A stretch of DNA of 64,000 bases, from positions 599,001 through 663,000 of the forward strand of contig JACCIC010000065.1 in the NCBI GenBank assembly GCA_018907035.1, written 5' to 3'. The position numbers and the translations under genes were made by a program. Shown piece after piece: positions 1 to 64,000 of the stretch; the stretch's first letter is position 1; the number at the start of each line of letters is the position of its first letter. This DNA is from Sycobia sp. Sy_11 (taxonomy: Eukaryota > Arthropoda > Insecta > Hymenoptera > Epichrysomallidae). The notes under the pieces are model-generated. The model had not been told where the DNA came from. It saw nothing but the letters and a program-made list of their open reading frames with translations, and did not search any database.

Positions 1-70
1 GTTTATTTATGTTTTAATCAAGAATTTAATTGTACAGATCTGATAAATTTCTAATTATTTAACTTTTCAG

Positions 71-1983
71 TTGATCATACGAGAGTTAAATTGAAGGATG
101 TGGATCCTAATGTTCCTGGATCTGATTATATTAATGCTAATTACATAAATGTAATGTTTTCAAATGATGATTTAATATCCTCTATTCTATTATTCTATTT
201 TGTAATTAAAAAATAATTTTTTATAGAATGAAGAAGAATCGGGAACTGTAGGAAATGTTGACAATGGTATGTTTAATAAGTGTTACATTGCTACACAGGG
301 ATGTTTACCGAATACTATTGCTGATTTTTGGCACATGGTGTATCAAGAAAATACTCGAGTAATTGTCATGACAACAAAAGAAATGGAAAGGGGAAAAGTA
401 AGATAATATAATTTTTTGACATTCTATAATTTAAATACGTTTTAAAAGTATACAATTCAAGTTAAATTTATAAATAATGAAATTTACATGAAATGATTAT
501 ATATTTACTTAAATAAATATTTTATTTTTAGAACAAATGTGCTCGATATTGGCCCGAAGATGTTGAAGTCAGCGAGTATGGTAATGAGTGGATAGTGCAT
601 GCCATAAATCGCACATCAACAGTGGATTACACGTTAAGAGAATTTGTATTACAAGGTACCAAACCATGCTTTGCAGAACCTAGAAAAATTTATCACTATC
701 ATTTTCAGGTAAGCTTTATATTTGCCTACCAATTTCTGTATTTGTTATGACTGTATTTTTTTGAATTATACAATTGAATATAAAGAAACACTACCCTACG
801 TGGAAATCTTGATTTTTTTTTGAGAACGCGTCTTTCTAATTGAACTCGCGAGAAGAAGTGTGTATATATATCATGCGTTAACGTCTAAATTATCTTTACG
901 CATAGCGCCTACCCTTATTGCCTGAATTGTCCACATGGTAGCTGTACAAGTTTCAGCTTGTACAGTCCTGTAAAATCTTACAGCATCGTGTAGCTTTAAA
1001 TTATATTTTAATGATGGGGAAATTCGTAGAAAATATAATTTTAATATGCTCTGAAATTCTGCATTTTTAACGATGCAAGCGACAGTTACAATATTTTTAC
1101 TTTACTTTATTTTAAATATGATTGTGTATAATAATTATTTATTATTACAATTATGGTATATCAAATCAAATTATAGCTATTAATAAATTAGTTGTCTAAT
1201 ACAGATGGAACACTAAGTTTTTGGTTTTAATCATTTTTAGGCATGGCCAGATCATGGAGTACCTTCTGACCCAGGTTGCGTTTTAAATTTTTTGCATGAT
1301 GTTAATGCTAGACAAGAAGCTATCTCGGCAAGCATCTTTATAGAAGGTCAAACATCACCTGGTGTTGGCCCTATACTAGTTCACTGCAGTGCTGGAATTG
1401 GTCGAACTGGAACATTTATAGTTATTGATATGATTTTAGATCAGATTAAAAGACATGGTAATTAATTATTTAATTAGCGCACTTGATTGAACTTGGATAT
1501 TTACAATATAATATTTTTAGGGCTGGATTGTGAAATTGATATTCAAAGAACAATTCAAAGGGTGCGTTCGCAAAGGTCAGGAATGGTTCAGACTGAAGCA
1601 CAATATAAATTTGTTTATTTAGCTGTTCTTCACTATATCGAAACTGTATCACAACGAATGCAAGCTGAGCAGGTATATTTACAGTACAACGTTTATTTCA
1701 AACTTTTTTAATAATGAATAACGATCTAGAAACTAAACTAATTTATATTTTATTTACTTTGGTGTTATAATTAACTAAAATTGAAAAGTAAACTTTTTTA
1801 TTCTTAGTTATATTTTACATTGAATTGCAGAAATCACTTCAGTTGGGACGAGAGTATACAAATATCCGATACAAAAGCGAAGGTATCAATACGAATGAAA
1901 CACCTTTATCAACACCGAATCCAACTACTATTTCGACGAGTTTCACACTACCTACACCAATTAGTGGAATGAGGCCAAAGTAG
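71..1983 (+). CDS. csw: SHP2/corkscrew-type non-receptor protein tyrosine phosphatase, 3' part (six exons)
   Basis: Exons read at 71-150, 227-397, 532-708, 1241-1457, 1521-1672 and 1831-1983, all with GT/AG borders and consistent phase; the first begins mid-codon, so the SH2 domains lie left of the window. Seen: the DHTRV start of the catalytic core, YINANYI, the WPD loop ([11 protein letters not shown]), the PTP signature [12 protein letters not shown] with the nucleophile Cys codon at 1385-1387, and the Q-loop region GMVQTEAQY. The tail carries REYTNIRY, matching the Grb2-binding pY-x-N-x site of SHP2. Known of the family: SHP2/Corkscrew acts downstream of receptor tyrosine kinases and promotes Ras/MAPK signalling in the cytosol. 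The catalytic domain visible here has no large insert of the kind reported in Drosophila Csw. The tail after YTNI is short and Ser/Thr/Pro-rich, ending at TAG. The ortholog call is firm; the symbol follows the fly name. Confidence 0.95.
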
Positions 1984-2850
1984 TTTAAAAGATGATATAT
2001 GCTTGTGAGTGTGTGTGTGTCACTCCAGAAGTCAAAAAACTCTATGATTATTCTTAGCCATGCGCTTATCTTAGGCCTAAAATTTAATCTTTAGAGGTAA
2101 AAAATTGCGTATAAAAAAAAATGAATGTCAGCTTGTCCTAAAACTCTTGTTTTAAGGGCAACACAGGCCTAAGTTGTCGTAAAGTGATAAGTTATTTTCT
2201 TTTTATACTCAAAGATATTAGCTAATTTAAAGAGCTTTTACGCATGTTTGTTCAATTTTGTGCGAGAATGAAAAATGGATATTCCCTTAACAAACTTCGT
2301 ACAAGATGCCTTTTTTAAAGTATATGGTACATAAGATAATTTAAATTACATATACAAAGAGGGGAAAAAAGATTTTACTCATTTTTATAAGCTCTGTCTA
2401 TTTCGGAATGTATTACAATGGCGATGACGATCTTCCCTAGTTAGATATTTTATTGAGAATATTGAAATGTCGTTTATTTTTCAACATATTTTTTAATACT
2501 AATGCTGAAGTGTATCTTGCATGAACTGTGTAATATTTTTTCAGATTCAATTTAAAGTGTAGATACAGTTGAGCAATGTACCATAATATAAAGTAAATCT
2601 TATTAAATTATTATTCATATTATAATAAAATTTAATAAGATCCTTGAGTAAAATTATAATAGTTAATATTAATTAATCAATTCAACAATCATTAGCATTA
2701 TATTTTCGAATGAAAACAATAATATCAATGATATTAAATAATTATTAAAGTGAATTAAAATTTCTAAAGAAATGGCTAAGGTTTAATTCAAACATAAATA
2801 GTTTTCGGTTGTATAATCTATCCAGGGTTGATTCCGCATGTTGTGGTCCT
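1984..2850 (+). other. 3' UTR and downstream flank of the phosphatase gene
   Basis: AT-rich non-coding sequence after the csw stop. A GT run follows at about 2007-2020, and AATAAA at about 2624 is a candidate polyadenylation signal. No open frame of note. The true 3' end cannot be fixed without transcript data. Confidence 0.5.
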
Positions 2851-4190
2851 TCAATATATATGGAAATATTGTATAGAAATATTGTAACAAATATTGTAAC
2901 AAAAAATTTTCCCGACATTGTCGTTGTCAATAAGGCTCCGATATGCTCCCGGGAGAAACTTGACTAGTTTACAGAAGCGACAGATGCTAAAAGCGTTGTA
3001 GTCCTGACCCGTTTTCAAATCATTTCCATGTACCAGCACATCGAACTCTCAACGATGTCAGCTCTATATTGTTCTGCTCATAAGAGTAGGTGGTACTAAT
3101 GGGAGAAATGGCTACCGTTATAGCTTTGATCAAGTAATATAGAAAGAATTTATTCATTTTACCAGAGTGTCTTTCCTCTAACCGTCAGTGAGCGGTTTTG
3201 TCGTACAGCTGTAAGGTTTCGACGAATTTTGTTCTAAACCTATGTAATTGCAAAATAAGAATCTCGGGGTGAGGCGGCTAAGTCTGCGATGAAGAAATAA
3301 GCTCAAGGACCACTATTAATAATACGGGCAATAATAAAAAAATAAAATTCTACATATTTTTTTTTAATCAACTATTCTTCCAGATTATCCGAAAAATTCA
3401 ACAAATAATTCGGGGTACCCTTTTGTTTGACTTGTTGCGTTATCAAACGCCGTTAGCTTTGATCTCTATTGTCTCGCGATATAAAGTTCGCACGATATTG
3501 CTGGCCGGTATTCCAAGCTATCCGTCGTGAGCAATCTTTAAAAAATTATGTTGATCGTAATTATACGTTATGTCGTCGCACAAACTTTGCTCGGAGTATG
3601 CGATCTTCATAAAAATTATTATAAATACAAAGTCGCTGTCTACTCGGCGCCGGTTTCTATATATGGCCAGGCCTTCGCTAATATTTTGCATTCTTGGCCT
3701 TTTATTCTTCTTATCTTCTCTTTCTTGTACAAGCTGTTTCACTTTTATATGTGATTCTATTATATTGTCATCCGTCAATAATAAATCTCTTCCGAGAGTT
3801 TTTTTATTATAAAAAGGATTGAGATATATGTACGTAATATTTTTCTTCATTTATCTTTGTCATTATTACGTATTGATCTGGATGTATTTTAAGTTAGCTG
3901 GATTGAATTTTTCTCCCTCGCTCGATTTGAATATATTTTCAAACTTAGTGTCAATATATAAATTTGACTGACGATTATCGTTAAAACTAAAATCACTGTG
4001 TGGCAGAAATGATAGAACGTCTATGGTGTGATCAAGCTTATTAATTAGAATTTTTTCAAATCGAAATAATAATTTCACAACTGCACTCTTACTATAGACG
4101 ACCTTTGAAAGATTTTCCTGAACATCATAGTAAGGACATTTGCTGCGATTCCAAGCATTAGATCTGCTTAAATGTTATGTGCAAAGAAGT
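2851..4190 (-). pseudogene. Degraded coding-like remnant of unknown origin
   Basis: On the minus strand several consecutive open stretches in different frames read like decayed protein rather than random AT-rich DNA. One of about 100 codons ends at about 3866 (contains WNRSKCPYYD and FLPHSDFSFND). A 110-codon stretch covers 3518-3850 (contains LLLTDDNIIESHIKVKQL). A 62-codon stretch covers 2851-3039 (contains DYNAFSICRFCKLVKF). Short residues of similar type occur at about 3390-3520 in other frames. The region is richer in G+C than the flanking csw 3' flank. I do not recognise a family; a DNA transposon or an endogenised large DNA virus are both possible. It is not an intact gene. Confidence 0.3.
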
Positions 4191-6921
4191 TTTAGTTCAA
4201 TATTAAAGTCAATGGCTAATTATTTAAGAATTTTTGTAGGTGAAAAAAAAGATTGAGCAGGAGAATATAATCATCCATTCATTCCTTCTATAATAGAAGC
4301 GCACATTTATACAGTTGATAGAACTTATGCACGCATCAAAAGTTCGTCTAATATTGTTTGAATGGAGTTCAACTTTCGACTTTGCATTTTTAACATGTAA
4401 TGTTTTGTATTAACTTGTACATAAGATCTGAATGAAACATTAAAAATCATAACTTTTGCATAACTAAATTCAGGTCATTAGTAACTATATGTCAAATATT
4501 TCTTATAAATCATGTTTCCAGAAGAAACCATTTGATATAGTCAATCTATATCGTTCCATGTGTGAACTGATTGTTTCAAAATAGCACGTATTTGTTACGC
4601 ATAAAATAAATAACATTACTGTAATGCACTAGTATAATAATTATGTGTGTTGAATAGCATAAATATATGAACCACTTTATAATCTATCTTTAAGCGGCGG
4701 TAAAATGGATTAGCAAAAGGAGGAAATCGTGTGCGCAATAATTAAGAGCTATGAATTTTAATTGAAAAATCGAAAATTAAATCTACGTTTTTGAATTGCT
4801 TTTTTTCATTAATCAGAACTGATGGTCTAAACTTGCGATTTTTCGCCTCAAATTGATTACTGGATTTGCTATAATTATCAAAGTAGTCGAGTCTAAATCT
4901 TTTACCAATTTTCTATAAAATTCATAACAAAATAATATGCCAATACTTTATTATTATTCTTATTATTCTTGAAGTATAAGTAGATGGAAGATTGTTATAT
5001 TGCAAAGCTATAGTACCTGGATTTACTGGATTATAATTAAATCGTTTCATATTATTGTTGTTTCCCTTGTTAAGATATTGAGGAACAAGAATAGTAACAG
5101 TATATTACCAGATATTACAAGTATGTCATTTTTTAATGGACCTGAGTGCTGACCGTAAAGATATTAACTTTATATGGCGTTGACTAAGATATCTGCAATT
5201 TTTTCTTTATGGGAATTTTACATTTTAGCACATTCTATGATCTTATATTGTGTTGACGTATGCATCAGCAGTTCGCGATTTGTTGAAATTGTTTAATTCT
5301 AAGAAGCGTTTCAGTCAAAATGACGCACTTATTTTTTAAACTTTTTTTCCTTTTCTCCTCATCTTTATCCAACAATTTTCTTGTATAAATAGTATTCTTA
5401 GAAGCCCAACTTTGCATGTAGCTGGCAGACATTAAGAGGAATTTTTGATAAAAAAGATATCCCAGTTACTGTATAATTTATTATACCATTTCATCCATTT
5501 TAGTTACAAACAAAAATTGATCCAGCTGTGGTTTTATATTTATAAATTTATCCATTATATTCTCATTATTTTATTAAGTTAATTGTTTAATATAAGTAAT
5601 GAAATATTTATATAATTGTTTAAAAAAAGAATTAAATATTTATTTGTTTACAAAAATTAGTTAAATATAAAAAATACACTTTTGAGTTTGTTGACACGAA
5701 TTTAGATATTTATACTTTTGTACTGGTATATATTTCTTATCACAAACTACTTATAATCTGTATCCGATATTTGATGTATGTATAACATTCACATGTATTA
5801 AAATGATGAAAGCTACACCTATGTGACTCGGATTCTACTCCTCGCAATCGCAGCAGATGTCTTTCGTTAAGTGTAAATTTTACCATACGTTAGAATATAC
5901 AGTATATATCATTTATATGAAGAGGTAATCGCACTGAGTTACTGTTCAGAACATTGCACTTGTTAATGGTGTCATAATTGGTGCAATGAGCCTTTCGGAA
6001 GCTGTGAAGACATAGCACGACGCTGGCGAACTACACCAGTGTCGTTAGAATCAAAAAACAGAATAAATAGTTTTAGAATGGAGAGTGGACGTTTGCTCAA
6101 TCGAAAATGGCACGTCATAATAATATTAAAAATCGTTAAAAAAAAATAATGAAGCCAAAAATGTACAATTAATATTTGCAAGGTATCTTTTAAGAAATTG
6201 AGAGAAGCAAGAATATTTAAAATTTTGAAATTTGAATATTTTCATTCATTATTATTTCTATTTTAATTACATTTTTGTAGAAAAATAGAAGTGATTTTTG
6301 CATTATTAACATTTTACTTTGATATCTTTTGTTATGAACTTTATTTTTAGTAATAATGATTTTCATACACATCTTTCAAGGTCTTAAAAGCTATTTTGCA
6401 TAAAGTCGTAAAAAATGATTGGATAAATTGTTGTTAGGTTAATATTTTTACAAATATGTATAGGATTTTAATTTGTTCAAAGACTTGAATATTCTATTCT
6501 TTTTTATATTAATTCGAGAAAAATAACTGCATTGTTATATTTGTATTTTGTAGAAATCGTGATGTTTATAAAATAATTTATTATATTTTAGTTCGTACAC
6601 TCTTCTGCTTGCGTCTTTTAAATAAAAAATACTGCGATAAATTCATGTCAAAAATAGCTAGATTCTAATAATGATTATTATGTATTTTAAATGCTGATGA
6701 AATAGGAATTATTTGCTATTAAAATAAAAAGTCTTATGATTTTTTTTAAACCGAAGTTTTCTTTTACATGGTACATGTTGTATTACACTTATACCTTTTT
6801 GGTTTGTTGTTACATAAAAAAATTGTAATATGTACATGTCTATTATCAATTTATTGAAAAAATGAACAACTTAAAAATATATCATAATCTAAAGTGTGTA
6901 CTTAATATATGCTAGGGTATA
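4191..6921. other. AT-rich intergenic sequence
   Basis: No gene, clear repeat or splice-supported exon was seen between the remnant at 2.8-4.2 kb and the SARNP stop codon. A 69-codon minus-strand open frame at 5972-6181 is unsupported. The last few hundred bases are likely the 3' UTR of the minus-strand gene. Confidence 0.5.
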
Positions 6922-8960
6922 TCATTTAACAAGTTTAATTTTAGTTGGAACTACTTTGTCAATTGCTTTGACTTCTCCAAATCTGGCTTTACGTTTTTCA
7001 ATTTTATCTTCTAGTTCAGCCTGCAACAATTAAAAATGATAAATATGTAAATAATTAGATTATATAAATTTTTTTATAATTTCTCTAATCGAATTTACTT
7101 TTTCCAAGAGAGTTGATACATTTGATCCAAACCTTTCTGCCCTTTTCTTAAGTACATCATAAGTAGTATGCTGTAATTTAATTATAATTAGATTGGATTT
7201 AATTCAATAAATAAATGATTATATAAAAACAAGATATGCTTACAACTTGTGCATTTTTAATGGATGCTGCTGATTTACTATTATTAGTTGTAGAGTTATT
7301 AGTAGTAGTCGTAGCAGTATTACTACTAATGTTGAATCTTGATGCACGCACTTCCTTTTTTGCTACTTCAGATAATGGCACATCAAATTTCTTTGCTCTC
7401 ATTTCTAACCGCTATAAATAATTAAAAATTTTTTATCTCTTTTGTCTAAATGATTATTTATTACTGATTTAAAAAGGAAATATCAAAAGAATTAAAATTA
7501 AATACAAGCTTTAAAAAATATTAACTGAAAATTATCGTTTAAACAGTGCATTTAATTAATATGTCAATTTTTTTATGCTTTTATTATGAAAAATTTATTT
7601 ATCCAATAAAATTAAAAATTAATTTTACTATGAAATATTGTTTAACATATTTTTTTTAATTACCTCATTCTTATTAAGTTCTGTCAACTTGATAATCTTT
7701 TTTTGTGGTTCAGATTCTGAAGTTTTACCATTTTTTTCTATTAATTCATCTTGTTCTGTTTTTATTTCTTCAAGAATATTTTTTCTATTTAAAATGATTT
7801 TCTTTGCTGTGGTATTATTCTCCTCTGTGGATAATTTCCTTTTCTCTGCTACCTCTTTAGACTCTGGTTTTGTAGCTAAGACTTCATTTTCATTTTCATT
7901 TTCATTTTCTTGTTCATGTTCATTATCGTTATCTTCAATTTCCTCATCCTAATAATAAAAACCATTAAAAATAATTTTCATCTATTCAATTATCAACAAT
8001 TACTGATCGCAATCAATAAATCAACAAAAAATATAAAACGATAAAAGTTAATATCAAACAATCACAAATTTATGTTAATAAAGATTATTATTGTTATTTA
8101 AATACGATTTATTCAATATGATACATACAAATTGTTAAATAGTAAAGATGAAAAAGTGTATTATAACTATTTTCAAATAAATGATAAATAAAAAATTGTC
8201 AATCATTTTTGAAGTTTCTTATATGCAAAATCAATTATATTGTATACTCATTTCAAATCATTAAAATTCTATACATTACTTACTTCTAAAACTGCATCTT
8301 CATCTAAAATTTCTTCATTCGTTTCATCTAATGACAATGATGTGTCTAAAATGGATTTGTCCTCTTAAAATTAATATTTAATAAGTTATTATTTACTCAG
8401 TATTTAATATTTTACAAGTAATGTATCATGTATTACCCTGAATTGCTAATTGGAGACGTTCTACTAATTCAGTTTTGTTTCCTGTGATGGGTAGTCCCCT
8501 TTGTTTTAATTCAACTCTTAGATCAGCAACCTATATTACAAACAATATTTTACAATATATATACTATTTCCACGAGTTACTACTTAAAAATATTATAAGT
8601 CATCTCCCTATATTTTTAATATATACGATTTTTTTTTCTACAGATCATTTTGCAAAAGTGAACGATATTGTATAATTTATATTGTAAAAGGAGATAATTG
8701 CTTTAAATAATCACTTTTTCATTTTTCAGAAAATTCAAATACTGCTTATTATTCCTATTATGAAAAGGCATCAAAGTAAATACATATAAAAGCATTACAA
8801 AATCGTTAAATAAAAGGAAAAGGACACTGCAAACGAACAGCGTTTACCACATGCAGTGAGCGTTGCTTGTTTTAGGTTAGACATGGAAAAACTTTAATAA
8901 TGCACATACCTTCATTTTCGCTAATTCGGTAAGACCTTTTTCGTAAGAAGAATCAGCCAT
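6922..8960 (-). CDS. SARNP: SAP-domain ribonucleoprotein (SARNP/CIP29/Tho1 family), complete, seven exons
   Basis: Exons on the minus strand, first to last: 8910-8960, 8437-8530, 8284-8363, 7664-7948, 7244-7411, 7099-7170, 6922-7020. Phases sum to 283 codons including stop, giving 282 aa. The start MADSSYEKGL precedes an N-terminal SAP helix-extension-helix at about residues 9-47 (motif ELKQRGLPITGNKTELVERL), a putative DNA/RNA-binding fold. An acidic stretch and an EN repeat (about residues 86-97) follow, then a Lys-rich middle. The C-terminal third has the repeated basic RFG/RF motifs (KKRAERFGS, RKARFGEVK) of CIP29. Known of the family: CIP29 works with the TREX complex and the DEAD-box helicase UAP56 in nuclear mRNA export. 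The protein is longer than the human homolog (210 aa), mainly through low-complexity linker such as the TTTTNNSTTNNS run in exon 5. Confidence 0.9.
7878..7908 (-). repeat. Coding hexanucleotide repeat encoding alternating Glu-Asn
   Basis: On the coding (minus) strand GAAAAT is repeated about four to five times in frame within exon 4 of the SARNP gene, producing an EN array next to an acidic tract. Copy number is likely to vary. Confidence 0.8.
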
Positions 8961-9548
8961 TGTAAATAGATTTTTTTTTTATAATGAAGATTAAAATGTC
9001 CGCAGATGCGACTTTCTAAACACTACGATACAAAATCAAGAAACAAAAGAAAAAGCGGCAGAGGAAAGCAAGCGCGTCACCCCTCTAGAAAGTATACGGG
9101 GATGTCAATAGTCAACAAACACGGTTATATATTATAGAATAACTACATAAATCAGAGAAGATTGTGAACGTCTCTGGAAAGAAGGAACTAGCAACTCGTC
9201 TATTTTTTACTTCTTAGTCGTCAGTATCGTAATCGTAAAATCGTATTATTTTCAGCTTTTGATTCTACTCTGTGAACTACTACCGGAGTACAGACCTACG
9301 GAGACGCGGCGAAAGATAAATCGATAACCAGTGCTAGAATGGCCAACTATGTTACGGCCAACAATCCGTATACTCTGCGTATCGCCGAATTTCAGGCAAT
9401 AATTGAATGTTTTTATAATAGAATAATGAATTTTTTTCGCTAAATTACAGCGTTATATCATCTTCTGTACAAAATAGTTGTTCCACGTACTACAAAATAA
9501 TTAAGTTGTAATTTGTATGGCCAAATATTTTCGCGTATATATGTGTAC

Positions 9549-9550
<2 letters not shown>
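8961..9550. other. 5' flank of the SARNP gene
   Basis: Probable 5' UTR and promoter side of the minus-strand gene. A short plus-strand open frame near 9339 (starts MANYVTANNPYTL) has no usable GT donor and is not called. No TATA box or initiator could be fixed. Confidence 0.4.

Positions 9551-9606
<56 letters not shown>
9551..9606. repeat. (TA)n microsatellite
   Basis: An uninterrupted TA run of more than 50 bases between the SARNP promoter side and the candidate first exon at 9824. Confidence 0.95.
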
Positions 9607-9610
<4 letters not shown>

Positions 9611-9823
9611 TGCATTTACGCCGCACCGACCGTGGCGCCGATCTACCGACCGTCATGTATTATTGGTAAAGAAATCTTCCACCGTGTACACGAGGGCGCC
9701 ACTATATCAAAACAAAAAAGGCAATCATGCGCGTTCAGAGTGCTGCATACCTTCGAAGAAAACCCGAGCGATCGCAGCGACTACTAGAGAAATTTATTAC
9801 AGTGATTTTCAGAACTAAACAAA

Positions 9824-9848
9824 ATGTTCTGCACTATTGACTTTTCAG
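9824..9848 (+). other. Candidate tiny first coding exon with strong splice donor
   Basis: An ATG in good insect context (acaaaATG) opens eight codons (MFCTIDFS) and runs into CAG|GTACGT, a near-consensus donor. No downstream partner exon was found in the window, which is mostly transposon for the next 40 kb. It may be a real first exon with a very long intron, or coincidence. Confidence 0.2.
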
Positions 9849-10690
9849 GTACGTAGCTTATAATTTTTGAGAAGTGTAGCCCGTATGTTGCCGCAAGGCC
9901 GTCGATGATCACACGCGTATAAATTTTCGATAAATGTTTCATTTTAACATAATTACTAATCACTTAGAATGTATTAATAAATCTAAAGATAGATAAACCT
10001 TTTTACTTGCGCATTGTCAAATTTGAAGTTAAAATGTTAATTAAATAGTAAATAAAACAACAATTTTCTCAACTTCTATTGGTCGCATAAAAATGTACAA
10101 GGACTCAAAAATTTTCTATCATCTATTTGCGGCATTATTATTGAATAAATACGTATGTTTAAACAAATTTTATAGCTCTTTGAATATAGAACATTTTTCC
10201 ATTTTCAGTGTTTATTTAACAATAGAAAAATCGATTTTTTAAGCCTTTAATGTACGTACTTTTGTTCAGAATTATGCACTGCTTTACTTTATATGAAATA
10301 TTTTTCATATAAAGTTAAGTTAAGTTAAGTTTTATATACTTTTATATAAAATATTTTTCGATTAGAGCAATATTTTTTAAACTGTAGAAGAAAAAGTAAA
10401 AAAAAGAGCATTTTTTGCTATTTTGCAATATATAAACAAGTCGCTAATGCGTTACGATCCCGATTATTTAGGGTCTTGTTCTAGACATTCTTAGCTATGA
10501 TTTAGTGAAAAAATAGGTATTGGAAAAAATGTTGAATCAAAACCCTAATTCGCCTGGACTAATTACTACTGTGTACCAATATGAGTAAGGCTTTTCAATT
10601 CAAACTTCCTGGATTTATCGATTCGGATAGATGTTTTTATTTTTAAGTTGTTAGCACTGTTAGAATTATCTGCGCTAAATTTTGTCATAT
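9849..10690. other. AT-rich non-coding sequence
   Basis: No gene seen. A short direct repeat of AAGTT units occurs at about 10312-10330. Confidence 0.4.
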
Positions 10691-10700
10691 AGTTACACTT

Positions 10701-11112
10701 ATGTTTTTTAAAATGTCTGAAATTATTCAACAAAGAAGTAGCATTAAATTTTGTGCGCGAAATGAAATATCGGCTTCCGAAACGTTCAGAATGTTGAAGA
10801 AGGCCTTTGGTGAGATGTCAATGTCAAGAGCAAGTGTTTTTCATTGGCACAAATTGTTCAAAGAAGATCTAAAACGCATTGAAGACGAACCACATCAAAG
10901 ACGAACAAGAACATCTGCTGATGGGCTACACATCGACAAAATCAAACTGATTCTGCAAGAGCGCTTGCGAATAGTGTTGGAATGTTAAATAGGTTAGTAA
11001 ACATCATTTTGAAAGACATTTTGTGCCTGCAAAGAGTGAAATTTCGATTGGTGCCAAAAACATTAATTTTTCGGAAAAACAGCGTCGCATACAGATCTAT
11101 GAATCTTCTGTG
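10701..11112 (+). pseudogene. Mariner-type transposase relic, N-terminal part
   Basis: The 95-codon open frame at 10701-10988 starts MFFKMSEIIQQRSSIKFCA and carries the N-terminal helix-turn-helix of a mariner-like transposase (ETFRMLKKAFGE, then SVFHWHKLFKE). Beyond the stop, further mariner-like residues continue with frameshifts to about 11110 (for example around KDILCLQRVKFRLVPK). The catalytic D,D34D part is missing because a BEL/Pao relic begins at about 11115. This family differs from the other two mariners in the window. Confidence 0.7.
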
Positions 11113-11136
11113 GGTGCGTCATCGCGTAGCTCGGCG

Positions 11137-11673
11137 TTAAGTGCTATCTCTACCGATCTTATAAGGCAAAGTCAAAAGCCTCTCTGGAATCTTTGCTAGA
11201 CACACATTAAAGCTGAGTTCATCCATTTTCTGGTTCCAATATAGGCCTAAAACGCGTTCTTCCGACCGATCGCATAGTTGCGCTACCGGCGCATCCTCCG
11301 CCCCTTCATTAACTCTAATATCCGGAATCGCGCAAGGGTCGTTCGACGTACAGCCGTGCATATATAAATTAGACACTACGTTTATTTTTACAAAATCGCG
11401 AACAATACGTCTCGCTTCCTCTACAGTTTTTTTGCTCATTAAAAAATCATCCATATATGAATCATTTACGACTTGTTTCGAAGCCTCCGGCATTACTTCC
11501 GCGAATCTCAAAGCATTTTTATTTTTGTCGAATGTTTTGCATGGTGAACATTTTAAACCGAATATAAGGCTATTCATTTCGTATACGCGTGGTTGTACCT
11601 TTCGATCTTTCCTTCGCCATAGAAATCGTTGCGCGCCACGATCGCTATCGCGAACCTTGACTCTTAAAAACAT
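11137..11673 (-). pseudogene. BEL/Pao reverse transcriptase fragment with YMDD
   Basis: 178 codons in one frame include the polymerase metal-binding motif in SYMDDFLMS and downstream RT/connection sequence (LGLYWNQKMDELSF). The upstream RT part is in a different frame. The fragment ends before RNase H and integrase. Confidence 0.8.
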
Positions 11674-12620
11674 ATCTTTGATATCTGATTTAATGGCGTT
11701 GAGACTAACGCCTGACGTCTTCGTGGCAGCGTCGAAAACAAGTCTGAGCTTACCCGGATTTTTTGATTCGTTACTTCGAAATGCGGCAAGAACCAGATGC
11801 GCGGTCGAGGTTCATTGTCTCTCACTTCAACCACGTACGTATCTTCAAGAAATTTGTCTATCTCGGCATAATACATACGTGCAAACTGCGGATCTCTGTC
11901 TAGCTTTTTCTCGAGAGAAAATAGTCTTGAGCGAGCTGTCGCTCGGCTGTCTACATTCGGAATCACGTTGTGCCACCACAAGAGACCCGTTTCACACGTC
12001 GTCTCTGTCAATCGAGTCGTTTGCTCCAATATCTTTAACGCGCGATCATGCTCCTCCTGTTTGTTTGTCGCGGCATTTACTCCAAAATTTTCAGTTAAGA
12101 AATATCTGTTTATCATATCCTCCATACACTCGTTCTCAAATACTTCCTCTCCCATCACGGACGCTATTTTTGCGAGCGTCACGCCGGAAAAATCGTTGCG
12201 AGCGCTTAAATTTTCCTCCATTCTGCCCCTGTGTACTGCCCATCCAAGCCAAGAGCGAAGAGCGAAATTATCTTGACCTAACAATATTTTTGGCTCGGTG
12301 TTTTGATACGGGTTCACCTCTATGTCCTCGGTTAGTCGAATGCACTCACACACTTTTACCGAGAGTGACTGAGACAGCAAACTTTGATTCCTAACTGCGA
12401 TCGCGTTTATGACGCATTGAGTCCCAAAACTCCCCCGTATTTCTACGCTTAATTTTTCGGAATCGGCGCACATTACCTCTATCTCCGCGAGATATCCCTT
12501 TTAATTTTATCGTTATTGGTTCGCCGGTTATTCCGATTTACGTTACTAAGTTCAAGTCTATTAAACTCGCGGTCGAGCCTTTGTCGACGAGAGTGTACGT
12601 ACGCATGCAAGTTTTAGGCC
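11664..12620 (-). pseudogene. BEL/Pao protease and N-terminal RT segment
   Basis: The aspartic-protease active-site region at about 12545-12610 reads LVDKGSTASLID, with Lys where the family has Ser (D-S/T-G), so the protease is probably dead. After a break the 269-codon frame at 11664-12473 continues through ILLGQDNFALR into the linker and RT start (FLPHFEVTNQKIRV), matching BEL/Pao order. Confidence 0.75.
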
Positions 12621-12669
12621 CCGTGATCCACACAGGTATTATTTTAAGGAGCGTAGAACCCCTTACTAG

Positions 12670-12894
12670 TCAGTCCTTTAAGTTATCTGTCTTTTCGTTT
12701 CTATTGTCTTTCGCCTGTCCGTTTCCGGAGATCTTCATCGCAGCGGTGCTAACATAATGCAGTAACGAGTGATGCCCCCTCCTGCAGGACGGACAGAATG
12801 CGGTCCGGCAAACGCTGCTTGAATGACCTTCGCGCAAGCAACGAAAACACAAACTGTGCTCTTTCACAGTAGACCTCCTTCGACCACCGTCCAC
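12670..12894 (-). pseudogene. BEL/Pao gag zinc-finger region
   Basis: A 74-codon stretch carries a CCHC-like knuckle (CFRCLREGHSSSVC) followed by CPSCRRGHHSLLHY, the paired cysteine/histidine arrangement characteristic of BEL/Pao gag-pol junctions. It binds nucleic acid in intact elements. Confidence 0.8.
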
Positions 12895-13083
12895 AGTTTG
12901 CTTTTCAAACTTTGAGTATGTTTCTATGTTGTGTGCTCGTTCCTTGTAGTACGCGCAGTTGCTGGGTTCGCGCTCGTATTTTTCCGCGCTAGTTACGCAA
13001 ATGGCCGCCGTTATCGAATTCGGCAGTTGCCCTTTTGGATTACAACCAGAAGTTCTTTGTGAAGTCGTAGGCGCCGAATCTAA

Positions 13084-13790
13084 TTAAAAAATTTCGACCG
13101 TCATGGCGAATTCAGCTTCTTCTTGCCAAAACTTCACTAATTTTTCCATTTCCGTTTTGTCTTCGATAACACTAACTGAATATCTATTAAAAGAGGACTT
13201 CAACGAAAATGGCAGCTTTCTAGCGACACTTTTGATTAAATCGGGACTATTTAAATATACGATTAGACTGAGCCATTTGAAGGAACTCACCGCATTTTTT
13301 TAACTTAGTCGCGAAGTCAACAAGCCTCGTGTGACCAGACTCTAAATCCGGCAAGCCTTGTATATCTTTTATAATTTTCTTCGCGACCGCGTTTCTGTTG
13401 CCGTAGTGCAATTCCAACGTGCGCATAATCTTACCTGTGTTTCTCGTAGTTTTTAGTAACGTACGCACGATCTCGCGCGTGTCTCCTTTGAGAGCCTGGA
13501 AAAGACAGGCTATATTTTCGCGATTCGTATATTCGTCTGATTCCGCGGATGACTCGAAAGCCTCTTTAAAATGGAACCAGTCCATTGGCTCACCGGAAAA
13601 CTCTGGGGGATTTTCGCAAAATGTAGGCGATTCCCTAACGTGGAATTGCTGCCACACGTTGATCCCGCGCGCAAGGCTAAGAGGGTTTTCTCAAGAATTG
13701 AGGCTAAGTGCGCGGTTGGGTCTACCGTTATATTAATATTACACTCGCTACTTACTCGGAACGAAGCGCTGCGAGTCTGCTGTATAGACC
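13084..13790 (-). pseudogene. BEL/Pao gag, capsid-like part
   Basis: The main open stretch at 13247-13657 (136 codons) has the PPEFSGEPMDWFHFKEAF motif typical of the BEL gag domain (DUF1759-type) and LYH-like YGNRNAVAKKII spacing. Continuations in other frames on both sides (VDPTAHLASILEKTL upstream, more gag at 13084-13290) show at least two frameshifts. In an intact element it would assemble the nucleocapsid. Confidence 0.75.
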
Positions 13791-14505
13791 ATGAAGTTAG
13801 ATCTTTAAAACGACCATTAGTTAGATTAAAAAACCAGGAACTTAAGCTTTCCAAGAAACAAATATTACAATGCGCAAAAAGATATTTAATGGAAGATCTT
13901 CTTCTATTCTTAAAAATGCAATGATATCATGATAAATAAAAAGAATGGGAAGAAGATGAAAAACAATTTGCTTTAAGTCTGTATAATAAATCACCTAAAG
14001 CATATTTATTTCTAAAAGATTATAAACATTTTTCATTTCCGTGTATTTCGTTAATTAGACGATGGGTAAAAATAATGAATTAAGATGAAGGATAAAATAA
14101 ATAATAACTTTTTGATCAATTAAAAATGAAATTAGAATCTAAAACAATTTTTAAAAAAAATGCGTACTTATGTGGGATGAAATGAGCATTCAACCTTCAC
14201 TTGAATATAATCTTAAAGGAAACTATATTGAAAGATTTCATCGCCTAAACGGTGCATTCGGCGATAGAGAGCAAAAAATGACCAAAAAGGTAGTATTTAC
14301 GATAATTGGACTTAACAATAATTGGAATAAGCTGTTTATGAGAAATCGGTTTTAAAGTTCGACAAATGATTTGTGATCGAAGTTCCACATATCAAAAAGC
14401 AATTTTTAAAATGAAAATTAATAAAGCAATGCCTTTTATTATATATAATAACCGAAACATAACATTTACTTCTGACTGACCTCATATTTTTAAATGTAGT
14501 AGAAA
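13791..14505 (+). pseudogene. P-like/THAP9-like transposase relic, first part
   Basis: Plus-strand reading gives RLKNQELKLSKKQI-like coiled-coil sequence at about 13825, then EEDEKQFALSLYNKSPKAYLFLKDYKHF at about 13955-14030. The latter matches the FA-LTLYYFSPKAY block of P-element and THAP9 transposases. WDEMSIQPSLEYNLKG follows at 14170-14355, including the conserved DEM of the catalytic domain. Several stops and frameshifts are present. The gene is split by the mariner at 14508-15786 and resumes beyond it. Confidence 0.65.
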
Positions 14506-14507
14506 TA

Positions 14508-15786
14508 CGAGGGTGGATTGATAAGTTTCCGGCCTGACCAAGAGATGACGCAACTAGGCCTACCTTGAGGTGGCGTTCCATAGTATCATCCTTAGATAGC
14601 TTATATCTATAGTTTCAGTCCGATCGCCATGTTAGTTTAGGTTCGAGAGCACGCTGAATAAGACGCCTCTGTGTTTTTCGTAAAAATGGAAAAGCTGGAA
14701 AATCGTGTTTTTATTTGATGGGGTTAACGCCGAAGGAAATGAAAGAAGAGATGGACTCAATACTGGGAACATCCTCCCCATCATATTCAACCGTTAAGCA
14801 GTGGGTTTCCGAGTTTAAAAAGGGTCGTGTGAGCATCTCTGATGAGCCACGGTCAGGACGCCCCATTGAGCTCACAACTCCAGATATGATCGAAAAAATC
14901 CATCAAATAGTGCTGAAAAACCGCAGATTAAAAGTACGTGAGGTAGCTGAGACCTGTAAGATGTCATATGAACGTGTACAAAATATTTTGCACCAACATT
15001 TGTATATGGAAAAGGTCTGTGCAAGATGGCTGCCGCGTTTGCTAATAGTCAACCAAAAATTTATTCGAAAGAATATTTCTACCGCCAAATTGGCGTTGTA
15101 TAAGCGTAATCCAAGCAAATTTTTGCGTCGATTCGTAACCGTTGACGAAACTTGGGTCCACCACTACACTCCTGAAACCAAACAACAGTCTAAACAGTGG
15201 ATTGGACTAGAGGAAACCAACTCCAAAGAAGGCAAAAACAATTTTTTCGGCGAACAAGGTTATAGCTACGGGTTTTTGGGATGCAAGAGGTATTATATAC
15301 ATTGATTATCTTGAAAAGGGTAAAACTATCACTGGTCAATACTACGCAGACTTATTGCAACGTTTGAGCCACGAAGTGAAAATTAAACGATCTCATCTGG
15401 CGAAGAAAAAATCTTGTTTCATCACGATAACGCACCAGCGCACACGTCAATCGTTGCAATGGCTAAAATCAACGATCTGAAGTTTGAATTAATGCCGCAC
15501 CCTCCCTACTCTCCAAACCTAGCCCCGAGTGACTATTATCTGTTTCCTAACCTCAAAAAAATGGCTTAGCGATAAGAGATTTGCGGACAATGAAGAAGTA
15601 ATCGAAGCTGTAAATGAGTATTTGGAGGAGCTTGACGAATCAGTCTATAGAGATGGCATTACTAGACTAAAACACCTCTATGAGAAATGTATCAGCCTTG
15701 GAGGAAATTATGTTGAAAAATAAAAAAAAAATTCTTAAAAACGTTGTTTTTCTTGGCCAGGCCGGAAACTTAATTATCTACCCTCG
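14508..15786 (+). mobile_element. Mariner B, near full length, inserted in the P-like relic
   Basis: About 1.28 kb flanked by TA duplications (14506-14507 and 15787-15788). Terminal inverted repeats begin CGAGGGTGGATTGATAAG on the left and, reverse-complemented, CGAGGGTAGATAATTAAG on the right, and share AAGTTTCCGGCCTG. The ends resemble irritans-type mariners. A 3' fragment of the same family lies at 26189-26616. Confidence 0.9.
14715..15720 (+). pseudogene. Mariner B transposase, frameshifted
   Basis: The first open frame (14715-15305, 196 codons) holds the paired helix-turn-helix DNA-binding region ([27 protein letters not shown]) and the first catalytic Asp in [11 protein letters not shown]. 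The frame breaks at about 15230-15300. The second Asp lies in HDNAPAHTS at about 15425 and the third in PPYSPNLAPSDYYLF at about 15505, giving a D,D34D arrangement across two further frames. The C-terminus ends at 15720 (GGNYVEK). The protein would cut and paste the element at TA sites if intact; this copy is dead. Confidence 0.9.
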
Positions 15787-15788
15787 TA

Positions 15789-16145
15789 ATTTAATGAAAT
15801 GCGGTTATATAATTGGAAATTATATCATTTCTTGGAAGTACGTATGTATACTCACGAATTAAGAGAAACATCTAAAATATGTAGAGAAAGATCTAAAGTA
15901 TGTAAAGCTGCCCCTAAATTAACGGATGGAGAGTCCAAATAATTTTGAAAAAATGAATGTGAGTTTAACTGCGCAAATTTTTAGTAACTCGGTATATTCT
16001 ATATTAATGGCTGCTGTAAGTTTGGGTGCTTTAAATTTAAATACGATCGCGACTGCGAATTGTTGTTAAAATCAATGACATTTTTGATTGCGTTAATGGT
16101 CGAGTCGGCAACTAATAAACTTTTTAAATTAAGAAGGCAAGTATA
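15789..16145 (+). pseudogene. P-like/THAP9-like transposase relic, second part
   Basis: Right of mariner B the relic resumes with KVCKAAPKLTDG at about 15895, then AQIFSNSVYSILMAAVSLGAL at about 15970-16030 and KLFKLRRQ at about 16120. These match successive blocks of P/THAP9 transposases (APKLT, vQvfS.SVa, NT.kLFKLR). Joining the two parts would skip exactly the mariner. Downstream conserved blocks are not seen. Confidence 0.65.
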
Positions 16146-16269
16146 ATGTATATTTTTGTACATTGTACTGTGTTACGTAGCTGGCATAAAACATTTTATT
16201 TATTATCTTCTTGTTTAAAATTTTTTAAGCATTATTATTATATAAAGAAAATCTCTACAATAGTACATT

Positions 16270-17290
16270 GTGACATAAGGGACCAAATTAGGTGTTTTCT
16301 GACGAGGGTATGTTTGCCGCCCGAGCAAAGCGAGGCAGACTATTTTCCCATGCGGGGGCGCTCTTTCTTTCTCAAAGAAATGCACAAAAAATTGAACCTC
16401 AAATTCACAGAATTAAAGAATGTCAAACCTCCCCACCCCCATGTGTTATTCATGCTTAGATAGAACGAGCAGGTATAAAATCTAAAGGTCCAAATGATAC
16501 TTGCTCTGAAATAAGTTGCCCTAACATAAGATGTAATTCGTTGGGTTTGAAAAATAAATAATATTATCGGTTTTCTCTTAAGGTTATACCTGCAATTTAC
16601 TTGAATTGGACAAAATTAAATTAAATAATTTCTTCTTATTTGGAAATAGATAAAGTATGTTAAGAAGAGATGTAGGATTGGTTGGTGGGGGTGCAGGGGG
16701 TGAAACCCCCTCCGAAGGTCGGGGGCGGAGCGCCCCTTTTGCATAAATAAATAAGATTAATCAATTGAAAATTATAAGTTTGTTAATAATCTACGCTCAA
16801 ATTACAATTTTAAAAAATTTAATTGCATAATAAATAGAATTTAAAATTAAAACTAATTAAACAAAAGATATAAATAATTTTTAATACTTAAAAAACATAA
16901 GAATTTTTATAATAAATTTCAGATAGAATATAAATCTTATTTTATTTTAAAATCTTGAATAACTAACTCAAAGTGCAAAAAAAGGTCAAACCCGCGGTCG
17001 ACTGGCGCATATACTCGTAAGTCTAAACATCGTAAATGCCATATGTTACGCAGGCACGGAAAACTGAGAATCCTACCGGACTATACGGTTCCATTCATTC
17101 TCTTTTCCTCTCAAGGGAGGAAAAGTAAAATTCTGCTTTCTGATTGGTCGGGAAGCGGTCATAAACACTTTTCCTACCTAGGGAAGAAAAGTAGTATTTT
17201 GCTCCCTCTAGACAGCTGCAGAAAATCGTATTTTGCGCCCCGAGTGCGGGAAAATAATTTAATCGACAATTTCATGTTAATTTATTAAAA
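16270..17290. other. GC-clustered non-coding block with hairpins and imperfect repeats
   Basis: Two adjacent short hairpins (AGGGGGT-gaa-ACCCCCT and GGGGCG-gag-CGCCCC) lie at about 16694-16737 in otherwise AT-rich DNA. GCCGCCCGAGCAAAGCGAGG lies at about 16316. Three imperfect repeats of the type GGGAAGAAAAGTAGTATTTT lie at about 17110-17240. The segment TATTTTCCCATGCGGG at 16339 has an inverted partner near 17235-17258. This may be the non-coding end of the P-like element or a separate non-autonomous element. Confidence 0.4.
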
Positions 17291-17639
17291 AATTATTAAA
17301 CTAATTAGTGAATAAGTACTATTTACTGTATAATATAATACATATTCATAGCATATATACCGCTAAAATAATATAATATATACTGATAATTTATATTATA
17401 ATCTAAATATAAATATATATTACTTTTTTTATATAAAATCGTCATTCGAACAGTAATGTAAGAGTATAAATATCAGCAGCGTTTTTTTCAAAGTCTGTAT
17501 TTAAATTTTTACTTAATATAAATTTATATTTATATTAAGTAAATGCTGTAACAAAACTACATGCTAAATATTTACATATACATAACAAATCTTATATACA
17601 GATATTTACACACAGGCTACGATGGGAAAGAGAGCATAG

Positions 17640-17790
17640 GGACGCGGGATAGCAAACGGACGCGGCGCTTGCGATCCACGTTCACGCCCCCTCCAGATAC
17701 TGGTAGCCGGAGAGTGACAGCTCCACACAACATCGCTCTGTCATAATGACCATTGTGTCAGGATAGGAATTACTAAACAATACACAACTG
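17640..17790 (-). mobile_element. Decayed Ty3/gypsy copy, LTR/internal junction fragment
   Basis: Sequence from 17640 matches, with many changes, the inner end of the 3' LTR and adjacent internal region of the minus-strand LTR element at 31990-32130: GGGACG.GG.AAGC, then the C-rich run and CTCCAGA.ACTGGTAGCCG. It is the outer end of an old copy whose other parts appear at 19797-20106 and 22184-22773. Confidence 0.7.
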
Positions 17791-17804
17791 GGAAATCATA
17801 TCAT

Positions 17805-17940
17805 ACTTCATATTATATCATATCGTATCATATTATATCATATCATATCATATCATATCATATCATATCATATCATATCATATCATATCATATTTCATAT
17901 ATATTATATTATATTATATTATATTTATATTTATATTGAT
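17805..17940. repeat. ATATC pentanucleotide satellite grading into (TATAT)n
   Basis: About 16 consecutive units of TATCA with few interruptions, followed by TATAT units, inside the decayed gypsy copy. Confidence 0.9.
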
Positions 17941-17979
17941 ATTTAAATTTATTTACTTTTTATTTTAATTTATAAAGAC

Positions 17980-18200
17980 ACAGCATATTTTTGTTTGTAC
18001 ACGATAACCGACAAAACTACTGAACCGATTATTCTGAAATTTGACATATAGATTCTATGTTATCTTAGGAAGGACATAGGCTATATTTTTTATTGAAAAT
18101 CATTTTACTTTCATCAATAACTTACGTGAACGGTTTAAACAGTCATTTTCACCAGCGGCCAGTAGGTGGCGTCTTGAATCACGAACACCAACTCAAATTA
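17980..18200. mobile_element. Possible Helitron-like non-coding fragment
   Basis: The text ACAAAACTACTGAACCGATT followed by a CTGAAATTTGACATATAGAT stretch and GGAAGGACATAGGCTA resembles a segment often seen in insect Helitron-type elements. That attribution is from memory and has no coding support here. Confidence 0.25.
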
Positions 18201-18396
18201 GTCCGCTTAAAGTATTAATACTAGGCCGGCTCGGACGAATGAGTATATCCAACTTTCGAATTTAATTCCTAAAGAAGGTGTGGGGTTCGTCGGAATTATC
18301 TTTTTTGTTTTTTAGGTTAATCTGACAATACTATCACACATTATGGGTGTCTATTGATATTTTTAAATTTTATTTTCTTTTATTCTCTCTCTCTAT

Positions 18397-18397
<1 letters not shown>

Positions 18398-18444
<47 letters not shown>
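18398..18444. repeat. (TA)n microsatellite
   Basis: TA run of about 45 bases. Confidence 0.9.
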
Positions 18445-18448
<4 letters not shown>

Positions 18449-19190
18449 CATCCTCATCTCTGCATAAATAAGAAGGCAATATCCAGCGTCCGCTTAAAAA
18501 ATACGCTATTCGCATACCAACATTTGCTTGAATTACAGTTGGTGACATCCAGGTATGACGAGGCTAATTCTACGGAGAGATTCATGTTGGGACGTTAAAA
18601 TCCAATGTCTAGATGTTTTAAAACGACTTCTACGGGGAGCGTCTAAGATACTTTTATGAAGATTTGTATTCTATCATTCGAACCCACACACTCCCAGTAA
18701 AAGTCATCCCGGGATACCTGGACATCGTATTCTACCTCCCCAAGAGAAAACTTTCTATCGGAGACATACCCTGTAGTCCGAACATGATACTCTCCATAAA
18801 CGTCGTCTCAAGATATTTGGACCTTTTTTTCTACAACTAGAACTCGAAAGTACAATTTTCCCCATAGAAGCCGTTTTTAATATGCATATATATGTATATT
18901 AAACACGGTTATACATTCTGTATATACATACTGTATATACCGAAGCGACGAGTAGTATATCGATTTTACGAGTAGTATATAGTAATATAGATTTTTATAT
19001 ATAGAGTACTGAAGATACTGAAGAGATATAGAGTATTGAATTTTTGTTTCTTATATAAGAAGATTCTTAAAAAAGAAATATATAAAAAGATTTTTATAAA
19101 AGAATTATCTCGGACGAAGCTGAGACGAGGGATGCTAGTGCCTTAATAAGGAGAGGATGGGGAAGAAAATTCTCTTCCGAAGCAATGTAG
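18445..19190. other. Unidentified sequence between repeats
   Basis: Moderate G+C to about 18850, then AT-rich with short repeats of GAGTAGTATAT and AGTACTGAAGATA units at 18950-19040. No gene recognised. Confidence 0.35.
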
Positions 19191-19193
19191 TGT

Positions 19194-19796
19194 TTAGAGG
19201 GCACCTTTATAAGTTTCAAGATACATTATAATTTGATGACAGATGGGCGCGCTCTTCCTGCAGTGGATGGATTGGCTGGAAGGATGCCTTGCAGCACCAC
19301 GTTCCGGAGGTGGTATATCTCCAGGCGGCATGTCGCCTAGAGCTTCTCTGCTCCCCGGTGCGCTGGTCGTTCGCGGCCACCGAGCTTCTCCACCTTTTCG
19401 TCCGCTTCTTCCCAGCAGCAGACGATGGCGGCGACCTTTTGCCGTTGCTCTGCCCAGGAGGCTCAGGAGACCCAGGAGATTGGAGTTGGCCAGATGGAGC
19501 CCTTTGCACGAACTCGTGCAACTCTTGCAGGGCGCTGGTCTCCTCAACCCTCAGCTCCTCACGCTGAAAATAAATCTCGTCCTACCGTTGGCATAACGCC
19601 TGGGCACTGACGCGTAGGAGGGTTCTTGGCCGAAGGGGGGCCTATTCCCACTTCTCGGTCGTTGGCAGCTGGCTTCTCTCCGATGCAGACTGTCGGTGCT
19701 GGGGGCTGCTGCTGGACCGGAAGATCCGTTTCATGAATCCTCAGTCGCTGGAAAACTAGGTGGCCTTTTGGTTGGCTCGAGTCTGGGCCCAAGTGC
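19194..19796 (-). other. GC-rich, probably retroelement-derived block
   Basis: Open frames exist on both strands (longest 117 codons) because of the base composition. The minus strand has LQELHEFVQRAPSG-type residues, but I cannot match them to a family. The block directly precedes recognisable gypsy sequence at 19797. Confidence 0.3.
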
Positions 19797-20106
19797 GACG
19801 AGGGATTAGTCCCGCGATAGTGTTGAGCACTGCCTTTTCCTGGAGCAACCTGCTTTTCGCTTTACCAGGTATATGCCACTATGGCAGGCGACTTCGCTGT
19901 TACGGCGCTTCGCAGGCGCTCACGCTTTAATCCTTGAACAGGTTACGATTCACGTCCTACGCAGTCTCGCTAATCTACGCGGCGCGACATCAGCGTTCGA
20001 TCGCTTGGCATTGCCCACGGGGTTATCGCTTCGCACGCTCGTATCGGAATTACACTGAGACGCGTCGTCGAGACACTGTACGCTCACCGGTGGTGTTACA
20101 ATGCAG
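19797..20106 (-). mobile_element. Decayed Ty3/gypsy copy, 3' pol tail, left part
   Basis: Clear nucleotide homology to 32275-32580 of the minus-strand LTR element (for example TACGATTC.CGTCCTACGCAG and ATCGCTTCGCACGCTCGTAT), with many substitutions. It is interrupted at 20107 by the inverted-repeat island and continues at 22184. Confidence 0.8.
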
Positions 20107-22183
20107 TGTAACATAGTGCTTTGGTGAGAGCTAATTCGTGCTCCGGCCCAACGCGCCTCGACCCCGATCGCTCAGTACGCCATCGGGTTCTGTTCACCCC
20201 ACCAAAGGCTATGTTCCATTCGTTTTTACTTGCATAAGCGAGTGGGTCCAGCTCAACCTGCCTCGGCCCCTAGTCGCTCAACACGCCACTAGGTTCGCTT
20301 GTGCAAGCTCAATTTATGTATTCTTAATTTTAATTATTTACGGTGCGTACTGTACTTTGGCCTACGCTCAACACGCCTAGGCCCTTGGTCGCTCAACACG
20401 CCACCAAGTTTCTTCGACTACGCACCGTACCACGAAATCCAATTCTCACTCTCGCTCAACTCGCCAGAGTTCGAATTGGATTTGTTTTCTTATTTTTAGT
20501 TATTTTTCCGACTTTGCTGGATATTGGGACTCAAATAAATTTTTCTAATTTATTAGAGAAAAACAATAAGAAAATATTTCTTAACAAAAATATAAAAATA
20601 ATTAACAAAAAATTATAAATGCTTAATAATTAATTTCTTCCGGCACTGCCACGCTAGCAGCTGTTCGGACTTGTTTAGTCGCGCCATTTTCCGCTGAAAC
20701 AGTAAATCACAAAATACATTTATTTTATGATTTTGCGACGAGACAATAGTCTCGCGCAAAAATTATATATATTGTAAATAAGTCGCGAAGTCGCGAGCGG
20801 CGCGGCGCGGGGATAAAGCGCCGGCAGCGGCGAGGATGAGCGAGCGCTCTCGGGCCGCAGGCGGCTCGAAGAGCAGCGGCGAGCGATAATTCGCGAATCA
20901 ATTCGCGAATTCTCGCGAGCGGCGACGGCGCTGCCTAGTACTAAGGCGCGGTACAGTGCGGTAAGGGGAGAGCGAGCGCTCTCTCCCAATTCTCAAATAG
21001 AGCCGCACTGACTGCGAAAATTCAGTGTGCCAGCGACATCGAAACTGGCTATTCGAGGGGGACCTGTCGTCGGCGCGATAGCGGGCGACAAGCCTCAGCA
21101 CACTCAGGGTGAGACGCGAACACGAAAAATAGATAATAAATAAAATTTTGCAATGACGCTCACGCGGAGCGTTAATTTTAAGTTAGAATTAATTTTAATT
21201 TTTTACATCATAAAATAAATATATTTTATGATTTTATTTGTTACAGCGGATAATGGCGTGGCAAAACAAGTCGATAGTAGCGGCTAAGCTACCAAATGGC
21301 CGAAAAATAAAATAGTTAATTAGTTTCTTTTTATAATTTTGTTAATCATTTTTTTATTAAATTTTGTTAAGTAAAGTTGCTTATTATTTAATAAATAGAA
21401 ATTTATTTAGATCCTGAATCCAGCAACGAAAAGAAAAAAAATTTAGAAATAAATTAAATAAAATCCAATTCTAACTCTAGTGGGTTGAGCGAGTGAGAAT
21501 TGGATTTCGCGGGTTCGGTGTGTATTAGAACAAACTTGGTGGCGGGTTGAGCGACCAAGGGCCTAGGCGTGTTGAGCGTAGGCCAAAGTATAATACACAC
21601 CGTAAAAATTAAGAATAAATTATCTTGTACAAACGAACCTAGTGGCGCGTTGAGCGACTAGGGGCCGAGGCGGGTTGAGCCGGAGCCACTCGTTTATGCA
21701 AGTTAAAACGAATGGAACATAGCCTTTGGTGGGCTGAAAAGAACCCGATGGTGTACTGAGCGATCGGGGCCGAGGCGCGTTGAGCCGGAGCACGAACTAG
21801 CTCTCACCAAAGTGCTTATGTTCCAATTTATAAAATATTTACAATTATATCTAACTTAAAATTAGCGCTCCACGTGAGCGTATTATAATTTTATTTCCTA
21901 TTTTATTCTATGTGATCGCGTCCCGCCCTGAGTATGCTGAGACTTGTCGCCCGCTATCGCGCCAACGATAGTTCCCCCTAGAATAGCCAGTTTCGAGGCC
22001 GCTGGCACACTGATAATTCGCAGTCAGTGCGGCTCTATTTGAGATTTGCGAGAGAGCGCTCGGTCTCCCCTTACCATACTGTACCGCGCCTAAGAGCTGC
22101 GCAGCGCCGTCGCCGATCGTGACTTCGCGAATTCAACACAATATTAAATATATAACATTAGTTGCGCGAGAGTATTTGCTCGT
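20107..22183. mobile_element. Inverted-repeat island inserted in the decayed gypsy copy
   Basis: Bounded by the same five bases, TGCAG, at 20102-20106 and 22184-22188, which looks like a target duplication, and by gypsy homology on both sides. Inside, arm A (20107-20490) is an imperfect reverse complement of 21458-21826, and arm B (about 20737-21195) of about 21845-22183, giving the order A-B-A'-B'. The left end starts TGTAACATAGTGC. Arms contain repeated phrases such as GTTGAGCGACTAGGGGCCGA. No transposase is encoded. It may be a foldback element or rearranged LTR copies. Confidence 0.7.
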
Positions 22184-22773
22184 TGCAGCGGTTACGCTCG
22201 CTCGCCGCGACATTACAATCAGACGTATCGCAGTCATGCTCTTCGCCCGAAGGCTATTCCGTGTCGGAACCGCCATTATCTTCGAGGTCGTGATCTCGAT
22301 TGTAGGGCTTCAGGTCGGTGACATAATGCTTACTAGCATCTCTTCCTGTAGACTCGATCAGTAGATAAACATTCGTGCCCAGCTTCTCCATGATGGTAAA
22401 GGGCCCGTCGAATTTCGGTGCCAGTTTGGCGTTGACACCTTGTGTACCAGATGAGAGGTTGCAATTAGGCCGCCATACGCGATCGTCCATCACGTAATGA
22501 ACGTCGCGATGTCTCGCATTATATTAGCGAGCTTCCTTTGCTTGTGCTTTCTGCGAGGTTTCCGCTGCCTTTAGATGGAGATCTGATAAGTTCCCCATGC
22601 GCTCTTTCCATTGCCGTAGAGCAGCCTCTACTTGCGCTACATGTACGCACTGCTCCTCCTGGCGACGATGCATGCCAGGAGCGGAGAAATGACGACCCAT
22701 GTTAAGGAAGGCTGGACTTACGCCAATGGAGACTTATACGGATGTACTGTACGCAAACATCAGCTCGGCGATG
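22184..22773 (-). pseudogene. Decayed Ty3/gypsy integrase C-terminal region
   Basis: The 79-codon frame at 22254-22493 (DRVWRPNCNLSSGTQG, KLAPKFDGPFTIMEKLG) matches the integrase C-terminal domain of the element at 32041-33765. Nucleotide similarity continues to 22773 (AACATCAGCTCGGCGATGTG), where it stops at an LTR-like block. Confidence 0.85.
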
Positions 22774-23455
22774 TGTAACGTCCAACCATGCGGGTTGGTG
22801 TTACGCGGAGATCATAACGGCGATTTACTGCCGTTGACCCCGCCGTTAGCCCCTTGGTTTTTCGGCCACGCTTTGGCGTTGAAGCCGGGGATACGCGGAA
22901 CAGATCGCGAAATATTGATCACGGCACGGCGCTGTCAGTATGCCGTTCTGTAAGGCCACTTCCAAAGCGGCTCTATTCCGAACGTTCGAATACCCAGAGA
23001 GGCGACGGCTCCCGTATTCTCTAGGAGGTAGTAGGGGCAGGATAATCTCAGCCTTCAATCTACTTCGCTAGCCTGCCACGCTTATTTTTAGCGGAGACTA
23101 CAGTATCGGGCGACAATTTTCTTACCTGGCCAATCAGTGTCCCCCGACCTAAACATTAGCGCGTGTATCTCGAAATAAGAGAAAGGTTAAACCAAAATGA
23201 GATAGATTTTGGGTAATGTATACTTACTTTTTATTTATAAGAATAAAATCCCGAATTAAAATCGTCCAAATCTACGGAGATGTGCGAGAAACAAGCACGA
23301 CTGGCAGTCTACCTTCCGCAGTCTCGAGAGCCCGTATTTATAGTCAGGGCCCGGCGCCGCCGAAATTTTCTCCGCAGAAAAATCACATGGTGGTGGAAGA
23401 GATGAAGGGACGTGTTTCTTCATAGAAAGAATTAGCTTTCCGTTCATCTCGTACA
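22774..23455 (-). mobile_element. LTR-like block (possible solo LTR), minus orientation
   Basis: About 680 bp starting TGTAACGTCC on the plus strand and ending CGTACA, so the minus strand runs TGTACGAG...GTTACA, with TG/CA ends. On the minus strand a TATA-like ACTATAAATACGGG lies at about 23335-23350. The left side interrupts gypsy homology; the right side abuts unrelated AT-rich DNA, so a target duplication is not evident. Confidence 0.45.
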
Positions 23456-25030
23456 ATCATCATTATTATTTTCGGTTTCTTGGGAAAAGGGACACGGTAC
23501 ATGGTATATGAAAATTTTTTTTTTACTATGAAAAAATGTAAAAGATAATTACATATATTATTATCTTGCAATTTTTATCTTAATATATTACTGAATTTGG
23601 AAAAATACTTTATATAATGTTTTTAAAAAATAATGTAAGATTTATAAGTTCTATATTTCTTAATATCCTAAGAATATATATTATTATGTTTCCATTGATC
23701 GCAATGACTAAGACATTTGACTATATCAGTAAACTGATTGTGAATTTTTATAGAATATTGTTTTGTGTTGTTATATTTGGAACTTTCGGAATGTATTTTA
23801 TATAAATTTTTTATAACGTACATGAGAAGATGTACTTAAAATTCTTACTATGCTAATTACATAATATTTTGTAATTGATTTAATAACAATAATTCTTAAA
23901 TAAAGTAAATTGTTATATATATCTAAATATATTTATCTACTGACAATAAATTATTTTATAAAAAACAATATATAGAAATATATGTTAAAAATTGAGATAT
24001 ATTTAGAAATGTTGATGATATACATATATATGCTTTAATCCTGTGTATAAATTTCTATTATATTTATTCCTGTCGATAAGGCCTTGAAAACATAATTTTG
24101 TTATTAATATGGGAGTATTGCCATTCCTTTGATTCGTGCAAGAAATTATGTGACTCTGGCTGAATTATCGTGCTGAATTATTTAATACAGTCGTCGCGCT
24201 ATATGTTCAGATACAGGTTCTTGTAAAATATTGGTATGATCTCTTAATCTTTTAAGTATTGAAATTCTATCCCGCTTGTGCTCGAGATTTCAAAAGGCGA
24301 CCACATTCTACTTACTTTTTCGGCATAATTTTAAATATTCTTTCGTAATTTTTACAGACAGTTTGAATTTCTATACATCATATCTTTTAGATGAAAAAAT
24401 AAAAAGTATAAATATTTTTTAAAAAATTAAAAAAGTTGTTGTTTTTGCCACCTTCTACTGAGACCGCATCGAGAAGAATTCATAGTGTGCAGAACAAGAT
24501 ACCTACAAAGTCGATGAATTTGATCTCTATAATTTGATTATATAATAATATTATTGAAAAGAAATCCCTTTCTTGATTTTTTTCTATTTATGAAAATTAC
24601 ACAAGTCGCTTAGCAAATCAATTTTAAATATAAGTTTATAAAAAAAATTTCAATAAATTCTATTGTTTTTATAAATTGTTTAATTATGATTTTAATCAAT
24701 TTTGAATCGATGAAGAATTTTTATAATTTTAGGAGTCCCTATATACGTTATTTGTTCATAAATTTAGTACTAATCTGATAATTAATACTTTTTGCGTGAA
24801 ATTGAGCAAGAAAAAAATATGAGGTAGTCTAGGTAAGTAATTTCTTACTTTTTACCTAATTTCAAGAAATCCATAACTCATTCGGTTTAGTTGAACGGAT
24901 GTTGTAAAATATCTAATTTCTGTCGTTTTAATTCAAGCGTATAAGTTCTTGATGAAGGAATTTTTTAGATTCTGGTTTACCTATTCTAAGCAACTTATTT
25001 CGCAATCTAAGAAATTATTTGTTTTAATTT
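23456..25030. other. AT-rich sequence without recognisable genes
   Basis: Open frames are short and compositionally biased. Nothing supported. Confidence 0.5.
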
Positions 25031-25751
25031 TGTAACGTTCCTATCCGCCTCGGGATAGCTTACGTGATAATTTTCCATGGTAATTTGAGAGGGGAAGAAG
25101 TATATCCGGAATCGGGCGGCGGATCAGGAAAATAATTTAACAGAACACAGTATATAGTTTTTGTAACAAGAATAAAAATGTGTTTATTCAAAAACTCTTC
25201 TATCGACAAAATTCTAAAACAAACAATAAAACGAAAATAATTACTTAAAATAAATAAATTAACTTAAAGCTATCTTGATAATAGATACTAGGTTCGCGCT
25301 AGTTTCCGCGAAGTTTATTTAGTTCGGCGCTATTTACCGCACGGTTACCCGGTGATAGTTTCCACGTGGGAAAAGAAACGTGACAGGTAGAATTTAATCT
25401 AGGTTTAAAACTAAGGTGAGCTTAATTCCGCTGATCTTTTGAGGAGCGCCTCGCAAGCAGAGTCAAGAATTCAGTAATTTAATTAGGATAAGAGAGCGGC
25501 TGGTCTTTTGAGGAGCGACTCGCAACCAAGATCACGTTCACTTCAGGATAAGTAAAATTATACTTATATTTAGCTTATAGAGCTCTGGATAATTTATAAC
25601 TCCGGGAGGAGTTCAAGTGACATAACTTCGGATCAGACGGTTCACTGGATGAACTCCCGGATTTTGTCTTGTGCAGGCCCTTTTATAATTAAATTGTCGG
25701 TTATCCTCTAACATCGAACGAGCCGCCGAGTTATAATAATAATATTAACAA

Positions 25752-25754
25752 TAT

Positions 25755-25786
<32 letters not shown>

Positions 25787-25787
25787 G

Positions 25788-25874
<87 letters not shown>

Positions 25875-25888
25875 GAAGAAGAAGAAGA
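25752..25888. repeat. (ACT)n-(AAT)n-(AAG)n compound microsatellite
   Basis: About 28 ACT/CTA units with one interruption (CTAGTACTA), then about 13 AAT units and a few AAG units, inside the inverted-repeat composite. Confidence 0.95.
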
Positions 25889-26188
25889 ATAAATGTTAAT
25901 TATAATTTTACAGATATAATTCGTATGGCAGTCGATTTACTGCTTACAAATATTGGTCTATGTACATACAACAATGTATATATATGTATGTATATATATA
26001 TGTATATTATATTCGGTGTTCATAACATATTTATAAATTAAATACAACGGGTGAATTAGTTTAAGACACCCTTTGTATATGCTGGAATGCGCGTGCCAGT
26101 GTAGAGGCTTGCGCGTTCCCCTACCATGGTATGCGCTGCTGGCGCGTGTCGTACGGAGAGAGTACAATAGTGTGCGTGCGGGCATGTA

Positions 26189-26616
26189 CGAGGGTGGATT
26201 TATAAGTTTCCGGCCTGACCAAGAAAAACAACATTTTTTAGAATTTTTTTTATTTCTCAACATAATCTGCTCCAAGACTGATACATTTCTCTCATAGCGG
26301 TGTTCTAGTCTACTAATGCCATCTCTATTGACTGATTCGTCAAGCTCCTCAAAATACCCATTTACAGCTTCGATTACTTTTTCATTGTCCGCAAATCTCT
26401 TATCGCCAAGTCATTTTTTGAGGTTTGGAAACAGATAATAGTTACTCGGGATTAGGTCTGGAGAGTAGGAAGGGTGCGGCATCAATTCAAACTTTAGATC
26501 GTTGATTTCAGCCATCGCAACGATTGACGTGTGCGCTGGTGAGTTATCGTGATGAAACAAGATTTTTTCTTCGCCAGATGAGGTCGTTTAATTTTCACTT
26601 CGTGGCTCAAATGTTC
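26189..26616 (-). mobile_element. Mariner B fragment, 3' end
   Basis: Begins with the terminal repeat CGAGGGTGGATTTATAAG after TA at 26187-26188. On the minus strand it carries the C-terminal third of the mariner B transposase (homologous to about 15350-15786), including the HDNAPAHTS and PPYSPDLIPS-type catalytic blocks. It is cut off at about 26616, where the inner repeat of the right arm starts. Confidence 0.85.
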
Positions 26617-27189
26617 GCTCCTCAAAAGACAGACGGTTAATAATTTTACCTCTCCTAAAGTAAATGTGATCCTGGTTGCGAGGCGCTCCTCAAAAGACCA
26701 GCAGTTTACTTATCCCGACTAGTAATCCTCCCCTTAGCTCTTGATCCTGGTTGCGAGGCGCTCCTCAAAAGACCAGCGGAGTTAAGTTTACCTTGTTCTA
26801 TCCTATTTTTAAAATCAACCTGTCTCGTTTCGTTAGTTCCCCGCGTGGAAAATAACACCGGGTATCCTTGCGGTAAATAGCGCCGGATATTAGAGACATC
26901 GCGAAAAATGACGCGAAATCAGGTTAAGAAATATATAAATATAGATCTAGTTTTACTTTCGTATTAATTCTTTTGTGTTTATTTATTTGTTACAGAATCC
27001 TGTAGATAGAGGAGTGATTTCGTTTTTTTCAATAAATTAATATTTTTGACTGTTATAAAAAAATATACTGTGTTCTGGTATAATTATTTTCCTGAAACCG
27101 CCGTCCGATCCTGAAAAACTTCTTCTCCTCTCAAACTACCCTGGGAAAATACCGCGTAGGCTATCCCGAGGGGGACAGGAACGTTACAT

Positions 27190-27420
27190 ATTAAATGATC
27201 ATAATACTTATTTGAAGATTGGTAATCCACATATCATTAAGCTACAAAATAATTTGAAAGAGTTATTAAATAATTGGAAAAGAAATGAATATATAAATGA
27301 TACTACATATAAGTATTTAAAATGTGAAAATGGAACTGTAGCAAAATGTTATGGGCTTCCCAAGATTCATAAAGAAAATCTGACATTTAGAATAATAATA
27401 TCTTCCATAGGTTTCCCAAC
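27190..27420 (+). pseudogene. Penelope-like element reverse transcriptase fragment
   Basis: The open frame at 27212-27420 reads YINDTTYKYLKCENG, then YGLPKIHKENLTFRIIISS, then IGFPT. The YGLPKIHK and IVSS-G-PT blocks are hallmarks of Penelope-like RTs. It is truncated at 27421 by a mariner A fragment. Confidence 0.8.
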
Positions 27421-27780
27421 TTGTCTTCCACGTCGAAATCACCGCTTTTGAAGCGTCGAAACCATCCGCGAACACTTGAATCATCGACACAACCTTCTCC
27501 ATAAGCCTCCTGAAGCAATCGATGCGTCTCGGCAGCAGATTTCTTCAAATTGAACCAATAAAGTGAAACTTCCCGCAAATGACGTCGACTCGGCTCAAAT
27601 TTCGACATTTTCACGATATCAAAAATTTATGATGCGAAAAAATTTTAAGCAATGTGTTAGTATGGAATTGTTGACATATGAATAAGCTTTGATTATGACA
27701 TATGTAACCATTGAATACTCGCACAGTATTGGTGGCGCCATCTCTTACAAAAAACGGGAAAGACTTATTCACACTCCTAA
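27421..27780 (-). mobile_element. Mariner A fragment, 5' end
   Basis: Nearly identical to bases 1-360 of the full-length copy at 36390: terminal repeat TTAGGAGTGTGAATAAG next to TA at 27781-27782, leader, and the first about 60 codons of transposase. It has one extra codon (LLQEAYGEG instead of LLQAYGEG). It ends abruptly against Penelope sequence. Confidence 0.9.
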
Positions 27781-27966
27781 TATATTCTTTAATAAATTAC
27801 ATGATATAATGTAAATATCAATGAAATAACATTTATTATATAAAAATGTATAATTTACAAAAAGTATAATTTTTTATAACAAATTATTTTATTATTAACG
27901 TCAACGTAGCCTTATTAATCAACATAGTCTTATTATCAAGTTTTAAATACAAAATTTTAAGAAAAT

Positions 27967-27968
27967 AC

Positions 27969-28008
<40 letters not shown>

Positions 28009-28009
28009 T
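27967..28009. repeat. (TA)n microsatellite
   Basis: TA run of about 40 bases. The adjacent ATTTTAAGAAAATACGTATA is repeated at about 28147-28167, a short direct duplication. Confidence 0.9.
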
Positions 28010-28177
28010 TATTTTCTTAAAAATGTAGCAGCGTAATAAATGGAATCAATGGAGTTCACTGGTGTCGACGAAGAAATTCTTTAAGTGTGTATACCTTTTC
28101 GTAGCCTGATTCCGCACCACGATCATCGCCACACAGCGAATTAAAAATTTTAAGAAAATACGTATATATATAAACAC

Positions 28178-28215
28178 ATCATGCACACACACACACGTAC
28201 ACACACGTACACACA

Positions 28216-28288
<73 letters not shown>
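28178..28288. repeat. (CA)n microsatellite
   Basis: About 110 bases of CA with GTACA and GCGCA variants at the left end. Confidence 0.95.
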
Positions 28289-28289
<1 letters not shown>

Positions 28290-28877
28290 GAAAATCTATA
28301 AACACTTAAAGAATTTCGACAGCAGTTTATTCCTTTTATTCCATCTGTTGTTTCACTGTCAATCGTACTGAACGCCATCACCCTCTCGATCGCATGAGCT
28401 CGAAAACCAACATCTGAAATATATCGCATGAACAGAGTACCGACGTTCACCGCCGTAGCGCTGACTGTCAAAATTTTCTGCAATGTCTAACATGCATGGG
28501 CATCTGCGATTTTCCCTTATTATCTCTGCGTTGACTATTGTCAGCTATTGTACATTACGTCACAAAATCGTGTAAGCGCGCGCACGCTTGGCATGCGATG
28601 TTATTCGGGAATCTGGGATACATGCATTTTAAGAGTGCTCCATACCTCTAACGGAAGTTAAAATCGATTGAAGCGCCTCATTTTTAATATACTGGGGAAT
28701 TTTACGGAACTCGAAGTGTATGAAAAATCCTGTTCTGTTTTATCGATTGTTCCAGTATTAATCAGGGCCGTAGTAGACCAAATTAACTATGTAAATTATA
28801 AATGATCTATACAAAATTGATATTTTATAATATTCTTATGAAATAAGTAGCAGAGTAGTTCATCATTTGTCACAAGA

Positions 28878-28927
<50 letters not shown>

Positions 28928-29925
28928 TCTTATATAAAATCCCTTCTGAATTTTGCAACATAATATATTATCTGAAATTGAATCGATCCTTTTAGCGTGG
29001 ATACCTGCAGATTACCTTAACTTAGTCGCATGTTTTTGCTCAATGGAGCATAATTTGTTTATATTTATATTTTAATATTTTTCATATTTAATATTTTCTG
29101 GGCATAGTTTATGTTTTAACTTTCAGTTAAATTTTTTTGTTATTTCTTTTTTACCGTTTAATTAAATTTGTTAACCATTTTTTTAAAAATAGATTTTTAA
29201 CATTTTTTTTATTTATTTATGCTTAATAATTTTTATTTTTTTAATTATAGGTCAAATAAGATCTTTGGATTAATATTTTAAGAGTCGTAGTTGATTTTTC
29301 ATTATCGTTTTTTCTTACTTAGTTTTTACAATAAATATTGCAATTAAAATTTCAACCTGCAACAGTAAGAATGACCAAAAATTTAATTACAATACGAAAA
29401 TGATACAATAACTATAAAGAATAAAAATACTACGTTTAAAAACCAATTTGTATATTTCATTTATTTAAAATTAAATATGATATAGAACATTTTATAAAAA
29501 CATACATTCACTAGCAAGTTTAGGTTCTACGTGGCTTAGTGATAAAATCACAGCGTAGCCCCCATCTATGTTACGAAAATAGGACTTTTTTCGAGGAACA
29601 TAAATTTTAGATTTAGAAATTTGGTCTAATAAATAATAAAAATATATTCAATTTTTAACTACTTAAAAAATAAAACTAATGACTAAGTATACATTTATAA
29701 TAAAATTTTTAAGTAAAGCAAAATAACTAGGCGAGTTTGATATGTTTTTAGAATATTAAGAACTTTAAAAAATAAATAACTATTATTGTAAAATTTAACT
29801 TGTTTCGAAAAAATTTGGCTTTATTTTTTTTTCCTCTATCCATATGTTATTACAATATATTTCTATCGCATAAAGTGCCATTCTTTTTCGTATTAACATA
29901 TTTGCGGCGTTGTTATATTTTATTT
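28289..29925. other. Non-coding sequence
   Basis: Includes a (TA)n run at 28881-28925. No supported gene; the part after 29000 is very AT-rich. Confidence 0.5.
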
Positions 29926-30250
29926 TTTACGCTGTATTAGAACTGCTTCTTTGGCTGCTTTGCTGGCAATACGATTTTCAGTGCTGTTTGCATGAGCAGA
30001 TGTGCTTAAGACTTCTATTTTGATTTCTTTTCTTGATTTATTGAATTTTATGAGTTTATAATTCATTTCATTAACTTCTTAATTATTGGCGCTGAGATTG
30101 TGCAGTGAATTTAGTACACATTTTGAATCCGCACATATATAAGATAGAGCTGTGTTGAGTGGATTGAGCATATCTGATACCAAGAAGTATTTAGCATATA
30201 TCTGAAGCAAATGCTTCAGCTGAAAAGGTAGAGAATTCGACTGTAAATTG
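29926..30250 (-). pseudogene. LINE-type RNase H domain relic
   Basis: Minus-strand reading gives TAEAFA-like text, then ILYMCGFKMC (in the ADSK position of RNase H), then HANSTENRIASKAAKEAVLIQR. The last block corresponds to the SH.GI.GNE.AD..AKEA stretch of non-LTR retrotransposon RNase H domains. Several stops. Only this domain remains. Confidence 0.5.
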
Positions 30251-30638
30251 ATAAAAATTTTTATCGGTTTTACAGTTTTTCTACAATAATATAATATACT
30301 AATATAATGAGTATCGGACAGTCTTTATGTATAATCACCACCGTACAATCTGAAATAGAAATTACAACTAAATAGTAAAATAAAAACTAATTAAATAAAA
30401 AATAAATAAAAAAGTTAGAATTAAGTAAATTATATTAGAGTTTTCGAAATTAACTAACAGTTCCAAACGTCGGAAATGAAAAGTAAATTTAAATTTAAGC
30501 TGGTGGGGGAAATCAGATTCTCCATTATTAACATAGAATATAGATTAATTTATTTGTATGATTTTTAATTTTTAATTTTTAATTTAAATGATTTTTTATT
30601 TTATGTGTTATTAGTAATTTGTATTTTAAATTTTATGG
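30251..30638. other. AT-rich flank left of the nested LTR elements
   Basis: No gene seen. The outer LTR starts at 30639. Confidence 0.5.
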
Positions 30639-30959
30639 TGTAACATCGAGCTAATAATCATAATAAAATATTATTAATTTTATTAAGCAAGAAAAAAATA
30701 TTACAGGTAAACATTGAAAGTATATATATTCATATACACGTATATATATAAATGTAAACTAGAGTTTTAAATATAATATATTATAATAGAGATAAATATA
30801 TATACATAAAAATAAATATAATGTATTATAATACGTATAAGTATATATATATATATATTTTTTTTTATGTGTGTATATATATATATATATATAAACATAA
30901 TATATACTAATAACACATAAAAATATATATATATATATATTTATAAAGAAAAATATATA

Positions 30960-31000
<41 letters not shown>

Positions 31001-31035
31001 AAATAAATACAGACAATAATAATAATAATACTTGA

Positions 31036-31107
<72 letters not shown>
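30639..31107 (+). repeat. Outer element 5' LTR, left part
   Basis: Starts TGTAACATCGAGCTAATAAT, as does the 3' LTR at 47547, and runs through shared AT-rich sequence into (TA)n and (GT)n tracts. It is interrupted at 31108 by the nested minus-strand element and resumes at 39980. Confidence 0.9.
31040..31107. repeat. (GT)n microsatellite within the outer LTR
   Basis: About 60 bases of GT. The 3' LTR has only a short GTGTATATAT at the equivalent place, so this tract expanded after insertion, or the longer version was lost there. Confidence 0.9.
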
Positions 31108-31413
31108 TGTAACGGTGCGCGTGTCCGCCTCGAGCACGAGGACGGCGGGCACGGCCGTTGCAAATCTGTGCCCGGCTGAGCTTAGCCCCGAATGATTCCG
31201 GCGAGGGAGAGGGGCGGTTCGCGAAGGGCGAAATATCGCGTTCAGGATTGCGCGTGAGTAGGGCGGCTAATTGAACACACTCGAAATAATAAAATAAAAA
31301 TAATTAAAATTTAAATCGGCTTTAATAGCAAGGATTCGTACAGCACCTATATGCGAGGCGTGCGGGACGCAGGCCGAGGGTCGCCGAGGCGACGGCGCGC
31401 GAGGAGTTCGGGA

Positions 31414-31445
<32 letters not shown>

Positions 31446-32045
31446 GGCTGCCACTTACAGCGAGTCGGAGCTCGATGATCCCGCAGCGCGTCCTCGTCCG
31501 GCAGCAGCACCTTTCTTCACCGGGTGAGGCGGTGACGTCGCCGTCCAGAAACTCCGGGATTGGGGCGGTTATTTCGCGGAGACGGGGTCGGACGACAGTC
31601 CGTTCGCTCGGACTCGTCCTAGGCGTGTGTGCACTGCACGCACCCACAATACCGTGGCACAACACGCGTGTCCGATCGGGTACACTCCCCGAAGAAGAGG
31701 TACGTGGTGAGGGGAAACACGTGGAGCACGAGGCGTGTTCCCGTACACGACCAAACACGACACTGTAACAGCAAAAACAACGTGCGTGGAGCGAAGGCCG
31801 GTTACGACGCGTGTTCAAAGCTCGCGGGTTTCTCTCTATCTAATTCTTCGCGCGCGTGGCCGTCTCTCCCCACTCCCCGCTCTCTCTCTCACTTACCTCT
31901 CCGCCGATGTAGTTGTGCGTCGGCCTGTAACAGATCAACATTTATACATGGAAGTATACAAATACACATTTACAGGCTACGGCTAGAGAGAGAGCAACGG
32001 GACGTGGGAAAGCAAGCGCACGTAGTGCTTGCGTTCCCCGTCACA
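31108..32045 (-). repeat. Inner element 3' LTR
   Basis: About 938 bp, on the minus strand TGTGACGGGGAACGC...CCGTTACA, GC-rich, with a (GA)n tract at about 31415-31441. It differs from the 5' LTR by scattered substitutions and small indels. Confidence 0.92.
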
Positions 32046-33800
32046 CGCCCCCCCTCCAGACGCTGGTAGCCGAAGTGTGACAGCTCGACCCAACATCTCT
32101 CTGTCGGATCGACCATCGTGTCAGGATGAGGAACTGGGGTGGCTGCGGTCTACCGCTGGGGATCACCGGAATGAGGAAGGACGGGTAAAGAACTCCCTTC
32201 CCTAGACGCAGTTGTTTTTGGAGGGCCGGATTCGCCGGCATACTGTCGACAAGTTCGGAAGTTAATCGGCGGGGGGATTGGTCCCGCGGCGGGGTTGAGC
32301 GTCCGCTCTTCCTGGGGCGATCTACTTTTCGCCTCACCAGGCGCGCGTCGTTATGACAGGCGGCTTCGCTGTTATTGGGCTCCGCAGGGGCTCGCGCTTG
32401 GGTTCTTCGACGGGTTACGATTCGCGTCCTACGCAGTCTCCCTAATCTTCGCGGTGCGATATCGGTGTTAGATCGCGTGGCATTGCCCGCGGGGGTATCG
32501 CTTCGCACGCTCGTATCGGAATTACAATGAGGCGCGTCGTCGGGGCGCCGTACGCTCACCAGTGGTGTTACAATGCGGATTCGCTCGCTCGCCTCGACAT
32601 TACAATTTGACGCATCGCAGTCACGCTCTTCGCCCGAAGGCTCTTCCGTGTCGGAACTATTATCATTTTCGGGGTCGTGATCTCGATGGTAGAGCTTCAG
32701 GTCGGCGACGTGATGCTTACCAGCATCTCTTTCCGTAGAGTCGATCAGTCGATAAACATTCGTGCCGTGTTTCTCCATGATGGTAAAGGGCCCGTCGAAT
32801 TTCGGGGCCAGCTTACCGCTGACGCCCTGTATGCCTGACGAGAGGATGCGATTACGCCGCCATACGCGATCGCCAATCGCGTAATGCACGTTGCGACGTC
32901 TCGCATAATAATAGCGAGCTTGATTTGCCTGCGCTTTCTGTGAGTTTTCCGCTGCTTTTAGATGGAGATCAGATAATTTCTCCATGCGCTCTTTCCAATG
33001 TTGTAGAGCAGCCTCTTCTTGCACAATCTGTGCGCGCTGCTTCTCCTGGCGACGGTGTGTGCCAGGGGCTGAGGGGTGACGACCCGTGTTAAGGAAGGCC
33101 GGACTTACGCCAATGGAATCTTGTACGGATGTATTGTACGCGAACATCAGCTCGGCGATGTGCGCATCCCAAGTACTGTGAGACTCCTCAATGAAGGCGA
33201 TTATCGCGGTCTTCAGAGTCCTATTGATCCTCTCTACCGGATTGGCTTGAGCGTGATAAGGAGGTATCGTGGAATGCTCCACCCCACGCTCTACAAGGAA
33301 TTTCTCAATGATTTTATTACGAAATTCGGTGCCATTGTCCGATAGGAATACTTCGGGCGTACCAAAGCGTAAAAATACGCGGTCTTTCAACTCGCGGCGA
33401 ATCGTTTGCGCATTCGCCTTTCGGATGGGGATACACTCTACCCAGCGAGTGAATAGATCCATGAAGACGAGCAAATACTCGTATCCCCGGATAGATCGTG
33501 GAAATGGACCCATCACATCTCCAGCTACTATTTCCCAAGGGTGGGTGACCGTTCGATGGCCCATCAGGCCAGCTGGTGCAGCCTGCTGTACCTTACATTG
33601 TTGGCACACAGTGCAGTCACGGACAAATTGTGTCACATCTTTGTGCATTGATGGCCAATAGTATGATCGTGCAATACGATCATACGTTTTATGTTGTCCG
33701 AAATGACCAGCTGTGGGCTCCTCATGACATTCGTGAAGAACGGTACGACGATCTTCTTTAGGCACGACTAACTTCCACGCATCCTGGTCATCTACTAAAT
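32041..33800 (-). CDS. Inner element integrase, open reading frame (574 codons)
   Basis: A long intact frame (33765 down to 32041, open a little further upstream). The N-terminal HHCC zinc domain shows HECHEEPTAGHFG...CTVCQQC. The D,D-35-E core shows GDVMGPFP, SDNGTEF and ANPVERINR. A GPY/F-type C-terminal domain contains KLAPKFDGPFTIMEK. A long polar tail then reads to the LTR edge. In an intact element it inserts the cDNA into host DNA. Immediately upstream the frame is joined out of phase to protease sequence, so it has no RT and no in-frame gag-pol connection. Confidence 0.9.
32046..32057 (-). other. Polypurine tract of the inner element
   Basis: On the minus strand GGAGGGGGGGCG immediately precedes the 3' LTR start TGTGACGG, the expected plus-strand priming site. 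Confidence 0.75.
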
Positions 33801-34337
33801 CTTCGACGCGGTATTGAAGGCGTGGTAGAAGTCTGCACCGAGCAGACAGTCATTTTCCAAGTCTGGAATTATGATGACGTCTAGCTCCATTTCTACGTCT
33901 GCTATGGCAAACGGAAGGGCCACCTGGCCTATTATCGGCTCAATTTTTCCCGTGGCGAGTCGAGCGCCAGATCCAGGAAAGGGTCGAACTAGACGACCGA
34001 GGGCAGATGCAATCTGCAGGCCGATTGCTCCGAGAGCTGTACGAGCAGCCCCTGCATCAAGCAGTGCATGAATGCGAAACTCGCCTATGCCTACCTGTAT
34101 CCACCATCGCGAATACCGATCGGGGTCGACACTTGTGGCTGAGTCAGCGGAGTCACGGTCGTGATGCTCCTCCTTTACAGACAGGAGGGGGCAATCATGA
34201 TTACCCTGTGTCCTCGCAGCTGCATGCTGATCTTCAGAGGTCTCACGGAGTGTAGGGTCTAGTTGAACCTCAATTACTCGCCCTTTTTCGCATTTTCCGA
34301 ACACTCGGGACAGCTGCGCAAGGTGTGGCCAGGCCAA
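33795..34337 (-). CDS. Inner element protease segment (180 codons)
   Basis: Contains HALLDAGAARTALG, the aspartic protease active site (D-A-G rather than the usual D-S/T-G), and the second conserved block LENDCLLGADFYHAF. After FNT the sequence switches to text that normally stands before integrase, and the frame ends within a few codons. This marks the RT-RNase H deletion joint. Confidence 0.8.
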   Translation of the reverse strand: MAWPHLAQLSRVFGKCEKGRVIEVQLDPTLRETSEDQHAAARTQGNHDCPLLSVKEEHHDRDSADSATSVDPDRYSRWWIQVGIGEFRIHALLDAGAARTALGAIGLQIASALGRLVRPFPGSGARLATGKIEPIIGQVALPFAIADVEMELDVIIIPDLENDCLLGADFYHAFNTASKI

Positions 34338-36074
34338 CTACAGCCCCAGCACAAGAACCGCGGATCAGTACCTGCTGTCCGACCTTTGTTCTTGTCACTG
34401 AGGGGTTCGCGCACCAGCTTTCCTTTGAAGGAGGGCTTCCTCTCCGACTTAGGTGAGGTCGACGCTCTGGTCTTTCCTGTACGCGGCGACCTCGGGCGTG
34501 AATCGCGACCGCTCCTCTTCGGGATAAGGGCTGCGACGCCTGGCGCCTCTAAATCAGGTGAGGTGGCTCTAAAGCCAGCCTCTTGCAAAACTTCTCGCAC
34601 CAGAGCTTTGAAGTTGGGCGGCTTCACGTCCACGGCTGCGATCCTTGGTTTCGGGCGCGATCGAGACGTGTCTGCCGCATGGAAGGCCACTTCGGGCATT
34701 ATGCCGTCCTCGGGTGACGGCGGTGGCTTATAATTTCGCTCCGCATCGAGGACGCATTCGGTCTCTCGAGCAAGCTCGATTAGCTGGTTGACGCTTGTAA
34801 TCTTCTCCCGCGGAACTAACTTCTGTATCTCTGGAAGTAGATTACGCTAGATAAGGGCGAGCTGTTTGTCGTCCGACCATGGTTCTTCGAACCGATTGAG
34901 AATCGTTAACAAACAAAACACGTAGTCATGTGTTGTCTCGCGTTTCGCCTGCGTTCGCCGCTGCGCTTCGCTGATTAGCTCAGCTTGAAAGCGTCGATCG
35001 ACGCCGTAGTAGCTCCGGGCTGCGTGGCAGAACTCTTGCCACGTGGTCCAGTCCTTCTGGGATAGACGGTACCAATGCAGGGCGACACCGTCGAGGAGCT
35101 CCGTCATGGCATTGAGCATGTCCTCGTCCGTGAGCGGTGTCAACCTGCGACATTCCGCGATCCTCTGCAGAAATTCTTCTACGCTTTTCCCCTTGGCACC
35201 ATTGAATCTAATTTTCCATTGGCGCACGGTCTTACCAATATCCGTGTGCTGGGCCAAGGTGCTTGACAGCGTTGATCGCGTTATATTCGCGGGCGAGTTC
35301 ATCACATCTCGATCCATGTGATGCCCCCCCCCTTCCAGGCCCTTGGTACCGGGGGTGGCAAGGAGCCGAAAACGTGGAGGTTTTTGTCACTTTCCAAGTA
35401 TTGCAGATCGTACGTGTCTTGGAAAGTGGCACGGTAGCGTCGCGCCGATTTCTGCAGCTGTTGCTGAATGCTAGCTAGCGTAGCGTTCATCTCATTTTGT
35501 CTCTGCTGCAAATCTTGGACAGTGCAGTTTTGGTGTTGCATCCAAGTTTGCAGCATATTTTGCAGGCTATGTAATCCCTGACTAAGGTTTACATTGTTTT
35601 CGAGGTCAGTAGGTTGAGGCTCGACTGTTGTATTCGTCGTATGAGATGCGACTTGCGCCTGACGTGTTATGTTATTCGTGACACACGAGTCGGGAGGCGT
35701 AATTACGCTCGAGGTGGCTGCCTGAATCGGCGATTCGTTGGCAGTACTCCATGCGAGCGATTCATGCCTGTTTATCTCAGCCAAATTGAAGTCGATCAGA
35801 TTTTGTATTTGGTGATCGACAGCTGCTGTGCTATTTCTTTGGTCTGTGCTCAGATGAACTTCCCGAGCCTGCTGTATGTCAGCTGATTCATCCGCTTGTT
35901 CGGCTACACAAAGTCTCCTGGGCTATAATTTCCTGCCAGTCTGCGGTATAGCCTGGCAGCCCTTTGAAATGGGGAACCCTCATTTTTTAATTCTAGTTCC
36001 GCTGTAATTATGTTTGTTTCTTCCTCACATAGGCTTTGAAGCCAGTCGTTAAAGTCGTTTGGCGGGTTTGCCAT
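34274..36074 (-). pseudogene. Inner element gag, broken
   Basis: ATG at 36074 starts MANPPNDFNDWLQSLCEEE; a frameshift follows near 35905. The next frame (to 35302) holds a Gln-rich coiled coil (LQQRQNEMNATLASIQQQL). A run of C (poly-G on the coding strand) at about 35327 shifts into the frame 35317-34847, which carries the retrotransposon gag core (IRFNGAKGKSVEEFLQRI, WTTWQEFCHAARSYYG). A TAG at 34847 interrupts, and the continuation to 34274 ends with one CCHC knuckle, CWGCSWPGHTLRSC. An intact protein would form the capsid. Confidence 0.85.
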
Positions 36075-36389
36075 CTTTTATTTCTTCAGTTGAAAATTAG
36101 AAGAAGACAAACGAACAAACGGAAAAAAAAATACAACGTGAGAAAAATAGAACGTTACAGCCAAAACTTTTTGGCAAATGATTAAAAGCCGGCAATCTCA
36201 AGAGATAGTGGAGTGCGAGGGCGAAAACGCAAAAATTAGGGGCAACTGACGCAAAAAAAACAGAAAATATAAGGGAAAAAAAATTCAACATTTTTCAAAA
36301 ATTTTCCCAAAATTCTTATTTTGGCTTTCGAATTCTCGATTTTCCGAAAAAAATTATTTTGAAATTGTAATAGTTTTTACTTTTTGTAT

Positions 36390-37670
36390 TAGGAGTGTGA
36401 ATAAGTCTTTCCCGTTTTTTGTAAGAGATGGCGCCACCAATACTGTGCGAGTATTCAATGGTTACATATGTCATAATCAAAGCTTATTCATATGTCAACA
36501 ATTCCATACTAACACATTAGTTAAAATTTTTTCGCATCATAAATTTTTGATATCGTGAAAATGTCGAAATTTGAGCCGAGTCGACGTCATTTGCGGGAAG
36601 TTTCACTTTATTGGTTCAACTTGAAGAAATCTGCTGCCGAGACGCATCGATTGCTTCAGGCTTATGGAGAAGGTTGTGTCGATGATTCAAGTGTTCGCGG
36701 ATGGTTTCGACGCTTCAAAAGCGGTGATTTCGACGTGGAAGACAAGGAGCGTTCCGGGCGGCCGCAAATCTTTGAAGATCGAGAATTGGCGACTTTGCTT
36801 GATGAAGATTCTTGTCAAACGCAAGAAGAACTTGCTGAAGCATTGGGAGTTGACCGAACAACCATTTCCAAGCGTTTGAAAGCCATGGGAATGATCCAAA
36901 AGCAAGGAAATTGGGTGCCGTACGAACTGAAGCTGAGAGACGTCGAACGGCGTTTTTTCACTTGCGAACAGCTGCTTCAGCGACATAAAAGAAAGGGTTT
37001 TCTGCATCGTATTGTGACTGGCGATGAAAAGTGGATACGTTACGATAATCCGAAGCGAAGAAAATCATGGGGACTACCCGGCCATGCATCATCATCGACG
37101 GCCAAGCCAAATATTCATGGCGCCAAGCTCATGCTCTGTATATGGTGGGACCAGCTAGGTGTGGTTTACTATGAGCTTCTGAAACCGAATGAAAGGATCA
37201 CAGGCGAGGTCTATCGACGACAATTGATGCGTTTGAGCCGCGCACTGCGAGAAAAACGGCCACAATACTCCGACAGGCACGACAAAGTTATTTTGCAACA
37301 TGACAATGCTCGCCCACATGTTGCACCGCCGGTGAAAACATACTTAGAAACGCTCAAATGGGAAGTCCTACCCCACCCGCCGTATAGTCCAGACGTTGCT
37401 CCGTCTGATTACCATCTCTTCAGATCGATGACGCATGGCCTGGCTGACCAGCACTTCCATTCCTACGAGGAAGCCAAAAAATGGGTGGATGACTGGATAG
37501 AGGCCAAACCGGTCGAATTTTTTCGCAACGGGATTCGTATGTTGCCAGAAAGATGGGAAAAAGTTGTAGCTAGCGATGGCCAATACTTTCAATAATTCAT
37601 TTGTAACCATTTTTTCACAATAAAGGCTCAAAATTTAAAAAAAACGGGAAAGACTTATTCACATACCTGA
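36390..37670 (+). mobile_element. Mariner A, full length, inside the inner LTR element
   Basis: About 1.28 kb flanked by TA at 36388-36389 and 37671-37672. The ends share GTGTGAATAAGTCTTTCCCG on the left and, reverse-complemented, the nearly identical ATGTGAATAAGTCTTTCCCG on the right. It encodes an uninterrupted transposase. A near-identical 5' fragment at 27421-27780 shows this family recently moved or duplicated here. Confidence 0.95.
36561..37595 (+). CDS. Mariner A transposase, apparently intact
   Basis: An uninterrupted frame of 346 codons from a GTG at 36555, or 344 from the first ATG at 36561 (MSKFEPSRRHLREV), which I prefer as the start. The N-terminal half has two helix-turn-helix motifs (SVRGWFRRFKSGDFD and LAEALGVDRTTISKRL) around the GRP linker. 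Catalytic residues are D in VTGDEKWIRYDN, D in ILQHDNARPHVA and D in PYSPDVAPSDYHLF, the D,D34D triad of mariner. The WVPYEL block links the domains. Length equals the family norm. It cuts and re-inserts the element at TA. All visible key residues are present, so it may be functional. Confidence 0.95.
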   Translation: MSKFEPSRRHLREVSLYWFNLKKSAAETHRLLQAYGEGCVDDSSVRGWFRRFKSGDFDVEDKERSGRPQIFEDRELATLLDEDSCQTQEELAEALGVDRTTISKRLKAMGMIQKQGNWVPYELKLRDVERRFFTCEQLLQRHKRKGFLHRIVTGDEKWIRYDNPKRRKSWGLPGHASSSTAKPNIHGAKLMLCIWWDQLGVVYYELLKPNERITGEVYRRQLMRLSRALREKRPQYSDRHDKVILQHDNARPHVAPPVKTYLETLKWEVLPHPPYSPDVAPSDYHLFRSMTHGLADQHFHSYEEAKKWVDDWIEAKPVEFFRNGIRMLPERWEKVVASDGQYFQ

Positions 37671-37754
37671 TATTTTTCAAGAAATGTAAAAAAATACAAA
37701 AATACAAAAAAAAAGAAAACACAAAAAAATCAAAAAATAAAAATATAGTTTATT

Positions 37755-38035
37755 TTTAGTCCTTTTATAACTTCTAAAAAATTTTTATTTTTCAGTTTTC
37801 AAACAAAAAATTTTTATTTTTTTTAGTTTTCAAAAAGAAAAAAAAATTTTATTTTTCAGTTTTCAAAAAAAAAAAAAAAAAAAATTTTAGTTATTAGTTT
37901 TCAAAAAAAAAAAAATTTTAATTTTTAGTTTTCAAAAAAAAAAAAAATTTTTATTTTTCAGTTTTCAAAAAAAAAAAAAATTTTAATTTTTAGTTTTCAA
38001 AAAAAAAAAATTTCCAAAAAATTTTTAAATATTTT
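37755..38035. repeat. Tandem TTTTCAGTTTTCAAAA...AAATTTTTA minisatellite
   Basis: Six or seven imperfect units of roughly 40-60 bases, each with CAGTTTTCAAA or TAGTTTTCAAA followed by a poly(A) run and ATTTTTA, in the leader of the inner LTR element. Confidence 0.85.
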
Positions 38036-39000
38036 CCGATTTTTCAAAAAAAAATTTATTTTGCACCTTTAAAAAACAAATTTTGTTTTTGTATTTTTGA
38101 AAGAAGGGGAAAAAAAATTATACTGAAAAAATATTAAAGATATTACAATATCAAAATGAAGATCAGAAAGCGAAAAGCATAAAGGGAACAATCAATTTTG
38201 ATCAAATTAAATTGAGAGCAAAGAAAAATTTGCGTTAATCGCATGTACACTGTATGTACAGCGTAGAGTCGCGGTGGTGTGTGTATGTGAATATACACAG
38301 ATCGCTGACTTCGCTATTTATAGTCGACTATGTGTAAAGAAGAGAAATTTTGATTATATTTAATTTACACTAACTGTTCCTTATGCCTGTAACGGCGAAA
38401 ATTTATTATTATATTATAATGGCGAATGTAAATCTATTTAGATCAGTTACATTTTCATATTACGCTATCTTAAAAATTAATTATTGATTAATTTTAGTTT
38501 AGCTTAGATGGAATTCACATATTTAATTTAAGTTAAATTTTAAAGTTACATCCAACTAATATATATATATCAGTATTATATAAATTAATGTATATGTGTG
38601 TATTTAACTTAAAATTAGTTTTGCTTGAAAAAATGCACAAATATTATATTACCGTATTCGGCATTATGTTTCATTTGTGCTGCTTTTCAGCCGCTTTCGC
38701 CGAATTGCCGTTGGCCTTGGCCGACTTCGAAAGTGTTTACAACTACGAACTCGCAACGTAAACACTCGCGATGTGCTGTGCGTTCGCACTCTGTAATATT
38801 ACAATTTTCGATATAATAAAATTATTAAATTATTTCCGCGCATCCGCGTCATTTGCGAATATTCGCCGGGGCACTAAATATAATACAATACATTATGCCA
38901 TATATATTATAAAATATATATATGCAATAAAATACATCATAGCATATATAATTAAATATGCATAAATGTATAAATGTATATATATTCCTATATCAAGTGC
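38036..39000 (-). other. Leader region of the inner LTR element
   Basis: AT-rich DNA between the PBS and gag with no supported open frame. Short ORFs at 38625-38965 look incidental. Confidence 0.5.
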
Positions 39001-39025
39001 GATCCCGAGATCGCGTTGGGCGCCA
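39001..39025 (-). other. Primer-binding site of the inner element
   Basis: Directly inside the 5' LTR on the minus strand the sequence is TGGCGCCCAACGCGATCT, with the TGG expected to pair with a tRNA CCA end. The tRNA identity was not determined. Confidence 0.8.
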
Positions 39026-39329
39026 TGTAACGGTGCGCGTGTCCGCCTCGAGCACGAGGACGGCGGGCACGGCCGTTGCAAATCTCTGCCCGGCTGAGTT
39101 TAGCCCCGAATGATTCCGGCGAGGGAGAGGAGCGGTTCGCGAAGGGCGAAATATCGCGTTCAGGATTGCGCGTGAGGTAGGGCGGCTAATTGAACACACT
39201 CGAAATAATAAAATAAAAATAATTAAAATTTAAATCGGCTTTAATAGCAAGGATTCGTACAGCGCCTATATGCGAGGCGTGCGGGACGCAGGCCGAGGGT
39301 CGCCGAGGCGTCGGCGCGCGAGGAGTTCG

Positions 39330-39380
<51 letters not shown>

Positions 39381-39976
39381 GGCTGCCACTTACAGCGAGT
39401 CGGAGCTCGATGATCTCGCAGCGCGTCCTTGTCCGGCAGCAGCACCTTTCTTCACCGGGAGAGGCGGTGACGTCGCCGTCCAGAAACCCCGGGATGGGGC
39501 GGTTATTCCGCGGAGACGGGGTCGGACGACAGTCCGTTCGCTCGGACTCGTCCTAGGCGCGTGTGCACTGCACGCACCCACAATACCGTGGCACAACACG
39601 CGCGTCCGATCGGGTACACTCCCCGAAGAAGAGGTACGTGGTGAGGGGAAACACGTGGAGCACGAGGCGTGTTCCCGTACACGACCAAACACGACACTGT
39701 AACAGCAAAAACAACGTGCGTGGAGCGAAGGCCGGTTACGACGCGTGTTCAAAGCTCGCGGGTTTCTCTCTATCTAATTCTTCGCGCGCGTGGCCGTCTC
39801 TCCCCACTCCCCGCTCTCTCTCTCACTTACCTCCCCGCCGGTGTAGTTGTGCGTCGGCCTGTAACAGATCAACATTTATACATGGAAATATACAAATACA
39901 TATATATAGGCTACGGCTAGAGAGAGAGCAACGGGACGTGGGAAAGCAAGCGCACGTAGTGCTTGCGTTCCCCGCC

Positions 39977-39979
<3 letters not shown>
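39026..39979 (-). repeat. Inner element 5' LTR
   Basis: About 954 bp, nearly identical to 31108-32045 apart from scattered substitutions and a longer (GA)n tract (39332-39375). Its outer edge abuts a (TA)n run at 39980 that belongs to the outer LTR. Confidence 0.92.
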
Positions 39980-40025
<46 letters not shown>

Positions 40026-40311
40026 TTTTGTGGAATAAAAATCGAAACTAAAATGACCAAATTTCATCTAGCATGTCATAATCTTGTTTGGGCGAGGAAA
40101 ACAATTTCATAATACCGCCGAAATAAGACGTTGGCTTGCGCAAGATCATACGTCAGAAGCGTATGTTTCTCCGACGAAGGTCTCATAGGTAACGCAACAT
40201 GTACATTAACGATGCGCTAGTGTACAATTTTTGATGTTTAATTTATAGTAAAATTAATACTTTAAACAATTAAACCGCATTTTTAATAAAACAAATATTT
40301 AACACAAAAAT
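39980..40311 (+). repeat. Outer element 5' LTR, right part
   Basis: A (TA)n run followed by ATAGAGTTTTGTGGAATAAA and about 280 bases matching 47930-48214 with only a handful of differences. It ends near AACACAAAAAT, after which the two LTR flanks diverge. Confidence 0.9.
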
Positions 40312-40335
40312 AATAACAAATAATAACAGAAACAA

Positions 40336-40641
40336 ATACTTAAAAGGGAGAGAGAAAATCTCAATAAGGAACAAGCTGAAAATACACAATTGAAAAATAC
40401 GATATTACAAATGTATTCCCTGCTCACCGAAGAGCAGGACGAATTAACAAAATCAGATAGAAGAGAACAACAAATTATAACCTTGCTAAAAGAAAAACAA
40501 GGAGATGAGAAAAACTTACAAAGTATTATTGCTGCAATTATAAAGGCTATAATAAGCCTACATAAATCTCCTAAAAAGGAGGATACTGAAACTATAGAAA
40601 GCCTAGAAAAAGCGTTTGCACAACTTTCCTTAATGGAATAA
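40336..40641 (+). CDS. Small coiled-coil ORF in the outer element leader
   Basis: Open from about 40336 without a clear ATG until TTG 40390/ATG 40411. It contains heptad-like Leu/Glu/Lys sequence (NLNKEQAENTQLKNTILQM, then QQIITLLKEKQGDEKNLQ) and ends LSLME. It probably represents the N-terminal part of a gag-like protein or a separate leader ORF. About 570 bases with many stops separate it from the main gag frame. Confidence 0.45.
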   Translation: MLKRERENLNKEQAENTQLKNTILQMYSLLTEEQDELTKSDRREQQIITLLKEKQGDEKNLQSIIAAIIKAIISLHKSPKKEDTETIESLEKAFAQLSLME

Positions 40642-41209
40642 ACCTCACGAATAGAAGTGAGATTAAATAATCACAAATTAATAAAAATTTTCAAAAGAAA
40701 AACACAAACCATTTAATGATAAAAAAAGGAGAGAGAACGTAACAAATGAGTATAACAAATCGGGATGCTATAAATTAAACAAATGAATTAACATTAACAA
40801 ATTAATAACCCAAACTCACGATTCGAAAGGATTTAAAAAGAAAAAACACAAAATAAAAATTAATACGGCCAAGCACCAAAGCCTCTGAGCTACAAACGAT
40901 AGCCATGCGCAACTGCCTCTCGATCGAAAATTATTCACTGAATCATTACAAAAATTTATGAAATGATTTTAGTAATCAATATATATCTCGTAACACGCAA
41001 TTTACGAACAAATATATATTAAAATAAAATTATTAAACAGGTGAAGTTTGAGGAAACAATTAAAAATAATTTAATGAAATCAATTGGAAAAATAGAGAGA
41101 GAAAATCTAATTAATAAAATATCGAAACAAACGGTAGTCGTACGCAACTGCCTCACAACCATATAAATAAAAAGGAGATACATTTATACACATATACATT
41201 AAAAATCGA

Positions 41210-42510
41210 ATGAATACACGTAGTAAAACTCGATCAGGGAAGGAGTTAGAAATCCCATTAAAAAATGAATCTGAGAATCAACCAAGGGAGGACGAATTCA
41301 GAAATCCTCCGAAAGACTTAAAAGAAGTTAAATTTACGCCCTTCGGCTCATCTACGCCACAAGACCAATCTGATGTCGAACAAAACATACAAAATATCAG
41401 TCCCCTGCATACAGGGTTGTCGACCCCTGAAAATCTATCGTTTTCCAGCGATTCTATAGATATCGCCGAACAAGACACACTCAGACCACACTTATCGCAT
41501 CTGACAAGTGATTGTTTAATAGCCGAACACTCCTCCAGTACTAACAAGGCGAACGAACAAGCTGCAACCTTACCTCTAAAGGAAGCATTAAAAATCTTTC
41601 CTGAATTTGACGGAAAAAATATTCCCCTTAGCCAATTTTTAGAATACTGCACAGAAGCTAGAGAACTTATAAGCAGCAATCTCGAGGAAAGCTTCGCAAA
41701 ACTGCGCAAGAGAAAACTCTTGGGTGAAGCACGAGAAATAATATCGAGGTACGCATTCACCACGGTCGAAGAGTTCAAAGAACATTTAAAAGACTTTTAC
41801 GCCCCATCAAAAAATGTACACCAACTACTCGGCGAATTGAGTAGTCAATATCAAAAAGAAAATGAATCAGTCATACAGTATGCGAATAGAATGAAGCTAT
41901 CGAGGACGTAGTAAAAGACGCGATAGCAGTAGAACGAATTCTCGAAGCTCGAGCGAATTTATTTAGGAGGCAAGAAATACGCCATAAACCTAATAAACAA
42001 AATATTTACCCCAGACAGATAAATAATCTAACTCTTCTGAGAAATACACCTTGCAGCTACTGCAATATAATAGGTCATACGTTTGCAGAACGTCGGAAAA
42101 GACTCAGACCAAGCCAAACGCTATTATGCCAAACTGGCGGACGGTCAAATCATACCACCTCTCAGTGCTTCGCAACGATCAAGTGTCAAGCATGTAACAC
42201 AATCGGTCATAATGCCCGCGACGGCAGAAGTAGCAATAGACCCACGTCTATAACATGCCAGCTATGCAATAAGCCTGGCCATACAGCTAACTTCTGTCGA
42301 ACTAATCAAACGAATAAACAAAAACCGATTCCGAAATGCCAAAAATGTGGAAGGTTACGGCACTCTGAAGCTACATGTAGCTTCAGAGTGCCGTAGCTAC
42401 ACATAGCTTCACATGCGCTTACTGCAAGTACCCAGGGCACACAATATCAGAATGTCGAAAGCGGCAATATAATCAGGGAAATGGACGAAGTCCCCAGAAC
42501 GAGAGCGCGA
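41210..42510 (+). pseudogene. Outer element gag with a zinc-knuckle array, broken
   Basis: ATG at 41210 opens 233 codons (MNTRSKTRSGKELE), with a Ser/Pro-rich N-terminus and the capsid block ALKIFPEFDGKNIPLSQFLEY typical of errantivirus-type gag. The frame breaks at 41911 and continues in another. From about 42050 to 42470 comes a series of CCHC-type knuckles: CSYCNIIGHTFAE(R), a degenerate one, CQACNTIGHNARD(G), CQLCNKPGHTANFC, CQKCGRLRHSEATC and CAYCKYPGHTISEC. Two have lost the last Cys. A perfect palindrome at 42356-42395 interrupts the array with a stop. Confidence 0.8.
42356..42395. repeat. 40-bp perfect palindrome
   Basis: Both halves (TACGGCACTCTGAAGCTACA and its exact complement) are continuous, without a spacer. 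It lies between the fifth and sixth zinc knuckles of gag and introduces a stop. Confidence 0.95.
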
Positions 42511-42520
42511 ATAGGGGGAC

Positions 42521-43330
42521 TTGCGACAGACAAACGCGCTCAATGAACACAAACCAATTATCGAATCTGCTAGGCGAACTAATACCCTCGGAGCCACAAG
42601 AAACAACTACGTTCCATACGTAGAGGTTCAGTTCGGGCCACAATATCTTCTTTCTTTTATGATAGACAGTGGATCCGAAGTAAGCATTATCAAAATAGAA
42701 TCAATACCAAAAGGGGCGCACATAAACGAATCAAAAATGTATACACTAACAGGAGTAGGAGATAGTAAAGAAACAACCCTAGGTACCGTATCATTAAAAA
42801 TTGCCGGACAAAGAATCGAACTTCTCGTAGTATCAGACGAGTTTCCTATTCCTTACAATGGAATTATAGGATCAGGATTCTTAACAGATACCAACGCCGA
42901 ATTAATCTTTAGCCATAAACAATTCATCATAACTGGCCAGACGACGAACTTACGACTAGGAAATGAAACCTTAGACATCCCTACTGAAACTAACCAAAAA
43001 TCTCCGATAAGAAAAAGGCCCACGCGTGACGTGGCGCTACAGGCACTTTGTTATGTCGAAAGCGAGCCGGAATCACACGAAGAGTTTGAAGCTGAACCAA
43101 GAGCCTTACTCCAACTGATAACCGCTAATCAGCTAGAAGAGACAAAATCAATATCCTCCATCGATTTGTCAGTTAGCCTAAATTACGACAAAGAATACGA
43201 GGTTGAAAGAGGCAAGGTAATAGAAACCAAAGATTTCATATGCCACCGCAAAGATAACATCGTTTTCTTTGTAACTAGCGATGAAAAGCCCTGTGACGAC
43301 GGTGCTAAAAAAACTACTGGAAAACAATGA
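42521..43330 (+). CDS. Outer element protease with fused downstream linker
   Basis: A 269-codon frame. The retroviral-type aspartic protease carries the active site FMIDSGSEVSII at about residues 46-57 and the flap/ILG-like block NGIIGSGFL. After about residue 165 the sequence no longer looks like protease or RT. It resembles the region that in related elements lies between RNase H and integrase (NIVFFVTSDEKP). The RT and RNase H domains expected here are absent, so an internal deletion is inferred at about 43000-43100. Confidence 0.7.
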   Translation: MRQTNALNEHKPIIESARRTNTLGATRNNYVPYVEVQFGPQYLLSFMIDSGSEVSIIKIESIPKGAHINESKMYTLTGVGDSKETTLGTVSLKIAGQRIELLVVSDEFPIPYNGIIGSGFLTDTNAELIFSHKQFIITGQTTNLRLGNETLDIPTETNQKSPIRKRPTRDVALQALCYVESEPESHEEFEAEPRALLQLITANQLEETKSISSIDLSVSLNYDKEYEVERGKVIETKDFICHRKDNIVFFVTSDEKPCDDGAKKTTGKQ

Positions 43331-43700
43331 CATAAGCATTAATCCAATGGATATTGGAGATGTCCAACAAATAAAAGGGTCGCACTGCAAAAACCTCTTC
43401 GCGTTATGCATACGAGGAGAAATACCCATATTCATGACTATAATAAAAACCAATATATACAAAACTTTGTCGATCTTAAAGGAAATTCTAATCAAAATAG
43501 GAGAAAACCTTATTAGCATTGCCAAAAGCAAGAACATTGAAAACATAGAATGGAAAGACATTTTGGAAACAATAAAGTCATCCTTTACGAACTCCCCGAT
43601 TAAAATTATCATTTGCACTGACACCCTTAAATTAGTTCCAAAGTAAAAGAGGGATGAAATTTTTTACGAGCTACATAAGTCACCAATAGGAGGACATAGA
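43281..43700 (+). pseudogene. Outer element pre-integrase linker
   Basis: The 121-codon frame 43281-43646 continues the linker in a new frame (VQQIKGSHCKNLFALCIRG, then IKIIICTDTLKLV). A stop and then YELHKSPIGGHRG, the start of integrase, follow. A frameshift at about 43300 separates it from the protease frame. Confidence 0.55.
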
Positions 43701-44741
43701 GGAGTGTCCAAGACAGATAATCGAATCAAACAGAAGTATTATTGGAATAACATAAAGGAAGACATTCAAAGAAGAATACAACAGTGTTTAGATTGTCAAC
43801 TTAAAGAACTAGTGAGATTAAAGACCAAACAACCAATGGTGATCACCGATATCTCTGGTACACCCTTTTGTAAAATAGCTTTAGATATCGTAGGGCCATT
43901 AACCCCTACTAAACTTGGAAACGAATACATCTTGACAATGCAAGATCAATAACTCTAAATTCTGCGTAGCAGTTCCGTTACCAGATACACTGTCCACTAC
44001 CATAGAAGATTTTTTATAAAAAAATTTATTTGCACCTTCGGAACACCAAAAATCATTCTAATAGACCAACGGAAAAATTTCCTTAGTAGCTTAATGAACC
44101 GCATAGCTAAACGGTTTAAAATAAAGAAACTACGGACAGCCGCTTTCCACCCGCAATCCAATGGATCGCTAGAACGCTCACATCACATGTTGGGCGAGTT
44201 CTTCAAACAATACACCACCAACGACGAGGAATGGGACAGCTGGTTAGACATAGCCATTTTAAATTATAACACTTGTGTCCAAGAAAGCACCAAGCATACA
44301 CCATATGAATTAATTTTCTCTAGAATCGCCAGGTTGCCTTCTATCGATCCTCTAAGAGAAGGAGACTTACTACCCACGTAAAATGGATATCTAGTCGACT
44401 TAGTCACACGGTTGAATGGAATCCAGAAATTAGCCTCTGACAATCTAGTATCCTCAAAATTTCGTTCAAAGAAATATTACGACAGAAAAATTAATCCACA
44501 GAATTTTAAAATAGGAGATTATGTATTCCTACTATCTGGTCCTAAACCAAATGAATTTGGAAACCATTACTCTGGACCTCATAAGATACTAGAAGTGTTA
44601 AACAAGAATAATATTAAGATCCAAGTAAATAAAAGCAGTAAAATCGTTCATGCGAATAGACTTCGCATCTCTTACATAAATAAAGAAACAACAGCTCAAA
44701 AGAAAAAGGGTAGACAGAAAGAGCAGGAGAAACCAGATTAA
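43655..44741 (+). pseudogene. Outer element integrase, broken
   Basis: The HHCC region reads HKSPIGGHRG ... CLDCQ. The first catalytic Asp is in ALDIVGPL (ORF 43704-43952). The second is in LIDQRKNF-like text at about 44055 (altered from the usual D-x-G). The Glu lies in HPQSNGSLERSHH (ORF 44094-44381). The C-terminal domain in ORF 44412-44741 contains FKIGDYVFLLSG and NHYSGPHKILEV, the GPY/F-type block. At least three frame breaks or stops separate these parts. Confidence 0.85.
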
Positions 44742-45215
44742 TCAGTGTCTTCCTTAGCTAGAAAATTGCTTCTAGCACCTTAAACATTTAAAAGTTTTTA
44801 AAAAAATAAAATATATAAACCTTATGAAATAACTTCCTCATCCTCCGCTAGACTACCTAACGCTTCATACCTTTTATACTAACCTTATGATAATATTAGA
44901 TCGTTAAGCAATAGAAGTAGACAAATGAAACTTTCTACCGTATCAAAAAGATCAAAAAGGTGATCATCCTAGAATTTGAGCTAACAAGATACGAGAAAGT
45001 CACATAAATACAATAGACATAAGAATATTGTTTATAAGAGTAATATAACGCACGACCTGACCTTAAGAAAGAAGGAAAGTGTTAAACAAACGCATTCAAT
45101 TTACGTGCAATTAAATTCTATATTTTTTAGTTGATCAAAGCCGAACTCGCAATCGGTTTCATTCTTTCTTATGTCATAATTATCTTACTTTTCAGATTAC
45201 GCAACTAACCTCTTT
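44742..45215. other. Pol-env spacer of the outer element
   Basis: AT-rich, no open frame. An env mRNA would need a splice acceptor here; TTTTTTAG at about 45124-45131 and TTACTTTTCAG at about 45186-45196 are candidates. Confidence 0.4.
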
Positions 45216-47247
45216 ATGATTTCAGAAAAGATGATATCCCTACACATGATACTTTTTACCTTATTTTTCGTCACCCCAACAAAAACAATGATAGGATACG
45301 ATTGCGGATCTAATATCATGAATATAACAACCATGTCGTTATTAGACGTCGGGGAATGCAATTTTCCTCAACTCCACCCTATAAGCCAATTTGCCTATAT
45401 ACAGCTACTTCAAATCAACGATTTTCAAGAAACCAAACATTACAATGTAAAATAGAGATACGGAGAACCATCTATTACTGCGGGATGCATTCGCATAACT
45501 CTATTGTTAATAACGGCGAAATGGAATACTTGTATGACGTCAGTAGAGATAGTTGTTTACAATTACATTTAACTAGGATAATCAACTTCGGACAAAATCA
45601 GGTTATAAACGGGGTCAAAATTAACCAAACAAATATATATTCCATGACCTACGCCGGAAGCATAAGCAATGACGGAACCTGCGCGGGGGCTTATTATAGC
45701 GATCCCTATGGAACTTGGAATTCTGTTATTGTCCAAGGAACCCTTAAAATCACCCTATCGCAACAATCGGCGCGAGTAAACTTACAAGACGACAAAATTC
45801 ATCTACAATCGGGAACATCATGTCCACTATCGGGAAACTTCTGCATAGACGCCAAAGATGGATATACCTTCTGGGAATCGGTCCCTAATAATGATTGCCA
45901 CTTTAATGAATACGGCGTATTATTCGAGGGCCATGCAATAAAAATGACTAACCCTCAGATAGATCAAGACGTAATCTATTTTTTTTCGGATCAAAAATTA
46001 ACATTCGCATTAAGTAAATTGTCCGAAGAAAAGGTATGCGTTTATACAATAATAAGAACCGAACACCCAAAATTGGTTATCTTCGAAACAAAAGAGGGCA
46101 TCACGTTTGCCAAAAAGAGTGCGTTATCTAGTAGTAATCTGGATATTTTCGCTTATGTAAATGCAAAATTCTGATATCTGAAAAAACATGTAAAAAACAA
46201 ATGCTTAACTTATACCGCAACATAGTGACAGAGCGATGTCGGGTAGAACAGATCGCGTTAAAAAACGCACTCGCTATTGTTACACAAAGTCCCGACCAAT
46301 TTGCGTATAACATAATGAAAGGTCCTGGCTATATGGCTGTAGTAGCCGGCGAAGTGGTACACCTGATAAAATGTTTACCAGTGGAAGTTAAGATAGATCA
46401 CGTCGATAACTGTTACACCGAGCTGAGAGTTGTAAGATAAAACACAACCCTCTTTCTCACACCAAAAACACACATCCTGAAAACTCGAGGGACTAGAGTT
46501 CCCTTCAACCAAGTGCTACCATCATACTACTGTATTGATAGCGAATGGTACAAATTGGCATCAAAACCGACCGAGGCAAGAGAACCCACAACCCTAAAAC
46601 CCATGACTCAGCTGACATGGAAATATATTAATCCCATCAGCCTAGCAACATCTGGAATCTACTCCAGTAAAGATTTAGAAAAACTAAAGGAACGAATTAT
46701 GTTTCCAGTAGAAACAGCTGCATTGTTGAATAATACAGCACACGAAATGCACGAATCTGGAGTGACGAGCGGCAAAACGATATCACATTTCATAAACGAA
46801 GACACTATGGATAATTTAGTAAATTCTGCTTGGAAAAAAATATGGAATAAATTTATCACCTTTGGATCCGCAAGCGCGGAGATAATAGCAGTCCTGGTGA
46901 TCATACACGTGATAGAATCGTTCATAGGGGTTGTACTCAACGGATACGCCCCTCATCGCGTATACGGTTGGTCCATATACCTATTGTCAGCCATTTGGAG
47001 CACTGCCGCACACTTCTTCATATCTCTCAAACAACCAACGACGAAACAAGAGGCAGGAAACAGTTACGAAATGATCGCTCAACCAGAGCCCGAGTCGGAA
47101 CCCAAGCCAGAACCAGTACTAACCACTACCGACGAGACAAAAGAAAAACAAACGTTTTTTCTGCAAAGCCATAAAAATCAATCCTCAACTTACGCGACTT
47201 TTCCAGAATTCGACAAAACAATAAAAGTAAATTTCCTATTTCCATAA
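45216..47247 (+). pseudogene. Outer element env, chuvirus-like (Monjiviricetes-type) glycoprotein, broken
   Basis: Four frames in succession: 45216-45455, 45356-46174, 46201-46440 and 46513-47247 (the last open from about 46441). The first has a hydrophobic signal-peptide-like start (MILFTLFFVTPT) and then YDCGSNIMNITTMSLLDVGEC. The third has GYMAVVAGEVVHLIKCLPV followed by CYTEL. The last has a transmembrane region (AEIIAVLVIIHVIESFIGVVL, about residues 119-139), a second hydrophobic stretch and an acidic/Pro tail. From memory, these Cys-rich motifs match glycoproteins of chuviruses and relatives rather than the baculovirus-F-like env of gypsy. If intact it would be a membrane fusion protein. 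The breaks make it non-functional. Confidence 0.7.
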
Positions 47248-47546
47248 TTACCAGATATCGAATTTCGCATGTATTAATGTAAGTAGAGTAAGCTGCGATA
47301 CAAAGAATCATGTGAACCCCACGCATCTTCGAACGAGGTTTTCCTATGGAGATTTTTTCTCACTGGGTTTTCTTTCCTTAGGTTTTCCCTCGTTCACAGA
47401 AACATTGCTCTGGGCAAATGTGAAGATCGAATGGGGAGGGAAAAAAATTTATATTTTTTGTCATATGTACACTATTTAACGCCGGATTACCTTAACAGAG
47501 GCGAACGATTGTTTTCATACTTCTAACAACCGTCTTACGCAAGGGG
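47248..47546. other. env-LTR spacer of the outer element
   Basis: Contains a purine-rich run (GGGGAGGGAAAAAAA) at about 47432 and AAGGGG directly before the 3' LTR, either of which could be the polypurine tract. Confidence 0.45.
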
Positions 47547-48214
47547 TGTAACATCGAGCTAATAATCATAATAAAATATTATTAATTTTATTAAGCAAGA
47601 AAAATATATTAAAGGTAAACATTGAAAGTATATATATTCATATACACGTATATATATAAATGTAAACTAGAGTTTTTAATATAATATATAATAATAGAGA
47701 TAAATATATATACATAAAAATAAATGTAAGGTATTATAATACGTATTAACACCTATATATAGGTATATATATAAACATAATATATACTAATAACACATAA
47801 AAAAAATATATATATATATTTATAAAGAAAAATATATAATATAATAATATATATATGTATATATGTATAAATAAATACAGACAATAATAATAATAATAAT
47901 ACTTGAACATATGTGTATATATATATATATAAATAGAGTTTTGTGGAATAAAAATCGAAACTAAAATGACCAAATTTCATCTAGCATGTCATAATCTTGT
48001 TTGGGCGAGGAAAACAATTTCATAATACCGCCGAAATAAGACGTTGGCTTGCGCAAGATCATACGTCAGAAGCGTATGTTACTCCGACGAAGGTCTCATA
48101 GGTAACGCAACATGTACATTAGCGATGCGCTAGTGTACAATTTTTGATGTTTAATTTATAGTAAAATTAATACTTTACACAATTAAACCACATTTTTAAT
48201 AAAACAAATATTTA
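47547..48214 (+). repeat. Outer element 3' LTR
   Basis: About 668 bp starting TGTAACATCGAGCTAATAAT and ending near TTTAACACAAAAAT. It contains (TA)n, (AAT)n and short GT tracts that are longer in the 5' copy. Confidence 0.9.
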
Positions 48215-48299
48215 ACACAAAAATTATAAAGAATATTTATGATAAAATTTAATTGTTTATACTAATATTAAGGCTAAAAGTAAGCAAAGTAAACAAAGT

Positions 48300-48900
48300 A
48301 ATAAAAAAGCTGTAAAAACGAGGAGCAGAGAGAGGGATTGCGGATGATCATGGAAAAATCGGGTATATAAAGCCCCGATTTTTCCACAAAAATGCATTCA
48401 GTCAGTCGCAGTCTCAGTCCAGTAACCGGTACCAGTCAGTGTCAGAACATCATCATCCATCTCTCTCTCACTCCAAGTAAGTGCAATAAAAATTATTTAC
48501 AAATTAATTATTCTAATTGTTTTTCTTCTCTCCTCTGTCTCACATCTTCCATCATCCGGGGTGGTGACTGGGCCTCCTACACGCTAGGACTGTACGTGCC
48601 CCTTTTTCTTTTTTTTTGCATACACATACATTCTCTCTGTCTAATAGGGAACTAGGCTGGTAGGTCAAGGCAGATACCTCTTTCCTTCAAAACGAAGGGA
48701 ATTCGTATCTAAACAGAGCCTTGGACTTCAGTCTATATAAATTAGCGTAGCCAACTCTTAAACCAATCTTCATTTTATTCATTCATCAAATAAATCTTCT
48801 TTTTCTTTCAATTATTTAATAATCCCGAGCTAATGGAGGAAACTCCAGGCTCGAAACCAGTCAAGTTACTTTCGAAGGCACACAGGCGTATATATGCGAA
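48300..48900 (+). promoter_or_regulatory. LTR-like promoter block (possible solo LTR of another family)
   Basis: GGGTATATAAAGCCCCG (TATA box, 48361-48376) is followed about 25 bases later by CATTCAGTCAGTCGCAGTCT, which fits the arthropod TCAGT initiator. CAAATAAATC (about 48787) would serve as a poly(A) signal. A CAAGTAAGTGC donor-like site lies at about 48473. The layout (promoter, about 400 bases, poly(A) signal, no ORF) suggests the R/U5 part of an LTR. Exact ends were not found. Confidence 0.45.
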
Positions 48901-49067
48901 GATATACGTGTGCATTTCGAATTAAGTTAATGTGCTAAAAAGGGCGAAAATGACCAGACGTCACAATGGGGGTTATTATAAACTAGGAGAGTCTGACTGT
49001 CATTCTATTGGTATAATATTTTATTTTATAAAGGCTGTAAGACCGATAAAAATATTTATGAATCTAC

Positions 49068-49069
<2 letters not shown>

Positions 49070-49117
<48 letters not shown>
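49070..49117. repeat. (TA)n microsatellite
   Basis: TA run of about 45 bases. Confidence 0.9.
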
Positions 49118-49608
49118 TTAGGTATACATATCTCAGGTTTGAGATATTTTTTAATTAACTTGTAATAATTTATAATTACTTCTTAATTTTTATCGATTTA
49201 TATATTTAATAAGGTATGATTTTCAATTTTCAATTAAATGAAAATTTAATTAATCATTATTTTTAATTAATACAATAGCTTGTGTTGACGAATTACTTTA
49301 TCATACTAAAACTGTAATGATCAGATAAAAGAATCATGTATTTGAGTATATGATCAAAAGCTGTATTACGGGCATCACGGTTCACGTTCGCACAAATCGT
49401 ATCATTGCGCTGGCAGCTGGCGTATTCTATCAATTCGTTCAACACTGTTTCAAAATCGTGTAAAAAGTAGTGGCAAAATCGCATTGTATACGATTTGATA
49501 GACAGCGTGCAAGTGTTTACGATTTTCTAAACGAATTAACCAGAAATCCGAACAGAGTCGACCCAACCTCTCGACAAATGTCGTACAGCTGATCCGATAA
49601 TATATATT
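49118..49608. other. AT-rich then mixed non-coding sequence
   Basis: No supported gene. A 157-codon minus-strand frame at 49450-49923 spans a composition switch and is not convincing. Confidence 0.4.
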
Positions 49609-49840
49609 GTGACAAAAGTCACAAGGTGCCCGCGCGGACTTGTCCAGGAAAAAGACGACGCGCGCGCCATCCCGTGGACAAGAAAACCTTAAGGCGCTCG
49701 CGCGCGCCGTTGCGCCTTGTGCTCGGCATTCTCCCTTCCCCTTACCTCCCCGCGCCACGAGTCGCGCATAACCGTCGGCTGGTGGAACGGCAAGTAACCA
49801 TAACCTACAGCACGACGCAAACGAGTTGATAGGTGCCAAA
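49609..49840. other. GC-rich block starting TGTGACAAAAGTCACA
   Basis: Abrupt GC-rich stretch with CGCGCGCC tracts, bounded on the left by a 16-base palindrome and on the right by A-rich minisatellite. It may be an LTR fragment. No open frame of known type. Confidence 0.35.
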
Positions 49841-50740
49841 AAGAAAAAATTTATAATAGAAATGAAATTAGAAATTAAGAAAGGAAAAAATGAACAGAAC
49901 AAAGTGGATAGACATAAACACATAATAAGAATAAATAGTAAGAATAATTACAGGTAATAAGAATAAAGAAAATAGTTAGAAATAATCGACATAAAGGATA
50001 ATGAGAATAAATTATAGAAGATTATTAAAAATAATCAGAATAAATTATAAGAATGATTAACAAGAAGAAAGAAGATAGTTAGAAATAATAGATATAAGAT
50101 TTAATAAGAATAAATAATAAGAATAATTACAGATAATAAGAATAAAGAAGAAGTTAGAAATCACAGACATCAAACGAATAATGAGAATAAATAATAAGAC
50201 TAATTAAAGATAATAAGAATAAAGAAGATAGTTAGAAATTAATGTACATAAAATATGTAATGAGAATAATTAGTAAGAATAATTAGAGATAAGAATAAAA
50301 AAGAAGTTAATAATAGACATAATATTTAATAAGAATAATTAATAAGAATGATTAAAGGTAATAAGAATAAAGAAAATAGTTAGAAATAATCGACATAAAG
50401 ATATAATGAGAATAAATGATAGAAGATGATTATAAATAAGAAGAATACATTTAAGAATAAGAATATGGGAGATAATAGTATATAGAATGATATAGATAAT
50501 AAGAGATAACAGAAGTAAATTATGATAATAAATATACGGCTACAGATAAAATAATAAGATAGTTAATGATAGATTATAGATATAGATGATAGTACATGGA
50601 TAATAAGAACTAATAGACGATTATAAATAATAGAAATAAAATAGCTAATAAGGATAAATAACCGAAGATAGTTGAGGACAATAGAGATAATATAGACAAT
50701 AAGCAATAATTGTATATATAGAATAATAGAGTAAGTTAAG
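49841..50740. repeat. Purine-rich degenerate tandem array
   Basis: About 900 bases almost without C on the plus strand, built from variants of AATAAGAATAAAGAAGATAG, GTTAGAAATAAT and GACATAAAG in an irregular period of roughly 100-120 bases; short AATAAGAAT units recur inside. No coding potential. Confidence 0.8.
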
Positions 50741-51690
50741 TGGAGTGATGCGAGTGAGATATATGTAAATGTAGTGATGCGAATGAGAATGGATGTGAGT
50801 GCGGCTACTAGGATAGCAGATCTAATCAGATCCTCGTAGGTTAGTATTATTTAAATATTTAAATAATTATTAGTAGCATTTAAATAATATTAATTTGTTA
50901 TTGTGGCTATGGTGTACTTTGTTATGCATATTAAACTAATGATTATCGAGTGCTTGATTACAAGCCCAGTTTTTATAATTCTTTGATGGATTAACAAATC
51001 AAAGTGTTTAGTTATCCTAAATTAGCATACAAACTAATCAAACTCAATAAATTTTCTTTGTCACAATCATATCGAAGTTAGCCCATCAGTCGAATTACTT
51101 TTATTTTATCATAAGTCAACATTATAATTAACAGTCTTTATTGACAGAAATTCATTAAAAACTTATTATTATTTGAGAACAAAAAAAACGAATTTATTTC
51201 TAAAACCATGATTGCGCTTACAATGTTATTTAAAATTCACATTCAGGCACCTTCGGTTCATTCATAGGAAGTCTCTGCGCTACGCACTTTTGAACTCGAA
51301 TTTTTTTTTGTTTATTGTATGAATCTTAAATGAGCATAATTACGGAGAGCAGTACTCCTATGTATATGCGTAAAATGTGAATAAAAACGATTCACATAAA
51401 TTGAGATACTTCAGATATATAATTTGACATAATTGGTATCATGCTTGTGCTGTGAAGAGGACACATATCAGGACAAATTTAAATACTATGAACCTTTATG
51501 AAGTTGATTAAATTTTTTTTTCTGACTAATACAAGAACCTTGTATTTAATAGTTATTATTATAAAAAAAAGGGAAAAGTTTTATTTATTGACATTAATTC
51601 CTAAACAGAGATTTATTTTATCCGAACTTGGATTACCTAAAAGAAGAATTTTTATTTGTCTTGATATGGGCCTTCTATAATTTCTATAAC
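50741..51690. other. Intergenic sequence
   Basis: Includes two near-copies of GTGATGCGAGTGAGA at 50745-50790. Otherwise no recognised feature. Confidence 0.4.
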
Positions 51691-51699
51691 TTGGCGGAA

Positions 51700-52249
51700 A
51701 TTATTGTTAATATTAGGCCGAACGCTTATTAGTATTGTACGCGCGAGGGCCGTGTTCGGCGCATCACGACCGCGATCGGTCGTCGTCGGCCGCCGCCGTA
51801 TCCCCCCCTTATCCAATCCTTCTTCCCTGTGAGCAATGAGACGCGCGGGACTCCGCTGTCGGCCAGGGAACGAGTCGGTCGTCAAAGAGAGAGATAGAGA
51901 GAGGACGAGAGGTGGTAACAGTTGTAGAGGCCAGAGAGAGAAGTATTACAAGAGAAGGGCAACGGAGGAGATTGGAAAAAGGAGTGGAGAAGTGAGTGTG
52001 GGAGCGTTGTCGAAAATAAGGAGAGGCAACGAGACAGATTTGGGAGGTCGAAGGCAGTGCAGACATCGAGAGTGCGGTGGAGTGAGCTGGGGAGAGAAAG
52101 AGAAAGGAGAGAGAGAGGACGACAGCAGGAGGGCCCAAGAAGACAGCAGAGTGAGGAGCGGAATCGAAAGCAGAGCAGAGTTGCGAGGAGCGAAGGAGAC
52201 GACGAAGAGACATAGAAGGGGGCCACGTGACTGCCGAAGATCTTCGCAC
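51700..52249 (+). promoter_or_regulatory. CpG- and GA-rich candidate promoter/5' UTR exon with splice donor
   Basis: A sharp rise in G+C and CpG (51735-51800: CGACCGCGATCGG, CGTCGTCGGCCGCCGCCG) is followed by about 350 bases of GA-rich sequence and a strong donor, CGCAC|GTGAGT, at 52249/52250. The layout is that of an insect first exon. It points toward CLCC1, whose ATG is 3.5 kb downstream, but another gene is possible. A 206-codon frame through the donor (51836-52456) is rich in Arg/Glu/Gly and looks compositional. Confidence 0.4.
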
Positions 52250-53695
52250 GTGAGTACTCCCCGCGGCAACAGCGAGCCGACCATCAGCGGGGTGCCGCGC
52301 GTTTTTCTTCTCCCTTTCCTCTTGTCCCATTATCCTTGTCCCTTCCCCGTAATCCTCTCCAAATTCGGCGAGTGCGTCGGGACGCGGGTCGCGGTCGGGA
52401 TGAGCCGAGCGTTTTTTTTTCTTTTCTTTTTATTTCCTTGTTGTAAATCGAGTTAATTAGGGTTGAATGAATAAAGAATTTTGTACGGAGACTTATAATT
52501 GATCCGTGTGTAATTCCTTTCCGAAATCTCCCGTTTCATTATTTTAGACCAGCGGAACCCCCTCCGAGGATTAAGGTAAGAGTGTGGAGCATAAAAATTT
52601 AAATTATTTTTTTTGTATGTGCGCGACTCACCGGAATTGAAATAAAATTCAAACTTTCGGAGAGCGGATCGTCGCATCACAATATATATAATGCAGGTAT
52701 CAACACAATGATTACCTGATGAATGGAGATGGATCTTGATACAATTCTTGGTCATGTATTCTGATGGATTATTCTTTTCTCTCCTATAATGTTAATTATC
52801 TCCAGATTGAACTTTTTATGAATTAAAAATAATAGCTAATTAAAATTTTATTTCAATAATAATTGTAATTTAATGATTAATTAAATAAACATGTAAACAA
52901 TAATTCAATAGAAATTATTAATTATTAATGGCAAATTAATATATATAATTTATATCAGTGTATATTTCATTAAAAAAGTAAAGACAAACGGTTATATACA
53001 GACGAAACATGACGGGCACCCAAAATTCAAATAAGTTCAGTTATTTTAAATTTCATTGTGCAAGTGATAGACAAAAACCTATAATTTAAGGTGCTATTTT
53101 TGAAGAAAAAAATTATTAAATAAATTCATCAAAAATGTAAAGCCTCCCAAAAGACAATTAGCTTCATCTCCCCTTCCCCAGAATGGACACGAGGGTATGA
53201 AGTATTTATATTCATATAACAAGATTCATATATATGTAAACAAAATAAAAATAAGGTAATAGTACAAACATATTAATTTATTACGTATTAATAATTAAAC
53301 AAATAGTATAATACGTATGGCCTTCTTTATTTTTAATTTTAAAGGGCTATTTAAAGTATAAATAATTATAAAAATAATGATAACTTAAAGTTTTGAAGGG
53401 GGCGGTTTGATTGTTCGTAAGTGATAATATTAATATTATAAATATAATCTGATGTTAATGCAATAAAGATAACTATTATTTTAGGTGCAAGGTGTCCAAT
53501 ATGCAAAATAGTGAAAAATTCGAGTGGGAAGAATATATAATTTTTACTTTAAATGAAAAATATAAAATCACCATCTTCTGGGAAAGTAAGCAGAACAGTA
53601 TGATTGTATATTTAATAGGATTGGTTTTTACATAGGGAGCAAGTAGAGCTTCTAAATATAATGGCATATTATATTCTACATTATAATTATTTAAA

Positions 53696-53743
<48 letters not shown>

Positions 53744-54363
53744 GTTTTTACAAAAAATCTTGTTCTATATTATATATCGTGATATTTTTGGCGGCAATAT
53801 ATGTACAATTTTTGTATTTTGACATATTGACTTTATTTAATCGGACATTTTTGTTCCAAAAAATTACAATGTATGAAATACTAAAGAAAACTTTAACCGT
53901 ACAAGAATATATTTTAAAATAAAATTTTTATAATTACCTATTGAATAGATAGTGATGAATCTATTGAAAAGATACTTATTGAAAAAGATAGTAATTTCTA
54001 ATATATAAATGCTATTGTCAAATAGTTATTACTTTATTAAAAATTATTTTAATATATGAATCTGTAACAGTTTTCTTACAAAAAGTTTCTATAAAAGCTG
54101 TTTATTATATAAATTGTATAAATTATACAAAGTGCCAATCACTGTATAATGATGTGTAATATAAGAATAAATTTAAAAATTGCTTTATATAGATAAGTAT
54201 ATATTTAAATATTTATAATATAATATATTAATTTAGGAGTTGTACTGACTCCTTACACAAAATTTAGTACTATAAATACACAATCATACTTTTCTACATT
54301 CCAAAATAATGATGGTTTTATGATATTTTACATTTGAATGAAAAATTATATATTTTTTTCACG
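52250..54363. other. AT-rich non-coding sequence
   Basis: Possibly intronic. Contains a (TA)n run at 53701-53736. No supported exon. Confidence 0.4.
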
Positions 54364-54489
54364 TTACTTTTTCTTATCCGTTTTATCTAATAGGAGTGCA
54401 TATCGAAGTAATAACTCAAATGCATCAATTACACGTTGTGAACACTCAAAACTCTCATTTCCTTCTATAATTATGAGTTTTAATCGTAG
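54364..54489 (-). other. Candidate terminal coding exon, minus strand, unassigned
   Basis: A 41-codon frame starting directly after AAAGTCTTTTAG (acceptor-like) and ending in a stop, with protein-like composition (LIIIEGNESFECSQRVIDAF, then DKTDKKK at the C-terminus). There is no ATG, so it would need an upstream exon, which I did not find. It could be chance. Confidence 0.25.
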
Positions 54490-54660
54490 CTAAAAGACTT
54501 TAGGTTAGGAAAAGAACAATTACTTTCCTATTATATTTTTATATATATTTATTGGCTCAAGCTCGTACATCTCGCAACTTCCTGTAATTTCAAATTTCCG
54601 TATTACGTTACTATGTTTGCAATGTGTTTGCTTGCATGTATGTGTGCATGTGTGTATTTA

Positions 54661-54664
<4 letters not shown>

Positions 54665-54714
<50 letters not shown>
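54665..54714. repeat. (TA)n microsatellite
   Basis: TA run of about 48 bases. Confidence 0.9.
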
Positions 54715-54717
<3 letters not shown>

Positions 54718-55525
54718 TGCACCAGACTTCATAATTCTTTATTTGATTTGTACGGCATTGAATATTTTCTTCAGCGCCACCTATTCAAAAAATCGGAAAT
54801 TAAAGTTCTCACTTTTTTATCTACAGAATTGACAACTTGCATTATAACCATAATAAAATCTTATATTTCGTTTTACTCCTTCAATTCTATGAATAGAAAG
54901 ATGAAACAAAGTTCATTCGATTCATTATTCTATTCTACATTCGGGGCTATCCAAGTTTGATCTTTACTATACGTATAAAATTTATAATATTTGTTGTTAT
55001 TTAATGTTACTGCAAAGCGGCGATGTCTATAGTGCAGACGACAGTTAGATAAACATTTTCTTATTTTTTTAAACTAACTTTGAAACATATATAAAAGCAG
55101 TAAGGGATACCCCCAATTGTAGAATTTTTCAAAGATTTGTATAAAATTTGTTTCAACATTGTAAAACGTAAAATGAGGACGCAAAACGAAACCTACGATT
55201 TACACATTTTCATTTCCGTTTTAATAGTTCATCGTGGCGCTGGGATCTCGGTATGGAGCACTCTTAACGAGCAACCTCACAAGGTGTCGCCGCCTTACGG
55301 CCAATTCTGTCCCGAAGTTCTACCGTGTAATTGGATACGATTTTAGCGAAGTTTCAACTCCTTTTCTCTATACTCTCCATACTTCATACGCAGAAAATAC
55401 GCGTAGTAGAAACAGATAACCTTGAACTAAGATTTTTTGCAAGAGTTGAAATTGTAAAACATATTAAAAAATGACTGATTCTAAAAATTATTTACATACT
55501 TAGTATATATCATTAATTTCTATAA

Positions 55526-55576
<51 letters not shown>

Positions 55577-55744
55577 ACAATTATGTATTTCAATTATTTT
55601 GTCTAAGATAGTTTTAATATATTTTGAACAAAATGTAGTTGAATTCTATAACAAGAAACACTGATTCAATTTTCTTCCCACTTTGATTAAATTTGTTTAT
55701 TTACAATTACTAAGTAAGCCAATAAGAAAATAATCTGCTTAATT
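54715..55744. other. 5' flank of the CLCC1-like gene
   Basis: A moderately GC-rich patch at 55190-55420 may be a promoter or noncoding exon. A (TA)n run lies at 55529-55573. No coding exon is supported before the ATG at 55745. Confidence 0.35.
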
Positions 55745-58700
55745 ATGAAGCATTTTCACCAGTTTTTATTTTTGTGTATATTTTGGATTATATATTCTTT
55801 TAAAAGTACAGTTTGTTCTGATAGCATTTATGAACAAATTTCTCCATATATGTAAGCATTCAATTCAACAAATTTTCTTTGTACAAGAAAAGAATAATTT
55901 ATTTCTATATTTACTTATTTTAATTACAGACAATATTCAGATATAATTGATCCGAATTCTTTATATTATAATTCTATATCACATGAAACTCAAGTACCTG
56001 ACAATGATGCAACTAATGTCCATAATAGTGAAATGTAAGAAAAACTAATTTTGAATTCAAGTTAATAATTTATTTATCATTCTTGTAAATCTAACGAAAT
56101 AAAATTTAGGATGGTCCAAAATAGGCATAATCATCAAACATATTGCAAAGATAACCAATATGAAGTTTTTTCCAGAAGATTGATAAATTTATTAATTTTA
56201 AGTAGCAGTTTTAAGGTAATATTTTATTTATTAAATATTATTTTAAGTAAGTTCGATAATATGCTAAACAATTTTCAGATAAAAAATAGTTTAGCTTTGG
56301 GTAAATTAGATTTAGAAGCCACTGTTGAAGAACTAGAAATTCTAAAAAGTTTTGGAGAAGGCAAAATTTCTGTTAGACAAGTTGATCATATAATTAGTAA
56401 CATTATACGCCAGCCTCAGTCTAGTTTATTTCATGAAGCTCTTGACTATAGTGATAAAATAGCAATTTATCTATATCAACACGTAAGTTTAATGTTTTTT
56501 CAGATTAACAATTATGCTGTATGTATTTTTATTATTAATATTACATGAAAAAACTTTCTATTTACAAGTTAATATAAGATCAGCATAATATTTAAACAAT
56601 TATAGTATAATATGTTTTAAAATTATAAATTTAGAAATAGAAATTAATACAGTGAAAATTTATAAGTATAATTATTAAAACAGTTATTAACTAGTTTACT
56701 TTTATTCAACATTGTTTTCGTTTCAGAGAGTGATGTTTAGTACCTTACTTCTAGGTTTATTTGTGATTATGATTGCTCTTAAAATAAAATGGACACGGTT
56801 GAAAATTATAATTTTAATATTTGATATTATAATAATAATCAGTTTTATTCTTACGTGGTGGGAGCTTCTTCAGGTTTGTTATTACTAATTCATAATATTT
56901 ACTTATGCTCATGATTTTCATAATAATTTTTAAATAATGAATAGGAAAGTGAGATTAAATTAGCAGCTCAGCAACATGTTTATTCACAAATACCTGATGA
57001 ATGTAGGCAGCATGAACTTAATTTTTTCAGATCAGTTGGATTATTTTTCGGTAATTATTTTACAAAATTCATTTTCAGCCTATACAATTTTCAATTTAAT
57101 TTTATTTGATCAATTTAAAATGACAATATAGTGATATATACCTAAGATAAGTAATATGAATAATGAAACTCTTTCTAATTAATAATTTTTTAGGCATTGG
57201 TAAAGGTGATTGTTTGAAATATTATGAAGGAGTGATGGCAGACCCTGTATTAAAAGTAACGCCATTGTATGCATTTTCTCACATGATCATGAAATTAGTT
57301 TTTCTTCCACTATCAATGGCTATTAATTTGTTATCTGATGCTATTGAAAATATTACAAGTAATTTTAGAAAAAATATAAAACTTAGATGATAAGAATGTA
57401 AGATACTAATATTGTTTTTTTAATTACAGGTCCATTGTGGTTCCCAGTCAAACAAATAGCTCAGTATTTATTAATTTTATCTTTACCAGTTTTAATTATT
57501 ACACTAATATTTATATTAATTGGTGGATCCATTGGAGTTAGATTAGGACCTTTTCTGCATTTCTATCTTCATGGAAAACAATCAAACCCTTTGTTGAATT
57601 CCTTAGACAATAAAGATCGGCAAGCTATAGAAGTTATCCATTCTGTAAGTATATTTAACTTTTTTGAAACTGAATTATTAAGGAGATTTAACAGTAAAAA
57701 GTAACGATCATAAGCAAAAAATATTTTCATCGATTTAACAATTTTAAAGCATTGCTTCTGAATGACAAAATATTGTTAAGTGAGGTAATTGCCTCCAAGA
57801 AAAAAAATTATATTTTTGAAATTTGTGCAACATCAAAACTTGTGGCGAAAATTGATAAATACAATGCAAGATGATAAGCATCTGAAATAACCAAATATAC
57901 AATACCATATGGCCTGCGTCAGAAAACAAAGCTTATTTTTTTTGATTAATTCATTTTAAAGTAATATGATATCCAACGCCGTGAAACTCGGTAGCTATCA
58001 TCAAAATAAAAGAATTGGTACTATGTTAAGTTGTGCTAAACCAAAATCCGAACCGAAAGTTGTAAAATACTATGCAAAAGGGTGACCCATTTTACTACTG
58101 ACTTTTGCGAATTTTCCAACATCTTTTTAAGTTAATTTTTTAAATTAATTTTATTATTAGCATTATATATAGTCAAATTAAATTTAACATGAAATATGGT
58201 AATAAAAACATGTTAATTTTTATTATTCTGAGTTACATTTTTAGTATAAAATATTTAAAATAAAATAAAGAAGATAAACTATTTAACTAAATAATTAGAA
58301 AGGCTCAATACAAGGCACTAGCACAGGCACACGACACACACGCGCGCGTGCGCGCATGAATGTTTAGAGCTTTTTATTTTTTTATAATTTGTATACTATA
58401 ATTGAATATATAAGTAAAAGTGTAAGAAATTGAGAACAAAATGTTAAGAAAGGTAAATTTTTATAGAAGTTGTCAGAGACAATTTTTCAGAACACAAGAA
58501 ACTGTAATATTTCTTCTTCATAAATATAAATCAACTTAAAGTAAATAAATTGTACCACATGACTGATATGGTACAGTTTATATACTCAAATGATTCAAGT
58601 GTTTAACATAATTTTGCTTTTCAGTTAAAAAAACAGAAGTCTCCTTAATCTGCTCATGACATAAATTTAAGACATTTCTAATAATTCAGTTTACATTATT

Positions 58701-59097
58701 TGTAGATATTAGAAAATTAATTTATTTAATTTTGTAAAAATATTTAAACTTTGAAATAAAATTTTTTTAGGAAATTCGCGAAGTTAATCGCATTATATCC
58801 GCTAAAAAAAAACCAGCATTGACAATGAAGAAAAAATTAAAAAGAAATATAAAAACTATTCAAAGTGAAACTCAAACTGAAAAGATTCAGAATTGGAAAT
58901 GTGAAAAGGAACGAGAAAATGATAGTAATAGTGATGACTTTCCAGAAGAAAATGAATATGAAAAAATATTTAAAATAAATTACAATGAAGATGTAAAGCA
59001 AATAGATAATACGAAAGATAATATCAAAAAAGTTCAAAAAATTCAAAATGTAGCAAATGAAAAAGAAAAAATTCTAAAATTAGAAGACTGTAAATAA
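55745..59097 (+). CDS. CLCC1: CLCC1 (chloride channel CLIC-like 1) family membrane protein, complete, nine exons
   Basis: Exons 55745-55851, 55930-56034, 56110-56215, 56279-56482, 56727-56873, 56945-57050, 57194-57358, 57430-57644 and 58771-59097; phases sum to 494 codons including stop. Seen: an N-terminal signal peptide (FLFLCIFWIIYSF), a lumenal helical segment with SFGEGKISVRQVD, two hydrophobic spans (about residues 177-191 and 198-221), the family block DCLKYYEGVMADPVLKVTP (about residues 263-281), a third span (about 325-350), and a Lys/Glu-rich cytosolic tail (386-493). Known: vertebrate CLCC1 is an ER membrane protein linked to anion conductance and ER homeostasis. The tail lacks conserved motifs I can name. 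AATAAA-like signals occur just after the stop. Confidence 0.85.
57645..58770 (+). other. Long last intron of the CLCC1-like gene
   Basis: 1.1 kb, much longer than the other introns of this gene (roughly 60-330 bases). It holds a CA/CG microsatellite at about 58325-58358. If unspliced, the protein would end at 57704 with a short alternative tail (SIFNFFETELLRRFNSKK). Confidence 0.6.
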
Positions 59098-59551
59098 TTT
59101 TGATTATATAATAATAAAGACTGTAAGTAATATTTATTACTTGAGAGCTTCATATACTTTTTAAACAATTTAATGCTGCTATATTTATACTCTCAATTAG
59201 TGGTGCTAATTCAATGGCAGAGGTCTATCATCTGTTTGTAAACAAAGTACTGGTAAAATGTAGTAGTTAACTCCGGCCACTAAATTACTAGTTCTTCACT
59301 CTAGAGATGGAGCCATCGTAGGCCTCAATGTCATACTTTAATTACTTTTATGCTTTAATGTTAGATGATTCTATAAGTGAATTTTATTGTAAAATAATGA
59401 TCATATCAAACTCATTTTGTTAGCTAAGATTTATTATAGATGTAATATTAGCATTTGTATATATAATAAACATATTGTATTTTTAATACTAAAAAGATTT
59501 TTATTATTTTTATTGTTGTATTAGTTAAATGTGATAATTTTCCTACATAAA

Positions 59552-59617
<66 letters not shown>

Positions 59618-60053
59618 GTCAATATGTTGAAGTTCCACAGCTTGTTTGTCTAAATATCCAAGGTATTATGAATATTTTTAATTAATATTATTTCACTTAT
59701 AATTTATTAATTAATTGACCTTATCTGTCACAATACATAAATCATAAGCAGATCATAGCTTTAACTCCATTTCGTTTAAAAAATTTGCAAATATTACTAT
59801 CATCTTAGATACTATATATTTATAGAATCTAAGGTGTGTTTGTTCCATAGCATTTCAGTGACTTGTGCTGTGTTTGTGTGTTGTGTACTGATCATCATCA
59901 GTATTACCCTCAAACTATAATAGTGCTGGCCTATTTGATGCTGTAGAAGGGATTAAAAGATTAAAAAATTTGAAACTGAGCTGGAATACTGCAAGCGAAT
60001 GAGAAAAGAAGATTGCGCGTGAAGGAGAAAAAGAGAGAGGGAGAGAGGGGAGG

Positions 60054-60098
<45 letters not shown>

Positions 60099-60704
60099 TA
60101 CTGTCAGCAGTGTTAGTTAGTCAAACGCGAAAGCAGAGTAAATTTAATATCTCCTTAATATAACGTTATGATACTTGAGTGTTTCTGAATTGATCGTGCC
60201 AGGTGCTAGCATGTTAAACTATATTAGTTTGTAATTAGCTAACATCTAAATTGTTCACATTGCTGACGAAAAAGACTGAATGTAACATAGTATCTATATT
60301 TATAGGTTGTAGACTAGATTTCGCATCAACTTTGCACTTGCGAGATATCGAAACAATGTAAACAGTGAAACAGCACCTGTAATATAGATGTGTATATATA
60401 AACCAGACATAAGACACATCGAGTTGCGTATGGTTGCCTGCAGTGCAAAAGCATTAGGTACTTATAACGAATAATAAAGAAAGGAACACAAAGAGATTGC
60501 ATTATAAAAACCATCTAAGATTTGTGCCAAAGAAAGATTATTATCTCAATTGTAAATGTACACTAAGAGACTTTCATTTACTGCGCATGTAAACGCAGTT
60601 CAGAGCTTTTTTGAAGGTGTTTTTATTCATTGCCTTTTAAAGCGTTGCAGTCGCTAAATTTGTGTCTATAGATATGTCCAATCATTATAGTTCCCTTTTT
60701 TTAG
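59098..60704. other. Non-coding sequence after CLCC1 with microsatellites
   Basis: (TA)n at 59553-59613 and (GA)n at about 60030-60096. No supported exon; it may include 3' UTR of CLCC1 or intron of an unknown gene. Confidence 0.45.
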
Positions 60705-60842
60705 AAGGGAAGAGAATTACTGAAAGTGATTGAGGAAGAAAAAGTGAAGCATCATTTCGTCGCAATGCAGACGAGGATCAAACATGCCCTGAAACGCTTT
60801 GAGTCGACGGCGACCTCCATGGCGATGATGTCGATGCGATGA
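60705..60842 (+). other. Candidate coding exon, plus strand, unassigned
   Basis: Directly after CCCTTTTTTTAG (a good acceptor) a 45-codon frame runs to TGA with protein-like composition and higher G+C than its surroundings: KGRELLKVIEEEKVKHHF at the start, KHALKRFEST in the middle, MAMMSMR at the end. It begins on a codon boundary with no nearby ATG, as expected of a terminal exon. It may be the last exon of an unseen gene or an alternative CLCC1 end. Confidence 0.35.
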
Positions 60843-60856
60843 GGTTATTATGTTTT

Positions 60857-60874
60857 ATATATATATATATATAT

Positions 60875-60932
<58 letters not shown>
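60857..60932. repeat. (TA)n microsatellite
   Basis: TA run of more than 70 bases with one ATTATATTATA interruption. Confidence 0.9.
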
Positions 60933-60934
<2 letters not shown>

Positions 60935-63900
60935 GATATAGTAGATTGTTCGTTTTCTTATTAATTTTTTTTGTTTCCGATTTATATCTTACATGCTTAA
61001 TGAGAATAAGCACTCTGAGGTGCGACGTGAAAATGCACGTAGTTTTAAACTTTTTCGCTCAATTAGCTTAACCGTGATCACAAAAAAGCAGTAGAATAGA
61101 AATAGATGTTCATAAGAGCATAATAATAGTGAATTTATTTGTTGCCTATTTATTTAAAGAAATTGACAGCGAAACCCTATAAAATATGTGGTGCTTGGTT
61201 GGATAAATAAGTATTCTTTTAAATTTTTTCTAAAATATACGTGTTTGAAAATCCTTAAAAATTTTATGAATTTTATATGTAATAAATAATTCTTTTTTAA
61301 AATATTTTTAAGATATCCGGGTTTTAGAAATTCTGATTCATTATATTAGTATAAAAAAAACCGGCACCTAGAATTTAATTTACAATTGTGCTTATTACTA
61401 TTGTAAAAGTAGCTTACTGATCCATCTGCATACGCGCGCACGTCACACACACACACGCGCGCGCGCGCGCGCACACATGAATAAATAGAAGTAATTCTTA
61501 TATATTTGAAAAAATTACGTTTTGTAATAGAATAAACGAATCTTAGTGTTTAAATATGTAAATATATATTAATTTTTAAATAATTTAAGTCATATGCCTA
61601 CGGTTTCTTTTACCAATAAATTAAATATATACATTTAACATTTTTATCTATTAAAAATAAATATCATATCTTACACTATAAAAATTGACATTCTGTAGAG
61701 TTTGAAGTATATATAGAAATTTACTAATTACAAACGATGATAAATTATATTAAAATATTTAATAAATAATATTTAGAAAAATGTGGGTATTATAGCTATA
61801 TTATTGAATTCACTAATAGTCACAGGTTTTATGAATAATATATAATATAATAATTATTGCTTAAAACTCATTAGTAATATTTTTAAAATTGTAATTAATT
61901 GTTTGATATAGTATATATGCATTTGATAGTAGTGGCAGTTTATAGTGCTTTATAATTTGTTACCTATTTATAATTATTTTTAAACATGAAAATAATTTTC
62001 ATTTATTAAACTTTAAAATATATTTTTTATGTAGATTAACATATGTATTATATATTTACGCAAAATTACGAATAATCAATGATTAATTAGCTGATATAGT
62101 AACTTATATATAAATTCCTCGAGAGATGTAAGTATATGTAGGTATGTCGTATCGTTCACTGCTTGTCCTAAAACTTTTCACACTTCATGTAATAATATTA
62201 CCATGCAAGTGAAAGAGATAGCTAAGCTAATGAAAAAGTGAGTTTTTGAACATATATTAATCGATTAAGAAAAAGCTGCATGTGTATTTTACGCAATTGA
62301 AATCTAAAGAAAGTACAAATTTTTTATAATTAAACATTTATTACAGCTATCTTGTGTTATTATTTGCAAATAAAAAGCCGTAAGTCACTGAAAAGTTTTA
62401 TTCGTCGATATTATCGGTACGTCATCATAATGAATCTTAGAACGATCGCATGTCAATTTTGGGCCTTTTTCAATTTCATATAAGAATAAAGACTGAAACT
62501 ATAAAATATAAAATACATACTACTTCCTTCTGAAATGGTTTCAAGTAAAGTTTATTTACTACTATATAGAAGGAAGTATTGTTATTCATACATAGAAAAT
62601 TATTCAATCGCAGATTATACTCTAAAAAGAAGAAGTAGTTTGTATAATTTTTGCATTCACCGAAAAAAATCGCACACATTGTTATAAAATGCTTGACATA
62701 TTTCAGAAAGATACGGTTATTGACAATAACATCTTTTCCATATATGTAAAATATTTTTAACGTAAATTCAACGACTTTTTATCGTATTACTTGTACGCTT
62801 TAATAAAAGTTTATATAAATTACGATCTTTAATATAGGGTTTTAAAGAGAGAGGTTTTAATGTATAACAAATATATTTTCCAGTTTACAGTTTTGATTAT
62901 TTATTTTTTTTAATATTATAAGTTCATAATGTCTTATGAATCTAAAAAAATATAGTATACCAGTTATTAATAACCACACACCCACACACACACACACACA
63001 CACACACAAGCTACAAGCTTGAGTTATTTTACAAATAAACACTATGTTTTTTCTGTCTATTTTTCGAAATGAGCAAACGCGTGCTGTTTTTATAATAAAT
63101 ATAATACATTGGAAGTAACGTTAATATTAAATATTTTGTGGATTATAAAGATAACTATCTCTTTGAATTTGAATTTGAATTTTTATTTTTAATTTGGATT
63201 TAAATTTTGAATATTACTAATAACAATGGATATAAGTAGTAATTGATATAAAAAAAGACTCCATCTAGGGCGATAAATAAATAGTATTTCGGACAATTTG
63301 TATAAAAATTCGAGTTTTAGAATAATTTTCTAATCGACAATACGAATGCGCAACATCAATGAGCCGTAATAAATTATAATTTTTTCTATACGTTCATGTA
63401 CAAAATTCTAAAATTTGTATATAATGTTCTTATCAATAAAAAAGGTGTGAAGTTATATCGTATTGAAATTGAACAGTTTGGATGTGAGTTTGAGTTTACG
63501 ACTATGAATTTGTATAATTATCTAATATAACCAGAAGCCATATTTACTCGCTTTCAAAATGTATATTGCGTGGGAATATAAAAATAATTGTTTAATATCC
63601 ATTCTAATACATATTATTGTTTTAGAAACAAATTATATGTCGTGTAACTTTATGAAAATATTCTTATAAAAAGGTAAAAGACATTTAATAGCTATGAATT
63701 TCCCTCAGATATAATTTAAATAGTTTCTAACATAATTTTATCATATTGAAATCAAATGCACGAGTATTCACTTCAATTAAACCTTACAGTTTTATACATT
63801 GTTAATTAAAAAATCTTATAATAAACGATTTCTTTTTACAGGATAATTTTAAAACTTGAAGCGCTAAGCATGTTAGCTTAAGCATGTCCAAAGATCGGAT

Positions 63901-64000
63901 ACAATTATCAAGCATGCGCAATAGCGCCTTAACTTCATTAGGTTACGAATGAAAAATACACTTATACAACTTTCCATATATATACATGGAAAGTAAGTTT
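60933..64000. other. AT-rich sequence to the end of the window
   Basis: Contains CA/CG repeats at about 61436-61476 and (CA)n at 62978-63009. Scattered short frames, none with splice or homology support. Confidence 0.5.

What the first reader, a model, noticed from the sequence alone, without database searches (positions are those of the whole stretch)
45216..47247. Env of the outer gypsy-type element resembles a negative-strand RNA virus glycoprotein
The signal peptide, YDCG...SLLDVGEC start, GEVVHLIKC...CYTEL region and C-terminal membrane anchor fit, from memory, the chuvirus-type (Monjiviricetes) glycoprotein family. Classical insect errantiviruses carry a baculovirus-F-like env instead. 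A Ty3/gypsy backbone with such an env would be an independent capture of a viral fusion gene. BEL/Pao elements are the usual reported partners of chuvirus glycoproteins, so the combination here is notable.
Basis: partly seen in the sequence, partly recalled or inferred. Interest (0 to 1): 0.75.

Follow-up and report, generated by a model that had tools for sequence, protein, structure and literature searches.

The report
Gypsy endogenous retrovirus with chuvirus-type envelope
The window holds a decayed copy of an insect endogenous retrovirus that pairs Ty3/gypsy-type replication genes with an entry protein of the type used by chuviruses; sister copies, some with open genes, are common in the same genome, and gypsy elements with this type of envelope have already been mentioned in print.

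Summary
45216-47247 is a broken env gene. Its two long pieces match Pfam Monjiviricetes_fusion at E 2.4e-87 and 1.3e-52; Baculo_F does not appear at E up to 1. It lies between LTRs, behind gypsy-type gag, protease and integrase pieces. This copy lacks about 2.4 kb that holds RT-RNase H in sister copies.

One search of the host genome gave 146 env matches, a lower bound. I chose 20 copies from three env groups. All 20 have gypsy-type pol pieces upstream on the same strand; 18 of 20 have RT. Pol of one copy matches Ty3 Gag-Pol at 1.4e-112. In 8 of 20 env regions the env frame has 600 codons or more; ten usable env comparisons give dN/dS 0.08-0.69. A model of a relative has a class III fusion fold, nearest to chu-related virus glycoproteins. 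In other contigs 13 env proteins pair with pol proteins by source and contig length.

So it is a gypsy endogenous retrovirus with a chuvirus-type env. The kind is in print (PMC13172572, passages). An exchange of env between element lineages is suggestive only.

The parts
30637..31045 (+). 5' LTR of the outer element, first part (rich in dinucleotide repeats)
   Evidence: blastn to the 3' LTR, 87% over 409 with 37 gap positions; 150/154 at its start
31108..39979 (-). Inner LTR element inserted in the 5' LTR (not part of the outer element); LTRs 31108-32045 and 39026-39979
   Evidence: direct repeat, 96%; gypsy-type integrase, weak protease and gag matches on the minus strand
39996..40316 (+). 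5' LTR of the outer element, second part
   Evidence: 97.5% over 321 to the 3' LTR
41210..41908 (+). gag remnant
   Evidence: Retrotrans_gag E 0.007, below the curated cut-off; 80% over 229 aa to the sister copy in L037
42521..43327 (+). protease ORF, read on past a deletion that removed RT-RNase H
   Evidence: RVP 1.8e-6; about 2.36 kb of L031 is missing at 42984/42986, same junction against L034 and L035
43281..43643 (+). piece that lies between RNase H and integrase in sister copies
   Evidence: 87% over 118 aa to L031; position relative to RT and integrase
43704..43949 (+). integrase, zinc-binding piece
   Evidence: Integrase_H2C2 1.1e-8
44094..44378 (+). integrase, catalytic-core piece
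   Evidence: 94% over 95 aa to L031, whose pol frame matches rve 9e-12; no rve match of its own
44412..44738 (+). integrase, C-terminal piece
   Evidence: Integrase_p58_C 1.7e-4, below the curated cut-off; 94% over 109 aa to L031
45216..47247 (+). env, chuvirus-type glycoprotein, broken (three frames, one internal stop)
   Evidence: PF24664 2.4e-87 and 1.3e-52 on two pieces; frames
45216..45287 (+). signal-peptide-like start of env
   Evidence: hydropathy 2.09 over 15 residues; no signal-peptide program was run
45479..45496 (+). CGMHSH, proposed first fusion loop (by analogy)
   Evidence: hairpin tip in the model of P0071; C80 G81 M82 H85 invariant in 50 homologues
45698..45718 (+). SDPYGTW, proposed second fusion loop (by analogy)
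   Evidence: hairpin tip in the model of P0071; D154 G157 W159 invariant in 50 homologues
46882..46938 (+). putative membrane anchor of env
   Evidence: hydropathy 2.75 over 19 residues
47545..48229 (+). 3' LTR of the outer element
   Evidence: matches both parts of the 5' LTR

Best explanation
The outer element is a dead copy of a multi-copy Ty3/gypsy endogenous retrovirus, most likely of a hymenopteran, whose env gene codes for a chuvirus-type class III membrane fusion glycoprotein. Shown: LTRs, gypsy-type gag and pol pieces, a PF24664 env downstream of integrase as in errantiviruses, many sister copies with pol upstream of the same env, and env under purifying selection. Inferred: the env product is led to the membrane by its signal peptide, coats budding Gag particles, and fuses membranes through two loops of its first domain, as VSV G and herpesvirus gB do; this would let the element pass between cells, perhaps from ovarian soma to germline as Drosophila gypsy does. 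The window copy cannot do this by itself: RT-RNase H is deleted, and pol and env frames are broken.
For: Env pieces match PF24664 at 2.4e-87 and 1.3e-52. LTR pair. Gypsy-type protease and integrase pieces in the window. In 20 of 20 chosen sister copies gypsy pol pieces lie upstream on the same strand; RT in 18 of 20 and integrase of 100 or more residues in 18 of 20. Pol frame of L033: RVT_1, RT_RNaseH, Integrase_H2C2, rve; Ty3 Gag-Pol 1.4e-112. Env frame of 600 codons or more in 8 of 20; dN/dS below 1 in 10 of 10 usable env pairs. Class III fold, nearest to chu-related virus glycoproteins. 14 exact env-pol pairs (13 env proteins) by source and contig length among 119 x 119 rows, against 0.37 per neighbouring offset.
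Confidence: 0.9

Rival explanations
1. The glycoprotein is an ordinary endogenous element of a chuvirus that lies beside gypsy fragments by chance or by shared insertion sites, and is not a gene of the retroelement (the cautious reading of PMC10084718).
For: PMC10084718 (passages) found mostly fragments and 'no clear evidence' of capture by gypsy.
Against: Same-strand pol pieces upstream of env in 20 of 20 chosen copies across three env groups, env inside the LTRs of the window copy, env-pol pairs in other contigs, and the deepest split of the 12 paired contigs (9 against the rest) shared by the RT and env trees.
Confidence: 0.04
2. It is an Anakin-like BEL/Pao element with chuvirus glycoprotein (PMC7642597).
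For: Same envelope type, and BEL/Pao is the described partner in mosquitoes.
Against: Ty3 is the best solved match of pol, and the families found in ten pol and protease ORFs of sister copies are those of gypsy-type pol, with no BEL/Pao family at E up to 0.01 (which families mark BEL/Pao is recalled).
Confidence: 0.02
3. Env was exchanged between gypsy lineages within this genome: group A (the window's) shares its pol ancestry with C but its env ancestry with B. This adds to the best explanation and does not exclude it.
For: RT tree holds A+C (90/90), and A+B is rejected at p-AU 0.038; env tree holds A+B (89/88), and A+C is rejected at p-AU 0.049. A wider env tree of 64 rows also holds A+B (94/96) with C elsewhere. 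RT of A is 83-85% identical to five C copies and 64-74% to three B copies, while the window's env is 41-46% identical to the C copies and 55-57% to the B copies used.
Against: Both tests are marginal, the groups were named after the distances were seen, and the key forks are not starred. The C env branch is long (0.74), so faster change of env in C is not excluded. Two copies with C-type env, C214 and C202, have RT only 70% and 62% identical to A.
Confidence: 0.4
4. Env is a domesticated host gene that the element sits beside.
For: Env is under purifying selection.
Against: 146 or more matches, many broken, with pol upstream in those examined.
Confidence: 0.01

Closest known systems
Gypsy elements with type III fusion glycoproteins (PMC13172572, EMBO Rep 2026; passages and figure legends seen). 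The underlying catalogue, Chary and Hayashi 2025, is not held and was not seen.
   Same: Env-carrying gypsy element; env of the fusion class that gypsy, BEL and RNA viruses are said there to share.
   Different: The passages seen concern mosquitoes; whether this hymenopteran family is in the catalogue could not be checked.
Anakin, BEL/Pao with chuvirus glycoprotein, mosquitoes (PMC7642597, passages)
   Same: LTR retroelement with a chuvirus-type glycoprotein as env, multiplied by the element.
   Different: Backbone is BEL/Pao there and Ty3/gypsy here.
Insect errantiviruses such as Drosophila gypsy (PMC12992720, passages)
   Same: Ty3/gypsy backbone with env downstream of pol.
   Different: Their env is F-type, related to baculovirus F; here Baculo_F does not match and the fold is class III.
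Chuvirus-type glycoproteins of dermapteran chu-related virus 142 and Soybean thrips chu-like virus 4
   Same: Best matches of the modelled relative P0071 in the viral structure library, E 2.4e-51 and 7.7e-51, 28-29% identity.
   Different: They are listed as glycoproteins of RNA viruses, not of a retroelement.
Ant 'Mono-Chu' glycoprotein EVEs (PMC6540820, passages)
   Same: Same kind of glycoprotein in ant genomes; env relatives here include proteins of Trachymyrmex, Cyphomyrmex, Solenopsis and Atta.
   Different: Read there as an undiscovered virus clade (224 EVEs); the word gypsy does not occur in that text.

Membership tests
Monjiviricetes fusion glycoprotein (PF24664) | Match to the family profile above its curated cut-off | tested here: met
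   293.9 and 179.1 bits against 27
Monjiviricetes fusion glycoprotein (PF24664) | Signal peptide, ectodomain and membrane anchor in one protein of about 650 residues | tested here: inconclusive
   Present by hydropathy in broken pieces of the window; sister copies have single frames of 616-706 codons (8 of 20); no dedicated signal or membrane predictor was run
Class III viral fusion protein | Class III fold | tested here: met
Chuvirus glycoproteins | Nested among chuvirus glycoproteins in a tree | not tested
   No exogenous chuvirus sequences at hand; only fold and identity ranking
Ty3/gypsy (Metaviridae) | LTRs and pol order protease, RT, RNase H, integrase | tested here: inconclusive
   Window: LTRs, protease and integrase, RT-RNase H missing. 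Met for pol order in sister copies L031 and L033, whose LTRs were not shown
Ty3/gypsy (Metaviridae) | RT and integrase nearest to Ty3/gypsy | tested here: met
   Ty3 Gag-Pol 1.4e-112 and Ty3 RT 1.6e-85 are the best solved matches of L033 pol; Pfam families; no tree with reference clades
BEL/Pao (Anakin) | BEL/Pao-specific pol domains | tested here: not met
   None at E up to 0.01 in ten ORFs of sister copies; the marker families are recalled
Errantivirus with F-type env | Env matches Baculo_F | tested here: not met
   No such match at E up to 1 in either env piece (HMMER filters drop most matches above 0.1)
Infectious endogenous retrovirus | Enveloped particles that enter cells | not testable with these tools
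   No RNA, protein or cell data

The most novel reading that the evidence does not exclude
The chuvirus-type envelope behaves as an exchangeable module among hymenopteran gypsy retroviruses: inherited with pol over long times, but swapped between element lineages inside one genome. Much of what has been read in ant genomes as the trace of an unknown chuvirus clade would then be the env of these endogenous retroviruses.
Probability: 0.4. Interest if true: 0.6.

Novelty: new member of a known kind. Interest (0 to 1): 0.42.

Why it matters
For one genome it answers a point that PMC10084718 left open for gypsy: the chuvirus-type glycoprotein is a gene of a gypsy element and is multiplied by it. 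Counts of 'chuvirus' EVEs in ants may then partly be counts of retroelements and not of infections. It also offers many paired pol and env genes on which exchange of env between endogenous retroviruses can be tested.

Tried and rejected
Rejected: Baculo_F env; BEL/Pao backbone; a telomeric habit as the reason why 17 of 29 copies (L002-L030) lie within 15 kb of a contig end, where 2.3% of the genome lies. TTAGG occurs once in ten contig-end pieces of 300 bases, and contig C122 begins inside gag, read by eye, so assembly breaks are the simpler reading.

Led nowhere: two viral-contig scans with env gave no relative. PDB by sequence gave no significant match for env. LTR pieces of copies C340 and C33 gave no clean LTR pair, because of dinucleotide repeats or because I misplaced the stretches, so only the window copy is dated: 12 of 475 positions differ, about 4 million years at a rate of about 3e-9 per site and year, which I recall. 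A target site duplication could not be settled. The genome search was answered once; 21 requests did not complete. Missing for that reason: a count of all PF24664 genes, Baculo_F elements and BEL/Pao of the same genome as comparison, and a search for other copies with the same RT deletion. Families absent from the list are not excluded.

Papers: PMC12440569, first of five parts; passages only of PMC10084718, PMC7642597, PMC6540820, PMC9963324, PMC13172572, PMC12583693 and PMC12992720; others as search listings. Chary and Hayashi 2025 (10.7554/eLife.108449) is not held; I saw only its citation, and it may describe this family. Ten paper searches were made; they cover open-licence PMC papers only.

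Full report
What is there. The outer element runs from about 30637 to 48229. Its 3' LTR is 47545-48229; its 5' LTR is cut in two (30637-31045 and 39996-40316) by an inner LTR element at 31108-39979. Outside the dinucleotide repeat the LTRs agree at 463 of 475 positions. Between them lie, on the plus strand, a gag remnant, a protease ORF, a piece that in sister copies lies between RNase H and integrase, integrase in three pieces, and env at 45216-47247.

The envelope. The gene is broken: three frames and one internal stop. The two long pieces, searched apart, match Monjiviricetes_fusion at 2.4e-87 (profile 66-315 of 653) and 1.3e-52 (431-645); the only other family at E up to 1 is Trypan_PARP at 0.42, which I take for chance.

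The backbone. The window copy lacks RT and RNase H: against sister copy L031 about 2.36 kb is missing at 42984/42986, with the same junction against L034 and L035. Sister copies supply what is missing. L033 has a frame of 1205 codons with RVT_1 (3.1e-39), RT_RNaseH (2.1e-34), Integrase_H2C2 (1.2e-18) and rve (8.2e-12). Its best solved relative is Ty3 Gag-Pol, 1.4e-112. No BEL/Pao family appeared among ten ORFs of sister copies at E up to 0.01.

Sister copies. One search of the host genome with the 272 aa env piece gave 146 matches, including the window and a few split ones, and a lower bound by the tool's own words. By identity 121 are at 64% or more, 10 at 55-60% and 15 below 55%. I chose 20 for their upstream 5.6 kb: nine of group A (the window's; env identity 84-92%), four of B (56-57%) and seven of C (41-46%). 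All 20 have gypsy pol pieces on the strand of env. RT pieces of 120 residues or more were found in 18 of 20 and integrase pieces of 100 or more in 18 of 20. In 20 env regions, mostly of the same copies, the longest methionine-to-stop frame has 600 codons or more in 8. Eleven env comparisons were made: ten gave dN/dS 0.08-0.69 and one was saturated. The two lowest have dS near 1.3-1.4. Of four pol comparisons two gave 0.44 and 0.79 and two were saturated. This speaks for selection on env during spread.

Other genomes. The first env search gave 64 proteins. A profile search with env gave 501, 120 listed; a search with pol gave 2113, 120 listed, from the 7979 candidates that were scored. Every listed row that names an organism is a hymenopteran, by my knowledge of the names. 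I compared the 119 env rows with the 119 pol rows that have a contig length (one row each has none). Fourteen pairs, with 13 different env proteins, agree exactly in source and contig length, against a mean of 0.37 and at most 2 at other offsets within 100 bases. So env and pol very likely share contigs elsewhere.

Env against pol. RT of A is nearest to C (83-85% for five copies; C214 and C202 only 70% and 62%) and further from B (64-74%), while env of A is nearer to B than to C. With 12 paired contigs added (P0090 left out because it pairs with two pol rows), the trees have 23 rows: 5 A, 2 B, 4 C and 12 pairs. RT puts A with C (90/90) and env puts A with B (89/88). The opposite groupings are rejected at p-AU 0.038 and 0.049. 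A wider env tree of 64 rows also holds A+B (94/96) and puts C with two unnamed proteins (92/66). The deepest split, 9 of the paired contigs against the rest, is the same in both trees (100/100 in RT, 96/96 in env). I read this as long joint inheritance with a possible exchange of env. The tests are marginal, and the groups were named after the distances were seen.

What is known. PMC7642597 describes BEL/Pao with chuvirus glycoprotein (Anakin). PMC10084718 reports gypsy fragments beside such genes in Hymenoptera but no clear evidence of capture by gypsy. PMC6540820 reports ant Mono-Chu glycoprotein EVEs, 224 of them in an ant-only group read as an undiscovered virus clade. [quoted passage not shown] All were read as passages only. 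The kind is therefore in print, and I file this family as a new member of it; ten paper searches showed no description of this family, but the catalogue of Chary and Hayashi 2025 was not held.

Noticed in passing
window 31108-39979: The inner env-less LTR element (minus strand) also seems to lack RT: its protease ORF ends about where its integrase ORF begins (33798 and 33765), so two nested gypsy elements have both lost RT.
   Followed up: partly
window 44766-45157: The stretch between integrase and env of the window copy does not align with the sister copies L031, L034 and L035, although pol and env on both sides do at about 88-91%.
   Followed up: no
L002-L030 (host genome): 17 of 29 env copies lie within 15 kb of a contig end, where 2.3% of the genome lies; ten contig ends looked at show almost no TTAGG.
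   Followed up: partly
window 36555-37595: A mariner-type transposase ORF of 346 aa (Transposase_1 8.4e-25, HTH_48 3.1e-13) inside the inner element, open over its full length.
   Followed up: no
window 11137-12473: Two minus-strand ORFs that by eye look like BEL/Pao polyprotein remains; no Pfam match at 1e-3.
   Followed up: no
window 30637-31045 and L071-L074: LTRs of this family carry long dinucleotide repeats, and the inner element sits in such a repeat.
   Followed up: no
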